Shown: positions 1 to 44,928 of the stretch, in pieces
Position numbering within the stretch: position 1 is the stretch's first letter
Layout: every line of letters begins with the position of its first letter
From: a virus
Virus record (IMG/VR): IMGVR_UViG_3300037248_000084
Span: 1 to 44,928 of that record
Strand: one strand, 5' to 3'
Length of the DNA stretch: 44,928 nucleotides
Notes under the pieces: model-generated
Seen by the model: the letters and a program-made list of their open reading frames with translations, nothing else
Database searches by the model: none
What the model was told of the DNA's origin: nothing
Position numbers and translations under genes: made by a program

Positions 1-127
1 TGATGCCGCGCGATTCCGTAGCTCTCCGATGGAGTAATCCGGCACGTCCTCCACTAGCCACTCGTTTTCCGGCAACATGTGCGAGTAGGTAACTGGCGCA
101 CCTGAGGTGTCCCAAATCAGCAGCCGC
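1..127. repeat. 127-bp terminal direct repeat, left copy (circular join)
   Basis: These 127 bases are identical to the last 127 bases of the window (44802-44928). A gene reads through the join in frame, so the molecule is circular, circularly permuted or terminally redundant, with 44,801 unique bp. The length of 127 equals a common maximum assembler k-mer, so it is more likely an assembly overlap than a true packaged terminal repeat. Confidence 0.95.
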
Positions 128-228
128 TTATTTTCGTACGTCTGTTTTCTGAAGCATTCGACCGCGCGCTTCGCCAGCTCGGGGCGGTCGCGGGTGAGCA
201 TGATCGCGCAAACGGTTGGTTCAGTCAT
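1..228 (-). CDS. GT2 glycosyltransferase, N-terminal part (crosses the circular join)
   Basis: This is the 5' part of a 264-aa GT-A fold glycosyltransferase that continues at 44801 down to 44235. The start ATG at 228 overlaps the stop of the preceding 38-aa gene as ATGA. The N-terminus, MTEPTVCAIMLTRDRPE followed by a helix and a strand ending in LLIWD, is the nucleotide-sugar-binding beginning of family 2 glycosyltransferases. It probably moves a sugar from a nucleotide donor to an unknown acceptor. It is the first member, in transcription order, of a glycosyltransferase/methyltransferase cassette between terminase and portal. Confidence 0.85.
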   Translation of the reverse strand, partial: MTEPTVCAIMLTRDRPELAKRAVECFRKQTYENKRLLIWDTSGAPVTYSHMLPENEWLVEDVPDYSIGELRNRAAS

Positions 229-341
229 CGCACCCACTTTCTCATTCGCTCTAAGCCAGCGTCGGTGAATGCGATGGTGGCTTTCTCAATGTCTTTGGTC
301 GCGAACCCCCGTTTAACTAAATCGTGCATGTCTATTTTCAT
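225..341 (-). CDS. Small hypothetical protein (38 aa)
   Basis: This reading frame starts MKIDMHDLVKRGFATKD and ends in a basic MRKWVR tail. It is chosen because its ATG overlaps the upstream stop as ATGA and its own stop overlaps the glycosyltransferase start as ATGA, the packing used throughout this genome. There is no Shine-Dalgarno sequence, so it would be translated by coupling. The same frame stays open to 578, but the upstream part is a shadow of the preceding small gene. No family was recognised. Confidence 0.6.
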   Translation of the reverse strand: MKIDMHDLVKRGFATKDIEKATIAFTDAGLERMRKWVR

Positions 342-496
342 GAAAGGGTTATTGAACCACGTCCGCCATGGTCCCTGGTTTCGGTCCACGGCGCGGAAAA
401 CTCCGCGATTACGATTGGCGCGCCATCGCCGCGCTTCGGACCAGTCGAGAAACTGAACCCGTGAAATGCTGCGCTGTTGAGTGTGATTCTTGGCAT
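338..496 (-). CDS. Small hypothetical protein (52 aa), first gene after the 604 operator/promoter
   Basis: The ATG at 496 is preceded by AAAGGA at good spacing, which favours it over an in-frame GTG at 556. The product begins MPRITLNSAAFHGFSFS and is rich in G, S and T; no domain is recognised. It is the first gene of the transcription unit that runs across the circular join into the glycosylation cassette and head genes, about 90 bp downstream of the operator-bearing promoter. Confidence 0.6.
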   Translation of the reverse strand: MPRITLNSAAFHGFSFSTGPKRGDGAPIVIAEFSAPWTETRDHGGRGSITLS

Positions 497-583
497 GGTT
501 TCCTTTAAGGGCTGCCGGGTCGCGTCCAACGCTTCCACGATGTCGCTGTACAGCACACCGCTTGGAGCAGCAGCCCACGAAAG

Positions 584-611
584 TCTATCACGAACCTGCG
601 CACATGCGCAA
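584..611 (-). promoter_or_regulatory. Operator/promoter site 1 (late/glycosylation unit)
   Basis: On the minus strand a TTGCGC -35-like hexamer (611-606) is followed after 16 bp by GATAGA (589-584). The 14-bp motif TGCGCAYRTGCGCA occupies 597-610 and overlaps the -35 box. It is one of six copies in the genome, all facing the minus strand. It sits downstream of the large terminase and would drive the small genes, the glycosyltransferase cassette and probably the morphogenesis genes. Confidence 0.65.
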
Positions 612-622
612 TACCATCAGTA

Positions 623-2050
623 CTACCACTCGCGATACGTTTCCGGTCTGCCGAACACCTGCGTCTCAACCTTCGGCACCAATCGAGCAAACGCCATGAT
701 GAGCGATTCCGCCCGGTCAGGCGATGAACTGCCGCGTGCTCGCGCTTCGTCCTTGTGCTCAATCTCGACTGTGCCTTTGGGCAGCTCCCGATACCGGATA
801 TCGCTCAACTGGGCTTTGGTGTCTTCGTCGGTGATTCCGCGAATGTCGCCGCCGCGCATCAGCTCTCTCACGTAAAAGTAGGCGTCCGCTTTCGCGTTCT
901 GATACTGCCGCGGATTCAGCGCCGCGTCACCGGCTTTGAACTCCCGCACGTCGTAGTCCTGCCGGGCGATGGCCGCCGCGAAGTGATAGCCGATTCCCAC
1001 GACGTCGGCCATGATGACGATGGGGATGTTTCCGAACCGGCCCTTCAGGCGTGACAGGAACATCAGCACGTCTTGAAACGGGTCGGGCTTGCTCCATGCC
1101 TCGAACGCCACAATGAACGGTCCAAAGCGTGCGGTGATGCTGGTTTCGTCTTCGCCGGGCCCCGCGATGTCCAACCCGATTTGCAGGAACCCCCGACCCT
1201 GCGACCGGATGTCGTTGAAGATATTCGTAAACTCGACTTCGTCGTAGGGAAGCGCGGCTTTTTCGATCCATGGTAGTTGAAAGACGCTGTCATCCGCCTG
1301 CGTCGGGAACTCCCCGAGAACGCGGGAGAGAAACCGCGGGTTGGTCGGACCCCACTTGTAGTACATTTCCTTGACCCACCTTCGCCTGGTGAGCCACGGA
1401 AACGGCGCGTAGTCGAGTTGGTCCTCGGGGAGCTGAAGAAGCGATTCGAGCGTTAAGCCTTCGAGGTTCGGTGTGTCGAAAGCTGAGATGGTGATGCACT
1501 CGACGCCTCCGCGACCCTTCGTGAAGTCGTCGAACACCGGACCGCTGGGCACGGTCGGGTTGCACAGACTGACTTCGCGCACGTCGCCGGCGCTTCGGAT
1601 TCCCTCAATGGCATCGTGAACGTCCGAAGCGATTCCGATCGCCTCGTCTTTGATGATGAGCACGCGCTTGCCGTGAAATCCCTGGGCGTTGACGCCCTTC
1701 GCCGAGCTGAACCCGAGCGCGTAGCACTTATCAGAGAGCTGCCATCCGGTCGTCGTTCGTTCGGGCAACCGCGCCTTGGCGGTTTCTTCGAGTGCCCGCA
1801 ACGCACCCTCGATTTCATTCCACAGAAGTTTGACCTGGCGAAGCGTCGGCGCGATCGTCAACACGATCGATTCTGCATCACTCAAGATTTCATACGGAAC
1901 ATCGCCGGCTACCGTGAAAGTTTTGCCAGACCCGTGGCAGCCCTTTACCGCCGTCCGGCGCTTGGTGGATATCGCCTCACAGATGCGGCGCTGTTTTGTC
2001 CACAGCTTTCGTCTGAGAAGCTTTTCCTGGAAGTCAACCGCGCTGAGCAC
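623..2050 (-). CDS. terL: Terminase large subunit
   Basis: This is a 475-aa packaging motor with an N-terminal ATPase and a C-terminal RNase H-like nuclease. The Walker A motif is GCHGSGKT at residues 37-44 and Walker B is VLIIKDE at 130-136. Nuclease acidic residues are D294 (IGLDIAGPG), D349 (IVIMADVVG) and D445 (SSPDRAES). It cuts concatemeric DNA and pumps it through the portal using ATP. The start codon is GTG and overlaps the stop of the small subunit (TAGTG), so translation is probably coupled. Its length is usual for a siphovirus terminase. No conserved gene follows before the operator at 604. Confidence 0.96.
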   Translation of the reverse strand: MLSAVDFQEKLLRRKLWTKQRRICEAISTKRRTAVKGCHGSGKTFTVAGDVPYEILSDAESIVLTIAPTLRQVKLLWNEIEGALRALEETAKARLPERTTTGWQLSDKCYALGFSSAKGVNAQGFHGKRVLIIKDEAIGIASDVHDAIEGIRSAGDVREVSLCNPTVPSGPVFDDFTKGRGGVECITISAFDTPNLEGLTLESLLQLPEDQLDYAPFPWLTRRRWVKEMYYKWGPTNPRFLSRVLGEFPTQADDSVFQLPWIEKAALPYDEVEFTNIFNDIRSQGRGFLQIGLDIAGPGEDETSITARFGPFIVAFEAWSKPDPFQDVLMFLSRLKGRFGNIPIVIMADVVGIGYHFAAAIARQDYDVREFKAGDAALNPRQYQNAKADAYFYVRELMRGGDIRGITDEDTKAQLSDIRYRELPKGTVEIEHKDEARARGSSSPDRAESLIMAFARLVPKVETQVFGRPETYREW

Positions 2051-2481
2051 TACGCGGATTGAATCAGCGAGCGAAGCGTCGTCACGAGAGGATTACCATC
2101 GCCATCGGTGTGCTGAATCGTCTGGCGATCGCCGTACTTCTCTGGCCGCAGCTTGGAAAGCAACCACTTCCGGGTATCGACCTGAAGCCGCCTGTGCTCA
2201 ATCATGTCCCCCGTGGTGACTTTGGTTACCACGCCGTCTTCGTCGGCCTCGGTTTTAATTCCAACTGCCGGCGTGTCCGCGATCTCCAACACCTGCTCAG
2301 CCAGCATGTCGTAGCCTGTGCTTCTCGCGCGCGCGTACTGTTCGGAAAACTCTGAACGCTCGCGAACCCAATCGCAAACTGTTGGAGCTGAAGGGAATCC
2401 TTCGGTCTTGCAAATCTGCCTCAGGGTCTCACCCAACGCCAAGCGCCGGCAGATTTCGTTTCCTACTTCTTCGGTGTACAT
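2050..2481 (-). CDS. terS: Terminase small subunit
   Basis: This 143-aa protein has an N-terminal helix-turn-helix (roughly residues 5-45, EICRRLALGETLRQICKTEG) followed by a helical region ending RRLQVDTRKWLLSKLRPEKYGD. That is the signature of the Sf6-like small terminase family widely found in prophages. It recognises phage DNA and hands it to the large subunit encoded directly downstream with a 1-base overlap. No good Shine-Dalgarno precedes the ATG at 2481. A hairpin lies just upstream. Confidence 0.88.
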   Translation of the reverse strand: MYTEEVGNEICRRLALGETLRQICKTEGFPSAPTVCDWVRERSEFSEQYARARSTGYDMLAEQVLEIADTPAVGIKTEADEDGVVTKVTTGDMIEHRRLQVDTRKWLLSKLRPEKYGDRQTIQHTDGDGNPLVTTLRSLIQSA

Positions 2482-2493
2482 TCAGAAATTAAA

Positions 2494-2525
2494 CCGCCGC
2501 GCCTCGGAGGGAAACGCGCCGGCGG
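2494..2525 (-). terminator. Bulged GC-rich hairpin upstream of terminase small subunit
   Basis: On the minus strand, arms 2525-2515 and 2501-2494 pair as CCGCCG-CG with CGCGGCGG with one bulged base. They are followed by TTTAATTT immediately before the terminase start. It could be a weak terminator separating the small-protein block from terminase, or a translational control hairpin. The T-tract is interrupted, so termination would be partial. Confidence 0.35.
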
Positions 2526-2583
2526 GTCAGTCAGTCAATCTCTCGTCGTTAGTTTGGATACTACGCCATGTCCCGGTTGCCTG

Positions 2584-2946
2584 TCAAGCGCCGTCGCTGA
2601 GGTCGCGGTTTCCGGGCAGCCTTGCGCCTTTGGTATTTCCGGCCAATCGCAACGAACGCGCCAAAAGTGTTTCGCGGCTCTTGTTGATGGAGCCCGCGCC
2701 CTCAAACCACGTTCCGCGCGGCGCTTCTTTGCTGGTGAAATGGAATCCTCTGCCGAGGCATTGCCCGCACGCTCTTCGGTGTTGTTCGTTTCCGCCAGGT
2801 GCGAGGGTTCCGGTTCCTTTGCAAACTCCACAGCGTCGGCGCGGCATTCTTGACCGAAGTGTTCCTACTCCTTCGCTGCGTCGAAGTCGTTGGCGTTCCG
2901 CGCGTTGTTCGCGAAATTTCGCTTGATATTCGGCGTTGTAGCTCAT
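2584..2946 (-). CDS. DnaJ-type zinc-finger small protein (120 aa)
   Basis: The protein has a basic, arginine-rich N-terminal helix (residues 5-35), then CGVCKGTGTL and ACGQCLGRGF. These are two CxxCxGxG-like knuckles of the kind found in the DnaJ cysteine-rich domain, which would bind one zinc ion. There is no J domain. The ATG at 2946 overlaps the preceding stop as ATGA. The role is unknown; such stand-alone zinc knuckles in phages are often nucleic-acid or protein adaptors. It is one of many Cys-pair proteins in this genome. Confidence 0.7.
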   Translation of the reverse strand: MSYNAEYQAKFREQRAERQRLRRSEGVGTLRSRMPRRRCGVCKGTGTLAPGGNEQHRRACGQCLGRGFHFTSKEAPRGTWFEGAGSINKSRETLLARSLRLAGNTKGARLPGNRDLSDGA

Positions 2947-3125
2947 GCGACCTTTTTGGTCTCGCGCGCGTATTCGTGGCGTCGTTTCATCTGTGGAGCT
3001 TCCGGGTCGCGGCTTCGGCGCGGCCTATGGAACTTTGGTTTACGGCTGAGGCGATAACGATTTTGGGCTCGCTGATGCGCGTTTTCAAGAACCTGCGCAG
3101 CGAGTTCTCTTTCCCATTGTTCCAT
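2943..3125 (-). CDS. Small basic hypothetical protein (60 aa)
   Basis: It begins MEQWERELAAQVLENAH and is rich in Arg, Lys and His throughout (RLSRKPKFHRPRRSRDPE), suggesting nucleic-acid contact. The ATG at 3125 overlaps the previous stop (TGATG); a GTG one codon upstream (3128) is possible. Its stop overlaps the next gene as ATGA. No family was recognised. Confidence 0.6.
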   Translation of the reverse strand: MEQWERELAAQVLENAHQRAQNRYRLSRKPKFHRPRRSRDPEAPQMKRRHEYARETKKVA

Positions 3126-3520
3126 CACTGAATTACCTCCGCATATAATTCGGGGGCTTTTGCGCGAACCGCCTCGATCAGCTTCCGGGCGGTGAGTCGC
3201 TCACCTTTGGCATAATCCAGCGCCATTCTGAATGTGTGCGAGTTCCCGCACTTGCTCAGGCTCTTGAACTCGTCAAGCTCCCGGGCGAGATAATCAGCCC
3301 TATCTTCACTGGCGTTTGCAGACTCCTGGCATTTAAGGGCATAATCTTGAGCTTCGCGGAGTTCGGTGAGTCGCATCTTTTCATCCGTCCTTAGCGGGTC
3401 GATGCAGGCTGGAGGAAGTTTCTCGCAGTCCGTATCGGGGCCGAAGTGGGCATAGGCAGATCTGCGCGAGCGGAACACCTCGTCACAGTGGAAGCAGCGC
3501 CAGGTTTTTCGTTTTCTCAT
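3125..3520 (-). CDS. C2H2-like zinc-finger plus coiled-coil hypothetical protein (131 aa)
   Basis: The start at 3520 is chosen because it forms ATGA with the preceding stop; the longer frame upstream is a shadow. Residues 1-30 carry WRCFHCDEVFRSRRSAYAHFG, a CxxC...H pattern close to a C2H2 finger, with DTDC just after. Residues 45-90 look like a charged coiled coil (REAQDYALKCQESANASE). The C-terminus has a short helical tail. The function is unknown; DNA or RNA binding is an inference from the finger. Confidence 0.65.
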   Translation of the reverse strand: MRKRKTWRCFHCDEVFRSRRSAYAHFGPDTDCEKLPPACIDPLRTDEKMRLTELREAQDYALKCQESANASEDRADYLARELDEFKSLSKCGNSHTFRMALDYAKGERLTARKLIEAVRAKAPELYAEVIQ

Positions 3521-3726
3521 TTCAACCCCATCAGCCGGTCGCGCTCCATGTTCGCCCAGTCCGCTGCGTTTGGGTCCATACTCGACCGCTCGCGGCCTTT
3601 CGCGCATTTGCAAAAAGAGTACGGGCAGTCGTTTGGTGGTGTGATATCGCCGCCCACTAAGCCGGTGTCGTGGCAGCACAAGCAGTCTGGTGAGTTTGCG
3701 GGTGCGTCGGGGTATTTCTTGCTCAT
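3517..3726 (-). CDS. Cys-rich small protein (69 aa)
   Basis: The protein contains CLCCHDTGLVGG and CPYSFCKCAKGRER, two cysteine clusters typical of a degenerate DnaJ-like zinc knuckle. This CxxCxxTG...CxCxxG pattern is often seen beside phage replication genes. The ATG at 3726 overlaps the upstream stop (TAATG). It has no membrane segment and is probably a zinc-binding accessory protein of unknown partner. Confidence 0.6.
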   Translation of the reverse strand: MSKKYPDAPANSPDCLCCHDTGLVGGDITPPNDCPYSFCKCAKGRERSSMDPNAADWANMERDRLMGLK

Positions 3727-4040
3727 TAGTTGTTTTCCGCGTTCATCGCCTTATCAAAGCGCCGATTGATTTCCTCGCACTCTTCGATGGTGCGTTCGCC
3801 GCTGAGAAGATGCCGCGATACCGACATCTGCACACCTTCGCTCTGCGCCCAAGCCTGAAGCGCATCCTCGCATTCTTCGGTGTCGCGTTCCGACGGTGGG
3901 TAGTGCTCCCAGTTGACTTTGAATGGCAATGTGCGCGCTCCGCGCGCCATCACGAAAACATCGCATTGGTTCCCGCTGGAAGTCACCATCTCGAAAATCT
4001 TCTCGGAGCGGCCTCGGCTTTTGATTCGATGTTGGCTCAC
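3726..4040 (-). CDS. Hypothetical protein (104 aa)
   Basis: It starts with GTG at 4040, overlapping the upstream stop as GTGA. The N-terminus is MSQHRIKSRGRSEKIFEMV. The C-terminal half is acidic and helical with repeated ECEE/EECED patterns. No signal peptide, membrane segment or known fold was recognised. Confidence 0.6.
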   Translation of the reverse strand: MSQHRIKSRGRSEKIFEMVTSSGNQCDVFVMARGARTLPFKVNWEHYPPSERDTEECEDALQAWAQSEGVQMSVSRHLLSGERTIEECEEINRRFDKAMNAENN

Positions 4041-4498
4041 GCTGTCGCCGCCATTCTGCCACCCCGAAGAATTGCCTCCACCTCGCGCGCCTCTTCCCAG
4101 GAAAGCGGAATCGGTTCCCGGCGCCCACCGATCGGCGTAGCTCGCGCAATCGCCCGGCGTTCGCGTTCGGAGAGACGTTCGAAAGACACCGGTTTTCGTT
4201 CTCTTAGTTCAAGGGGGTTAGGGGAAGGGTAGGGGTGTTGTGATGTAACACCTGATGTAACAGGTGTTGTAACAAGCACATACAGCCAGAATCGCGGCGT
4301 GCGCTTCGCGCGTTCGATGAAACCGCGCTCGCAGAGCCGGTCAATCCAGCGGTTCACGGTCGCCCGGCAACACCGGCAGCGCCGGGCGATTTCGCCCTGG
4401 GACATGAAGATACCCATGCCGCGCTTTTTGAACCAGTGAAAGAGTCTGAGGATTTCGCGCGCGATGCTGTTGAGCCGCGCCCACTCGGAAGGAATCAT
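4037..4498 (-). CDS. Winged-helix/HTH protein (153 aa), replication-initiator or regulator candidate
   Basis: The ATG at 4498 follows a clear GGAGG and replaces a longer in-frame start. Residues 15-70 form a helix-turn-helix with wing: ILRLFHWFKKRGMGIFMSQG, then EIARRCRCCRATVNRWIDRL and GFIERAKRT. This resembles the winged-helix domains of phage replication initiators and MarR-like regulators. The C-terminal part is a Pro-rich linker plus an acidic/basic helix. A stable hairpin lies in its leader. It could bind the phage origin or act as a transcription factor; no enzymatic domain is present. Confidence 0.65.
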   Translation of the reverse strand: MIPSEWARLNSIAREILRLFHWFKKRGMGIFMSQGEIARRCRCCRATVNRWIDRLCERGFIERAKRTPRFWLYVLVTTPVTSGVTSQHPYPSPNPLELRERKPVSFERLSERERRAIARATPIGGRREPIPLSWEEAREVEAILRGGRMAATA

Positions 4499-4524
4499 AT
4501 TGCCTCCACCAAGGCGGAAACTCG

Positions 4525-4550
4525 GGGCCCGGTGTGGTGGCACCAGGCCC
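4525..4550 (-). promoter_or_regulatory. Stable hairpin in the leader of the winged-helix gene
   Basis: The RNA would fold into a 10-bp stem (GGGCCTGGTG with CACCGGGCCC, one G-U pair) with a 6-nt loop. It ends 26 nt before the start codon at 4498 and has no U-tract, so it is not a normal terminator. Candidate roles are mRNA protection, an autoregulatory protein-binding site or DNA-level structure at an origin. Confidence 0.45.
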
Positions 4551-4591
4551 GTCGTCTCCCGTTTAGAAAGTGATCGGACAATTTCAGCTTA

Positions 4592-5392
4592 TCACGGCTT
4601 GAACACCCTTGCAATGTGCTGAGCCAGAGGAAACGGTATCTTGGCTATTTGAGCGGAAGCGGCCTTCCAAGCGTTGAATTTGCTGCTCATCATCGGCATT
4701 CCATTCGGCGAGTCGCGCCACTCCTTTGCAAAGCCTTTCTCTTGGCCGCAATCCCGCTTGTTCACGTGCCCCACTGTTTTGGAAACGCCATCGCGTTCAT
4801 ATTTTGCGCCCGTCACATTTGCCAGAATACGTCCAGCGTGAACGCCTCCGCACTTCTTGATGTTTTGCGCCGCTGTCACATTGAACCCTTGCGGGATATA
4901 GCTCGACTTATCCGACCCGGACCAACTTATCCCAGGAACCTTCGCCGCGCACAGGGCGAACGGCATCAGCGCCGGAACATCGCCCCACAAATAGTAGGGC
5001 CCAAAGTGCCAAGCGGCTTTTCCTACCCATTTCTGAGCGCCGCGGACATTCTCAACTACCAGCGGGACCTGGGCCTCTTGCGCGATCCTAAAACAAGCTT
5101 CGAAGAGATAATTATCCGGTGGTGGAAGTGTTCGGGCCCTGGTCCACGGCATTGCGCGATAGCTGTACGCCTGGCACGGTGGCGATGCCACAATCACCGC
5201 CGCGTCCCGGAACTGCGAGCCGTGGAGCGTCAGAACGTCTTGCAGCACCAATTGGCCGGGATAACCGCCAGTCCCGTAATCGTGCCGCTCGATGTCGAAC
5301 CCGATAACCCGATACCCTTCGGCGAGAAACCCATCAGCCCAACCCCCTAGGCCGCAAAACAGGTCGATGCACAGCGGCTTTACTTCGGGCAT
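4592..5392 (-). CDS. C5-cytosine DNA methyltransferase
   Basis: This 266-aa protein has the C5 methyltransferase motifs in order: motif I IDLFCGLGGWADGF (residues 9-22, SAM binding), the catalytic SPPCQAYS with Cys73 (motif IV), and VENVRG around 113-118 (motif VI). The C-terminus holds IAKIPFPLAQHIARV (motifs IX/X region). It methylates cytosine at C5 in an unknown target and no partner restriction enzyme is nearby, so it is a solitary, probably anti-restriction methyltransferase. It overlaps the upstream nuclease gene by 13 bp. The target-recognition region is short. Confidence 0.9.
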   Translation of the reverse strand: MPEVKPLCIDLFCGLGGWADGFLAEGYRVIGFDIERHDYGTGGYPGQLVLQDVLTLHGSQFRDAAVIVASPPCQAYSYRAMPWTRARTLPPPDNYLFEACFRIAQEAQVPLVVENVRGAQKWVGKAAWHFGPYYLWGDVPALMPFALCAAKVPGISWSGSDKSSYIPQGFNVTAAQNIKKCGGVHAGRILANVTGAKYERDGVSKTVGHVNKRDCGQEKGFAKEWRDSPNGMPMMSSKFNAWKAASAQIAKIPFPLAQHIARVFKP

Positions 5393-5892
5393 TTGGCAAG
5401 GCTCTCACCCAGCACCTTACCGAGCTGCGCAATCGGGTCGTATGCTTGCCGCCGATCCATCGTCAAAGCGATTTCCGTGCGCATCAGGCCACTTTCGCGA
5501 TACCAGGCATGAAAACCTTCGATTGAGGCCGGGAAATCCTCTCCTGCAATGAGTGTCAGCGCTCCACGGGCTCTTTCACGGGCGTGCCAGTCCTTCTGAT
5601 GCTGGGATGCTGTGGTGTAGTTGGCCCCGCCGCCGCGATTCTCGCGCTTAAGGCGCTTGAATTCAATCCACATGACTTCCGCGCCAGCGGCGATAACGTC
5701 TGGTGTGTGGTTCCCTGGGCCCAGCTCCCCATATCGGATGTATAGGTGGTCCGCCATTCCCAGCTCGCCGAAGCCCTTACCCCACTCGCGCCGGCTTACC
5801 GGGTCCGTGCGCAGCGCGCGCCAGCCGTCCAGCTCCAGGAGCTGCGTGCAGGTGTTTTGGATGTGCGCTTCACTGAGAGGCTTGGGTTTCAC
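5380..5892 (-). CDS. PD-(D/E)XK nuclease (VRR-NUC-like)
   Basis: This 170-aa protein carries the restriction-fold core: D48 in GMADHLYIRYG, then VMWIEFKRLK with E77 and K79, and the downstream TTASQHQKDWHARERARG helix. This matches VRR-NUC/Holliday-junction-resolvase-like nucleases. It likely cuts structured or branched DNA during recombination or packaging preparation. The start ATG overlaps the preceding stop as ATGA. It lies among Gp157, annealing-protein and HNH genes, which supports a recombination role. Confidence 0.72.
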   Translation of the reverse strand: MKPKPLSEAHIQNTCTQLLELDGWRALRTDPVSRREWGKGFGELGMADHLYIRYGELGPGNHTPDVIAAGAEVMWIEFKRLKRENRGGGANYTTASQHQKDWHARERARGALTLIAGEDFPASIEGFHAWYRESGLMRTEIALTMDRRQAYDPIAQLGKVLGESLAKCPK

Positions 5893-6161
5893 TTTTTCAG
5901 CCCTCGAAATTCTTCAATGATGATTTGCGCGATGTGATCCACCACTGCGCTCCGGTAGCCGCCCGGCATCGCTTGTTCGGCCCGCATCCCTTCGGTGAGG
6001 ATTCGGTGCGCTGCATGGTAGGCCCGGCGCTCGATTGCCGAAAGAATCGGAACGTAGGGTTTACGCGGCTTAGTGAGCAGGACGGGCTTTACTTCCCCCA
6101 CCGTCTCCCCAATTCTCGGCAGAGAATACCCGTGATGATTCCGATGACCCATGCGACCCAC
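5889..6161 (-). CDS. Hypothetical protein (70-90 aa)
   Basis: The C-terminal 60 residues (LSAIERRAYHAAHRILTEG onward) are helical and look genuine. The start is uncertain: the frame opens at a GTG (6161), but the first 20 codons overlap a 31-aa membrane-protein gene in another frame. A GTG at 6101 near a purine-rich stretch would give 70 aa. No domain was recognised. Confidence 0.6.
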   Translation of the reverse strand: MGRMGHRNHHGYSLPRIGETVGEVKPVLLTKPRKPYVPILSAIERRAYHAAHRILTEGMRAEQAMPGGYRSAVVDHIAQIIIEEFRGLKK

Positions 6162-6184
6162 ACCTCTTCAATCGGGACCATCAT
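6089..6184 (-). CDS. 31-aa single-pass membrane protein
   Basis: This short frame begins MMVPIEEVWVAWVIGIITG and ends ELGRRWGK: one hydrophobic segment followed by a positively charged tail. Its ATG overlaps the Gp157 stop as ATGA, strongly suggesting a coupled real gene. Small one-helix proteins of this shape are common next to phage recombination genes. The function is unknown. Confidence 0.6.
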   Translation of the reverse strand: MMVPIEEVWVAWVIGIITGILCRELGRRWGK

Positions 6185-6864
6185 AAAACGCGAATATGTT
6201 CGCCCCTCTCTAAGAGTTTAGCCCCCGGTACAGTGTTGGGGATTGTGCCGACGCCTTTGCAGCGCGGGCATTCGCCTCCAGGTGCTTCGCCGCGGTTCTC
6301 CATCCTGGAGCATTCCGGGCACGGAACGCGCTGCGCGAGTGCCTCGCGGATGCGTTCGGTGTCTGGCTGCACTTCGATGGCGATACCTTCAACTCTGTCG
6401 ATGTCCGCAGCCTTTAAGAGCGCTTGCCACTGAACACCGCGCATCGTCACCGCAACGTTGCGATATTCGATCGGTAGCACCTCAACCTCGGGAACGTCCA
6501 ACGCCTGCACACCCCCATTATTTTGTATCCGCAATCCACCGCCTGGAGTGGCCTTCAGTTCCCGGACGCCGAATTGTTGCATAACCGCGAGCGCGTTCGC
6601 TTTCAGCCGGTCGATATCACCCACAGCAGCGGCCCGGATATTCTGCAATCGCTCGATTTCGTCGTTGCACTGCCGCGCCGTCGCTTCGCGCGAGCGAATC
6701 AGCCCCATGTAGCTGGTCACCTTCGCCGCTTCCTTGGTCAAGTACTCACGGAGCTGCTGGTCGATCACTTTCAGCGCTTCTGAATCGCCTTCGGCTTCTG
6801 CTTGCTCTCGAAGGTCAACAAGCTGCTGGAGTGCGGCTTCGATGTGATAGAGAGAGATGCTCAT
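6181..6864 (-). CDS. Siphovirus Gp157-like protein with an inserted zinc knuckle
   Basis: This 227-aa protein has N-terminal helices (MSISLYHIEAALQQL), a long coiled coil (residues 35-98) and a C-terminal beta/alpha region with LDVPEVEVLPIEYR. The order matches the Gp157 family found beside phage recombination genes. In relatives the protein ends with a block like VPGAKL...EHLRI; here it is present at 212-227, but an insert at about 180-211 carries CPEC (182-185) and CPRC (199-202), a zinc ribbon. The start at 6864 follows GGAGG and overlaps the previous stop as ATGA. It likely helps recombination proteins on DNA. Confidence 0.82.
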   Translation of the reverse strand: MSISLYHIEAALQQLVDLREQAEAEGDSEALKVIDQQLREYLTKEAAKVTSYMGLIRSREATARQCNDEIERLQNIRAAAVGDIDRLKANALAVMQQFGVRELKATPGGGLRIQNNGGVQALDVPEVEVLPIEYRNVAVTMRGVQWQALLKAADIDRVEGIAIEVQPDTERIREALAQRVPCPECSRMENRGEAPGGECPRCKGVGTIPNTVPGAKLLERGEHIRVL

Positions 6865-7160
6865 CTTACAGGCCTCCATCCTTGGGCACGGCGTTCTTTC
6901 GCGAGTTCGATTTGATACACCGGAACGCCGACCGTATAGCTACCATCGTCGTTCTCGTGTGCACCCTCTGGTCCTTCTGGGCATCCGCGATAGGCGCGAT
7001 TCATGCACGTCTGCGTCGGTGGACTGCTCGTATTCATCGAGCCTCCACCAGCCAACGGCGCGCGATGCTGGAACGCGCCTGGAGCCCAGCACCGCCGCCC
7101 GATGCAACGCTTGTCGATGAACGAGTAGCGCGCGGGGTCACCTTTGCGTTTGAAGTTCAC
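6861..7160 (-). CDS. Hypothetical protein (99 aa)
   Basis: The start is GTG at 7160, overlapping the upstream stop as GTGA. The N-terminal half has four scattered cysteines (CIGRRCW, CMNRAYRGC). The C-terminal half contains HENDDGSYTVGVPVYQIE followed by a basic tail. No family was recognised. Position suggests an early accessory protein co-translated with the Gp157 homologue. Confidence 0.55.
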   Translation of the reverse strand: MNFKRKGDPARYSFIDKRCIGRRCWAPGAFQHRAPLAGGGSMNTSSPPTQTCMNRAYRGCPEGPEGAHENDDGSYTVGVPVYQIELAKERRAQGWRPVR

Positions 7161-7390
7161 TCACGCTCCGGGACGTTCTCGCGCACGTAGTCTTCCGTGG
7201 TGTATGCCGGCGTCCGCTTCTTTCCGGCATCGCTGCGTCGTTTCTTCGGCGGCGCTGGTGGTGCGATCGCTTCTTTCGGACAGAGTTTCAGCGCGCATTC
7301 TATCGCGATGTCGCGTTGAGTTGGCGTGAGCACTTCCAACGCTTCCGCCATCACGTGTGCGGCGTGAGCCATTCGAGCTGTGTTGGTCAT
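7157..7390 (-). CDS. Small hypothetical protein (77 aa)
   Basis: The protein has an N-terminal helix (MTNTARMAHAAHVMAEALEV), a second helix with ALKLCPKEA, and a Pro/Lys-rich basic linker (PPAPPKKRRSDAGKKR) that could touch nucleic acid. Both ends overlap neighbouring genes by 4 bases. The function is unknown. Confidence 0.55.
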   Translation of the reverse strand: MTNTARMAHAAHVMAEALEVLTPTQRDIAIECALKLCPKEAIAPPAPPKKRRSDAGKKRTPAYTTEDYVRENVPERE

Positions 7391-7593
7391 GATTCATCTC
7401 CTTCCGTGAGAACCAGTTTACTCAAAGCGTGTTGAGCGGTCGTCTTGTCGGGCCGAATCGCGGCCAATCTGCCACGATAGAACACCTGCCATGAACCGCC
7501 CACGGGTTCAACGTATCCGAGCGTTTCCGCCCCGTAGGTGAGTGTCGAGCGCTCGCTCGTAAACTCTTCCTCCCAGCAATAATTCACGGCCAT
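7387..7593 (-). CDS. Small hypothetical protein (68 aa)
   Basis: It begins MAVNYCWEEEFTSERSTLTY and reads like a compact beta-rich fold (GSWQVFYRGRLAAI). The start ATG is preceded by GAGGG. It opens the block that ends with the methyltransferase. About 115 bp upstream to the annealing-protein gene hold no convincing gene. No family was recognised. Confidence 0.55.
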   Translation of the reverse strand: MAVNYCWEEEFTSERSTLTYGAETLGYVEPVGGSWQVFYRGRLAAIRPDKTTAQHALSKLVLTEGDES

Positions 7594-7708
7594 ATTCCCT
7601 CACTTTCAATCTTTTACACCACCGCGCCGCCTTTCAGTGAAGACCTTATTCAGCAAGCGCGGTGGGTTTCTGCTTCCCATTGGTGACGCCAGCGGGAGAG
7701 CGAGAAGT

Positions 7709-8761
7709 CTAGAACGGCACATCGTCGTCAGTGATGCCGCTTGTGATTCTGTCGTCGGCCGGTGCCACGCCGCGCGCGTTCTCGATAACCTGCCACACAT
7801 CCAACATGCAGCGCTTGAGCGCCGGAATCGGAATCATTCCGCCCTTCGGGTACTTCGTCCGAAGCTCGCCCGTCACGCGCTTGTATTCGTCGATACCGTG
7901 AGTTCCAGCGGCCGCGGCGCATTCCTTTTCCAAGAAACCAAACGCCGTCAGCGGCGCACCTTTTTCTTTCAGGTCGATCGACTTAAACAGCAGTACCAAT
8001 TCTTCCGGTACAGGTCGCGCGTCCGCTTCGGGCTCGGGCTGTTCCGGTTCCGGCGCTTTCTTTTCATCGGGGTCGATGTCCTGCGTGAAAAACTCTGACG
8101 CCGATGTCGCGTTGATGGTCGCTCCCACATGCGCGCGTTTCTGCGCCATCTTCAAAAGCGTGTTGACCTGGTCGAAGATTTCCGGATTTGGCTTACGTCC
8201 GACTTCCTGCGAGGTGATACGCTCATCGGTCGCGCTGAACCCAGCTCCACATCCGCCCTTGAAGCCAGCGCACCACCAGCTTTTTTTCTTGGTGAAGATG
8301 ATGGCTTCGGCTCCACATTGCGGGCATTTCTGCGACGACTTCCGGTATCGGTATTTCACCTCCCAGGAGTTGCATTCCCCGATGGCTTCGCCCATGATGA
8401 AATCCCCGCGCATGAGCTGGCAGACCACCATGTAGCGAAAGAACGGCTCCCCGCCGTGGCGCTCGCCGGTCCAGTCCTCCTCGACCTTCATGAGTTCCAT
8501 CGGGAACCTCGGCACGAGTCCGAAAAGGTTATCGAGCTTTTGCGCGCCCGGCTGTAGCAGCGTGGCTTTCCCGAGACCGGCCACCTTGCCGTAGTCCTCG
8601 CCGTCCTGCATCAGCTTCGAGAAAGCTTGCTTGATGACGTCGCGGCGCTCCAGCGCGTATTCTATTTTCATGATTGGCGCGAAGCGAGCGCGTTCGGCTT
8701 CAACCCCAACCGCGATATCGGCCGCGTTCAGCGGCGCAAGATCCAGCACTTCATTCGGCAT
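7709..8761 (-). CDS. Phage recombination/ssDNA-binding protein candidate with zinc ribbon and SSB-like acidic tail
   Basis: This 350-aa protein belongs to a widespread uncharacterised phage family, recognised by MQDGEDYGKVAGLGK...LLQPGAQKLDNLFGL, ECNSWEVKYRYR, a zinc ribbon (C146, C149, C164, C171), and NTLLKMAQKRAHVGATINATSASEFFTQD. After an acidic Pro/Glu linker and a helical domain, the last residues are ITDDDVPF, nearly the DDDIPF tip by which bacterial SSB recruits partners. It sits beside Gp157, HNH and resolvase-like genes, so strand annealing or ssDNA binding is inferred. The ATG at 8761 follows GAGAGG. Confidence 0.7.
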   Translation of the reverse strand: MPNEVLDLAPLNAADIAVGVEAERARFAPIMKIEYALERRDVIKQAFSKLMQDGEDYGKVAGLGKATLLQPGAQKLDNLFGLVPRFPMELMKVEEDWTGERHGGEPFFRYMVVCQLMRGDFIMGEAIGECNSWEVKYRYRKSSQKCPQCGAEAIIFTKKKSWWCAGFKGGCGAGFSATDERITSQEVGRKPNPEIFDQVNTLLKMAQKRAHVGATINATSASEFFTQDIDPDEKKAPEPEQPEPEADARPVPEELVLLFKSIDLKEKGAPLTAFGFLEKECAAAAGTHGIDEYKRVTGELRTKYPKGGMIPIPALKRCMLDVWQVIENARGVAPADDRITSGITDDDVPF

Positions 8762-9113
8762 TGTCAAACCTCTCGTTCAGTTTACGTATCAGCTCGTCGC
8801 GGTCAATCCCCCACTTGGCCCAGAACTTTTTACCTAGTCGATGATGTGATTCCGGGCCGGTTCGATGGTGCCAACCACACAAAGGCGCGGCTTCTCGGTC
8901 GGGACATTTCTGTGAAAGTCCGCGCTCTCCAATGTGGGCGCTCTCGGTCCCGCGATGTTGTCGCGCGAACACATCCATAAGCGATTCCCAAGACTGAAGG
9001 CCGGCGAGAATATCGCTCCACAACACCACGAAACAGCACACGCACGGCAACGAGCGAATCCACTCCAGATACCGGGCGTCCCGTCCCGTTTTCTTACGGG
9101 TGGCCGACCTCAT
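8751..9113 (-). CDS. HNH-like nuclease (Ref/DUF968-like zinc fold)
   Basis: This 120-aa protein starts at the ATGA overlap with the preceding HNH gene (9113). It has LEWIRSLPCVCC, then ESAHIG, PLCGWHHRTGPESHHRLG and a C-terminal FWAKWGIDRDELIRKLN. The paired Cys and the H..C..HH pattern fit the zinc-stabilised HNH fold seen in phage Ref-like/DUF968-type proteins. It probably nicks DNA during recombination. A longer frame to 9221 was rejected because it would run into the neighbouring gene without signals. Confidence 0.7.
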   Translation of the reverse strand: MRSATRKKTGRDARYLEWIRSLPCVCCFVVLWSDILAGLQSWESLMDVFARQHRGTESAHIGERGLSQKCPDREAAPLCGWHHRTGPESHHRLGKKFWAKWGIDRDELIRKLNERFDNAE

Positions 9114-9601
9114 TTGCGCGCTCCGAATCTGCCCAGGTTCGGAATCGGGCCCTTGGTTAAGGCGATATCTAAGGGGAACTTTTTGAGCCGCTCGATCATG
9201 CTGTGTGCTTTGACGCCGCACTCCTTCGCCCAGTCGGACGCGATCATTCGCCGACCTTCAAACTCAATCCACCTATTGTTACGGCGGTTGTGGTTTTGCT
9301 CTTCAGATGTCGCCCACTTCACGTTGCCGGGTTCATAGTTCCCGTTGTTGTCGATGCGCTCTATTGAATACGCCGCGCTAGGGCGAACCCCCACATATCG
9401 AAAGAACGCCGAGAAGTCGTTACGCCACGCTGGATAGACCGAAATCCCCCGACCACCGTAGTTCACGTACTCCGGATGTTTTGGATTCTCGCACCGCTGG
9501 ATCATGGCACGGAGCACTTGATATTCCGGCGTCTTATAGGCTCCATGAGTCCTTGAAAAGCTGTGACCCCTTTGGAACTGATTCTTTGGGTTTCGGTTCA
9601 C
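9110..9601 (-). CDS. Free-standing HNH homing-type endonuclease
   Basis: The start is a GTG at 9601 with GAGGG upstream and a GTGA overlap. The 163-aa product shows the phage HNH homing pattern: RCENPKHPEYVNYGGRGI, then a W-x-F block, SIERIDNNGNYEPGNVKWAT and EEQNHNRRNN. A C-terminal repeat-like region (WIEFEGRRMIASDWAKECGV) forms a DNA-binding helix-turn-helix. Such genes are usually selfish intruders that cut cognate DNA. It lies inside the early cluster without an intron being visible. Confidence 0.85.
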   Translation of the reverse strand: MNRNPKNQFQRGHSFSRTHGAYKTPEYQVLRAMIQRCENPKHPEYVNYGGRGISVYPAWRNDFSAFFRYVGVRPSAAYSIERIDNNGNYEPGNVKWATSEEQNHNRRNNRWIEFEGRRMIASDWAKECGVKAHSMIERLKKFPLDIALTKGPIPNLGRFGARK

Positions 9602-9855
9602 AGCTTCGCCCTCTGCCAACTCGGAGCGATAAGCGCGCTCGATGGTGGCTTCTTGCACGCGGGTCCGTAATGTTCCTCGCCGCAATCGCAGCAATAGATT
9701 TCCGCGTACGCCTCGACCTGCGTCTCCGTGGTCTCCGGTTTCAGCTCCGCATCCGCGACCAACACGCGCATTCGCTGTTCGGCGTGGGCTTGGGTCGGCG
9801 CTTCGAGCATGGCTCGATACGACAGGGTTTGGATGAGGTGCGTTTCAAATTGCAT
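9598..9855 (-). CDS. Small Cys-containing hypothetical protein (85 aa)
   Basis: The N-terminal 40 residues are helical (QTLSYRAMLEAPTQAHAEQR). Near the C-terminus IYCCDCGEEHYGPACKK suggests a small zinc site. Its stop overlaps the homing endonuclease start as GTGA, and its start overlaps the preceding gene by 11 bp. No family was recognised. Confidence 0.55.
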   Translation of the reverse strand: MQFETHLIQTLSYRAMLEAPTQAHAEQRMRVLVADAELKPETTETQVEAYAEIYCCDCGEEHYGPACKKPPSSALIAPSWQRAKL

Positions 9856-10057
9856 CGCGTCGCCTCAGAGCATCGGCCTCAATCTTGCGGTAAATGATCC
9901 CCTGCGCGGACTTGTCGTCATCTTTAGGAACCGAAACCGAGTACAGTACGTCCACCGATGCCTCAAGTCCCGCTTCGATAAGTGTGTGAGCGATTTTCAA
10001 GGCCTCAACGCGATCATTTAGGCCGCTGACTACAGCGATACGATTGTTCCAGATCAT
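9845..10057 (-). CDS. Small hypothetical protein (70 aa)
   Basis: It begins MIWNNRIAVVSGLNDRVEAL and appears to be a compact alpha/beta protein. The ATG overlaps the preceding stop as ATGA. It has no cysteines and no membrane segment. It is second in the early unit downstream of operator site 2. Confidence 0.55.
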   Translation of the reverse strand: MIWNNRIAVVSGLNDRVEALKIAHTLIEAGLEASVDVLYSVSVPKDDDKSAQGIIYRKIEADALRRRDAI

Positions 10058-10338
10058 TGCTCATTCACCCTTGGGTTATTCGAGTCTGCGCAGTCGTAGC
10101 AGAGTTGCGTTCCATCCGCGAGCCGCACGTCGTACTCGACCACCTTCCCGGCCGCAAAGCAGCTTTCACAGCACGCGTCCTCATCAACTACGGTGCCTTC
10201 GCCTTCGCACACGCGGCAGTTGGCCGTCCCGTGGTAGCCGGTCACGGAGTCGATATTTCCGATTTCGTGCTCGCCGGTGCCTTGGCAGAACGAGCAGACT
10301 TTGTATCCGGGGATATTGCAGGTTTTTGCTGGCGTCAT
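10054..10338 (-). CDS. DnaJ-type zinc-finger protein (94 aa), first gene of the early unit
   Basis: The protein contains CSFCQGTGEHEIG and CRVCEGEGTV, two CxxCxGxG knuckles like those of DnaJ, then CCESCF and LCYDCAD, a second Cys pair set; two zinc ions could be bound. There is no J domain. Only 3 nt separate the TATAGA element from the ATG, and no Shine-Dalgarno is present, so it may be made from a leaderless mRNA. It leads the recombination/DNA-metabolism block. Confidence 0.7.
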   Translation of the reverse strand: MTPAKTCNIPGYKVCSFCQGTGEHEIGNIDSVTGYHGTANCRVCEGEGTVVDEDACCESCFAAGKVVEYDVRLADGTQLCYDCADSNNPRVNEQ

Positions 10339-10341
10339 GTC

Positions 10342-10368
10342 TCTATACTAAACTGCGCACATGCGCAG
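10342..10368 (-). promoter_or_regulatory. Operator/promoter site 2 (DNA-metabolism unit)
   Basis: The operator TGCGCACATGCGCA occupies 10354-10367. On the minus strand CTGCGC (10368-10363) is followed after 15 bp by TATAGA (10347-10342). Transcription would begin at or within a few bases of the start codon at 10338. It is the best -10 match of the six sites. Confidence 0.65.
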
Positions 10369-10376
10369 TGCAAGAG

Positions 10377-10405
10377 AAAAAGCGTCCTAGTACGTTGGTT
10401 CTAGG
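10377..10405 (-). terminator. Weak terminator after the membrane-protein gene
   Basis: On the minus strand CCTAG...CTAGG (10405-10401 with 10390-10386) forms a 5-bp stem with a 10-nt loop, followed by ACGC and five Ts (10381-10377). It lies directly after the stop at 10408 and before operator site 2. The stem is short, so termination is tentative. Confidence 0.35.
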
Positions 10406-10407
10406 GC

Positions 10408-10689
10408 CTATCGATCGTTGCGCACCAGATCGCCGCCAGGTCCACCCGTCTTGTGCCCATTGGTGCGCGCGAAATAAAACGTCACAATCATCACCAGCAA
10501 CGCATCGTACGTTCGCGGCACGTCGCGGCCTTTGACCATCATGAGAATGTAGCCGATGAGCACCGACACCGCGATGATGGCTTGCGTTGATTCCCAGATC
10601 AGGTTAATGCGGCGCTGCCCGGCGCGGATCAAGGATTCCGGCGTTGGGACTGGTATCTGAACTTGGGTGTCGATTTCGACCGTGCTCAT
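10408..10689 (-). CDS. Two-helix membrane protein, holin candidate (93 aa)
   Basis: Hydrophobic helices are seen at about residues 35-53 (TQAIIAVSVLIGYILMMVKG) and 60-75 (YDALLVMIVTFYF), with a charged, Gly-rich C-terminus (GGPGGDLVRNDR). This size and topology suit a class II holin, which would open the inner membrane for the endolysin. There are several other small membrane proteins nearby, so which one is the timer is unclear. Confidence 0.6.
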   Translation of the reverse strand: MSTVEIDTQVQIPVPTPESLIRAGQRRINLIWESTQAIIAVSVLIGYILMMVKGRDVPRTYDALLVMIVTFYFARTNGHKTGGPGGDLVRNDR

Positions 10690-10719
10690 GCGCTCAACGG
10701 AAATTATGCCACAAAACCG

Positions 10720-11106
10720 CTAGTGTCCGTTAAGCTTGCCTTCGATGCGGGCGAGCGTGGCGCTGTTGGAAGCCTCAAGCTGTTTGATAACTTCGAAGTT
10801 GCCGCGGTCGTCTGCGATGTGGACGGCGAGTTGTTGCCGGTTCTCCGCGTGCTTCTGATCGAAGTCGATTCTTAGGGAGGTCTGATTAGCTACCAGTTCA
10901 TCGTGCTTTTCGCCGAGGTCGTCTTTTACTTCCTGTTGGTGCGCGAGCAGCTTTGCTTCGCCCTTGGCCTGGTTCAATTCCATGCGGGCCACGGCGTTCT
11001 GAATCTTCAGCCCGATGAACGCGAGCGCGACCATCCCGGCGCCTTCGATTACATGTATCACGGTTTCAGGGCTCTGGAAGAATGCCTGCACGCTATCGAT
11101 GTCCAC
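10720..11106 (-). CDS. Membrane-anchored coiled-coil protein (spanin- or holin-like, 128 aa)
   Basis: The start is GTG at 11106. One N-terminal hydrophobic helix (residues 20-36, IEGAGMVALAFIGLKI) is followed by a long charged coiled coil (AKGEAKLLAHQQEVKDDLGE onward). This is the architecture of an inner-membrane spanin or a chaperone-like anchor. It sits in the lysis-type membrane block. The function is inferred only from topology. Confidence 0.55.
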   Translation of the reverse strand: MDIDSVQAFFQSPETVIHVIEGAGMVALAFIGLKIQNAVARMELNQAKGEAKLLAHQQEVKDDLGEKHDELVANQTSLRIDFDQKHAENRQQLAVHIADDRGNFEVIKQLEASNSATLARIEGKLNGH

Positions 11107-11136
11107 GAAGGGAGGATGCTGTCACGTCTTGTCTCG

Positions 11137-11424
11137 TTACGGCTTCTCTGGCGCGTTAGCACCCTTCGCTGGGGCTTGGTTCGCATCGGCGAGCGCCTGT
11201 GGTGTGGATGGCTGGCCGACCGAGCCTCCCGTGGTGTTCCAGTCTTTTGAAACGAACCCGAGCACCGCTACCACGATGGACATCTGCACACCCTTGTCCT
11301 TGAATGCCGCCGCGAAGTCGCCCTTGTACGCTGATGCCTGAACTACACCAACGACCACGGAGGCGATACCGACAAGGTTGGTTTTCCAGTTCTTCGCGAA
11401 GGCGGGCGGGAACGTGATGTTCAT
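11137..11424 (-). CDS. Small membrane protein, holin-like (95 aa)
   Basis: The protein begins MNITFPPAFAKNWKTNLVGI, with hydrophobic segments at about residues 17-31 (LVGIASVVVGVVQAS) and 48-60 (MSIVVAVLGFVS), then a Pro/Ala-rich tail. The N-terminal WKTNLVGI pattern recalls phage holins of the small two-helix type. The start overlaps the preceding stop as ATGA. Confidence 0.6.
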   Translation of the reverse strand: MNITFPPAFAKNWKTNLVGIASVVVGVVQASAYKGDFAAAFKDKGVQMSIVVAVLGFVSKDWNTTGGSVGQPSTPQALADANQAPAKGANAPEKP

Positions 11425-11627
11425 TTCGGGGATTCTACCACAGGTGGCTTGCGCGAAATCGTGACCGTGATGGTCAGCCCGTCGAGCACGTCCGTCGCGG
11501 CTTGCTTGAGCGCCGGAATGATGCGCGCCGTCACCGCGTCGATCATTTTCGCTTCGAGTTCATCAAGCACCGGCTCGATCGCGGCAGCGTCTTTCTTGGG
11601 GTCGCCAACGTCACCGATGAGGCTCAT
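11421..11627 (-). CDS. Small helical hypothetical protein (68 aa)
   Basis: The ATG at 11627 follows AAGGG and overlaps the lipoprotein stop as ATGA, so an in-frame start 18 bases upstream is rejected. The product (MSLIGDVGDPKKDAAAIEPV) is acidic and helical with a Val/Thr/Ile beta tail (GLTITVTISRK). No family was recognised. Confidence 0.55.
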   Translation of the reverse strand: MSLIGDVGDPKKDAAAIEPVLDELEAKMIDAVTARIIPALKQAATDVLDGLTITVTISRKPPVVESPK

Positions 11628-11872
11628 TGTTTCCCTTTGTAGCACACGGTCATTGTGGCGCGGTCGAGCGTTGGAATCTCCTGCGTTGGATGCTGCAACT
11701 TCCCGACGATTGTGAAAAGGTCCTGGTCCGCGCTCTGAATCGCGTTAACTTTACCGTCGAGCTGTAAATCGAAGTCGATGCAGGCCGGACGCGCGATCGT
11801 GGGAACGACGTACGACTGGCGCGCGCATCCGCATAGCACCAGCGCAAGGCCAAGCATTCCAGACCGCTTCAT
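11624..11872 (-). CDS. Small lipoprotein, outer-membrane spanin candidate (82 aa)
   Basis: The ATG at 11872 has GAGGA upstream and an ATGA overlap. It encodes MKRSGMLGLALVLCGCARQS, a short signal peptide with lipobox LCGC, so Cys16 would be lipidated. The mature part has two more cysteines. A small lipoprotein in a lysis block is the usual form of an outer spanin. The candidate inner partner is the coiled-coil protein at 10720-11106, although they are not adjacent, which weakens the call. Confidence 0.6.
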   Translation of the reverse strand: MKRSGMLGLALVLCGCARQSYVVPTIARPACIDFDLQLDGKVNAIQSADQDLFTIVGKLQHPTQEIPTLDRATMTVCYKGKQ

Positions 11873-12078
11873 CGGGTCCTCGGGAATGGGAACGGTCCAG
11901 GCATCGAGCCAGCGAACTGAAGCAGCCACAGCACGGCAACGATAACAGCCACCACCACGAGGATGATGTAGATGACCTTCCTGATCGGGTCGGGGATTCC
12001 GGGAATCTGCGACAGCACCCAAAACGCGAGGCCGAGCAGAATCAAAAACGCGAGGATGTAAATCGCTCCTTGAATCAT
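11869..12078 (-). CDS. Two-helix hydrophobic membrane protein (69 aa)
   Basis: The product starts MIQGAIYILAFLILLGLAFW with a second helix (KVIYIILVVVAVIVAVLWLL) and ends GPFPFPRTR. This strongly hydrophobic two-helix plan with an IPGIPDP turn is common in proteobacterial prophages near lysis genes and could be a holin or antiholin. The start at 12078 is preferred over an upstream codon in the same frame. It is the first gene after the strong terminator, so it needs readthrough or its own promoter. Confidence 0.65.
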   Translation of the reverse strand: MIQGAIYILAFLILLGLAFWVLSQIPGIPDPIRKVIYIILVVVAVIVAVLWLLQFAGSMPGPFPFPRTR

Positions 12079-12091
12079 GGCCCTATCATCG

Positions 12092-12134
12092 CACAAAAGA
12101 AAAGCGCCGCCTCCCTTGCGGGAAAACGGCGCTT
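12092..12134 (-). terminator. Strong intrinsic terminator ending the lysis/tail-end unit
   Basis: On the minus strand AAGCGCCG (12134-12127) pairs with CGGCGCTT (12109-12102), with an inner CCC-GCAA-GGG extension, and is followed by TTCTTTT. It lies downstream of the gene ending at 12243, with about 108 gene-free bases between that hold nothing else I can identify. This is the clearest rho-independent terminator in the window. Confidence 0.8.
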
Positions 12135-12242
12135 CTATTCAGGTCACAAGCTGGGCGCGGCCCAAGGAGGAAGTAGTCAAACACCTGCCGCGCCCGCGTT
12201 TGGGTAGTTAGGCCACGTCGGAAGCCCGCAACCTGAAACCTT

Positions 12243-12626
12243 CTACTTTGAAACGATAGTGCCCGGCGTCACCAAGAACTGCGCAGCGGCTCCGGGAAGT
12301 TCCGGGTCGAGAACGACAGTGATGGTGAGGGGCCACGAGAACCCCGCATCGCCGTTCGCCTGGTGCGTGTTCACGCTGATGTTGACCGGACCGTTCGACG
12401 CGACCGCCCCCGATACGACATCGAAAGTGAATTGCGAATTTGGAACTGGAGTGTTGGGAACCACAGCGACATTTTCGATAGTGGCCGCCGTGGGTTGATC
12501 GTCAGTGGGTTGCGGAAGTCCTCCCGGCAACGCGACTACGTTGGGTGTCGGGTCGGAATCCTCGGTGACCAGCAGTACGCCGACCATCTTTTGATTCGTG
12601 GTGATTGTTCCTAGGGATTGAGCCAT
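12243..12626 (-). CDS. Hypothetical structural-type protein (127 aa)
   Basis: The ATG at 12626 is used; a longer frame upstream lacks signals. The product begins MAQSLGTITTNQKMVGVLLV and is rich in Val, Thr, Pro and Asn, like a small beta-sandwich. There are no Cys residues and no signal peptide. It may be a virion surface or fibre-associated protein. A perfect TATAAT lies 6 bases before the start codon. Confidence 0.55.
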   Translation of the reverse strand: MAQSLGTITTNQKMVGVLLVTEDSDPTPNVVALPGGLPQPTDDQPTAATIENVAVVPNTPVPNSQFTFDVVSGAVASNGPVNISVNTHQANGDAGFSWPLTITVVLDPELPGAAAQFLVTPGTIVSK

Positions 12627-12632
12627 GCCGAG

Positions 12633-12638
12633 ATTATA
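12633..12638 (-). promoter_or_regulatory. Consensus TATAAT close to a start codon
   Basis: A perfect -10 hexamer on the minus strand ends 6 bases before the ATG at 12626, which would make the mRNA leaderless. No good -35 box is seen at 17 bp, and GGGAG just upstream could instead be a distant ribosome site. It lies outside the operator family. Confidence 0.4.
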
Positions 12639-12651
12639 CTCCCGTTTTGTT

Positions 12652-13134
12652 TCAAGGCCACGACACCGCGCCCGCGACAACCGCAGTCTGTCCGCTGATC
12701 GATCCATTCGTTCGGATGTTGGTCGAACACTGCCAGCCCACACTTACAGCCGGGATCGCAGTCCAGGAACCTTGCGCCGGAATCGCGGTCGCGGTGGGGT
12801 TGATAAGAAATAGGCACATCACGTCACCCAGGTTCCAGAGCGAGCTGGTGGGTGTGTTTCCCGTTGAGAGCAGCGTTGCGGTCTTGAGCGAGCCGAGCGA
12901 ACCGGGCACGGTGTTGTTACACGAAAGAGATAGGTAAATCGCGGCGCCGGCGGATTTGAAAGCTGTACAGGTCGTGCCGTCGCCCTGCGCGGCCGTCACG
13001 TTGAGCACAAGCGCCGGCGGATGAATCAGAAGGTTTGCGTCGTTCATCAAGGTTGGAAGGTCCTGGCCTTTGGCGGTCGAGGGAGCCCCGAACGACTGGA
13101 ACAGAAACAGAACGGGAATGAGAGCTTTTAGCAT
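12652..13134 (-). CDS. Secreted hypothetical protein (160 aa)
   Basis: The start has AAGGAG upstream. The N-terminus MLKALIPVLFLFQSFGAPST is a signal peptide with a likely cleavage after APSTA or near residue 22. The mature part is rich in Ser, Thr, Ala and Asn and contains five cysteines that could form disulfides, as suits a periplasmic or surface protein. It follows the endolysin gene. Its function is unknown; superinfection exclusion or a host-surface role is possible. Confidence 0.6.
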   Translation of the reverse strand: MLKALIPVLFLFQSFGAPSTAKGQDLPTLMNDANLLIHPPALVLNVTAAQGDGTTCTAFKSAGAAIYLSLSCNNTVPGSLGSLKTATLLSTGNTPTSSLWNLGDVMCLFLINPTATAIPAQGSWTAIPAVSVGWQCSTNIRTNGSISGQTAVVAGAVSWP

Positions 13135-13147
13135 TTCGATTCTCCTT

Positions 13148-13561
13148 TTAGGTCGAGACTTGCTGGCCGAGCAGCATCAGTGTTTCTTCGAGGCGCCGTC
13201 GCGCCACCAAGCCAGGCAGCACATCGCCCTTGTGGTCCTTCACGAACTGATCAAGTGTCGCTTGGCCGGCCATCACACGTTCAAGGGCGCCGATTCCGCA
13301 GTTGAACCCGAACGAAACGAGCGCCGCGGCGTCTGCCACGCCCTTTCCTGAGCCGACCTTGGCGAGCAGCGGCGCCTGGTCCTTCTCAAACAGGGCTTGC
13401 GCTTCGGCTTGAGTGATGACCATTCCAGGTGTGACATCAGCTCCGGTGTGGCCTATGCCGATCGTCCAGACGCCGCCCGAGTCCTGGTAGGCCATCAACC
13501 GGCAGCCCTCGAATACCGCAATGAGCGCCGCGGCGAGTTCAGCAACCGTTACAGGATTCAT
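13148..13561 (-). CDS. Endolysin, GH24 T4-type lysozyme
   Basis: This 137-aa muramidase has the family triad spacing E-x8-D-x5-T: Glu18 in FEGCRLMAY, Asp27 and Thr33 in SGGVWTIGIGHT. It hydrolyses peptidoglycan glycan strands at lysis. The first 15 residues are hydrophobic (VAELAAALIAVFEG) but belong to the fold's first helix rather than being a clear signal-arrest segment. The ATG at 13561 overlaps the stop of a 41-aa membrane protein as ATGA, pairing it with a holin candidate. Confidence 0.9.
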   Translation of the reverse strand: MNPVTVAELAAALIAVFEGCRLMAYQDSGGVWTIGIGHTGADVTPGMVITQAEAQALFEKDQAPLLAKVGSGKGVADAAALVSFGFNCGIGALERVMAGQATLDQFVKDHKGDVLPGLVARRRLEETLMLLGQQVST

Positions 13562-13683
13562 TTCGCCTTCTTTCCGCGTCGGTATCCCAGCCAAAAGCCC
13601 AACACGAACGGCACCGCCGCGAGCACAACAAACTGAACCACCGCAACGCCGTACTCCTCGAGATAAGGCTTTAGGGTGTCCAC
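13558..13683 (-). CDS. 41-aa membrane protein next to endolysin (holin candidate)
   Basis: The GTG at 13683 overlaps the end of the upstream gene and gives MDTLKPYLEEYGVAVVQFVV with a single hydrophobic helix and a basic tail (YRRGKKAK). The stop overlaps the endolysin start, so the two are translationally coupled. A one-helix pinholin or class III holin is plausible. Longer readings of the same frame upstream are shadows. Confidence 0.6.
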   Translation of the reverse strand: MDTLKPYLEEYGVAVVQFVVLAAVPFVLGFWLGYRRGKKAK

Positions 13684-14189
13684 GTCGTCACCATCGGCGC
13701 AGCGGTTCGATACCAGCTCGAAGGAGCGAGCCCACCTGCCGGCCCAGGCGTCGGAGCCGCACAGAAATACAGATAGCCCGCCGCGTCGACGGCGTATTGC
13801 CCGGACCCGTTCGAAGTCAATCCCGGACACAACCCCGGACCCGCCGGCGGCGCCACTATGTAGGTAAACGAGATGGAATTAAAGCTTGCGAGACACGCCC
13901 CACCACCACAGGCAAAGAAGCTCCCCTGCGTGATACCGGGAGGAATCACCAGAGAGAGAGCGTTAACCGCGGCTGAGGCCGCCGTCATGGTCCACGGCTT
14001 CGTGGAAGTGGTCAACGTAACCGTGGCGTCGTAGGACAGGCAGGATATCGTTACCGCCGTGTACGTCGTTCCCGGGCCTACCGTGGGGGTCACAACGGTA
14101 ATCTGAGGAGCTGGGCAGAGTGACGCGGTCGGAATGACCGCCTGAGCGAACAGCGAACCCGCGAAGACAGCGAACAGAATGGTTTTCAT
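13671..14189 (-). CDS. Secreted hypothetical protein (172 aa)
   Basis: The ATG at 14189 starts MKTILFAVFAGSLFAQAVIP, a classical signal peptide with cleavage likely after FAQA. The mature domain has Ig-like beta character (PQITVVTPTVGPGTTYTAV) with cysteines, then a C-terminal GGLAPSSWYRTAAP motif resembling fibre C-termini. It is one of three neighbouring proteins with signal peptides, unusual inside a tail-gene block. The start overlaps the previous stop as ATGA. Confidence 0.6.
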   Translation of the reverse strand: MKTILFAVFAGSLFAQAVIPTASLCPAPQITVVTPTVGPGTTYTAVTISCLSYDATVTLTTSTKPWTMTAASAAVNALSLVIPPGITQGSFFACGGGACLASFNSISFTYIVAPPAGPGLCPGLTSNGSGQYAVDAAGYLYFCAAPTPGPAGGLAPSSWYRTAAPMVTTWTP

Positions 14190-14668
14190 TTGCCGCCCCA
14201 AGTGTAGCCGATTCCGCCCAGCAGCTCCGGGCTCGCGCCTGACGCGGCTTTATTCTGGATACCGAAGAGTTGAGCCGTCAACCCACTCAGCCAGCGCCAC
14301 AGCGCCCCGCCGCCGCCCGCGAAGGCTCCTGTGGTGGAAGTGCTCGAAGTCGCTACGCCAGCCGTCGCCAGCCCGAGAAAGTAGAGTGTGCCGCGCGAGG
14401 TCTTGAAGCTCCGCAGAATCGTCGCTACTCCGGTGGTGGTGCTGATGGTCGGCGTTTTACCCTGGGCTGGAACCGCCTGGTACAACGTGAAGCTGTACGC
14501 CTGCGCGGTCGTCGAAACCGGAAGCGCGAGCGCGGCCCACCCGGAATAATGCGGAGAATACGAAGAGTTGTAAATGGAACCCACACCCGCCCAGTTCGGG
14601 AGAGCGGGCATGGGTGACTGCGCCACACACATCGGCGAGAAAAGTGCGGCGAAGAGCAAGAGCTTCAC
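14186..14668 (-). CDS. Secreted hypothetical protein (160 aa)
   Basis: The GTG at 14668 overlaps the preceding stop as GTGA and begins MKLLLFAALFSPMCVAQSPM, a signal peptide ending CVAQ. The mature part is beta-rich, with a Gly/Ser/Thr-rich middle (TSSTSTTGAFAGGGGALWRW). No family was recognised. It may be exported to the host envelope or represent a virion protein that kept a secretion-like leader. Confidence 0.6.
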   Translation of the reverse strand: MKLLLFAALFSPMCVAQSPMPALPNWAGVGSIYNSSYSPHYSGWAALALPVSTTAQAYSFTLYQAVPAQGKTPTISTTTGVATILRSFKTSRGTLYFLGLATAGVATSSTSTTGAFAGGGGALWRWLSGLTAQLFGIQNKAASGASPELLGGIGYTWGGK

Positions 14669-15231
14669 GCGAGTTTCCAAAAGTACTCGTTGCCGAACAT
14701 CGCGAAAGGCAACACAACAAAGGCATACTTCACGCCGTTCTGGGTATACGGGTCGCCGGGCTTGAATGCGGTTTGAGCCGCTTCGCTCGCGAAATAGTAG
14801 CCGCCTCCCGCGTAGTTCCCAACAAACGGAACAGCGGGCGCGGGCGGTGCAGGTTCGAGGAAAGGCGGATAATCCGCGAGATTGGTTGAGACGACAATCG
14901 AGCCTGGCGGGTACGGCTTCGCGGCGTTGTAGCTCGGCACACCCGGAAAGCTCAGACCTGGAGCGAGCGTGATTGGTAACGCCAGCGCGGACGGAACCCA
15001 CGTGTATCCGTACTGCTGGCGCTCGTACATGATGATATACGGATCGCCGCCTTCAGCGTCAATCGGCGCGTCGATGAGAAGACCATCGGTCGCAAGATCG
15101 AACGCAGTGGTCATCCGAACGCTCGGGTCCAAAGCCGTGCCCGGCTGCCCGCAAGTCCCAGCGAAGAGGTCTTGCACGCGCGGGTCACGCGACGCGATAT
15201 AGGAGGTATCGAACGTCTGGGCGAGCGTCAC
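14665..15231 (-). CDS. Hypothetical tail-end protein (188 aa)
   Basis: The protein begins MTLAQTFDTSYIASRDPRVQ and has no signal peptide. It contains PPGSIVVSTNLADYPPFLEP and a C-terminal aromatic region (FAMFGNEYFWKLA). It lies between the 51-aa protein and three secreted proteins. No domain was recognised; a baseplate or fibre accessory role is only positional. Confidence 0.5.
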   Translation of the reverse strand: MTLAQTFDTSYIASRDPRVQDLFAGTCGQPGTALDPSVRMTTAFDLATDGLLIDAPIDAEGGDPYIIMYERQQYGYTWVPSALALPITLAPGLSFPGVPSYNAAKPYPPGSIVVSTNLADYPPFLEPAPPAPAVPFVGNYAGGGYYFASEAAQTAFKPGDPYTQNGVKYAFVVLPFAMFGNEYFWKLA

Positions 15232-15232
15232 G

Positions 15233-15388
15233 TTAGCTGCCCTGCCCTTGGTAAATCTGCTGCACGTTCGAAATCAATTGATACGCCTGCTGCAACTGCT
15301 GCACCGAGAGCGTGTCTGTTGAGGGAATCATGCTCTGCGCCTGCGAAAGCGATGAAGCCACCGAACTAAGGGCGTTTGCGATGTCCAT
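15233..15388 (-). CDS. Small helical protein (51 aa)
   Basis: The ATG at 15388 has a strong AAGGAG 6 bases upstream and follows operator site 3 by about 35 bases. The product, MDIANALSSVASSLSQAQSM onward, is Gln/Ser-rich and probably an amphipathic helix pair (LSVQQLQQAYQLI). It is the first gene of the unit that ends with the endolysin and the strong terminator. Confidence 0.6.
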   Translation of the reverse strand: MDIANALSSVASSLSQAQSMIPSTDTLSVQQLQQAYQLISNVQQIYQGQGS

Positions 15389-15409
15389 TGAAATCTCCTT
15401 GGATGGGAT

Positions 15410-15437
15410 GCTATCACGAAGTCGCGCACGTGCGCAA
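15410..15437 (-). promoter_or_regulatory. Operator/promoter site 3 (tail-end/lysis unit)
   Basis: The operator CGCGCACGTGCGCA lies at 15423-15436. On the minus strand TTGCGC (15437-15432) and GATAGC (15415-15410) are 16 bp apart. The start codon with a good Shine-Dalgarno follows 21 bases after the -10 element, a normal leader. Confidence 0.65.
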
Positions 15438-15440
15438 GGC

Positions 15441-15728
15441 TTATGCCGCTTTTTTACTGTGGTAGTACTCGTGGGCTCGTCGGCGTTGTGCCTCGCGCAG
15501 ACATTTGCCGCCGTGCATCTTCGTAGTGAGTGGCGCGTTTTTCGCCAGCGGCTTCTTGCAGATGATGCACCGCTTGGGCTTGCCAGCTTTAACATTTTTG
15601 ACATGAAGCGAGACGGCGAACTCGACGATTGCGGATTTAGAGAGCCCGGTGTTGCGCGCCGCCTGCTCAATTTGTTTGTTGGTCTTGTCGGACACAAACA
15701 CGCTTAGGCGTGTTCCTCTGTTTGCCAT
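15441..15728 (-). CDS. Ribbon-helix-helix DNA-binding protein with C-terminal zinc site (candidate operator-binding regulator)
   Basis: This 95-aa protein has a basic N-terminal beta strand (RGTRLSVFVS, residues 4-13) and two helices (DKTNKQIEQAARNTGLSKSA onward), the Arc/MetJ/CopG fold that dimerises and places its strand in the major groove. Residues 53-76 hold CIIC and HGGKC, a likely zinc site, then a basic helix. It is flanked by two copies of the operator (one overlapping its own promoter), so autoregulation is likely. The mRNA would have a leader of only about 3 nt and no Shine-Dalgarno. Repressor or activator activity is not decided by sequence. Confidence 0.75.
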   Translation of the reverse strand: MANRGTRLSVFVSDKTNKQIEQAARNTGLSKSAIVEFAVSLHVKNVKAGKPKRCIICKKPLAKNAPLTTKMHGGKCLREAQRRRAHEYYHSKKAA

Positions 15729-15737
15729 GAGCCGAAT

Positions 15738-15765
15738 GTTATCACACGTCCGCGCATGTGCGCAA
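15738..15765 (-). promoter_or_regulatory. Operator/promoter site 4 (ribbon-helix-helix gene)
   Basis: The operator CGCGCATGTGCGCA lies at 15751-15764. On the minus strand TTGCGC (15765-15760) and GATAAC (15743-15738) are 16 bp apart. The -10 ends 9 bases before the regulator ATG. The site lies within the 3' end of the upstream gene. Confidence 0.7.
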
Positions 15766-15990
15766 TCGGTAAACGGAAGCCTCGACTTGAATCATGACCC
15801 GTTCGTACGCTTCGAGCGTTTCAATCATCGCCGCAGCTTCCGCACGGGTCAGCTCACCCAGGTGCATGTCCGCGACTTCGATGTCGGCATCGCGGCCCGA
15901 GCACAGCCGCGCCAGCCACAGCAGGTCAGCGTCCGTGCTGTGAGTCCGTTTCGCGAGTGCTTCCAGGGTGTGGGCCTGCTGGCTTGTCAT
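15742..15990 (-). CDS. Small hypothetical protein (82 aa)
   Basis: It begins MTSQQAHTLEALAKRTHSTD and is mostly helical and acidic; the C-terminal codons run through operator site 4. The start overlaps the preceding gene by 65 bases and has GAGTGAG upstream. No family was recognised. Confidence 0.5.
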   Translation of the reverse strand: MTSQQAHTLEALAKRTHSTDADLLWLARLCSGRDADIEVADMHLGELTRAEAAAMIETLEAYERVMIQVEASVYRLRTCADV

Positions 15991-16138
15991 CGTACAATCT
16001 CACTCTTTCAGTGTCGCCGTTTTCTAAATCAAATTCAACAAAGGCGAACGGTCGCCCGGTGCTTTCGTCGGTAATCGGTACGTCTCCGTAGGTGCGTTGT
16101 ATCTGCTGAAGCTGTCGGATGAGTGCCGAGATTCTCAT
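15926..16138 (-). CDS. SELI-family small protein, copy A (70 aa)
   Basis: The N-terminus MRISALIRQLQQIQRTYGDV matches two other small proteins in this genome (36732-36875 and 44044-44238) that share K/RxSxLIxxLxxxxxxxGDxxV followed by beta strands. Here the C-terminus is longer and hydrophilic. The start overlaps the previous stop as ATGA. The role is unknown; the triplication suggests a modular partner-binding protein. Confidence 0.6.
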   Translation of the reverse strand: MRISALIRQLQQIQRTYGDVPITDESTGRPFAFVEFDLENGDTERVRLYDDKPAGPHPGSTRETDSQHGR

Positions 16139-16407
16139 CCCGCCACCCTCAACAGATACGCCACGGTCGCACGTTTGGCGTCAACATCTGGAACCGCAAC
16201 GCCAGCTTGAAACGCTACCGTCCGCCACTGGTCGTCCGTCATCTTCGATGAGATGCGCGCCAGCTCACCAATCGTTACCGACTGGCTTGAGCAAGCCGCT
16301 CGAAGGATTGTCGCCGCCATTCTGCGACCCTTCTTCGCCTGATAGCGATTCGGACACAGTGAAGGAAACCCGCCACGAGGAACCACGCTAAGATGTGCAT
16401 TTTTCAT
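16135..16407 (-). CDS. Small hypothetical protein (90 aa)
   Basis: The ATG at 16407 overlaps the stop of the 38-aa membrane-type gene (ATGA) and follows GGAG. The product begins MKNAHLSVVPRGGFPSLCPN; the middle (SVTIGELARISSKMTDDQWR) looks like a helix-turn-helix. It could be a small DNA-binding protein but lacks decisive features. Confidence 0.55.
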   Translation of the reverse strand: MKNAHLSVVPRGGFPSLCPNRYQAKKGRRMAATILRAACSSQSVTIGELARISSKMTDDQWRTVAFQAGVAVPDVDAKRATVAYLLRVAG

Positions 16408-16520
16408 TTCTCCTTATCCTCCGGGAACATTAGCTCACCGCGCTCTGTGTTTCGGTCGCCGTCAAATGCAGCAAGCGCGAATCCCACAATCAGCCCGATG
16501 ATGATGTAGTCGATAACCAC
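16404..16520 (-). CDS. 38-aa membrane-type protein, probably leaderless
   Basis: The GTG at 16520 opens MVIDYIIIGLIVGFALAAFD, one hydrophobic helix, followed by a charged tail ending FPEDKEK. The stop overlaps the next start as ATGA. The promoter-like element of operator site 5 ends about 9 bases before the GTG, so the mRNA would carry almost no leader. No Shine-Dalgarno at normal spacing is present. Confidence 0.55.
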   Translation of the reverse strand: MVIDYIIIGLIVGFALAAFDGDRNTERGELMFPEDKEK

Positions 16521-16528
16521 ACCTGAAG

Positions 16529-16556
16529 TTTACGCCTGGAGTGCGCATGTGCGCAA
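16529..16556 (-). promoter_or_regulatory. Operator/promoter site 5
   Basis: The operator TGCGCATGTGCGCA lies at 16542-16555. On the minus strand TTGCGC (16556-16551) is clear, but the -10 is poor (CGTAAA at 16 bp or TAAACT at 18 bp). It precedes the 38-aa gene and three small genes. Confidence 0.55.
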
Positions 16557-16584
16557 GAGAATAAAGTACTGAGGTACGAAGGTA

Positions 16585-17040
16585 CTAAGACGGCAGCGCG
16601 TCCATGCCCTTTTCGGTGAGCGTCCATTTTTCGACGTTGCCCTTAACGCGCACGTGGGCGAGTCCTTGCTTTTCGAGTTCTGTCAGCGTGTTGGGAAGAT
16701 GCAGCTCAAACTTCGCCGCGTGCAGCTCGTTCATCGTGCGCGGCTCCCGGAGCAACAGCAGTAGCCGCTTCCGGTCGCCCTCGATCACCAACGGCTTGAC
16801 GTAAAGGAATCCGTCCGCGAGTGCGTACACCAGCCGCAGGCCGAGCTTTTTAGCCGCGCCTCTAAGCTGGTGCTTCATATAGGCGTCCTCCGCGTCGATC
16901 TGCACCGCGCCGCCCTGGTTCAATGCTTCGCTCAGCTTCGTCACATACACGGAAATTCCGCGCGTCCCGACCGAATCCGAGAAGTGCAGAGTGAGCGGAG
17001 GCTTAACAACTTCCAGTTTTACTTTAGCGCCACGTTTCAT
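16585..17040 (-). CDS. Winged-helix-like regulator candidate (151 aa)
   Basis: The N-terminal domain (residues 1-80) is alpha/beta with a STAS/Alba-like feel (SVGTRGISVYVTKLSEALNQ), and the C-terminal domain (90-150) resembles a winged helix: RKRLLLLLREPRTMNELHAA, LTELEKQGLAHVRVKG and a wing ending KWTLTEKGMDAL. It is preceded by operator site 6 with only 12 bases between -10 and ATG and no Shine-Dalgarno, implying a near-leaderless mRNA. It is the second DNA-binding candidate in the operator regulon. Confidence 0.65.
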   Translation of the reverse strand: MKRGAKVKLEVVKPPLTLHFSDSVGTRGISVYVTKLSEALNQGGAVQIDAEDAYMKHQLRGAAKKLGLRLVYALADGFLYVKPLVIEGDRKRLLLLLREPRTMNELHAAKFELHLPNTLTELEKQGLAHVRVKGNVEKWTLTEKGMDALPS

Positions 17041-17052
17041 TTGTGGAGAGAG

Positions 17053-17080
17053 TCTATCACGAAACCGCGCACATGCGCAA
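17053..17080 (-). promoter_or_regulatory. Operator/promoter site 6 (winged-helix gene)
   Basis: The operator CGCGCACATGCGCA lies at 17066-17079. On the minus strand TTGCGC (17080-17075) and GATAGA (17058-17053) are 16 bp apart. The 30-bp context is almost the same as at site 1, including TTCGTGATAGACT. Confidence 0.7.
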
Positions 17081-17082
17081 CA

Positions 17083-18240
17083 TCAAAACGAATAGGACGA
17101 TTCGCCGCAACCGTACTTCTGCCCGGTCAGGTCCGTCAGCTTCTCCAAATACATCTGCGTCACATACACCTGGGCTGCTTCGATGCCCCACTGCGCTGTG
17201 GAGATTTGCAGATCGTTCCAGTTCTGGCCTTCGCCGTTGAGCTGCGCAACGGCCTGGTAGGTCGCGTATCCGTCCAGGTCGCCGATGCCCGGAAACGTTC
17301 CGGTGTTGACCACCGACGCCGTGCCGATGACGTAGAAGCCTGCGCGCTCGTTTGCGACCATCGTCATTCCAACGCTGCTCGATACCGGCGTAGCGACCAC
17401 ATTCAGCGCCACACCGAGCACAAGCCCAAAGCACGGCGAACCAGCAAACAGCACGGTGAGATTTCCGGTTCCCGGTACGTCGTAGCTCAGCACTCCGTCC
17501 GGGAGTTCCGTGTATGACTGGTTGTCGGCGATCGCTTGAATCAGAGATGTGCCGTGGGAGCCCGCAAACGTCCAGCCGCCCTTCGACACGATAGCCGTGC
17601 AGATTTCCCCTGTGACGCACGCGGGCCCGTTGCGGTCGGTCAGAGCCGCCGCGCTGAAGATTTGGAGATTGTCAATCCAGAGCGAATGCGGAGAGCCCGA
17701 CGAGACCCACTGAAACGTGACCGTGTCCGGTATTGCGCTCGTGAGATTCGCGGTTCCGTGCAGCACCTTGACCGGCACGGACCCGGCGAGTCCGAGCCAC
17801 ACCTCGTACGAGCCGCTCGTCCCGTAGATCGCGTTGACTTCAATCCAGTACGTCGTGGCTGCTTGAAGCGCCTGCGACAGCATCGTCTGACCCAGCACAG
17901 ACCCGGCGTGGTCCAGGAGGTTCATCGTCCCATCTGTGTTGATTTCGAGTTGTAAGAGCGGAACCGGCCCCGACTCGGTTCCGATGATGAGGAAGATTTG
18001 CTGCGAGAGCGCACTGACCTGGAAGTGCCCGGCGACCATCATGCACGGAAAGCCGCCCACGGTTCGCGAGTACGCGACCTGGGAGCCTGCTGTGTTGTCG
18101 ATGGAAATAGCGCCGGCCGATTTGTAGCCGGTGAGAATGCGCCCCTGGACGAACGGGATGGAGTAGTTCTGATACTTCAACGGCAGCGCAGCGAATTGGA
18201 TGTTATCGAAGCCGTCGAGGTAGAGCAGAGAGAGCGCCAT
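17083..18240 (-). CDS. Tail protein with lectin-like domain (385 aa)
   Basis: The N-terminal 200 residues (LLYLDGFDNI..., QNYSIPF, YWIEVNAIYGTSGSYEVWLG, SLWIDNLQIF) have the pattern of a concanavalin/LamG jelly-roll, common in phage tail fibres that touch host glycans. The C-terminal 170 residues are a second beta-rich domain seen in tail proteins (NVVATPVSSSVGMTMVANER). It ends the tail-gene run and is followed by operator site 6. The start overlaps the preceding stop as TGATG. Confidence 0.65.
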   Translation of the reverse strand: MALSLLYLDGFDNIQFAALPLKYQNYSIPFVQGRILTGYKSAGAISIDNTAGSQVAYSRTVGGFPCMMVAGHFQVSALSQQIFLIIGTESGPVPLLQLEINTDGTMNLLDHAGSVLGQTMLSQALQAATTYWIEVNAIYGTSGSYEVWLGLAGSVPVKVLHGTANLTSAIPDTVTFQWVSSGSPHSLWIDNLQIFSAAALTDRNGPACVTGEICTAIVSKGGWTFAGSHGTSLIQAIADNQSYTELPDGVLSYDVPGTGNLTVLFAGSPCFGLVLGVALNVVATPVSSSVGMTMVANERAGFYVIGTASVVNTGTFPGIGDLDGYATYQAVAQLNGEGQNWNDLQISTAQWGIEAAQVYVTQMYLEKLTDLTGQKYGCGESSYSF

Positions 18241-18650
18241 CAGAGGCCCCTTCGATACGGAGCGCGTTTGGCTCCCAGGTCAGCCCTGCGCTTGCTCAAT
18301 GCGAACTTGACGCGTTGATCGCGCTTCATCTGCCGAGCGCGTTGGACCTCGTAGCAGTGCTCGCACTTGGCGTATCCCTTCATACGCGGGCGACACCTAC
18401 ACTCTGGGCAGTTTCCAGCCATCCATGCTAGATTCTTAGTGCGCCTTTGAAGCTTGCGAACAGAAGCAGCATTGATTTTAAGGCAGCGATTACAGCGGAC
18501 CCGATCAGGTCGCTTGCCTCTTTTCTTGCCGCAGTCGATACAGCGGCCCTGCGCACGCCATTTCGCTCTCTCTATCGTTGCGTATTTGCGTGCTCGCCTT
18601 CTCGCTTCGTCAGGCCCGTAAAACTCGTACGGATTTACCCCGGTAGGCAT
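18240..18650 (-). CDS. Basic protein with two zinc ribbons (136 aa)
   Basis: CIDCGKKRGKRPDRVRCNRC and CPECRCRPRMKGYAKCEHC form two treble-clef or ribbon zinc sites separated by a basic helix (SVRKLQRRTKNLAWMAGN). Many Arg and Lys residues suggest nucleic-acid binding. It is out of place between two tail-tip genes, so it may be an inserted gene or a regulator of late expression; no HNH catalytic His-Asn pattern is visible. Confidence 0.65.
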   Translation of the reverse strand: MPTGVNPYEFYGPDEARRRARKYATIERAKWRAQGRCIDCGKKRGKRPDRVRCNRCLKINAASVRKLQRRTKNLAWMAGNCPECRCRPRMKGYAKCEHCYEVQRARQMKRDQRVKFALSKRRADLGAKRAPYRRGL

Positions 18651-18659
18651 CGACCTATC

Positions 18660-20852
18660 TTACATCTGTGTGCGCACCTTCACCGTCACGTTCGCGGCGT
18701 TCGTAGGTGACCCGCTGGTGATGTTGATATAACTCACCGAAATCCCCAGGATGTCCTTTGCGTAAACGTAGATGCCATCGGACGCTGGAACGAGTTGGTC
18801 GATGAGCGTTGAAACCCCAGCCGGAATAACGATAGTTCCGATGACCGTCAAGCCGTCGAGGATGAGAATCTGCAAGTCCTGTCCGGTCGGCGGATTTCCC
18901 GCGGCCGCCATGATTTCGCAGAGCAGCCCCGTCCGTCCCTGGATGTACGGATTCACTGAAACAACGCCCGAGGTCAAGCTCCCACTGGGCGCAAGGATGA
19001 ATGTTGCCTCTTCGTATTGAAGAACCGGAAGCGGATTTTCGCCGCGCGCGATGACATTGGTGAACCAGGTAATCCAGTTTCCGGGGTCGAGGTTTGAAAC
19101 CGCCGTTACTTCCGTGGTGAACACAGACCCCTGGTCAAGTGGCACGCCGCTGTTGGCTGTTCGGGTCGTTGCGGTGATGAGCAGCGGGAACGGCGAGGAG
19201 CCCAGCCCCATCTTCGGGAAAAGCCCGTTGACGCCCTGCCCCACAAACAGACCGGGCTTGTTGGTGTAGCAGTGCAACACGAACGGGATACCGCCCGATT
19301 TTGAAAGTTCAGCCGCGGCGATCGCGTTCAAGTCGGCTTGCGTCGAGATGTTTTTAACCTGAAGGACGTTCTGATAAATCCCTGACCCGCACGTCCCGAA
19401 GGTTCCCTCGGAAGGAACGAGCGCGGAGCCGACCTGCGAAGCCGCGGCGTTGGTGGCATTCACGGTCCCAGGAACGTACTCGATGATAATGGTGGCCCCG
19501 CTGGGCACCGCCAGGACCCCTTGAGCGGTGACGCCTTGGTTTGAGCCAGAGGACCCCGCGATGGTGTTTACGCTGTTGTAGAACCACACGTAGTCCGTGC
19601 CACCCATGTACTGCTCGCCGGTGTTCTGCGAGACTTCGTAGAAGGTTTGGACGACCCCGTTGACCGTGATGGAAATCACCGAGCTGATAGGCAGCGAGGT
19701 ATTGAAGAAAATCGGCTTCAGCACACCACCCACGTAGCCCGAGGTGATGCCCGGCTGCCCATTCGCAAAGTCAAACGTCTCAGTGATACCGCTTGACCCG
19801 GAAGTTCCCGAAGACCCACCCGTCCCGGAGCCCGGCAGGATATTGAGGTTCGAGACAACAAACTGCTGGTTACGGTAGCCGGTCGTCACGCCGGCGCCGC
19901 TCAACGTTTGGGTGAGCTGGCAGGCCGACATTGAGCTTCCGCCCGATGCGCTGTCAACGCCCGTGGTCGTTTCGTCGAGCTGGAACGGAGCCGCCGGCAG
20001 GACATCCTCGGCTGAGAAGTACAGCACGCCGTACTGGTCGATCCACCACACCGTGCCGCTCTGCGTGGCGATTTGGTTGAACGCGTCGGTCACGGTTCCG
20101 TAGTTCAAAATCAAATCGCTGGTGAGGTCGCCCAAGCTTCCGTCTGTCGGGACGCCTCCTGTGGTGATTCCCTCCCCGTTTAAGAAGTTGGTCACGATTG
20201 CGTTGATGGTCGTCGCGACATCGTTTCCACTCGCGTACGTCGCGGCAGTGCAGATGCGATGGTCACAGATGGAACTCTTGTCGAGTGCGGTGACGTGCCA
20301 GGTCAACCCCTGCGTGGTCCCGCCAGACACGTTTCCGATTTCCCGATCGGCCACGAGCGTATCAATGCAGCCCGCGAAAATCGTAGCGCCCAGTTCGGTG
20401 ATAACGACAACCTGCCCGAGCGCTGGCGAGTAGCTCTGGTCTGGAACCCAGATGTCAAGGGTGCAGGTCGAGCGCCCGATGGTCTGGCTAGTGATGACGC
20501 ACGCCTGCCCGCCTGAGCCCGCACCTGCTGGGTTCCAGTTCGTAATGAGAACGCCGCCGATGAAAAGCTGCGGCCCCTGCGCGCCGCCCGTGAATGTCGG
20601 AATGGGAAAGAACTCGCTCGAGGGAATGCTCGGAATGTTGACAAAGAGCGGTTTCCCTTCGGCTTCAACAAATGCCGCGAGAGGTCGGCGCTTGAGTAGC
20701 TCAGGCTCGAACTCTTCGAGAGGTTCGCGCGCGTACTTGGGCGGAAAGAGGAGATGAAAGACAGGGGGGACCGGCGGCGCTATGGCCGCAGATCCGCCCC
20801 GCCGCGACAGTGGAACAGGACGAGGCTCCGGGCGTATCTCATAGATACGCAC
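18660..20852 (-). CDS. Tail-tip/baseplate hub protein (730 aa)
   Basis: After a Pro-rich N-terminus the protein has a hub-like domain recognised by TCTLDIWVPDQSYSPALGQ followed by VVVITELGATIFAGCID, then DAFNQIATQSGTVWWIDQYG, both seen in siphovirus tail-tip hub proteins. The C-terminal half is beta-rich with an adhesin-like end. It likely closes the tail tip and carries fibres. It follows the beta-helix spike and a small conserved tail protein. Confidence 0.75.
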   Translation of the reverse strand: MRIYEIRPEPRPVPLSRRGGSAAIAPPVPPVFHLLFPPKYAREPLEEFEPELLKRRPLAAFVEAEGKPLFVNIPSIPSSEFFPIPTFTGGAQGPQLFIGGVLITNWNPAGAGSGGQACVITSQTIGRSTCTLDIWVPDQSYSPALGQVVVITELGATIFAGCIDTLVADREIGNVSGGTTQGLTWHVTALDKSSICDHRICTAATYASGNDVATTINAIVTNFLNGEGITTGGVPTDGSLGDLTSDLILNYGTVTDAFNQIATQSGTVWWIDQYGVLYFSAEDVLPAAPFQLDETTTGVDSASGGSSMSACQLTQTLSGAGVTTGYRNQQFVVSNLNILPGSGTGGSSGTSGSSGITETFDFANGQPGITSGYVGGVLKPIFFNTSLPISSVISITVNGVVQTFYEVSQNTGEQYMGGTDYVWFYNSVNTIAGSSGSNQGVTAQGVLAVPSGATIIIEYVPGTVNATNAAASQVGSALVPSEGTFGTCGSGIYQNVLQVKNISTQADLNAIAAAELSKSGGIPFVLHCYTNKPGLFVGQGVNGLFPKMGLGSSPFPLLITATTRTANSGVPLDQGSVFTTEVTAVSNLDPGNWITWFTNVIARGENPLPVLQYEEATFILAPSGSLTSGVVSVNPYIQGRTGLLCEIMAAAGNPPTGQDLQILILDGLTVIGTIVIPAGVSTLIDQLVPASDGIYVYAKDILGISVSYINITSGSPTNAANVTVKVRTQM

Positions 20853-20858
20853 TCGATG

Positions 20859-21329
20859 TTATCCGCCCGTCTCTTCAACGATGCAGGTTCCGCTCATCGA
20901 CAGAGTCCCGGAAACCGTCGAGAGCAGCTCGAACACGAACGACTCCGAAGGTCCAACGATGGGCGGCGCGCTGAACGGGTAAGCGTAGCCTGCGTATATG
21001 TTGCACCCGTCATCAAGCAACACGACCGCGGTTCCGCTGGTGGTCGCCTTCGAGGTCGAGTTGGCTTTGGCGGTGAAGCTCGCCGCTGCATCGCCTGGGT
21101 CAAAGGGTTGCGGCGTCGGCGCCGAACCGCCCGAGCCGTTCGAGACGGTCGCGGGTAGAAACCTGCACCGAAGCGAAAGCTGCTGGTTCGTCGGCAATGT
21201 CGTGTCCACGTCGGCAAGCGACACCGAAATGATGCGGAGGATTTTCCCCGCCGCGCCGATGATTTGAAATAAGTCTTGAGCGGCTGAAACCGAAACCGCC
21301 GAAAACACCACTGAATAACGTCTTGCCAT
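20859..21329 (-). CDS. Conserved tail-tip accessory protein (156 aa)
   Basis: MARRYSVVFSAVSVSAAQDL is the start of a small beta-rich protein commonly found in siphovirus tail modules next to fibre genes. A GGAG ribosome site precedes the ATG. The fold appears to be a single beta sandwich (SFVFELLSTVSGTLSMSGTC). Its precise role is unknown. Confidence 0.65.
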   Translation of the reverse strand: MARRYSVVFSAVSVSAAQDLFQIIGAAGKILRIISVSLADVDTTLPTNQQLSLRCRFLPATVSNGSGGSAPTPQPFDPGDAAASFTAKANSTSKATTSGTAVVLLDDGCNIYAGYAYPFSAPPIVGPSESFVFELLSTVSGTLSMSGTCIVEETGG

Positions 21330-22799
21330 TTATTCTCCTTCGTTCTGTAAAATTCGAATCTGTGTGGGCGCGATCACATTGACCGTGGTCCCTCCGCTGC
21401 CGCTCGATTGCAGAGCTCCAATGTCCGCGTGTCCTGTGCCGCCCGGCATCACACCCGGCCAGCCTGCGCCCTTGCACGCCGTGCCGCCTCCCGCTGTGCT
21501 GTTCAACGAGAAGTCCGTCCCGATGCTGGTGTAGGGATTCGCGGTGAGTGTTACGGTCCCAAAGCCCGCGTTCACACCCAGCGTCGGCGCGGTCCCATTA
21601 TTGTAAAAGGCATTGTTGTAGAGCAGGAACGGCGCAGCGAACCCAGTCCCCGAACCCATGTCAACGCCGTAGGTCCCGTTGGCGTCGAAGATGGAATTCG
21701 AGATTTGGAAGTATGGGTCAGTCGCCGCCTCAAACAGCAGCCCGGCGCCCGTGTTGGTGGATAGGTCACAGTGCGAAATGACCACCAGGTAGAACGCGGA
21801 ATCACCGTTTGGCGTGTCATCGAATGGGAATTTAAGCCCGTTCGCACCGTTCTTGTAAAAGATTGAATTTTCAAAAACGAACGACGCCAGGTGTGCAGGG
21901 AACGGCGCAGTCGTCCCGTTGAACCCGTCGCCTCCGTTGTTATCGATCATGCAACCGAGCAGGTAGGTGGTCGCGCCATTCTCGATGCCGTGCGAGCTGC
22001 ACGCAGTAATTCTCGTGTTGATGACCATCAGCCCATTAAAGAACCCCGTCGACGTTGACCCGCCGATTCCAATCACGAAGCCGTTGATGGTGCAGTTTTG
22101 GACCGTGACCATACAAGAATTGTGCGACGTTCCCGAAGATTTGATGCAGGTCGCTTTCGTTCCCGCAGTAGTCGTGAAGCTGATGTTCTGGAGTAGGACG
22201 TTAATTGTTTCGGTCGTCGACGGAGTGGTGTCGACCAAGTCAACCGAATTCGTGGCGGTGGTCCAGGTGAATTGCCCGTTATCGCCGCGCGTCGATGTGT
22301 AACCGATAATCGAGAACGGCACACCAGGAGACGCGTAGGACTGTAAGACAATCTGCTGCGCCGTCGTGACGGTGTATGTCCCGCTGGCCTTCACATAGAC
22401 GATGTTCGATGGGACTGAGTTCGTCGCCGCCTGCGAGACGGTCGCGAGCGCGCCGCCGATGTTCATGGTCGCGCCAGTGCCCGTGCCGGGCGAGCGGTCG
22501 AGCGTGATTGATATGGCGCTTCCCCGCGCGGTCACCTGGTACCACCCGGTCGTGATTCCTGAGCCAGACAGAAAAATGATGTTGCCCACGATGCCTGTGC
22601 TGAAGTTGCCGGTCGCGCTAGTCAAGGTCGTCGTGCCGTTGCCGACCGCGTCAGTGGTCGAGATGTCGGAGCCAACCGTGTTCTTCGAATTCTGCTGCGA
22701 GTAGTCCGTCCCAGATGAGCCGGTCACGAAGCCGCCGCCGTTCGTATCCGACCCGACCCCGGGCCGAACTTCCCACACCGAGCCTGCTGGGAGCGCCAT
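21330..22799 (-). CDS. Right-handed beta-helix tailspike (489 aa)
   Basis: Residues 100-430 show the repeating short strand and Asn/Gly turn pattern of a parallel beta-helix of the pectate-lyase type (NCTINGFVIGIGGSTSTGFF, ENSIFYKNGANGLK, ISNSIFDANGTYGVDMGSG). The N-terminus (MALPAGSVWEVRPGVGSDTN) is the typical start of phage or prophage spike proteins. It probably binds or cleaves host surface polysaccharide. No catalytic residues can be assigned. Confidence 0.78.
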   Translation of the reverse strand: MALPAGSVWEVRPGVGSDTNGGGFVTGSSGTDYSQQNSKNTVGSDISTTDAVGNGTTTLTSATGNFSTGIVGNIIFLSGSGITTGWYQVTARGSAISITLDRSPGTGTGATMNIGGALATVSQAATNSVPSNIVYVKASGTYTVTTAQQIVLQSYASPGVPFSIIGYTSTRGDNGQFTWTTATNSVDLVDTTPSTTETINVLLQNISFTTTAGTKATCIKSSGTSHNSCMVTVQNCTINGFVIGIGGSTSTGFFNGLMVINTRITACSSHGIENGATTYLLGCMIDNNGGDGFNGTTAPFPAHLASFVFENSIFYKNGANGLKFPFDDTPNGDSAFYLVVISHCDLSTNTGAGLLFEAATDPYFQISNSIFDANGTYGVDMGSGTGFAAPFLLYNNAFYNNGTAPTLGVNAGFGTVTLTANPYTSIGTDFSLNSTAGGGTACKGAGWPGVMPGGTGHADIGALQSSGSGGTTVNVIAPTQIRILQNEGE

Positions 22800-23020
22800 T
22801 AAATCACCACCGCGTAATCGACCATTTCGTATTTGTCCCAGCCCTGCTTTGCCGCGTGCTCTGCCAACGTCGCGCGGTTCATCCCGATTGCCAGAATGTT
22901 TTTCTGGTCATCGAGCAACACCGTCGCGAATGGATGCGGGCTTCTGAGGTGCTCGCGTACGTGCTGCTTCCGCCGTTTGAATTCCTTGAACGCATCACGC
23001 TTTATAGATTTCTGGCTCAT
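22799..23020 (-). CDS. Small hypothetical protein (73 aa)
   Basis: The basic N-terminal helix (MSQKSIKRDAFKEFKRRKQH) precedes a small alpha/beta part (ATVLLDDQKNILAIGMNRAT). It overlaps the preceding tail gene by 4 bases and abuts the spike. No family was recognised; being tucked between tail genes it may be a chaperone or assembly factor. Confidence 0.55.
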   Translation of the reverse strand: MSQKSIKRDAFKEFKRRKQHVREHLRSPHPFATVLLDDQKNILAIGMNRATLAEHAAKQGWDKYEMVDYAVVI

Positions 23021-23418
23021 AACTCAAAAACCTCGTTTCCGAAAAAGGTGCAGGTGATGTTTCCGCCCGTCGAGGTCAGGGGCAACCCCACCGCGACATT
23101 GATGAGCGCGATGAGCGGCGACGTCGACGACGACCCGGTGTCCACGTAAATAATCAAGTACGTCGCCACATCGCCCGAGGTCACGCCCAAAAACACGATG
23201 GGATTGGCCGAGCACACACCTGCGTTGGAAGACAGCCCAGTCAGCGCGACTCCCGACGAGATAATATCCCCGCCTGCGATGACGGAAAGAAACTGGTCGG
23301 TCGCGAGATTCGGAACGTACGAACTCGTTACCAGGATGGCTTTGAGGTTCGCTGAGTTCCAATCGATTCCGCCCGTGGCGAACAGCTCGCGCCCGTGGTC
23401 GTAAAGTGTGTTCGCCAT
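23017..23418 (-). CDS. Conserved tail protein (133 aa)
   Basis: MANTLYDHGRELFATGGIDW and the later STSPLIALINVAVGLPLTST are typical of a small siphovirus tail protein found directly downstream of tape-measure genes. The ATG abuts the tape-measure stop. It is beta-rich and probably part of the distal tail. Confidence 0.72.
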   Translation of the reverse strand: MANTLYDHGRELFATGGIDWNSANLKAILVTSSYVPNLATDQFLSVIAGGDIISSGVALTGLSSNAGVCSANPIVFLGVTSGDVATYLIIYVDTGSSSTSPLIALINVAVGLPLTSTGGNITCTFFGNEVFEL

Positions 23419-26400
23419 TAGATTTTCACCCCCGCTTGACGAAGCTGCGCGACCATCTGCGGCATGACTAAATTGGTGAGCTGCTGCGCGGCGTTCTGTC
23501 CGACCACAGTTCCGGCGTTGATGGTGATGTTGAGATTCACGGGAGGTGTCGTCGTTCCGTAGGATTGCCCGGTGAATGGATTCGTGCCGCTCAATCCAAG
23601 GCCGACGTTTGAGCTGTAGTCGATGGGTTCGCCCGGCCCCGCTGAAGCTCCCGCGAAGTTATTCGAGGAACCCTGCGCACCCGCCGCGGTGTTGGCGTTC
23701 TGGTTCCAGACCCATGTCCCGTTTGCGTAATCGGGTTGCCATGCTCCCGTTGCAATCTGCAGCGGTGTCAAGCCGGTCGGCGGCGCGGTCGGCGCGGCAG
23801 GCATCGAGACGTTTGTGCTTGAGCTTGATTGGTTCGGATTCCCGACACTTCCGCTCCCAGTAGCGTTCTGGACGGCGCTCGCAGCCTGAAGCGCTGCGGC
23901 CCACAGTTGGTTCAATTGCTGCTGCGTAGCGGTTCCAGACACAAGCGCGTTATTGAAAGCATTCGTGGCGTTCGTTGAATCCGCGACCGCTGAGTAGAAA
24001 TTCTGCTGGGCGGTGGTGAGTTGGTTCGCCTGAATCCCCAGCCCCGCGATTTCCTGTGCTGCTGTGTCACTGGTGGTTTGCGCTTGCCACATCCCTTGAG
24101 CGAGCGCGCTCGCCGCGCTGGTGGTAACGTTCGCGCTCCCCACCAGGTCATCAAGTGTTCCGGCTGCATCCTGCGCGGCCTGCCAGAGCTGCGTGAGTTG
24201 GCCTGACGTCGAAGTCCCAGAGTTGAGCGCGTTGTAAAAAGCGTTGGTCGCGTTCGTGGAATCTGCCAGGGCGCTTTCGTAATTCTGCTGCGCCGCTGTG
24301 AGTTCCCCAGCGTTGGCGCCAAACTTTGAGATTTCGTTGGCCGCTGAGTCGCTCGTCGTCAAAAGCGCCTGCATGACCGGAATCGCGGCAGTGGTCGCGG
24401 TGGTGGTGGCTGCGATCGCAGCGCCCAGATTCGCAATCGTCGGGATGGCGTTTCCGAGAGCAGTCCCGGAGACTTGCAGATTCGAGGTGTACGCCTGCAT
24501 CACGGGGATGGACGAGTTGGTCGCGGTGGTCGACGAGGTGACCGCCGCTGTGTTGGCGGTGATGGCGCTGGTGTTGGCGGTGGTGACCGACGAACTACCA
24601 GAACTCGACGACGATGTGGCGTCTGGCGTAATAGTGAACCCGCCGCCGATGGTGCCGTTGTCAATCGCCGTCATCGTCTCGCCCTTGTGGGCTGCGTTGA
24701 ACGAGGCGACATACTCCGCGATGGTGACGAAATCGTTATTGCCGACCTGGACGTATCCCAGCGCCGCGGCCATCTTGTCGATGACATCGGCGGGCGCGCC
24801 CATCGCCGCGTACATCGAGAGCGTGTCGGCTGCGCTGGTGTTCGACATCCCTCCAGCGCCGGTCATGTTGTCGTTCCCCACCTGCCCCATTGCGTTTCCG
24901 AGGCCAGAGAGCGCCACCGATGCGTTTTGCGCCGCTGTGGTGATTCCGTTGAGTGAGCCGATGTAGCTCTGGTTCGAATTGCTTCCGTTGTTCGCCGCCT
25001 GAATCTGCTGGTTGATCGCCGCCGTCAAAGCGATGATGGCCGGGTTGGTGCTGTTCGTCGTCGCGCCAATTGAGGTGATAGTGATTCCCAACGCGGCGCC
25101 CGCCGTGGTCGCATCCTTCAGGGCGTTCTGTAAAGCGAGCTGGCCTGAGATGGTGGTCTGCGTTGTGGCGTTCAGTGATGTGAACGCGCCCACCATGTTT
25201 TCGAGATTCGTGACCTGATTCTTTCCGGCGTTGGTCAACTGCGTTATTGTGTTCGCGACGGTTTGGTAGGTCGACCCGAGGTCGATTTGGGCTTGCTGGG
25301 CACGCGCGGCCGCTGCCGCGTTGTCGACCATCGATTGACTGTGAGCTTGCGTCGCTGCGGTTGCGTCCTTCGCGGCGCCGCTTTGCTTTTCAAGTCCTGT
25401 GACGAGCTGCTGAAGCCACGCCGGAAGCGCCGACATCGACTGAACCCATTTTCCGTTCACGTCGACAAGCGGCCCGGTCGTTCCAAGGATCGCGTTCAGT
25501 TGGTTGATGTACGCCTGAAGCGCTGGTGTCGCCTTTGTCCCAGCTTCAGCGGTGAACCCGAACCCGTTAGCCGTCTGGGTGAGCTGAATCCCCATCGAGG
25601 TCGCTTCTTGCGTAATCGCCAGGAACGCCGCTCGCGTAGCATCGACCTGCGCGATGGTGGGTTGCTGGATTTGGGCGAATTTAGAGAACGCCCCGACATT
25701 GTCGGTAAGGGTTGTGGCTTGCTTTTCTGCCGCCGTGGTGAAAAGCGCCATCTGGCCGGCAATCGTTGTGACCGCAATCCCGACCTTAGTTCCCGCCGCT
25801 TCCCACTGCTTGTACACGTCCGCGAGCTGGGCGGTGACATCCACGCCACTTTTCTGCAAGGTGAGCAGCGTTCCGTACGCGGCGCCCAACTGCTGATAGC
25901 TCGCGTACGCCTGGTTGGTGGTGACCTGGACTTGAGCGAGGATGCCGTTATAGTCGGCGAACGAATTCCCGGAAGCTTTCGCGGCCGCTTCCAATTTCGT
26001 GTACGCTTCCGCCTGAAGATTGACCGACCCCGTTCCGTTAGCAACTGCTGCGTTCACAGTCGAAAACACAGCCAGCAAGGATTGAAACTTTTCCTGCGCG
26101 AGCGCGAGGTTTTGTGTCACCCCCGCGATGGTGTCGCCGTAGTTTTTAGCGTGCGGTGTTGCGGCCTGGGTTGCGTTGCCTAGCGCGACTTGCGCGCGCG
26201 TGACGACTTCGAGCGCGGTAGCATACTGCTGCGTTCCCGGTGTTGCGGCATCCAGTGCGACCTTGGCGAGCTGAAGATTTAGGCTGGATTGCTGGATTGC
26301 GGAATTCGCATCCATCTGCTTCTTGACCAGCCCAGTGAACCCAGCGGTTAGCTCGCCGAGCTTGTTGGTGACGTCTACGACGCTGCTGCTTGCGGTGGTG

Positions 26401-28025
26401 GCGTTCTGAGCGAAGGTTGCAAGCTGCGGAGCAACGCTCGCCAGATTAGCGTCCAGCCCTTGCAGCATGGTGTTCATGTCGCCCAAGTCCGGGTTTAGTT
26501 CGTTAACTGTTCCCGCGACCGCGAGCGTTTGCGTCTCGAAAGGCTGCGCGCTCTCGGTGGCGCTCTCAAACCATTTCCCGAGTTGCCAGCCCACAAGAGT
26601 TCCGATGATGGCCGCCAGCCCAGCCAGCGCCGCGCCTGCCGCGATGCTGCCGGCGCCCATCGAACCGGTGGCTACGGCTGCTTCCTCGGCTGCAATTGCG
26701 TGCCGGCCTTCCGCTACGGCCGCTTCTGTGGATGCGACCGCTTCCGCTTCCGCGCCCGCCGCTGCTCCCCCTTCAGCGATACCCAGCGCCACCATGATTT
26801 CGGTGAGAGCGGACCCTGCCGATTGCAGGCCAATCCACCCGAAGCCGAGCGCCGCAACCCCAGCCGTAACCGGAACGATAGCGGCCGCCACCAGTCCGAG
26901 CGAAACCGCCACGTCTTTTACTGGCGTTGGCAGCTCATTGAAGACCTCGATGGCGCTTTGGACACCAGAGAGAACAGCTTTCCCGAATGCGAGGATATCG
27001 CCGACGACCGGCGCCAACGCTTGCCCGACGCCCACCATGACCTCTTCGAATTGGTTCTGGAAGATTTGCCACTGGCCTGCGATGCCCTGTGCCTGAGCGA
27101 TCGCGGAACCGGCAAACTTCGTCATTGCGGCTTCGAGGGTCGTGATGCGCTCGGTCTGGTCCATCGCCAGGAAAGCCGCCTTGACCGCTGTCGAAGCAAC
27201 ACCCATCACGTCGGCCATCTGCTGCGTGCTGATTCCGAGTTGAACCAAGGTGCGGGCGCTCACCGTCCCCGAGAGGGTCATCCGATCAAACGAGTTCGCA
27301 ACCTGGCTGAACTGGTTCCCGGTCGCCGCTGCCGCATCCGCTACGGCCTGCATTACGCCCGGGATTTGCTCGGCCAAAACCCCGAGCGCGACCATCTTCT
27401 GGATGGTGGGTGCGATTTCAGGGAATGCGAACGGCTCAGTGGCGGCGAGCTGCTTCACCTCCTCAATGATGGTGTCGGCTTCCTCAGCCGACTTGGTGAG
27501 CTGCGTTAGCCCAATGGTGACGCTTTGAACCGTCCCGTACGCGCTAAGAGCTTCCTGGCCGAATTCCTTCAGCCCTTCGGTGACGGCGAGAGCCTCGCCC
27601 AGCGCCAGGAACCCTTCTGCGAGCCCTTCAACCCCGCCCTCGGCTTCGTTCGCATCCGCTGCCGCGGTGCCGGCCGAATCCCCGAACCCCCCCAGGGAAC
27701 CGCCTGCGGTCGTCGCGGCATCGCCAACCTCGTTTAGCGAGGCACCCAGCGGCGCAGCAGCGTCATCTAAGCCGCTCGCTCCGTCGATGCTACTCTGTGC
27801 AGCCTGCCCGAAAGACGCTACGTCTCCGCTCGCTGTTGATGCGGCATCCCCTATTGCGGCGATCGAGGCGGCCAGTTCCGACCCGGCGTCTGGGACGTTA
27901 AACGCGCTTTCGATGGCTGAGGCCCCGGCAACGGCTTCAGATTGGGCTTGCTCGATGGCATCCGACAGCTCGGAGTAATCCCCTGTGATTTCAACAGATA
28001 GCGAGCCTAGTACTTCGTCTGCCAT
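23418..28025 (-). CDS. Tail tape-measure protein (1535 aa)
   Basis: This is the largest gene, with the Ala/Thr/Ser/Gln-rich helical composition of tape measures. The conserved N-terminal region is at about 165-350 (AATEPFAFPEIAPTIQKMVA, SFDRMTLSGTVSARTLVQLG). Hydrophobic stretches are near 370-410 and 455-490. The C-terminus holds two tandem approximately 90-aa repeats. At the usual 0.15 nm per residue the tail would be about 230 nm. It is preceded by tail chaperones and followed by tail-tip genes. Confidence 0.92.
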   Translation of the reverse strand: MADEVLGSLSVEITGDYSELSDAIEQAQSEAVAGASAIESAFNVPDAGSELAASIAAIGDAASTASGDVASFGQAAQSSIDGASGLDDAAAPLGASLNEVGDAATTAGGSLGGFGDSAGTAAADANEAEGGVEGLAEGFLALGEALAVTEGLKEFGQEALSAYGTVQSVTIGLTQLTKSAEEADTIIEEVKQLAATEPFAFPEIAPTIQKMVALGVLAEQIPGVMQAVADAAAATGNQFSQVANSFDRMTLSGTVSARTLVQLGISTQQMADVMGVASTAVKAAFLAMDQTERITTLEAAMTKFAGSAIAQAQGIAGQWQIFQNQFEEVMVGVGQALAPVVGDILAFGKAVLSGVQSAIEVFNELPTPVKDVAVSLGLVAAAIVPVTAGVAALGFGWIGLQSAGSALTEIMVALGIAEGGAAAGAEAEAVASTEAAVAEGRHAIAAEEAAVATGSMGAGSIAAGAALAGLAAIIGTLVGWQLGKWFESATESAQPFETQTLAVAGTVNELNPDLGDMNTMLQGLDANLASVAPQLATFAQNATTASSSVVDVTNKLGELTAGFTGLVKKQMDANSAIQQSSLNLQLAKVALDAATPGTQQYATALEVVTRAQVALGNATQAATPHAKNYGDTIAGVTQNLALAQEKFQSLLAVFSTVNAAVANGTGSVNLQAEAYTKLEAAAKASGNSFADYNGILAQVQVTTNQAYASYQQLGAAYGTLLTLQKSGVDVTAQLADVYKQWEAAGTKVGIAVTTIAGQMALFTTAAEKQATTLTDNVGAFSKFAQIQQPTIAQVDATRAAFLAITQEATSMGIQLTQTANGFGFTAEAGTKATPALQAYINQLNAILGTTGPLVDVNGKWVQSMSALPAWLQQLVTGLEKQSGAAKDATAATQAHSQSMVDNAAAAARAQQAQIDLGSTYQTVANTITQLTNAGKNQVTNLENMVGAFTSLNATTQTTISGQLALQNALKDATTAGAALGITITSIGATTNSTNPAIIALTAAINQQIQAANNGSNSNQSYIGSLNGITTAAQNASVALSGLGNAMGQVGNDNMTGAGGMSNTSAADTLSMYAAMGAPADVIDKMAAALGYVQVGNNDFVTIAEYVASFNAAHKGETMTAIDNGTIGGGFTITPDATSSSSSGSSSVTTANTSAITANTAAVTSSTTATNSSIPVMQAYTSNLQVSGTALGNAIPTIANLGAAIAATTTATTAAIPVMQALLTTSDSAANEISKFGANAGELTAAQQNYESALADSTNATNAFYNALNSGTSTSGQLTQLWQAAQDAAGTLDDLVGSANVTTSAASALAQGMWQAQTTSDTAAQEIAGLGIQANQLTTAQQNFYSAVADSTNATNAFNNALVSGTATQQQLNQLWAAALQAASAVQNATGSGSVGNPNQSSSSTNVSMPAAPTAPPTGLTPLQIATGAWQPDYANGTWVWNQNANTAAGAQGSSNNFAGASAGPGEPIDYSSNVGLGLSGTNPFTGQSYGTTTPPVNLNITINAGTVVGQNAAQQLTNLVMPQMVAQLRQAGVKI
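23830..24359 (-). repeat. Two tandem ~90-aa repeats inside the tape measure
   Basis: Units start at TTSDSAANEIS (24359) and TTSDTAAQEIAG (about 24078) and share LTxAQQNxxSAxADSTNATNAF followed by LxQLWxAA. The period is about 281 bp. A second, older duplication (VGAF...TxxGIxLTxT) is visible further upstream in the gene. Confidence 0.75.
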
Positions 28026-28430
28026 TTAGGTAAGTGAGGTGCTGATGTTCGATTTGAACAGGTCGAGAATTGCCCCTTTGTTTTCATCAAGAGCCGGGCG
28101 CATGTAGGGCTGCGCTACCTGCCCGGCTTTGTCCTCGACGTGCGCGTACGGCGCGCTGGGGTCGCCGCGGCGCCCAGTCCCGTACTCCACGTACTCGGCG
28201 TACGGCATGTGCGGACCCACGGTTCCCACGACGGTCTTACCTGTGTCGTCGACGCTGGTCGTGATGGAGTCCCGAAGAGCCCCGGTTTCAACCGGGCACA
28301 TCGCTTGCGCGCTTTGCTGAATCAGGTTCACCACGGCCTGGACGGACGCCTTGACGCCGGGCGCCACCTTCGCGGGCACGAACTGCCCCGAGGAGTTCCT
28401 AGGCGTGAAAACCGCGCGCGCGCCGATCAC
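28026..28430 (-). CDS. HK97 gp10-like tail-completion/neck protein (134 aa)
   Basis: The sequence has CPVETGALRDSITTSVDDTG followed later by YAEYVEYGTGRRG and QPYMRPALDENK, the classic gp10-family pattern (P-x-x-T-G-x-L-R-x-S ... Y-x-x-x-x-E-Y-G-T). It participates in head-tail joining or tail completion. The start is GTG overlapping the upstream stop as GTGA. Its position next to the tape measure rather than the connector block is a mild departure from the usual order. Confidence 0.88.
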   Translation of the reverse strand: MIGARAVFTPRNSSGQFVPAKVAPGVKASVQAVVNLIQQSAQAMCPVETGALRDSITTSVDDTGKTVVGTVGPHMPYAEYVEYGTGRRGDPSAPYAHVEDKAGQVAQPYMRPALDENKGAILDLFKSNISTSLT

Positions 28431-28714
28431 GCTACCCGCCCGGCGAAGCCCATCTTCTCAATGCGGTCCATCTTTTCAAACGCCGCCACCCACTCAGCCA
28501 GCTCGGAAGGCTCCCCGAGCACCCACTGAAGCGAATCGATCATGCGCCCGAGAATGACCACCTTTTGCTTGTTCTCGTCGCGGAGGTCTTCGATTTTCTT
28601 CCGGTCGCCTTCGATGACGACGCCTGCGCGTGGTGGTGCGCACGCCGCGATCGCGCCTTCACGCGCACTGTAGAGATGTCGGAGCGTTGCCCTGATTTCC
28701 TGCTGCTGTTTCAA
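28427..28714 (-). CDS. Small helical tail-region protein (95 aa)
   Basis: The TTG at 28714 overlaps the stop of the chaperone frameshift frame as TTGA and has GAGGGG upstream. The product (MKQQQEIRATLRHLYSAREG) is helical with a central KKIEDLRDENKQKVVIL coiled coil. It overlaps the gp10 gene by 4 bases. No family was recognised. Confidence 0.55.
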   Translation of the reverse strand: MKQQQEIRATLRHLYSAREGAIAACAPPRAGVVIEGDRKKIEDLRDENKQKVVILGRMIDSLQWVLGEPSELAEWVAAFEKMDRIEKMGFAGRVA

Positions 28715-29279
28715 TTGATGCCCCTCTCTGCTTTTTCCTTGTCGGTCATCCGCGCCCACTTGGGCAATATCGATTCATCGAAGTTCCCGGAGCGAATCAG
28801 CTTCTCAATCCGGGCGTCTCTGCCTTTCATAAACACTAGGTCCGCGTGGTCCTGCTCGGCCTGCCGCGCCGCATCGTAGGAATCCGGCAACCCGGCGAGC
28901 CTCCGGGCCCGCAACCGAGCGACGTCGGCGGCCGTCTGCGGCTTATCGGAAACCGGACCGCCCATGAAATCCTCGAGCTGGTACGGCTGTTTGTTTTTCT
29001 TGGTGAAGTGTGGAGCGTTGAGGCGGTCTATCTTTTCAGATAGCCAGCGCCTACCCTGCGCTTCGAGGTAGTCGGCCATGACAGCGCGTCTTGCCTCGAA
29101 CTCTCGCGGGGTCAATGCCCACGATTCAGCGGTCAACATCCCAAGGCCCCAAGGCGCGGGCGACGTGGCGAAGGCCCACGAACGGAGCCACGGGTCTACT
29201 GCTTCAACGTTGTCGATTCCGCGAGCGCTTTCGCTGCCGCCTGCGCGGACGCTTGTGCTTGAAGTGACGGCAGCACAAC
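28711..29279 (-). CDS. Tail assembly chaperone, T part of the G-T frameshift product
   Basis: This frame is open through the 3' end of the G gene and lacks a convincing start, as expected for the T part made by -1 frameshifting. Slippage on GGGAAAA (29286-29280) would join 93 residues of G to 189 residues here, giving a 282-aa GT protein. It contains PWGLGMLTAESWALTPREFE and a highly charged helical C-terminus, typical of gpT-like segments. It recruits tail tube subunits to the tape measure and is absent from mature virions in relatives. Confidence 0.75.
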
Positions 29280-29558
29280 TTTTCCCCACGCCTCGACGAG
29301 CTTGGCGTGGATGTCGTTCCGCTGGTCGTACGCGAGCTCCGCGAGTTCTTCGTGGGAGCCTTCGAACCCGATGACGACATGCAGCACGTCGATGATGTTC
29401 GAAAGCGTGCAGGTCGAGCCTTGCGGGGTGAACCGGGGCGAGAACTGAATCCCCATCTTGTCGAGACGGTAGAGCATCCCGCGTGTGAACTTGACGGTGT
29501 ACTTCTTTCCGCCCAGCTCGATTTCCGGGAACTCGCCCGGCGCTTTTGTTTCGTCCAT
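29196..29558 (-). CDS. Tail assembly chaperone, G protein (120 aa)
   Basis: The ATG at 29558 has AAAGGGG upstream. MDETKAPGEFPEIELGGKKY followed by RGMLYRLDKMGIQF and DVLHVVIGFEG fit the gpG class of tail assembly chaperones. The gene lies between the tail tube and the tape measure, its conserved place. The 3' part overlaps the T frame, and a GGGAAAA slippery heptamer in the zero frame (G-GGA-AAA) allows a -1 shift. Confidence 0.82.
   Translation of the reverse strand: MDETKAPGEFPEIELGGKKYTVKFTRGMLYRLDKMGIQFSPRFTPQGSTCTLSNIIDVLHVVIGFEGSHEELAELAYDQRNDIHAKLVEAWGKVVLPSLQAQASAQAAAKALAESTTLKQ
29280..29286 (-). promoter_or_regulatory. Programmed -1 frameshift slippery site GGGAAAA
   Basis: In the G frame the codons are TGG-GGA-AAA-GTT; slipping back one base gives GGG-AAA-AGT and enters the T frame. 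The heptamer fits X-XXY-YYZ and differs from the lambda G/GT site GGGAAAG only in the last base. The overlap of the two frames is about 90 bases. Confidence 0.8.
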
Positions 29559-29568
29559 GACTGCCCCT

Positions 29569-30051
29569 TTACACGAAGAATGGATTCTGGTCGCTGATGC
29601 CCATCGTGACCTGCGCCTCAAACACCCCGGCCACTTTGCCGGTGATTCCGAACGAGGTCGTGAAGGCCATGAAGGAATCGGCTGGCGTGTTGCCGTTCAA
29701 ATCGGCCGGGTACGACACCTCGGTTTGTCGCAGCAGGCGCTTGATGAGCAGATACCGCAGCCCCGCGGTGACCGCGCCGGCGTCCGGCGAGTTGCGGTGA
29801 GACGGCTCTTCGGGAACCCAGAACACCTTGAAGGTCGGCTCGCCCGGGTCCACAATGGTCGGCTGCCGCCGTACGAATTGGTCGCCCACGTTGGTCACCA
29901 TGACGACCGTCGACTTCATCGCCTGGTTGTACTCTTCCTGGTTCGCGATGATGTTCAACGTGTCGGGTGAGCCGGAAGTCCCGATAGACAGCGTCAGCCC
30001 GGTAATCGGCAGAGATGCGCCGAGGACGGAAGTCGATACACCTGAAGGCAT
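29569..30051 (-). CDS. Major tail tube protein (160 aa)
   Basis: The protein has an AGGAG ribosome site and starts MPSGVSTSVLGASLPITGLT. It is beta-rich with a C-terminal block (FGITGKVAGVFEAQVTMGIS) like tail tube subunits, and sits immediately before the tail chaperones. It would polymerise into the inner tube around the tape measure. Identification rests on fold character and position. Confidence 0.72.
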   Translation of the reverse strand: MPSGVSTSVLGASLPITGLTLSIGTSGSPDTLNIIANQEEYNQAMKSTVVMVTNVGDQFVRRQPTIVDPGEPTFKVFWVPEEPSHRNSPDAGAVTAGLRYLLIKRLLRQTEVSYPADLNGNTPADSFMAFTTSFGITGKVAGVFEAQVTMGISDQNPFFV

Positions 30052-30063
30052 TTTAGTTTTCTC

Positions 30064-30495
30064 CTAAGAAAGCTCGTTGTTCCAAATCATCGCGTCGACC
30101 GACACCCAGTACGTAATCGGTGCGGTTTGCGCTTGGCTCTTCCCGATGCGCGCGTTTACAACACGATTCGGTCGGAGCAGCGATGGCGAACCTGGCGGCG
30201 CAAAAGCGCTGAAGGTCGTTAAGAAATTGATAATGGCGTTCTTGACCGCCTTCGCTCCCTCGAGCGACGTATCCCAAATCGTGAACTGCACTCGATAGAG
30301 ACACAGCGTGGGAAGAAGCGCCGTCCCGTATTGCGGAACCTGCGAAATCTCCATGACCTCGACCAGCGGTTGCGAAGCTCCCGGAGGTGCTTGCGGCCCA
30401 AACCAGCAGAAGACCCCACCAGAAGTGAGCAGCGCAGCGAGCGAAGGATTCGCCGCGGCCTGCGTTCGAAGTTTGACGACCAAGGAAGTTGACAT
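30064..30495 (-). CDS. Tail terminator-like protein (143 aa)
   Basis: The order (connector, this gene, tail tube) and the pattern GVFCWFGPQAPPGASQPLVE, then LCLYRVQFTIWDTSLEGAKA, fit the DUF3168/gpU-like tail terminator group. It would cap the tail tube at the head end. The ATG at 30495 lies 4 bases after the preceding stop with weak ribosome signals. Confidence 0.65.
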   Translation of the reverse strand: MSTSLVVKLRTQAAANPSLAALLTSGGVFCWFGPQAPPGASQPLVEVMEISQVPQYGTALLPTLCLYRVQFTIWDTSLEGAKAVKNAIINFLTTFSAFAPPGSPSLLRPNRVVNARIGKSQAQTAPITYWVSVDAMIWNNELS

Positions 30496-30498
30496 TCA

Positions 30499-30927
30499 TC
30501 ACACGGTCACCAATTGCAGCTCCATCCGGGTCATCTGGTTCTGCGAGTCGTTTTCGGCACCCAGGATGGTGTAGTAAACGCCGTCGATAATTGCCCGGTA
30601 TCCCAGGCCCGACCAGCCCTGTTGAGCGAAGGGCCCACCGGGAAGCGCCGGCGCGTCGGCGAAGAACTGATTCAGCAGCACATGCCGGTAACCCTTCGAC
30701 ATGATTTCCTGCAAGTCCCTGACTTCGGTCGCCTGAACGCGCGTCACCGAAGGAACCGAATCCATGCACGGGATGTTCACGAACACATTCGTGAAGCCGT
30801 TGTCGGGCGTCCCGTCCGGGTTCAAGCCGCCATCTGGCGATTGAATCGTCGCGAGCGAGTCGAACAGCAGCGTCAGGTTCGCCTCGGGCATCACGTTCGA
30901 GATTTCGTACTGTAGGTCCTGGTTCAA
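30499..30927 (-). CDS. Head-closure-like connector protein (142 aa)
   Basis: The TTG at 30927 overlaps the preceding stop as TTGA; a GTG at 30951 and an ATG further in are alternatives. The product contains EANLTLLFDSLATIQSPDGG, YRHVLLNQFFADAPALPGGP and WSGLGYRAIIDGVYYTIL, compatible with a small beta-barrel head-closure protein. The same frame stays open far upstream (to 31446) but mostly as a shadow of the adaptor gene. Confidence 0.6.
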   Translation of the reverse strand: MNQDLQYEISNVMPEANLTLLFDSLATIQSPDGGLNPDGTPDNGFTNVFVNIPCMDSVPSVTRVQATEVRDLQEIMSKGYRHVLLNQFFADAPALPGGPFAQQGWSGLGYRAIIDGVYYTILGAENDSQNQMTRMELQLVTV

Positions 30928-31391
30928 GAGATACTCGCTGTCCTCTGCCACTGCGACCAGAAGCGCTGCTGGAAGCTCCAGGAATCGTGAACCTGCTCGA
31001 TAATCACAAACGCCATCGAGTTGTCGTCGATATCCATCCACTCCTGCGCTTGGGTCCGAAGCTGAATCGCCGCATCCGAGGCGTCCATCTTCACGTCCAA
31101 AATCTGCTTGATGGAAGCGAGACGCGCTTTGTTCGAAGCGAGCGCGTTCAGCAGGTACGCCGCTGTCCGCAGATAGTTGATAGGCGCGCTCGGAAGTGTC
31201 GGCTGTCCCGCGTATCCGCTCCAGAACATCGACGACTGCCACACGTTCGGAACCACGATATTCTCGATGGTCAGGATTTCCTGGTCCTGAAAGATGCACG
31301 GCTGCGACGGCGGGTTGTTCACCGTATCCGCAATCAACAGCCGTGGGATATCGATCGGTGGATTCGCTCCGAAGGTGTAGCTGAAAGACAT
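30924..31391 (-). CDS. Head-tail adaptor/structural protein (155 aa)
   Basis: MSFSYTFGANPPIDIPRLLI followed by IFQDQEILTIENIVV, then YLLNALASNKARLASIKQIL and a final DDNSMAFVIIEQVHDSWSFQ, resembles the phage head-tail adaptor group often encoded after the capsid gene. The ATG at 31391 has no Shine-Dalgarno. About 55 bases upstream another ATG in a different frame (31446) has an excellent AAGGAG. Confidence 0.65.
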   Translation of the reverse strand: MSFSYTFGANPPIDIPRLLIADTVNNPPSQPCIFQDQEILTIENIVVPNVWQSSMFWSGYAGQPTLPSAPINYLRTAAYLLNALASNKARLASIKQILDVKMDASDAAIQLRTQAQEWMDIDDNSMAFVIIEQVHDSWSFQQRFWSQWQRTASIS

Positions 31392-31454
31392 AGGCGAAAA
31401 GCAGGAGCGCCGCCCCTCCCGCGAGAATCTTGACGGCGCTTCGCATTGCTCTCC

Positions 31455-32831
31455 TTACACGCCCGCGCCGGTCGAGGCAACCGTCGAGCGTCCGTCAATC
31501 TGAGTTCCGCCGAGCACCAGGATTCCTTTGTAGTCCTGGTTCATGGTCCAGAAGTCGCCGAGCATCGGGTCCACGCCGCCGCCGACCCGCATGGTGTTCG
31601 GAACCTTCTGGAAAAGCTGCGGTGTCTCGAAGCCGGCCAACTGCCCGAGTTCGAGAGACGGGCGATTCTGCGCGCGCGGGTCGTAGGTCAGATACCACTG
31701 GGTGTCCTTGATTCCCGAAGTGGTGGTGACCAGAGGAAGGTACTTGTCGCAGATCGGAACCACGCCGGTCATGGGCCAATTCGGAGAATCGAGCCACTGG
31801 GTCGGGAAGCCTTGCACGTTCGCCGAGCCGCCAGTGTTTGAAAGCTGGATATGGAGCGCCTTCGCCATCATCAGCGCGGTGTTTTCGAGCGCCGGTCCGT
31901 GAACGAGGTACAGCGTCCCATCGAAGGTGATGGGCTGCCCGTCGATGTCGAGCATCTTCGAGAGAACCGTTTTCGCGTCGAGCAAACCCTGCCACGAAAG
32001 CGGAGGATTCGCCGAGCTTGCGCCGTTCGCGACGATGACTTGATTCGCGAAAGTGCTGTTGTACAGCGTGCTGTTCGGCCCGGTCGCCGAGCTGTAAAGC
32101 CCGGTGATGAATTGATAGATGGTGCGATTTCCCGAGATCGCGAGACGCTGCACCATGTCCTGGAAGATTCCCAGGTCATCATTCACGAGCGCGCGCCAGT
32201 TCACGGACATCGCCCCTTGATAAAGCTGGGGCTGATACGTGACCCGCTGGGTTGAGCCTTCGACTTCACGGGCGCTCTGTTGCATCGAGCGTTCCGTGGG
32301 CGGTTCGCCGGCTCCGTGAGGGATGAGCGACGGGAAGTCGTTCTGCATCCGGCTGAACGGCTTGGTTGCGCCGTCCATCGAATACCGGGCCACCAGACGG
32401 AAGTCCCGCAAGGTGTGCGGCTTCACCAATGGCATGTTGGTGATGGGCGCGGCGCTGTAATAGCCGTAGAGCATCCGGTCCAGGATGTCGACGGTCAACG
32501 CCGAGTAGTCCGAGTACGACATCGTTTCCCGCAACCCCACGGTTTCGGTGCGGAAGATGCCGGGATAGTTCTCGCGCAGGTGCTCGACGTAAATCGGGTG
32601 CGTCGGGTTCATCGCCTGCTTGAACAGGAACGGGTCAATCCGTCCCTCTATGGCGTCGGCCAGGAGCCGCGCGGCTTCGAGAACCCGGCGACGATGCCGC
32701 GGGTCATTCGAACGGCTCCGCGGCACGTAGTCTGGGTTCGCCTCGCGCATCCGGTCGAGGACCGGCATATCGGCGCTGATGGCGCCGAGGCTTTCCATTC
32801 CAGGTCCGGGTGTGACTTCGAGTGTTCGCAT
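31455..32831 (-). CDS. Major capsid protein, HK97 fold (458 aa)
   Basis: The gene has AAGGAG upstream. The sequence pattern IYEH/EHLRENYPGIFRTETV, ALTVDILDRMLYGYYSA and VARYSMDGATKPFSRMQ in the N-terminal half, and PTQWLDSPNWPMTGVVPICD then YLTYDPRAQNRPSLELGQLA in the C-terminal half, is that of large HK97-fold capsid proteins related to Mu gpT/Lin-type heads. It forms the icosahedral shell. It follows the decoration protein and protease/scaffold genes as usual. Confidence 0.88.
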   Translation of the reverse strand: MRTLEVTPGPGMESLGAISADMPVLDRMREANPDYVPRSRSNDPRHRRRVLEAARLLADAIEGRIDPFLFKQAMNPTHPIYVEHLRENYPGIFRTETVGLRETMSYSDYSALTVDILDRMLYGYYSAAPITNMPLVKPHTLRDFRLVARYSMDGATKPFSRMQNDFPSLIPHGAGEPPTERSMQQSAREVEGSTQRVTYQPQLYQGAMSVNWRALVNDDLGIFQDMVQRLAISGNRTIYQFITGLYSSATGPNSTLYNSTFANQVIVANGASSANPPLSWQGLLDAKTVLSKMLDIDGQPITFDGTLYLVHGPALENTALMMAKALHIQLSNTGGSANVQGFPTQWLDSPNWPMTGVVPICDKYLPLVTTTSGIKDTQWYLTYDPRAQNRPSLELGQLAGFETPQLFQKVPNTMRVGGGVDPMLGDFWTMNQDYKGILVLGGTQIDGRSTVASTGAGV

Positions 32832-32840
32832 GGTTTCTCC

Positions 32841-33335
32841 TTAGCTCGCGTACGGGCCAGACCCGCCGAATTTCAGCCGCACCGGTGCGGTCGTGTTGGT
32901 GACACCAGACAGAATCGCGCTCGGCCCGGTGTAGTTCCCAAACGGGCAGTTGCCGCGCGTCTTGTCAATGGTCAGGTTGTAAGTGACGCCCGTGGCAGTG
33001 TCGAGCGTCCCGTTGGCGAACAGCTCGTCGCCGGGGTTGACCTGCAGCCCGGAAAGCGGCGACTGCTGCGACTGTGCGATGACCGTAAGGGCGTAATCGC
33101 CGTCGAACATAAACGTCGTTCCCAAGGTCGAGGAATCGTAAGCGTCCAGCGCCACCGCCGCCAAGGAGCCGATGAGAACCGGCATCCCGGAGGTAACGCC
33201 GGAGGGACACGGGAACCAGCGGTTATTTTCGTTGGTTCCTTGCTTGATGGTGTTCACGTTGCCGAACACAAAAGGACATGCCGCGAGCAAGCTCAGCAGC
33301 ATGACCAGAAGACCGAACGCGTGAGGGTGGAACAT
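32841..33335 (-). CDS. Head decoration protein (DUF2190-like) with hydrophobic N-terminal leader (164 aa)
   Basis: From residue 27 onward (NVNTIKQGTNENNRWF, SGVTSGMPVLIGSLAAVALD, VNPGDELFANGTLDTATGV) this is a DUF2190-type head decoration/stabilisation protein. The first 25 residues, however, form MFHPHAFGLLVMLLSLLAAC with a lipobox-like LAAC, absent from typical relatives. A GTG inside (before NTIKQG) would remove it but lacks a ribosome site. It may be a genuine leader or a start-site artefact. Confidence 0.75.
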   Translation of the reverse strand: MFHPHAFGLLVMLLSLLAACPFVFGNVNTIKQGTNENNRWFPCPSGVTSGMPVLIGSLAAVALDAYDSSTLGTTFMFDGDYALTVIAQSQQSPLSGLQVNPGDELFANGTLDTATGVTYNLTIDKTRGNCPFGNYTGPSAILSGVTNTTAPVRLKFGGSGPYAS

Positions 33336-33336
33336 G

Positions 33337-33807
33337 TTAGGCCGCCTCTCCCTTGGATGCCGCAAATTCCGCGGCCTTGTCGTTGCCCATCAGCCGCCCG
33401 AAGACGTTCGCTTCGGATTCCTTGAGCCGCTTCGCCGCCTTGCGGTCGCGCTTTTCCTGCTCGCGCAGTTTGTCGGCGTCGACGGGCGGCGCTCCGAAGC
33501 TCGGCCCCATCCCGATAACGCGGCCCGCGCCGGTCACCGTGGCGAGATACTCGGCTTCGGCCTTGGCTTCCGCGACCACCACCTTGCGGAACGCCTCGAG
33601 GTCGAGTGCGCCGGTTTCTTTCACCAGCGGAATCTGCCGAAGCGATGCCTCGACAATCTTGCGCTTGGTGGCGTCCGGCAGCTTCGAGCTTTCGAGAATC
33701 GCCAGTGCCTCGTCTTTCGCGTCCGCGCGGCGCGCCCGTTCGACCAGCGGCCCGGTTGCTTCCGCGATGCCGGTCTTGATAAGAGCTTGTGCTTCCTGAA
33801 GGGTCAT
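33337..33807 (-). CDS. Nested scaffold protein (internal start, 156 aa)
   Basis: Within the protease gene, GGGAG lies 8 bases before an in-frame ATG at 33807. Translation would give MTLQEAQALIKTGIAEATGP onward: a charged, helical, scaffold-like protein sharing the C-terminus of the protease, the arrangement known for lambda C/Nu3. Expression from this start is inferred, not shown. Confidence 0.55.
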   Translation of the reverse strand: MTLQEAQALIKTGIAEATGPLVERARRADAKDEALAILESSKLPDATKRKIVEASLRQIPLVKETGALDLEAFRKVVVAEAKAEAEYLATVTGAGRVIGMGPSFGAPPVDADKLREQEKRDRKAAKRLKESEANVFGRLMGNDKAAEFAASKGEAA

Positions 33808-35094
33808 TTCGATTTCTCCCTGTGAGTTCCGAGCTGCCTCGGTCAAAATCATTCCACCGGCCCCGGCGCGCGTCACCACGTCGACCGATTCGGCGCTGGT
33901 CAGTTTTGCGAGAACCGGCAGGCCCTCGCGGATTACTTTCTTTCCGGCTTCGTAAAGAGCATCACCGCTTGCGCGAATGGACATCCCAGTGAATGCGGCC
34001 TTTTCTTTGAGCAGCGGCGCGTACTCGCTGGTGAACAGCGCGTTCCCGTACAGACCGGGCCCCTGCTTCGCGCTTTCATCCCAATAGGCGTTTCCGTCCA
34101 GAGCGCCGACCAGCTTATGCCAGTCTCCCTCGGGCCGAGCAGCTTCTTCGGCTGGGGTCGCATGGTTGATGTAAATGTGGGTCTTGTCCGCGAAGACGTT
34201 CGGCCCGTCGCGCTTCAGGACTTCGGCAGGGTAAATAGCCGACGAACCCTTGCCGGGCGCAATCAGTTTGATTTTCATCCGCGTGGTTCCAGCGGACTCG
34301 ATAAGATTGATGGCTTCTTCCTCGCGCCAGTCGCTAGACTCACGTAACTCGATTGTTTGCACCATACCACGTGGAACAGTGGTAGAATTCGGGGATGTTG
34401 ACTCCCGTCGCGCGCCGTCGCCTGTCCCGGCCCCGGAAGAAGTTTCCGAAGTGCCCGACGTGCGGGCGCTCTCTTTTGCATCGTCTCCCCGCCAAGCCTT
34501 CGGCAAGTACTGGGTCCAGCCCTTCCGCTTCGCGATCGCGATGATGCGGCTTTTCAAGGTCGAGCTGCTCACGTTGTCCGACCCGGCGCGCCCCATCGCG
34601 TGAACAGCCGCTTGGACGTCACCCGGCTTCAGGATCGGGTAGCTCTTGCCTTTGCCGGCGAAATCGTCCGCGCTCGCCGAATCCCGTTCGCCCTTCGAGA
34701 TGAACCGCTCGTAGAGCGGCAGCTCGGTGTAGATATTCGACTTGACGAAAGCTTCCTGCATGGAAGCGTAGTGGTCGTCGTCGTCGGCTTCTTCCTGGTA
34801 GGTAGTCAGCGGTACGACGTTGGTGCTGTCTTCGTGGTTGATGTTGGCGACCGCTTTTCCGCCCTGGCTCCCCAATTCGTACGAAGCTTTTCGGAGGTCT
34901 CCGTCCGACGAATAAATCACATCGCCGGTTTCGCCGTCTCCGTCGTGATCTACGTAGTAGCCGTATGACCCGGTGCCGCGGTGCATGTCCTGCACAGCGT
35001 CCGAGAGCCGCTTGCGCACGTCGGAATGAACCATCGAGGCTTCCTGGATCTTGAGCGCGACCGCTTGAAATCCAGGAGAGAGCTTGGCTGCCAT
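33337..35094 (-). CDS. Prohead protease with DUF6582-like N-terminus and scaffold-like C-terminus (585 aa)
   Basis: The N-terminal part contains YPILKPGDVQAAVHAMGRAG followed by SRIIAIAKRKGW, a motif block common in large phage prohead proteins. The middle has the protease-like IYINHATPAEEAARPEGDWH and SIRASGDALYEAGKKVIREG. The C-terminal 150 residues are a charged helical scaffold. An internal ATG (33807) with its own ribosome site may yield a separate scaffold. It cleaves and organises the procapsid next to the capsid gene. Confidence 0.8.
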   Translation of the reverse strand: MAAKLSPGFQAVALKIQEASMVHSDVRKRLSDAVQDMHRGTGSYGYYVDHDGDGETGDVIYSSDGDLRKASYELGSQGGKAVANINHEDSTNVVPLTTYQEEADDDDHYASMQEAFVKSNIYTELPLYERFISKGERDSASADDFAGKGKSYPILKPGDVQAAVHAMGRAGSDNVSSSTLKSRIIAIAKRKGWTQYLPKAWRGDDAKESARTSGTSETSSGAGTGDGARRESTSPNSTTVPRGMVQTIELRESSDWREEEAINLIESAGTTRMKIKLIAPGKGSSAIYPAEVLKRDGPNVFADKTHIYINHATPAEEAARPEGDWHKLVGALDGNAYWDESAKQGPGLYGNALFTSEYAPLLKEKAAFTGMSIRASGDALYEAGKKVIREGLPVLAKLTSAESVDVVTRAGAGGMILTEAARNSQGEIEMTLQEAQALIKTGIAEATGPLVERARRADAKDEALAILESSKLPDATKRKIVEASLRQIPLVKETGALDLEAFRKVVVAEAKAEAEYLATVTGAGRVIGMGPSFGAPPVDADKLREQEKRDRKAAKRLKESEANVFGRLMGNDKAAEFAASKGEAA

Positions 35095-35136
35095 TGATAA
35101 AGCATCTTAAACCGCAGAAGTGGTACTATCCATCAA

Positions 35137-35466
35137 ATGGCGAAAGATTCCAATGGAACCGCCCAGGAGTTGCTCTGCACGAAATGCGGAGAACGACCAC
35201 GCGGAAAGGCGCACGACTGGTGTAACGAGTGCAAAGCGGAGCTTCAGAAACGCTACACCAAAGACCGGGATGATTTGCTCGAGCGCCGCGGTTTCGTCGC
35301 CGGGGTCAAGGCGCTGCGCGCCGAGCTGGTGCAACGATTCTTGCAGGTAGGTTCAGGGCTTTACATGGGCCACGAGGCTGCGGCCATCATCAAAGCTTTC
35401 GAACTTCGGCCACCATCGCAGCCGTTATCGTCTGAGGCATCCACTGACAACGCTGCACCGCTGTAG
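35137..35466 (+). CDS. Zinc-ribbon protein, the only plus-strand gene (109 aa)
   Basis: CTKCGERPRGKAHDWCNECK (residues 14-33) is a compact zinc ribbon, followed by a helix with LERRGFVAGVKALRAELVQR and a short helical end with GHEAAAIIKAF. The combination recurs in environmental phages, where its role is unknown. It is divergent from the protease gene (42 bp apart) and its 3' end overlaps a minus-strand gene by 77 bp. TACTAT 7 bases before the ATG could be a -10 box, making the mRNA leaderless. Confidence 0.68.
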   Translation: MAKDSNGTAQELLCTKCGERPRGKAHDWCNECKAELQKRYTKDRDDLLERRGFVAGVKALRAELVQRFLQVGSGLYMGHEAAAIIKAFELRPPSQPLSSEASTDNAAPL

Positions 35467-35587
35467 GGTTCCGGTTCAGATAGTCCGCAACCTGCTGGTC
35501 GGTTAACACCTCAAGCCCCACGATGGCCGCTTTCAAGCGGGTGTGCATCGTGTTCACGAATTCCTGGGTGATGAGCGTCGAGGTCAC
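35390..35587 (-). CDS. Small hypothetical protein (65 aa)
   Basis: The ATG at 35587 overlaps the preceding stop as ATGA. The product (MTSTLITQEFVNTMHTRLKA, EVLTDQQVADYLNRNPTAVQ) is helical with a plausible helix-turn-helix. Its 3' end overlaps the plus-strand zinc-ribbon gene. No family was recognised. Confidence 0.55.
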   Translation of the reverse strand: MTSTLITQEFVNTMHTRLKAAIVGLEVLTDQQVADYLNRNPTAVQRCQWMPQTITAAMVAEVRKL

Positions 35588-35862
35588 GCCGCAAAGGAAG
35601 CCGACACCGTCCCGCCGCTTTGCAGCACACAGGCCGTCGAGAGGTCAATGAGGTCGGTCATGTCTGCATCGCTACAGCTGATGGTCACCTCGACGCCCAC
35701 GGGAAGCTCAACGCCGCGGGTTGCCGTAATCGAAGCGTCTCCGAAACGAGCTACCGCGGAAAGCGCCGTCAGGAAGATGCGCCGCGCGCGCGTCCCGGGT
35801 GTTGCCACTAACGGAATCGGGGAACCGGTGCCGGTGATGTCGGGAAGGCTTCGAATGACCAT
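35584..35862 (-). CDS. Small structural-type protein (92 aa)
   Basis: The ATG at 35862 overlaps the upstream stop. The pattern LPDITGTGSPIPLVATPGTR, FGDASITATRGVELPVG, LSTACVLQSGGTVSASFAA is that of small beta-sandwich phage virion proteins found in head modules. It may decorate the head or serve as a fibre. Its place between phosphatase and protease genes supports a head role. Confidence 0.6.
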   Translation of the reverse strand: MVIRSLPDITGTGSPIPLVATPGTRARRIFLTALSAVARFGDASITATRGVELPVGVEVTISCSDADMTDLIDLSTACVLQSGGTVSASFAA

Positions 35863-36083
35863 TAGCTTGCTCCGAGGTTTCTGTGTCTCTCGTCCATCTT
35901 CGCCGCAATGAGCGAGCACTCCGTCAAATCCATTTCTCCAAATGGCCCGCTCACATGTCCGCGCACGTCTTTATCCGCCGCTGTATGTGCAGCAGCGAAC
36001 TGATTAGAGAACCGAGCCACGAAAGAAGTCCCACGAAACACCATGAATGGGTGCATGTTGAGGAAGGCTTGCATTGGATTCAT
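35862..36083 (-). CDS. Small hypothetical protein (73 aa)
   Basis: The ATG at 36083 (MNPMQAFLNMHPFMVFRGTS) is preferred over an in-frame ATG 51 bases upstream that overlaps the phosphatase. The C-terminal half contains VSGPFGEMDLTECSLIAAKM. There are no membrane segments and no recognised family. Confidence 0.5.
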   Translation of the reverse strand: MNPMQAFLNMHPFMVFRGTSFVARFSNQFAAAHTAADKDVRGHVSGPFGEMDLTECSLIAAKMDERHRNLGAS

Positions 36084-36093
36084 AGCGTGAAGT

Positions 36094-36735
36094 CTACACC
36101 GATTCGAGTTGGCAAAGCAAGCCGCCGTCCTCAAGCTCAGACACCACGCGAAGATTCACCGTAACGGATGGGTCGTGCGGGTCGGGCAGCGCGAGCGCCT
36201 CGACAAGTTCCGCGGCCGCTTCTTCCACTTCGGCCTCTTCCTGCTTCAGCACCAGCTTCGGGTCTACCAACCAGGCGAGTGTGTTGGTGCTTTTGATTCC
36301 TTCTTCCGGCTTCGCCTTGAAGCGTACGTGCGCGATCGCGCCCCACTCGAAGCGAACCTCGGGAACGCCGGCGTCAACGCCGAGCAGCCACATGAGTAAA
36401 GTGTTTATCAGCGGGTCATGTCCGACCACCAGCACTTCCTTGGACTGCTGCGCGAGCCGTTCGATTTCCTTCCACGCTTCTTGTGGGTTGCCGTCCGGTT
36501 CCAAACATCGGGTATCGGCGACGTGCGAACCGAGAATCCCGGCCATGATTTGCGCGGTGTGGAGTCCGCGAACGAACGGCGAGCAGATGACGATATCGAC
36601 ACGGCCGTTTTCGTTGCGGAACCATTCGCCCATCGCCTGCGCTTGCTTGACGCCTTCGGGTTTCAAGTCGCGCGTTGCGTCCATCGGATGGCCGTGGACC
36701 GGTTCGGCATGACGCATGAGCCACAGCTTTTTCAT
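36094..36735 (-). CDS. SixA-like histidine phosphatase fused to a C-terminal domain (213 aa)
   Basis: Residues 1-135 are a histidine-phosphatase fold: LMRHAEP with catalytic His9 and Arg8, SPFVRGLHTA with Arg56, and VVGHDP with His106. It is closest to SixA, which removes phosphate from phosphohistidine in bacterial phosphorelays and phosphotransferase systems. Residues 140-213 add an acidic coiled coil (KQEEAEVEEAAAELVEAL) and a beta-rich end. It lies between a SELI-family gene and head genes, an unusual place. A role against host signalling is inference. Confidence 0.78.
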   Translation of the reverse strand: MKKLWLMRHAEPVHGHPMDATRDLKPEGVKQAQAMGEWFRNENGRVDIVICSPFVRGLHTAQIMAGILGSHVADTRCLEPDGNPQEAWKEIERLAQQSKEVLVVGHDPLINTLLMWLLGVDAGVPEVRFEWGAIAHVRFKAKPEEGIKSTNTLAWLVDPKLVLKQEEAEVEEAAAELVEALALPDPHDPSVTVNLRVVSELEDGGLLCQLESV

Positions 36736-36875
36736 TCGACGATGACTCCCTCGTCGCTATCGAAGCGTACGCTAGTCACCCGACAATACCGCCCGTCGTC
36801 ATCCGTTTTCACCACTACATCGCCGTGCTCTTCGAGCATCTCCGCAAGTCGTGCGATGAGTTCTGAGATTTTCAC
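36732..36875 (-). CDS. SELI-family small protein, copy B (47 aa)
   Basis: The GTG at 36875 overlaps the KTSC gene stop as GTGA and gives MKISELIARLAEMLEEHGDV, the same start pattern as the copies at 15926-16138 and 44044-44238. The strand RVTSVRFDSDEGVIVE matches the end of copy C. The longer frame upstream is a shadow. Confidence 0.65.
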   Translation of the reverse strand: MKISELIARLAEMLEEHGDVVVKTDDDGRYCRVTSVRFDSDEGVIVE

Positions 36876-37303
36876 TTGATTACCATGAGCGGCTCGTATG
36901 GAGCCCAGTGTTTCACACCTTCGCCTTGATCGAGTTGATAAATCGTCACTCGCCATTCTGTTCCGCACTTCGGGCATATCCAACGATCGCCTTCGAGTGG
37001 GAGCACTTTGGCGATGCGCGCGGCGCAGCACTCGTCAGACTCAAACGTTTGGAGCGGCTGCGTCTGATGCACGAACGGCTCACGCAAAGTAATCGTCTCT
37101 GGAACGGGGCCAATTTTGATACCGCGTGCTCCAGCAAGAGCTTTCCCTTTTGACGGCGCGTTCATAATTCGCTGGTGCGCTTCGGCGGAAGTCGCCGGGT
37201 AGTCGTACGTCGACCCATCGCGAAACCGAACGCGCATCAGTTGATATTCCGGCGCGTAGCCAATGGCTGCGACGTTCGAACTTTCAACTGGAACCAGCTC
37301 CAT
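36872..37303 (-). CDS. KTSC-domain protein with C-terminal zinc ribbon (143 aa)
   Basis: Residues 5-60 are a KTSC domain: VESSNVAAIGYAPEYQLMRV, a YDYPATSAEAHQRIM block and NAPSKGKAL. KTSC domains are small beta folds associated with nucleic-acid or protein binding in phages and bacteria. The C-terminal part adds CCAARIAKVL and CPKCGTEWRV, a zinc ribbon. The start overlaps the upstream stop (TAATG). Confidence 0.75.
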   Translation of the reverse strand: MELVPVESSNVAAIGYAPEYQLMRVRFRDGSTYDYPATSAEAHQRIMNAPSKGKALAGARGIKIGPVPETITLREPFVHQTQPLQTFESDECCAARIAKVLPLEGDRWICPKCGTEWRVTIYQLDQGEGVKHWAPYEPLMVIK

Positions 37304-37536
37304 TACGAAATCGTCAAAGTCTCGCCACCGCTGATGACGATGCTGCTGTTGGGATTGATCGACGCCGGTTGCGCGGCCGCCGCAACGTTGACGGTGATGA
37401 GTTTGGGGTTAGAGACGACCACGCCGTGCGAACCCGCCTCGGCTATGATGTCCTGGAAACCCTGCGTGCCTTGAAGCAGCTTAATCGTTTTCCCGTTGAT
37501 GGTGACCGGGACCTTCTTCTCGTTTGTGAACGGCAT
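37303..37536 (-). CDS. Small beta-grasp-like hypothetical protein (77 aa)
   Basis: The ATG at 37536 follows GGAG within the 3' end of the portal gene (56-bp overlap). MPFTNEKKVPVTINGKTIKL, a helix with GFQDIIAEAGSHG, and a beta C-terminus suggest a ubiquitin-like or MoaD-like beta-grasp, but it does not end in Gly-Gly. It may be a virion accessory. The fold is a guess from the strand-helix-strand pattern. Confidence 0.5.
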   Translation of the reverse strand: MPFTNEKKVPVTINGKTIKLLQGTQGFQDIIAEAGSHGVVVSNPKLITVNVAAAAQPASINPNSSIVISGGETLTIS

Positions 37537-39547
37537 TGCGTTTCTCCTTGAGCCGTAGGATAGCACCCAACAGCCGGTTTACTGCTTCGGTGGTCTTGGC
37601 GGGCGCCGCAGGAGCAGGCGCGGCTGGGGCGTTCGGGTCGTGCGGTGGTGCCGGAGGATTCGGCGGGTGAACCGCTGCCGGTGCTGCTGGTGGCTTCGGC
37701 GGCGGGAGCGTGCGATTCGGGTCGTAACCTGGTTTCCCTGGCTTGCCGAAAATCTTCTTCGGATACTGCTTGTCCAAGACGTCTTGGTAGTTCTCAAGCC
37801 CCAGCTCTTCGGCGAGCGCCATCACGCCGGTCTTTTCGTCGATGCCGACCACCTGGCCTTGCGTGTTGCCGAGCGTCATCGCTTCCGCGATCGCGGTCAC
37901 GTTCGCGGGCATATCGCCTTCGCGGATGGCCGGGAAAATTACCTTGATTTGAATCTGGTCGTCGGGCTGCGATTGCGAAGCTTCCCTGACGTAAACGCGC
38001 TGGCCGTTCGGCTTCGTGGTTCGGGCCATCTCGACGACCTTCTTGTCTTTGGATTCGCGCAGCTTTCCGTTCGTAGCTCCTTGGCTAACCTGAAGCACGT
38101 AGGTGTAAATCGTGACGAGCGTCTCGCGCCAACGCTCCTGCTTTTCCATCATCGCGAGTTCGGTAGGCCGATCCAAGGTTTGCGCGGTCGACAGATTCGA
38201 GGTTTCCATGTCGGCCAAGAACGTCGGCGGAATCTCGAACACACACGCCACCATATTCCGGTACTCCGCCACGTCCTTCGGGTCACGAATCGCGCCACGG
38301 GTATCGAAGGCCGCGAGTGTGGTTCCAGGTCCTGATCCAAATGTCGCGCCAGAAACCGCCGGCGGGTTCATGTCGTACAGATTCGATGTCGGCCCGACTG
38401 TCGTTCCGAGCGCGGTCTTCGCGCCTTCAAGGGCCTGTTGGCCGCCCTTGGTCGTCAGCGTCATCGCGATTTGCGAAAGCGCCAACCGCGTCGTGAGGTC
38501 GGCTTGCAGCATCCGCGTTCCGTTGCGCGCCCATTCGAGAGCCGCGTAAACCTTCGGTGTGTCAAAGAGCCACTTCCCAACACCGACACCGCCTTTCTGC
38601 ATCAAGACCGGGCAGTCGGTCATGACTTTGACGCCACCGATTTCGTCGAGCAGCCCTCCGGGATTGTCCATCGCGTATTTCAGCGCCGGGTAGTAAGCGT
38701 CCTGGTCGTTCACCGTCGAAACCATTCCGCTGCTCGCTACGAATTTCCTCGAGGTCCACTTCCGGCGATAGTACTGGTGGCAGTCTGTGTCGTCGGGGTC
38801 GGTGATGATTTCCTGGATTTCCGTCGCGTCGATTGTCCGCACATCCACTTCGCCGCTGTGGATGTCGTCGGCGAAAAAGCAGTAGAACACTTGCCCGTCA
38901 TACATGAGCTGCTTGTGAAGGTCCGAGAGCGCCGCTTGGCCGAGGATTTTCTTATTCCGCTGCGCGAAGTCCGCGATCACGTCGTTAGCGTCGTCGTCTT
39001 CAGACGACACCTCGACGCCGCGCCCGAACACGTACGAAGCCGTTACGTTGATGCCCCGCTGAATCCAGGGATGCTTGATGAACTGCAACCGCGAAATCAA
39101 AATGAGCTGCTGAATCCCCCAGCGTGAGAACTCGAGCCAGCTCAGGTTTACCTCGCGGCGCCATTCCACGTTCTGCAACGCCAGCTCGATATCGCCGGTT
39201 GCCCCCTGCGCAATAATCGGCATGGCTTCGCGGACAGCGATTCCGCCAGGCCGTGGGATGTTCTGGTCGATGCGCTGCGAAGCGTAGGTGATAAGCCGGT
39301 CGGTTTCTTCGAGGACCTTATCGGGAACGCGCCACGGGCCCGCGCCGGCCATCGCGCGCGCTTCGATGAGTTCCGCTACTCGCTCCCATTGTTCCCTGCG
39401 GGATTGTTCACGCGCGGACGCGTCGAACTGGTCAGCGACGAGGCGTTTCAGAATGCGGTTTTCCGCTAAGACTTCCGGCGTGTTATCGATTTTGAGGGAG
39501 AGTCGGCGGGCGATATTCGCGAACAGTCGAGCGAACCAGCGGCGCAT
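37481..39547 (-). CDS. Portal protein (688 aa)
   Basis: The gene encodes a portal with RRWFARLFANIARRL at the start, then QFIKHPWIQRGINVTASYVF, VFGRGVEVS, DVRTIDATEIQEIITDPDDT, and a C-terminal Pro-rich tail. AEYRNMVACVFEIPPTFLAD and LDRPTELAMMEKQERWRETL are portal-like blocks. It forms the dodecameric DNA channel and terminase dock. An in-frame GTG 39 bases upstream (39586) is an alternative start. The Pro/Ala tail is longer than in most portals. Confidence 0.85.
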   Translation of the reverse strand: MRRWFARLFANIARRLSLKIDNTPEVLAENRILKRLVADQFDASAREQSRREQWERVAELIEARAMAGAGPWRVPDKVLEETDRLITYASQRIDQNIPRPGGIAVREAMPIIAQGATGDIELALQNVEWRREVNLSWLEFSRWGIQQLILISRLQFIKHPWIQRGINVTASYVFGRGVEVSSEDDDANDVIADFAQRNKKILGQAALSDLHKQLMYDGQVFYCFFADDIHSGEVDVRTIDATEIQEIITDPDDTDCHQYYRRKWTSRKFVASSGMVSTVNDQDAYYPALKYAMDNPGGLLDEIGGVKVMTDCPVLMQKGGVGVGKWLFDTPKVYAALEWARNGTRMLQADLTTRLALSQIAMTLTTKGGQQALEGAKTALGTTVGPTSNLYDMNPPAVSGATFGSGPGTTLAAFDTRGAIRDPKDVAEYRNMVACVFEIPPTFLADMETSNLSTAQTLDRPTELAMMEKQERWRETLVTIYTYVLQVSQGATNGKLRESKDKKVVEMARTTKPNGQRVYVREASQSQPDDQIQIKVIFPAIREGDMPANVTAIAEAMTLGNTQGQVVGIDEKTGVMALAEELGLENYQDVLDKQYPKKIFGKPGKPGYDPNRTLPPPKPPAAPAAVHPPNPPAPPHDPNAPAAPAPAAPAKTTEAVNRLLGAILRLKEKRNAVHKREEGPGHHQREND

Positions 39548-39650
39548 TGCGGGAATGATACCATGTCCTGGTCCCGTCGCGGCCACACCACGCCAAGGAA
39601 AGACACAGGAGTAGGAATAGCGGCCAGATGGTCAGCCGCAAGGGTTTCAT
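39483..39650 (-). CDS. 55-aa membrane-type protein overlapping the portal start
   Basis: The ATG at 39650 overlaps the glycosyltransferase stop as ATGA and encodes MKPLRLTIWPLFLLLCLSLA, a strong hydrophobic segment followed by WCGRDGTRTWYHSRN. It overlaps the 5' end of the portal gene by 65 bases in another frame. It may be a coupled leader, a spacer or a real envelope protein. Confidence 0.45.
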   Translation of the reverse strand: MKPLRLTIWPLFLLLCLSLAWCGRDGTRTWYHSRNAPLVRSTVREYRPPTLPQNR

Positions 39651-40525
39651 ACCACCCCGAAAAGGTCCAGCCCTTCAAACAGTTTCTTGCCGTAGAGCAT
39701 CACGAGCCTTTGACACTCGCGCTCCTGCCACGACGTTGCGTGCAGGTCGAGATACTGGAGCAGGTTTTCATAGCCAGCCCACCACGTTTCAGGAACGTCT
39801 TTGAACTGCCACGTCGCGGGCGTTCCGTAGCTCGGCTGGTCGCGATCGCCGTGAATCGCCCAACTGTACATGGTGTTGATTTCCTGCACCGATTTCTCGG
39901 GCCAGCGGATGCGCTCGACCATTTTGTAGTGGGCGTGCTTTGAAACCAACCGCCGCTCGCTCGCGCCCCACAGGTGCATCACACCGCCTGCGCCTTGGTT
40001 GATGGGTCGATACTGCTGGAACGCGATTCCCCTCGGTTCACGCGCGTGGAATCGGTCACCGCCCCAATGCAAACGTGGGTCATCCTTGAACGCCACAGAG
40101 AACCAGCGGTTACCCCAAATGCCGTTTGCGTGATAGGAGCGGATTCCGGCGCGAAGGTTGTAGCCGGGTAGCGAGAGCATCCATTCGTTTCGCTTCCAGT
40201 CCTCCTTGAAGTTTCCGTCTAGTTTCAGATTCCCGGTCAGCACCTCATCAGCGTCCACCAGCGCGATGTGGGTTGCTTTCTTGGCTCGCGCGAATTCCAA
40301 AAGGTGTTGGCGGTGGGCCATCTCGGGCCACGATTCATCCGCCAAGGAAACTACGTGAACACGTCCGGGAAACTCTTCTTGCAACTGGCCCAGGATATCG
40401 CCGGTGCGGTCGGTTGAGGAGTGGTTCAGGATACAAAGCTCATCGCACCATCGCAGCGCCACGCGCGCTGAAAGCCCAAGGCACCACGCCTCATTTCGAA
40501 CCGGCATCGTCGCTACCAGCTTCAT
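39647..40525 (-). CDS. GT2-like glycosyltransferase (292 aa)
   Basis: The N-terminus MKLVATMPVRNEAWCLGLSA and the metal site HIALVDADEVLTG are typical of GT2 enzymes that act on a nucleotide-sugar donor. The middle contains RWFSVAFKDDPRLHWGGDRF, a conserved acceptor-side block. No signal peptide or membrane segment is seen. It is the last glycosyltransferase before the portal gene. Confidence 0.82.
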   Translation of the reverse strand: MKLVATMPVRNEAWCLGLSARVALRWCDELCILNHSSTDRTGDILGQLQEEFPGRVHVVSLADESWPEMAHRQHLLEFARAKKATHIALVDADEVLTGNLKLDGNFKEDWKRNEWMLSLPGYNLRAGIRSYHANGIWGNRWFSVAFKDDPRLHWGGDRFHAREPRGIAFQQYRPINQGAGGVMHLWGASERRLVSKHAHYKMVERIRWPEKSVQEINTMYSWAIHGDRDQPSYGTPATWQFKDVPETWWAGYENLLQYLDLHATSWQERECQRLVMLYGKKLFEGLDLFGVV

Positions 40526-40713
40526 CTGGTCAGGTTCCTCACTAGCGTATTCAGCTTCATTGCAAACACGTGGTCGAGGTGCTCACGAGTGTTTCCGTTG
40601 TCAATGAACGCTTGCCTGACCATCTCTGCTTCCATCGGTGAGAAGTCTCGGCATGAGCAATCGCGGCCCTCGTAAAACTTCCCGCGAATCCAGGTGCACA
40701 TGTCCGTGAACAT
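40522..40713 (-). CDS. Small hypothetical protein (63 aa)
   Basis: MFTDMCTWIRGKFYEGRDCS with three cysteines, then EMVRQAFIDNGNTREHLDHV. It is wedged between two glycosyltransferase genes with 1-4 base overlaps, so it may be a cofactor or adaptor of the cassette. No family was recognised. Confidence 0.6.
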   Translation of the reverse strand: MFTDMCTWIRGKFYEGRDCSCRDFSPMEAEMVRQAFIDNGNTREHLDHVFAMKLNTLVRNLTR

Positions 40714-41525
40714 CAGTAACCTCCGTCCGCTACCAGAATGGTGTTTTCTTTTTCCCCGCCGCGATACGCGAACACGTCAGGCGGTGCGGTGAGTTTCATT
40801 TCCAGCCTCCACGCAATCACCGAGGCAGCGGTCTGGTCGTGCCGATGACCCAGTGTCGTCGGTGGGCCGCACGGCGCCGCGCCCGCTTTCCCGACATTCT
40901 CCATGCGGTTGGAGTTCCACCACGGCCCCTTGAACGCGCCGGCGTCGGCCATGCGGATGTACTGCGCCAGGAAGTCTCGGCCTTTGTCGTGGTCGAGTGA
41001 GATCCCGAACGCGGTCGCCACGACGTGTTTGATTTTCGCGTTAGCGGCGCGCGCCTCATCCCAGCATTCAGAACAGCCCGGCATAAAGCAGGCAGGAAAG
41101 AGCGCCGGATACGCGCTGTCGGCGGTCCATTGCGCGTTCGACCATCCGTTGTCTGAGAACCAGTAACCGTCGCGCTCAATCCGTTCCCACAAAGGTTCGA
41201 GCGGCGCTATCGGGACAATCGAAGCATCGCACCACAGAAGCGTTGTCGGGCGCGCACGGTGGGTGTAGGCGCTCTGAAGCGCGTAGGCTTTGAACGCGTA
41301 CGGATTCGCCTCATACCAGATGTCAGGCGGAACGTAGCTCCCGCTTACGTGCGGGTGCTTTTCGTTTCGTGAGCGCGCGGTGTGCGGTGGCGAGTTTGGC
41401 GGGAGCTGGTCAGCCCACGAAATAAAGTGCTCGCCGAATCCGCCGAACTTCTTCAACGCTTCCGCGAGACGCTTCTGTCCTCGAACGTACGGCCCGGTCG
41501 CGACGTTGAACACCGCGCGGGTCAT
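40713..41525 (-). CDS. GT-A-type glycosyltransferase-like protein (270 aa)
   Basis: PTTLLWCDASIVPIAPLEPL has the Asp-containing donor-site motif of GT-A enzymes with a CDAS signature. The later ALFPACFMPGCSECWDEARA and FLAQYIRMADAGAFKGPWW are compatible with a glycosyltransferase acceptor region. The classic DxD is not certain. It lies between two methyltransferases and the other glycosyltransferases. Confidence 0.65.
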   Translation of the reverse strand: MTRAVFNVATGPYVRGQKRLAEALKKFGGFGEHFISWADQLPPNSPPHTARSRNEKHPHVSGSYVPPDIWYEANPYAFKAYALQSAYTHRARPTTLLWCDASIVPIAPLEPLWERIERDGYWFSDNGWSNAQWTADSAYPALFPACFMPGCSECWDEARAANAKIKHVVATAFGISLDHDKGRDFLAQYIRMADAGAFKGPWWNSNRMENVGKAGAAPCGPPTTLGHRHDQTAASVIAWRLEMKLTAPPDVFAYRGGEKENTILVADGGY

Positions 41526-42202
41526 TTACGCACCAACACGAGGTTTTGCCCGTTCCCGTACGTGACGTTGTAGTGCAGCGGAGTCGCCGCCGCAATCAGC
41601 TCGTTATCGCGTCCGTCTGTCTCGACGCACACGCATGTTGGCTGAAGGCCAATCTTCAGCATCCGCAGGAACAGCTCGGCGCTTTGCCCTTCTACATCGA
41701 AGTTGATAAAATCGAACCCGCCGAAACGGTTCGTGATTTCCTCGAGCGTGACGACCGGGCAAAGCAGGTGTCCGTAGAATCCCCCGACCGCTGCCCACTT
41801 TCCATAGCTCGCGTCGTCGCTCGTCGAGAGCGCGTCATCGGTAACGGCGATTTGCAGGAAGCCTGGCTCCAGCCCGACCGCGGCTTGAATCAGCGTCAAG
41901 TCTTCGTCGAAGCCATAACGTTTCGCGCCGCACTTAGCGCACTCGCGCTGCTTCCGCTCTCCGTAGCGTTCATGCTCGCGCTGGTCGACGCCGACCGCGC
42001 ATTTGGTGCAACATCGGAGCAGCTCAATCATCGGCCCTGGCGCGGGGTCGATCATCACGCCGCTCCAACCCAGTTCCACCAACGCGCGAGTGTTTGAAAA
42101 GGTGATGGGGTCCCAGCATCCAATATCCAAGAACTTGCGCGACATCGAACCTTTGAGCGCCGCAAGGATGTGCTTTTCTTCGTCGAACTGCGAGTAGCTC
42201 AT
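41522..42202 (-). CDS. FkbM-type SAM methyltransferase with inserted Cys-rich knuckle (226 aa)
   Basis: The ATG at 42202 overlaps the upstream stop as ATGA. SAM motif I is KFLDIGCWDPITFS and motif II SGVMIDPAPGP, and later GFDFINFDVEGQSAELFLRM and ETDGRDNELI are FkbM-like. Between the SAM motifs, residues about 58-90 contain CCTKC and CAKCG, an extra zinc knuckle not typical of the family. It probably methylates a sugar hydroxyl, fitting the glycosylation cassette. Confidence 0.75.
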   Translation of the reverse strand: MSYSQFDEEKHILAALKGSMSRKFLDIGCWDPITFSNTRALVELGWSGVMIDPAPGPMIELLRCCTKCAVGVDQREHERYGERKQRECAKCGAKRYGFDEDLTLIQAAVGLEPGFLQIAVTDDALSTSDDASYGKWAAVGGFYGHLLCPVVTLEEITNRFGGFDFINFDVEGQSAELFLRMLKIGLQPTCVCVETDGRDNELIAAATPLHYNVTYGNGQNLVLVRK

Positions 42203-42945
42203 TTGCACCTCGTAAAATCGAAATCCTTCAATCGCCCGTCCAGCATCGCGTTTTTGACAATCGGATCCGGTACATGGTCGGGCGGTGTGAAGTCGCCGCG
42301 CCAGCACAACGCTATCATGTGCGGCGTGAAGTACACCCGGCAATGGAACCCTTGGGCCATGAGGTACTGAACCGCTTCCCGAACGGGCATTCCAGTGAAG
42401 TCGTGAAAGATGATGACGCCGGTTTCCGCGAGATGCTTCGCTGCGTTGATGGCGTCTTCTAATGGCTTGCCGGGTTCGTGGTCGCCATCGATGCAAAATA
42501 GGTCCGCGCCGAGGCAACCCATCGCGTCGGCTTGTTTGAACAACGCATTGCTCGTCTCGTCGAAGATTCCCTCTCTGTTGTGGAACCCATGGGTGTTGCC
42601 GAGAAGCCGATGCCCAAACGCTTTATTCCCGGCTGGATAAATTGGGTCAACAGGAATGCAACTACAGCCGGCCGCCATGATGTGCATTGTGGTCCAGCCG
42701 GTGTGCGCCCCGATGTCGACGCCGCGCTTGAACGCGCCAAACATCACCACGTTGTAGAGAATCGCCGCTTCGTCATGGGTCCAGAAACCGCACTTCTTGT
42801 ACAGCCCAAACACCGGGTCGTCATCGGCTTTGTCGCCCCAATCGCTCGGTACGTCGTGGCCGAAGCTGTGCGGCATGGGCCGTGAGACAAGATGCTTGAA
42901 GTGCGGCGTGAGGTCGGGCGCGGTGAGGTTGCTGCGGTAAATCAT
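42199..42945 (-). CDS. Class I SAM methyltransferase (248 aa)
   Basis: GVDIGAHTGWTTMHIMAAG is the SAM-binding motif I, CIPVDPIYPAG motif II and ADLFCIDGDHEPGKPLEDA motif IV, in the pattern of the Methyltransf_24 type (D-x-D-H). VIIFHDFTG follows. The substrate is unknown; the neighbours suggest sugar or sugar-peptide methylation. The start ATG overlaps the preceding gene as ATGA. Confidence 0.78.
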   Translation of the reverse strand: MIYRSNLTAPDLTPHFKHLVSRPMPHSFGHDVPSDWGDKADDDPVFGLYKKCGFWTHDEAAILYNVVMFGAFKRGVDIGAHTGWTTMHIMAAGCSCIPVDPIYPAGNKAFGHRLLGNTHGFHNREGIFDETSNALFKQADAMGCLGADLFCIDGDHEPGKPLEDAINAAKHLAETGVIIFHDFTGMPVREAVQYLMAQGFHCRVYFTPHMIALCWRGDFTPPDHVPDPIVKNAMLDGRLKDFDFTRCK

Positions 42946-43217
42946 TTCTTCTCGACTCCGTATATTGGGTCGTCTGGGTCACACCCAGTACTGGAGCCGT
43001 CCGAGTAGAGCACAAACAATCGCGGCTGCCCATTCGCGCGATGACCTCGCCGAATCACAGCGGGACAGCCTCTACGGACATTCGCAGGCGTGCCTGGTCG
43101 TTCTCCTGGTGCAAACGAGTTGAAGCACTGCACTGCGTCTCCGTCATGTAAGACAACCCCTTTGCGGTCCACACCGATTACAACAGTTGGATCAATTTGT
43201 TCAAAATCCCAGCTCAT
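42942..43217 (-). CDS. Small hypothetical protein (91 aa)
   Basis: The product, MSWDFEQIDPTVVIGVDRKG onward, reads as a small beta-rich protein with a Ser/Asp end (LFVLYSDGSSTGCDPDD). It is co-translated with the methyltransferase and glycosyltransferase on each side by 4-base overlaps. No family was recognised. Confidence 0.55.
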   Translation of the reverse strand: MSWDFEQIDPTVVIGVDRKGVVLHDGDAVQCFNSFAPGERPGTPANVRRGCPAVIRRGHRANGQPRLFVLYSDGSSTGCDPDDPIYGVEKK

Positions 43218-44047
43218 AGCGGCTCACTTCCCGGAAACCCTTCGCGCTTCCGTTTCTCGAATATCGCTTTCGCTTCGTCCCACACCTTCGGGTCGTTGGC
43301 TTTTTCAAGGAACGCCGGCATGTCTTTTCTGTGCCCCGTAGCATGACCTGGTTTCGGGCGGCCCCAGTGCTGGTGAATCTGTGTCAGGTCCGGGCGCTGC
43401 CACAGCACACCCAGCTTAGTCGCTACGGCTTGCAGCTCTTCGTCTACGTACATGTGAAAGTACTCGGGATAGAGCGGCCCGCGGCCTTGATTGACCCGTC
43501 GCGCGAACTCGCGGCCTATCCACGCCGAGCCGCACACCCGGTCTATGTAGGCAGAGCGGACTCTCGGGTTTGGGTTGGTCGGGTCTTCGCCCCAGCGATC
43601 GCCGGTGGGTTGCATGACACCGTAGGTTGAATCTTCCCATCCGTGGTCGCCTGTCGGAAGGTTGCGTTCGCTGAAGTAGTCCCGACACTGCGCCGCGATT
43701 TCTTCCGCGCTGTGGTCTGGATCCGGGAAAACGTCGTCACCCCCGATGATGAACCACTCGGCGTCGGCTGTTCCGCAAAGCAGTTTCAGTTCATCTTCTT
43801 CATTGAGTTTCGGTAGATCTGGGTCAGTTCCGAGCAGCGTAGAGATGAGCTTGTTGACTGCATTCGCGTAACCGGGGTACGGACCCGCCGCGATTTGGCA
43901 CATATCGACATCGAGATTCTCGCCGTCTTCCATTCGGTCCCGGTCGCGCCAAACCGCAATCTTATACCCGCGCTCTCGCCATGCCTTGGCCCATTCTGCG
44001 ACTACTTCAGGAGGCCGGGCGCTTGGAACTGTGACCCAGACACTCAT
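43214..44047 (-). CDS. GT-A-type glycosyltransferase-like protein (277 aa)
   Basis: The metal/donor site is visible as AEWFIIGGDDVFPDPDH. The N-terminal MSVWVTVPSARPPEVVAEWA and acceptor-side GREFARRVNQGRGPLYPEYF followed by MYVDEELQAVATKLG, with a C-terminal HQHWGRPK, are consistent with a GT2-like family. It has no export signal. It overlaps its neighbours by 4 bases, so it is translated with them. Confidence 0.75.
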   Translation of the reverse strand: MSVWVTVPSARPPEVVAEWAKAWRERGYKIAVWRDRDRMEDGENLDVDMCQIAAGPYPGYANAVNKLISTLLGTDPDLPKLNEEDELKLLCGTADAEWFIIGGDDVFPDPDHSAEEIAAQCRDYFSERNLPTGDHGWEDSTYGVMQPTGDRWGEDPTNPNPRVRSAYIDRVCGSAWIGREFARRVNQGRGPLYPEYFHMYVDEELQAVATKLGVLWQRPDLTQIHQHWGRPKPGHATGHRKDMPAFLEKANDPKVWDEAKAIFEKRKREGFPGSEPL

Positions 44048-44238
44048 GCGGGGTAATCCGATATCAGAATTGTGGTCACGCGCTTCTCTAGTCCTGGTAC
44101 GACTTTGTCGCTGTCGACGAAGCGTACGCCGCGCACGCTCGCTGTTGCAAATTGACCAACTGTTGTAATCCCAACGTTCTGGTCGCCGTGTTCAGCTACA
44201 ATAGCCTGAAGCTTCGTGATTATCTCGCTCGCCTTCAT
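44044..44238 (-). CDS. SELI-family small protein, copy C (64 aa)
   Basis: The ATG at 44238 overlaps the glycosyltransferase stop as ATGA and begins MKASEIITKLQAIVAEHGDQ, matching the copies at 15926-16138 and 36732-36875. The C-terminal VRGVRFVDSDKV and TTILISD are the strand pair seen in copy B. It is embedded in the glycosylation cassette. Confidence 0.65.
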   Translation of the reverse strand: MKASEIITKLQAIVAEHGDQNVGITTVGQFATASVRGVRFVDSDKVVPGLEKRVTTILISDYPA

Positions 44239-44928
44239 TTCAGAATCTCCCTCACGCGATTGTCCCACTCGGGTACTCGTTTCCATGAGCCATTGGACTC
44301 TTCGATATTGTACTTGGTGAAGTTGGCTCCGTGGATTCGCGCTATCATGCGCGGCGCCCATAGGTCGGCCATGTCTGGGTTGCGCTCGCTTAAATAGAGC
44401 GCGTTGTGAAATCCCGGCGCGTTCTTCCAACGCTCAGGATTGTCAACACTCTGAAACACCTCACCAATCGCGCCGATGGCCGCGACCTTCAGCCCTTGGA
44501 TGAAGTCCCAGTCCTCGCCGGTCGATTGGGAATTGTTCGGGAGCTTCAGATTGAACGGCTTTCGCTCCCACGTCTTTCTCCAATAGCAAAGCGATGTTCC
44601 GAGTGTGGGTTTTGGGACTGAGTAGCTGTAGAGCCACGCTTCTTGGCCCATGCCTGCATTGCTGCGCGCGAAAAGCATTTCGTTGTAACCCACGCAGTCT
44701 GCTCCGCTGGCCTGCAAGAACGCGACTTGTTCCGTGATGCGGTTCGGGTGACTCCAGTCGTCGTCGTCCCAGTGAACCAGGACTTCAACATTGAGCGCCC
44801 ATGATGCCGCGCGATTCCGTAGCTCTCCGATGGAGTAATCCGGCACGTCCTCCACTAGCCACTCGTTTTCCGGCAACATGTGCGAGTAGGTAACTGGCGC
44901 ACCTGAGGTGTCCCAAATCAGCAGCCGC
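44235..44928 (-). CDS. GT2 glycosyltransferase, main part (264 aa when joined to 1-228)
   Basis: When joined to bases 1-228 this gives a complete 264-aa protein. The metal/nucleotide-sugar site is visible as VLVHWDDDDWSHPNR, the D-rich motif that closes the donor half of GT2 enzymes, and an acceptor-side segment containing GEDWDFIQG supplies the likely catalytic acid/base region. No signal peptide or membrane segment is seen, so it should act in the infected cell cytoplasm. Its stop overlaps the start of a small SELI-family gene (ATGA). The acceptor could be virion protein, modified DNA or a host surface sugar; the sequence does not decide. Confidence 0.85.
   Translation of the reverse strand, partial: RLLIWDTSGAPVTYSHMLPENEWLVEDVPDYSIGELRNRAASWALNVEVLVHWDDDDWSHPNRITEQVAFLQASGADCVGYNEMLFARSNAGMGQEAWLYSYSVPKPTLGTSLCYWRKTWERKPFNLKLPNNSQSTGEDWDFIQGLKVAAIGAIGEVFQSVDNPERWKNAPGFHNALYLSERNPDMADLWAPRMIARIHGANFTKYNIEESNGSWKRVPEWDNRVREILK
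44802..44928. repeat. 127-bp terminal direct repeat, right copy
   Basis: This is the exact second copy of bases 1-127. It lies inside the glycosyltransferase gene that crosses the join and should be counted once when the genome is closed. Confidence 0.95.

Follow-up and report, generated by a model that had tools for sequence, protein, structure and literature searches.

The window, a 44,928-base IMG/VR virus record analyzed at its full length, carries a 127-bp direct terminal repeat and recognizable genes for a portal, head protease, terminase, and endolysin. The nearest cellular contig for its portal (52%) is a 3.9-kb contig of an Acidobacteriia MAG; because this is a single short contig, Acidobacteriota can be named as the host only as a weak guess. 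A Mu Gam-like end-protection protein (phrog_253) is encoded at 6181-6879 on the minus strand, and no transposase was recognized in the phage.

The locus of interest encodes a 95-aa protein on the minus strand (15441-15728; ATG at 15728, stop at 15441), with a ribbon-helix-helix (RHH) domain at approximately residues 6-47 and a CxxC-x14-HxxxC arrangement at residues 54-76. Its top Pfam match is RHH_1 (residues 7-43, E 0.0016), at 18.8 bits against a curated cut-off of 20.5 and therefore below it, and its top PDB sequence match is CopG (1b01; E 0.014, residues 6-48), in agreement with the RHH N-terminus assigned in the original prediction. The Cys-x2-Cys and His-x3-Cys pairs described there were likewise read from the sequence, as C54-I-I-C57 and H72-G-G-K-C76, together with a basic C-terminal stretch. 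The AlphaFold2 (AF2) model from the single sequence has a mean pLDDT of only 55, with helices at residues 14-27, 31-47, and 75-92 and no strand; the first two helices fall where an RHH domain has them, and the third is basic. All four candidate metal ligands (C54, C57, H72, and C76) are present, in a model of low confidence, and the tail may bind zinc. Residues 48-95 matched no Pfam family and, among PHROGs, only phrog_1043 (unknown function; E 0.09). No convincing counterpart of the Cys/His tail was found among 90 records, and it was seen only in the window phage; judging from this distribution, the tail cannot be the reader of a half-site that is common to other phages.

A natural single-chain tandem RHH protein from another phage (G055; L289 1174-1464) gave a far better AF2 model from sequence alone, with two beta-alpha-alpha units at pLDDT 80. 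Its top structural matches are F-plasmid relaxosome chains (Z 10.7, rmsd 2.1, 87 aligned), which we take to be TraY, and it also matches DndE (7.8), single-chain Arc (Z 7.5, rmsd 2.5, 76 aligned), and AvtR (Z 7.5, rmsd 3.0, 78 aligned). The model supports an RHH fold for one member of the family, not for the window protein itself.

The palindrome TGCGCAYRTGCGCA is present in six copies in the window at no more than one mismatch (597, 10354, 15423, 15751, 16542, and 17066), compared to a mean of 0.10 and a maximum of 2 in 100 dinucleotide shuffles, so that the predicted six-copy motif is upheld. With three mismatches allowed, 13 copies were found and 13.2 are expected by chance; therefore, only the six copies stand out. 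A generic palindrome scan with two mismatches was not above chance, and a search of eight other records for perfect gapped palindromes that recur found none. Each of the six copies coincides with the -35 region of a promoter on the minus strand, with a start codon 15-34 nt downstream. On the transcribed strand, five of them read TTGCGCANNTGCGC, followed at an 18-nt -35/-10 spacing by TAGACT, TAGCAT, TAACAT, TAAACT, or TAGACT, while in the remaining copy, at 10354, CTGCGC is paired with a weaker -10 element, TAGAGA; the roles of -35, -10, and spacer within the operators are predicted ones. Leaders are short, and for some of these genes leaderless translation is possible.

The RHH gene's own promoter (15736-15765) places the palindrome TTGCGCACATGCGC (core 15751-15764, 22 nt before the ATG) at -35, followed by an 18-nt spacer and a -10 element, TAACAT, at 15741-15736; this site overlaps the 3' end of the ORF at 15742-15990. 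The other five sites are also located at viral promoters, all on the minus strand. The predicted operator at 15408-15437 (core 15423-15436, -10 TAGCAT) precedes a gene for a 51-aa protein (15233-15388). The RHH gene had been described as bracketed by two operators, and geometrically a palindrome does lie on each side of it; however, the 15423 site has a separate -10 element and lies in the promoter of the adjacent gene, which leaves the RHH gene with one operator rather than two. Further upstream, the predicted operator at 16527-16556 (core 16542-16555, -10 TAAACT) precedes a 38-aa membrane-like ORF (16404-16520), behind which follow small genes at 16135-16407, 15926-16138, and 15742-15990, and the four appear to form one operon. 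A fourth predicted operator (17051-17080; core 17066-17079, -10 TAGACT) belongs to a 151-aa gene at 16585-17040, and a fifth (10340-10368; core 10354-10367) to a 94-aa Cys-rich protein (10054-10338, minus strand), whose match to DnaJ_CXXCXGXG (E 0.0008) is below the cut-off. The sixth (582-611; core 597-610, -10 TAGACT) precedes, at a distance of 383 nt, a glycosyltransferase-like gene extending on the minus strand from approximately 237 across the circular junction to 44235 (Glycos_transf_2, E 0.001, below the cut-off). This gene is cut by the record ends and reaches full length only after joining over the 127-bp repeat. The predicted targets in the window are thus small accessory genes and a glycosyltransferase operon.

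Both TGCGCA boxes of an operator read the same on either strand, and 8 bp separate them, a spacing that would accommodate two RHH dimers bound next to each other. Since the motif overlaps the -35 element, conservation of TTGCGC may partly reflect promoter function, which does not explain the second half of the palindrome. The operator also contains GCGC twice, making its methylation a possible means of control; C5 cytosine methyltransferase genes lie at 4592-5392 of the window (minus strand; PF00145 above the cut-off) and at L023 884-1636. The homolog in phage G006 (58% identity) is located directly 3' of an RHH gene that has the motif in front of it.

Relatives of the system were sought by protein and by promoter. 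Close homologs of the RHH protein were found neither in IMG/VR, GTDB genome contigs, and INPHARED phages nor, besides the window itself, in the first 15 records, where a PF01402 search matched only the window and G006, both below the cut-off; 50 further records yielded partial matches at best, none better than E 0.003. When IMG/VR was scanned for nothing but the promoter pattern, 10 stretches came back; tblastn of window ORFs identified several of them (G005, G001/G008/G010, and G006) as relatives of the window phage by portal, tail, or other genes, as chance matches would not be. A portal alignment yielded 80 loci. TTGCGCANNTGCGC was present in 7 of 50 records (one of them the MAG) and a reversed control pattern in 0 of 50. 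In both G006 and G023, the motif is followed by a gene for a small RHH protein, and a three-sequence HMM (window, G006, and G023; 5,334 ORFs) ranked the RHH proteins of G018, G017, G055, and G005 next, with versions of the motif present upstream of all four genes. A nine-seed HMM (25,306 ORFs, 90 records) added G044, G019, G034, G049, G054, G062, and G040. The RHH proteins of other phages are only 22-27% identical to that of the window.

Further scans covered additional stretches. The 16-mer TTGCGCAATTGCGCAA was found in 24 stretches, most without an RHH gene by HMM; one (L270) is G023, and in another (L266) the site is followed after 55 nt by an RHH-like ORF, identified by eye only. A CACGTG-form scan returned 6 stretches, with no RHH gene in the new fragments L290, L292, and L293, and a tail-gene scan, serving as an out-of-sample check, returned 14 loci, nine from previously unseen records. 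A new phage, L262/L263 (the L263 record being G130), encodes an RHH protein (E 1e-8) whose promoter contains ACTTGCGCGAATC, and the phage has four TTGCGCA promoters. TTGCGCA promoters were absent from G125 to G129 and G131 of the tail-gene scan; G125 has an RHH match (2e-6) without the motif, and G129 a weak one (0.04).

The RHH genes of these phages frequently carry the half-site in their own promoters. TTGCGCA was found within 100 nt upstream of the RHH ribbon for 9 of 15 RHH genes (a hand-set 14 plus G006), compared to 101 of 3667 other ORFs in the same genomes (p 6e-11). The enrichment persisted when the three motif-found genes were left out (6/12, p 4e-7), when in addition one gene was kept per near-identical group (5/10, p 4e-6), and for a subset of six genes picked up by the HMM independently of the motif (3/6, p 4e-4). 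Strict agreement with TGCGCANNTGCGCA in the 15 RHH promoters was a weaker signal: the combined p was 9e-6 relative to random windows and 1e-4 relative to other ORFs, rising to 2e-4 and 2e-3, respectively, once the window and G006 were removed, and many individual genes did not differ from chance. The half-site TTGCGCA is more widely shared among the relatives than the whole palindrome is. Among the six RHH genes without TTGCGCA, G055 has ATGCGCATGTGCGC, G019 has TTGCGAA, and G005 and G062 have GCACGTGC-TACACT (by eye); the G054 and G040 promoters showed no clear version of the motif. G045, a weak RHH match, has a perfect TGCGCACGTGCGCA. In a motif-free recurrence test of 10 genes, low p values (0.016 to 0.066) were obtained only for G000, G023, G055, and G024, the other six not being above background.

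RHH genes and TTGCGCA promoters also occur together across phages. With the pattern TTGCGCA-N14-17-TANNNT, at least two promoters were counted in 15 of 59 records of at least 14 kb (7 in G018 and 5 each in the window and G034) and none in 40, while permuted 7-mers gave approximately 0.1 promoters per genome. Of the 45 records that reach 25 kb and encode a portal, 11 combine an RHH gene with at least two promoters, 3 have the RHH gene only, 2 the promoters only, and 29 neither (p 2e-6), using an RHH list set by hand that includes G024 (leave-one-out E 0.0013) and excludes G058 and G032 at similar values. Fixed leave-one-out thresholds of 1e-4, 2e-4, 1e-3, and 2e-3 gave Fisher p values of 1.3e-4, 2e-5, 6.4e-5, and 2.5e-5, respectively, and a threshold of 1e-2 gave 0.0022; over all 59 records, with RHH calls at E 0.01 and at least two sites, p was 0.0009. 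With RHH calls at E up to 1, the association was absent from the 59 records because weak RHH-like matches occur nearly everywhere. Both traits change nine times on the portal tree. Independent pairs changed in the same direction in about 4 to 5 of 7 to 10 cases and hardly ever in opposite directions (never in the set as first defined), and the tree-corrected sign test gave a median p of 0.06 to 0.125, the pairs being too few for significance.

The discordant records are of two kinds. Three to four RHH phages are without TTGCGCA promoters (G040, G054, and G062, as well as G058 at E 9e-4). Conversely, no RHH gene was detected in G001/G008/G010, where the motif is present and the records are fragments. 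Of the two records with promoters only, G020 has an RHH-like ORF (E 0.17) behind TACTTGCGCGATTG, identified by eye, and G028 has an RHH domain at E 0.007. In the latter (1036-1386; L172), the RHH domain appears to be fused to an HTH-like region, with TTGCGC-type sites around the -10 element.

These comparisons lend good support to the proposal that the RHH protein reads the six-copy motif, for which it had been named the best candidate. Another DNA-binding protein of the phage could do so instead, with the RHH gene only one of its targets. The promoter of the gene for the 151-aa protein at 16585-17040 contains the motif, and the protein at 4037-4543 (minus strand), HTH_36/MarR-like and a third regulator candidate of the phage, scores above the cut-off for both of those families. 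However, the 151-aa protein lacks a Pfam domain, and it has no homologs in a close search of IMG/VR or among the 25,306 ORFs of the 90 records (best non-self E 0.58), many of which carry the motif; the 4037-4543 protein had no tblastn match in the first record set. A reader of this kind is accordingly improbable.

A host origin of the signal has also been considered, in which a host factor, or a host sigma factor with TTGCGC as its -35 element, recognizes the motif and the phages use a host regulon or promoter type. The position of TTGCGC at -35, 16-18 nt before a TANNNT element, is in keeping with such a mechanism. Yet most RHH-less relatives of the same clade are without such promoters, and in 61 genomes of the candidate host's class (itself uncertain, resting on the one 3.9-kb MAG contig) the palindrome is scattered at approximately one per genome; both observations make a host factor quite unlikely. 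The central bases of the motif, moreover, differ by phage.

Thus, the 95-aa protein is probably a phage-encoded regulator of the CopG type that represses six promoters, including its own, such that accessory genes are switched on at DNA entry and then turned down. By analogy with the RHH family, its dimers would form an antiparallel ribbon whose two strands enter the major groove where the two self-palindromic TGCGCA boxes lie. With the -35 element (TTGCGC) and some of the spacer inside the operator, RNA polymerase would be kept off the six promoters by bound protein, and because one operator lies in the regulator's own promoter, its level would be self-limited. The target genes would fire on entry of naked phage DNA and then be turned down, as with Reg of p576 and with SvtR, AvtR, and F55. 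The Cys/His tail would be a lineage-specific addition for stability, oligomerization, or extra DNA contact.

The RHH protein might instead bind the motif as an activator or a DNA-organizing factor. AvtR activates at low concentration, according to PMC5569661, and the best structural match of the tandem RHH homolog is an F relaxosome chain (Z 10.7). In contrast, the window's sites overlap the -35 element rather than lying upstream of the promoters, and they are spread over promoters rather than clustered at one place, suggesting that repression is the likelier function and that activation or DNA organization is an unlikely one.

The glycosyltransferase-like target is conserved through the phage clade, with homologs in most relatives. 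The motif lies directly upstream of the homolog in G005 (37 nt) and G023 (42 nt) and 321 nt upstream in G001/G008/G010. Of the records for which no RHH gene is listed, the only others with TTGCGCA ahead of the glycosyltransferase are G058/L104/L105 (at 41 nt, without the full motif) and L013 (at 31 nt), and the RHH phages G017, G018, G034, G044, and G055 have no TTGCGCA upstream of their homolog. The promoters mark a regulon of mostly function-unassigned accessory genes, and the glycosyltransferase, with the motif also before its homologs in G005 and G023, and the G006 methyltransferase provide a practical list for anti-defense screening.

The divergence of these regulators may be accompanied by a change in specificity. 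The ribbon residue aligned to R4 of CopG, presumably a DNA-contact residue, is R in the window, G005, G055, and G045, where the half-site is TTGCGCA or TGCGCA followed by C/T. It is K in G006, G017, the G018/G019/G044 group, the G020/G024/G034 group, G023, G049, and G130, where A/G comes next in nearly all sites. Exceptions are G028 (R, then A) and single odd sites, e.g., G017 at 7323. In lineages counted by hand, a pyrimidine follows in 4 of 5 with R and 0 of 7 with K (Fisher p 0.010), making a one-residue code possible as a post hoc lead with one exception. A more speculative and rather doubtful extension is that the soil-phage clade runs its accessory regulon via fast-diverging RHH-operator pairs, in which TTGCGCA is kept and the central bases follow the first ribbon residue (pyrimidine for R, purine for K), giving each phage an immunity-like specificity, with a zinc-dependent switch added in the window phage. 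If this were true, the genes behind the promoters would be candidate anti-defense or host-modifying genes. The natural series of RHH-operator pairs allows DNA specificity to be read against sequence, the Cys/His tail raises the question of a metal-controlled repressor, and uncultivated soil phages gain a regulator with a defined, predictable operator.

Several known systems resemble the one described here. CopG of pMV158 is a small autoregulatory repressor that lacks a Cys/His tail and serves one plasmid operon. The window protein shares its beta-alpha-alpha domain (RHH_1/PF01402) and has it as best PDB sequence match; it differs in its six dispersed promoters, its tail, and a Pfam score below the cut-off. 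SvtR, AvtR, and F55 of archaeal viruses are RHH proteins that bind at their own promoter and also at several places elsewhere in the virus, with three additional sites for SvtR and eight potential ones for AvtR, itself a tandem RHH protein (PMC5569661). The window regulator, with a predicted operator in its own promoter and five others at viral promoters, is similar, and the tandem protein of G055 has the AvtR layout. In contrast to the archaeal cases, however, the window has bacterial sigma70-type promoters with the operator inside the -35/spacer region, different sites, and the Cys/His tail, and no sequence homology was seen.

In bacteria, Reg of p576 (clade II of the pLS20 family) is reported (PMC8708921) to repress its own promoter and several accessory operons as an RHH protein, leading to transient expression on DNA entry. 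That system belongs to a Bacillus conjugative plasmid with operators flanking the promoters, whereas the proteins described here are phage RHH proteins, those of other phages being 22-27% identical to the window's. Aca regulators are comparable in that an autoregulator shares an early-gene promoter motif; in PMC11065993, the promoter motif that a small autoregulator has in common with scattered small viral genes was used to find anti-defense genes. Aca8, however, is a predicted winged HTH, and the window targets are no more than candidates for an anti-defense function. No account of this RHH-motif system was found in PMC open papers for the terms tried. Dispersed operators read by self-controlled viral RHH proteins are thus already known from archaeal viruses, and an RHH establishment regulon from p576; what is new is that one member has a Cys/His tail, that the operator is embedded in a sigma70-like promoter, and that a clade of phages has divergent RHH-operator pairs.

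Follow-up and report, generated by a model that had tools for sequence, protein, structure and literature searches.

A chain of glycosyltransferase and methyltransferase genes lying between the large terminase and portal genes of a soil virus is probably (at roughly two chances in three) a locus for virion-glycan synthesis inside the late structural operon, known here from its genes alone. The window, the whole stretch of 44,928 nucleotides that was analysed, is a viral contig bounded by an exact 127-bp terminal repeat (1-127 = 44802-44928) and is therefore read as a circle of 44,801 bp. The virus infects bacteria, probably Acidobacteria. The relevant features are the following.

623..2050, minus strand: TerL, large terminase, upstream flank (phrog_2, E=4e-21; homologues in 9 loci)
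338..556, minus strand: orfA1, 72 aa, chain start, open frame with a 4-nt overlap with orfA2
225..341, minus strand: orfA2, 38 aa, 4-nt overlap with GT1
1..228, minus strand: GT1, 5' part (one frame 228..1/44801..44235)
44235..44928, minus strand: GT1, 3' part, GT-A glycosyltransferase, first bookend (PF00535, E=8.8e-6)
44044..44238, minus strand: orfB, 64 aa, weak matches to PHROGs of unknown function
43214..44047, minus strand: GT2, GT-A-fold glycosyltransferase (alignment, AlphaFold model and Foldseek; no Pfam model)
42942..43217, minus strand: orfC, 91 aa, 4-nt overlaps on either side, no family matched
42199..42945, minus strand: MT1, SAM methyltransferase (PF13578, Methyltransf_24, E=2.2e-9)
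41522..42202, minus strand: FkbM-like SAM O-methyltransferase (PF05050, 22.3 bits; TIGR01444 sub-threshold)
40713..41525, minus strand: GT3, GT-A-fold glycosyltransferase (AlphaFold model and Foldseek; no Pfam model)
40522..40713, minus strand: orfD, 63 aa, overlaps of 1 and 4 nt
39647..40525, minus strand: GT4, GT-A glycosyltransferase, last bookend (PF13704, E=6.4e-8)
37481..39586, minus strand: portal protein, downstream flank (phrog_10963, E=4.8e-45)
31455..32831, minus strand: major capsid protein, candidate glycan acceptor (phrog_4523/133 head proteins; C-terminus ...DGRSTVASTGAGV)

All cassette genes are on the minus strand, in the 5'->3' order orfA1, orfA2, GT1, orfB, GT2, orfC, MT1, FkbM-like, GT3, orfD, GT4. 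Neighbouring genes overlap by 4 nt, or by 1 nt at the single GT3/orfD junction, and the GT1 reading frame, starting from the ATG at 228 (264 aa), is intact across the artificial join. A scan of the chain found no minus-strand promoter-like sites, and terminator-like sites are rarer there than in shuffled sequence. The original prediction of one unit crossing the circular join to 228, located between terminase and portal and including several tiny overlapping proteins (five ORFs, with overlaps of 1-4 nt), is borne out; in the span given for it, 39647-44928, the first number marks the 3' end of GT4, and the set runs on beyond 44928 as far as 228. No homologues of the five tiny, lineage-specific ORFs were found in the fetched loci of relatives. 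OrfB has paralogues inside the window, two ORFs near 36735-36875 and 16016-16156 (tblastn).

The four GT-A-like enzymes foreseen from the sequence were all recovered, GT1 and GT4 by Pfam and GT2 and GT3, for which the Pfam search gave no match, by AlphaFold/Foldseek. Profile matches of GT1 in the PDB include heparosan/chondroitin synthase and SpsA, and its DDD motif (D88, D90, D91) is invariant in the alignment, as are D91, D93 and E94 of GT4. The alignment-based model of GT2 (pLDDT 89) matches GT-A enzymes of the PDB, and viral entries too; its motifs are GGDD.xPD and GVMQPTGDRW, with D104 and D105 invariant. For GT3 (pLDDT 91) the top Foldseek match is the GT6 enzyme BoGT6a, with PBCV-1 A064R domain 1 also found. 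It features the motifs WxDA and GHRHDQ and a single invariant acid, D100 (WCDAS), while an acidic D-x-D-type metal/sugar-nucleotide motif is found in GT1, GT2 and GT4. Both proposed SAM methyltransferases are present, although the FkbM type assigned to one of them was too precise: the protein scores just under the PF05050 gathering cut-off (22.3 vs 22.7 bits) and its name is therefore kept at FkbM-like. Its short, local match to a giant 'grappling hook' protein was dismissed. The cassette enzymes are predicted to be soluble, the maximal 19-residue hydropathy of the scanned proteins being <=1.43, with no transmembrane-like stretch.

The GT4 profile has one PDB match at E<=0.01, GmaR (22ao, E=6.7e-8), a flagellin O-GlcNAc transferase. 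GmaR acts on protein directly, in the cytoplasm. The matched segment, positions 4-128 of 288, takes in the nucleotide-binding half only and leaves out the C-terminal half of GT4. A pathway can be proposed that starts in the cytoplasm while particles assemble: GT1 or the GmaR-like GT4 would put the first sugar on a Ser/Thr residue of a structural protein of the head or tail, with the major capsid protein as the likeliest acceptor. The remaining GT-A enzymes would then lengthen the chain from the host nucleotide-sugar pool; some relatives encode additional sugar-making enzymes. Judging from their families, MT1 and the FkbM-like protein would O-methylate sugar hydroxyls and so cap the chain.

The placement among head genes is conserved in relatives, which were surveyed from portal or capsid proteins without cassette genes as bait. 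The window portal and GT3 gave no match to viral contigs as single-sequence queries, and alignments were needed. In all 16 of the dereplicated contigs anchored on the portal, none of them retrieved via GT2, GT1 sits in the TerL-portal interval, and GT4 occupies the same slot in 12 of the 16. A second, non-homologous head module carries GT1 in its capsid-connector interval in 18/20 contigs, and several contigs display a third architecture with the set among head-completion and tail-tube genes. Cassette genes are absent from 14 contigs with distantly related capsids. The gene-order comparison with relatives suggested at the outset thus finds the cassette retained in head or head-tail genes, not in unrelated positions. 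Dozens of independent contigs show the same gene order, which excludes chance. Some capsid-connector slots scored as 'empty' are not free of glycosyltransferases: in locus L177 a glycosyltransferase-like ORF (judged by its sequence) directly follows the connector, and in L038, L043, L048 and L051 the cassette is located after the connector.

GT1 (first) and GT4 (last) bracket the set in 37/38 cases, while the middle genes vary and include FkbM, TylF, SDR, GFO/IDH, sulfotransferase and DegT families, among others. Glycos_transf_2 is matched by 40/135 slot ORFs vs 0/118 controls (Fisher p=6e-13), and the slot ORFs also include DegT, RmlD, epimerase, cupin, GT11 and acetyltransferase; TylF, SDR, GFO/IDH and sulfotransferase were seen at cassettes outside that slot-ORF set. 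The GT2 family spans 59 viral loci, GT4 is present in 50/60 GT2 loci, the FkbM-like family in 34 loci, and MT1 relatives recur within cassettes. The slot is improbable as a general-purpose hotspot into which cargo or auxiliary genes of unrelated function insert. The capsid-connector interval does vary, from about 0.3 to 7.6 kb, and HNH endonucleases are occasionally found there, but the slot content is overwhelmingly glycan-related and its end genes are constant.

Trees of GT2 and GT4 contain 10 and 14 changes, respectively, between head modules A and B. If only the strongly supported branches are kept, the GT4 tree still demands no fewer than 6 changes for the B label. The trees thus require repeated transfer between non-homologous head modules. 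The constant bookends and reassorted middle suggest selection for an altered surface sugar structure. Bacterial O-antigen and capsule loci offer an analogy only: they have fixed flanks and shuffled glycosyltransferase, methyl- and nucleotide-sugar genes, whereas the phage set sits among head genes and has no recognised polymerase or flippase.

The core cassette genes are missing from cultured phages: GT1 and GT2 found no match in a collection of 50,697 records, and GT4 matched only P-SSM2-type phages and one marine virus. The GT4-like glycosyltransferase of Prochlorococcus phage P-SSM2 (~23% identity, E about 1e-12) belongs to a large myophage without a GT1 or GT2 match in that collection. The cassette is present in two Acidobacteriota genomes. 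Within the class of Acidobacteriaceae bacterium KBS 96, for which ~400 genomes were searched, this bacterium is the only real match; a second, partial one (E=5.6e-4) was not counted.

Known systems give partial precedents. In cluster O mycobacteriophages the genes for three glycosyltransferases and an O-methyltransferase separate the portal gene from that of the capsid protease (PMC4351075), and two further sources report that the Corndog/Firecracker cassette modifies capsid and tail tube (PMC11600133) and that the glycans are located at C-termini (PMC12619734). Corndog gp35-38 and Firecracker gp33-36 share with the locus studied here a contiguous run of glycosyltransferases and O-methyltransferase in a head-gene operon. 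Their portal-protease slot differs from the TerL-portal or capsid-connector slots, and the phages of the window type are, as far as hosts are known, not actinobacteriophages. The Firecracker glycosyltransferases gp34-36 match no cassette profile at E<=1, and the Firecracker O-methyltransferase matches the TylF family of some relatives (2.6e-17) and neither methyltransferase of the window. In PBCV-1, virus-encoded soluble glycosyltransferases and O-methyltransferases give the glycan of the capsid protein its methylated end (PMC9614988). Structures of A064R domain 1 are among the fold matches of both GT2 and GT3, but A064R/A061L differ in belonging to a eukaryotic virus, in their fused domains and in acting on an N-linked glycan, and identity to the matches is ~9-13%. 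The locus is best read as resembling Corndog gp35-38 or PBCV-1 A064R/A061L, though its transferases are others and it has been reassorted repeatedly. The paired glycosyltransferase/methyltransferase set at this site, initially singled out as noteworthy, therefore has a precedent in cluster O; its wide spread, reassortment and bookends in uncultured phages are new. No account of the conserved locus studied here was found in the open-licence literature.

Virion proteins, DNA and host glycans had all been named as possible targets. It is unlikely that the enzymes act like those of serotype-converting phages and remodel the glycans of the host surface, in lysogens or late in infection, so that re-adsorption or superinfection is blocked. 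GT2-family transferases and acetyl-/methyltransferases are common at surface-polysaccharide loci, heparosan and chondroitin synthases are among the GT1 profile relatives, most middle gene families are known from host-surface pathways too, a lysogen exists (KBS 96, prophage at 128.5-171.5 kb) and late-operon placement also fits late envelope modification. However, no membrane-anchored or flippase-type protein was found in the cassette, unlike in gtrABC systems with their membrane-embedded GtrA/GtrB-type proteins, and the genes lie in the late structural operon, outside any lysogeny or moron region. A better candidate for conversion is an opposite-strand acyltransferase-like gene at the far end of the KBS 96 prophage, and a host-surface role leaves the constant head-gene neighbourhood unexplained.

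Glycosylation or hypermodification of phage DNA bases by the cassette enzymes is very improbable. The window has a C5-cytosine methylase-like gene at 4592-5392, and C5-methylase/TET/glycosyltransferase pathways are known routes of DNA modification; PMC12619734 cites Pyle 2024 in this context. DNA is disfavoured as target because a thymidylate-synthase-type gene (PF00303) was found in 0/31 records (the window and 30 relatives), while control genomes were detected, and a C5 methylase is present in just 11/31. Tet_JBP (PF12851) matched 0/31, the control genomes being likewise without match. Sugar-methylating and nucleotide-sugar enzymes and a site among head genes also fit DNA poorly. Virion glycosylation is favoured by the head-gene placement, the soluble enzymes and the sugar-methylating, sulfating and nucleotide-sugar functions. 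Since unrelated uncultured viruses carry similar, reshuffled sets at like sites, their most likely product is a variable sugar coat on the particle. Such a coat may serve particle stability or adhesion, or may hide the particle from recognition.

The putative glycan acceptor is the major capsid protein, whose C-terminus is rich in S/T/G and conserved in most relatives. For the KBS 96 prophage the glycan is predicted at a capsid C-terminus that reads ...GTFTTSP. A [ST]SP C-terminal tail is present in 35/38 capsids with GT1 adjacent vs 3/30 without. On the tree this correlation reduces to about two independent co-changes, and a tree-based test has 3-4 independent pairs, too few for significance in a sign test. 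The tail adjoins the insertion site and thus may be a recombination scar. The same tail is found on small satellite-like elements where no cassette gene was recognised, and tail-tube C-termini revealed no shared motif or [ST]SP-like tail. It is proposed tentatively, at somewhat less than even odds, that many uncultured soil phages, at least some of Acidobacteriota, carry a virion serotype locus with constant end transferases and a reassorting middle, swapped between non-homologous head modules, and that in one architecture the acceptor is the [Ser/Thr]-Ser-Pro capsid tail, gained and lost with the adjacent GT1.

When soil viruses carry glycosyltransferases and sugar methyltransferases, these are often counted as auxiliary metabolic genes, which would be a mistake for a common class if their role is to decorate the virion. 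With the KBS 96 prophage and the C-terminal tail of the capsid protein, the question can be put to the test. If a coat locus swaps between unrelated phages, the surface sugars of the particle would vary under selection in soil.

The two ends of the 44,928-bp record carry an exact 127-bp repeat, which is an assembly overlap; the contig is circular, with 44,801 bp. All genes of the cassette are coded in the minus strand, between TerL and portal:

623-2050, minus strand: TerL (phrog_2), start of the gene order, followed by the cassette
across the circular join, minus strand: GT1, 264 aa, Pfam GT2-type match
after GT4, minus strand: portal (phrog_10963)

The frames after TerL are orfA1, orfA2, GT1, orfB, GT2, orfC, MT1, an FkbM-like methyltransferase, GT3, orfD, GT4 and portal, orfA1 to orfD being tiny ORFs. 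Neighbouring cassette frames share 4 nt, except for a single pair sharing 1 nt. No promoter-like site was found in the minus strand within the cassette and terminator-like sites are below the expected number. The original prediction of four GT-A-like enzymes, two methyltransferases and tiny ORFs chained from TerL to portal was right. GT4 has a Pfam GT2-type match like GT1, MT1 is a Methyltransf_24 protein (Pfam) and the FkbM-like methyltransferase scores slightly under the Pfam cut-off. The GT2 protein, not to be confused with the GT2-type family, and GT3 matched no family in family searches; their models (pLDDT 89 and 91), made from alignments of relatives, resemble PDB GT-A enzymes, and the structural matches of both include, at ~10% identity, PBCV-1 A064R, an enzyme that glycosylates a viral capsid. 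OrfB (44044-44238) and the ORFs 36735-36875 and 16016-16156, all in the minus strand, form an apparent paralogous family (MKxSELIxxL...EHGD) dispersed in the genome. A few genes past portal lies a histidine-phosphatase-superfamily gene (PF00300; 36094-36735, minus strand).

The GT2 protein used as query recovered 59 viral loci. ORF clustering of 60 loci, window included, placed GT4 in 50 and GT1 in 47; the FkbM-like family has members in 34 and GT3 occurs in 28. The outer gene order is fixed and the middle variable. The relatives have two main head-gene contexts: type A, to which the window belongs, is TerL - cassette - portal, while type B is TerL - portal - protease - capsid - cassette - connector (identities by Pfam, the connector named by position only). 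No fetched contig carries markers of both types, and BLAST detected no similarity between their portals or between their terminases. In a third context (L040, L054, L057) the cassette lies between head-completion and tail-tube genes, as identified from sequence and family links only; MptE-like proteins (f39) are found immediately upstream. Across the portal loci as a whole, the cassette opens with GT1 and closes with GT4 in 37 of 38 cases. The sole exception is L109, from the same contig as L052, where the cassette precedes TerL and GT1 is shifted behind GT4.

Because loci recovered via GT2 necessarily contain it, a neutral search was carried out with the type A portal and the type B capsid, using profile annotation and removing near-copies and contigs known via GT2. 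GT1 lies between TerL and portal in all 16 type A contigs with TerL, accompanied by GT4 in 12, GT2 in eight and a recognised methyltransferase in eight. Among 20 type B contigs with closer capsids and a connector, the slot between capsid and connector has GT1 in 18 and GT4 in seven; 14 contigs with distant capsids have no cassette gene. The GT1 profile covers a broad GT2-type family and in distant contigs designates a GT1-like protein. In some type B phages (L166, L161) GT1 is the only gene recognised in the slot, so the locus may originally have had just one transferase.

The slot content was assessed by Pfam in 135 ORFs, from loci mostly lacking the GT2-protein cassette. Glycos_transf_2 matched 40 of them and none of 118 downstream control ORFs from the same and similar contigs (Fisher p = 6e-13). 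Named controls are mostly connector, tail and capsid proteins; five of the 118 match PF00300. Other slot ORFs matched several methyltransferase models, DegT aminotransferase, RmlD, epimerase, cupin, GT11 and acetyltransferase, and the cassette middle in other loci carries TylF, FkbM, SDR, GFO/IDH and sulfotransferase. Near relatives can differ by one recognised gene: an FkbM-like gene between L004 and L005 (portals 87% identical), TylF between L018 and L082 (81%). Quick trees require 10 changes between types A and B for GT2 and 14 for GT4, whose B label changes at least six times from strongly supported branches alone.

Of the targets originally proposed, a virion protein is favoured by gene position, soluble enzymes and precedent; host glycans are possible and DNA is unlikely. 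GmaR, the only confident PDB relative of the GT4 profile, glycosylates flagellin. Cluster O mycobacteriophages code an O-methyltransferase and three glycosyltransferases between portal and protease (PMC4351075), a layout also visible in the Firecracker record. The reported substrates of their cassette are the capsid and tail-tube proteins (PMC11600133), with glycans at C-termini (PMC12619734).

Capsid C-termini were examined for that reason. A [STNQ][ST]P tail (e.g. GTFTTSP) ends 35 of 38 type B capsids whose gene adjoins GT1, versus 3 of 30 without adjacent GT1; two of the three tail-less exceptions (L160, L164) have an apparent frame difference to the near-identical L161. The capsid tree offers 3-4 independent contrasts, about two concordant, and the sequence co-occurrence is therefore a lead rather than a result. 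An insertion scar beside the capsid stop codon could also produce it. Small elements with a type B capsid keep the tail, and no cassette genes were recognised there. Five contigs with this capsid (L175, L176, L178, L182, L187), which may be capsid-forming satellites, have a protease-like gene directly after the capsid and retain [ST]SP; in L176 the capsid-protease pair is present twice, in inverted orientation, and unrelated ORFs separate the copies. In type A most capsids, including that of the window, have a Ser/Thr/Gly-rich C-terminal tail, all those compared being from cassette carriers.

Three genome records in GTDB contain relatives of GT2. One is Acidobacteriaceae bacterium KBS 96; the other two are MAGs, of Candidatus Sulfotelmatobacter and of a member of the Planctomycetota. 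The KBS 96 relative sits in a prophage (L062, scaffold 128534-171540) with a repeat at either end, one at 128.53 kb within a tRNA-Phe and the other at 171.52 kb. Its C5-methylase-like protein has a start almost identical to the window's. Acidobacteriota are therefore likely hosts for some cassette phages and candidate hosts for the window. The window gene (4592-5392, minus strand) is C5-cytosine methylase-like, PF00145 matching its N-terminal part only; partial matches recur in relatives. An acyltransferase-like gene lies near the prophage end, in the opposite strand. Published Acidobacteriota phage isolates include the Tunturi phages (PMC11924767). GT1 and GT2 had no match in the cultured-phage collection.

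The same kind of locus was already known in Corndog-type phages and chloroviruses. What is new here, with function predicted from genes alone, is a cassette of uncultured phages that keeps its bookends, GT1 and GT4, while its content is reshuffled, and that recurs across non-homologous head modules.
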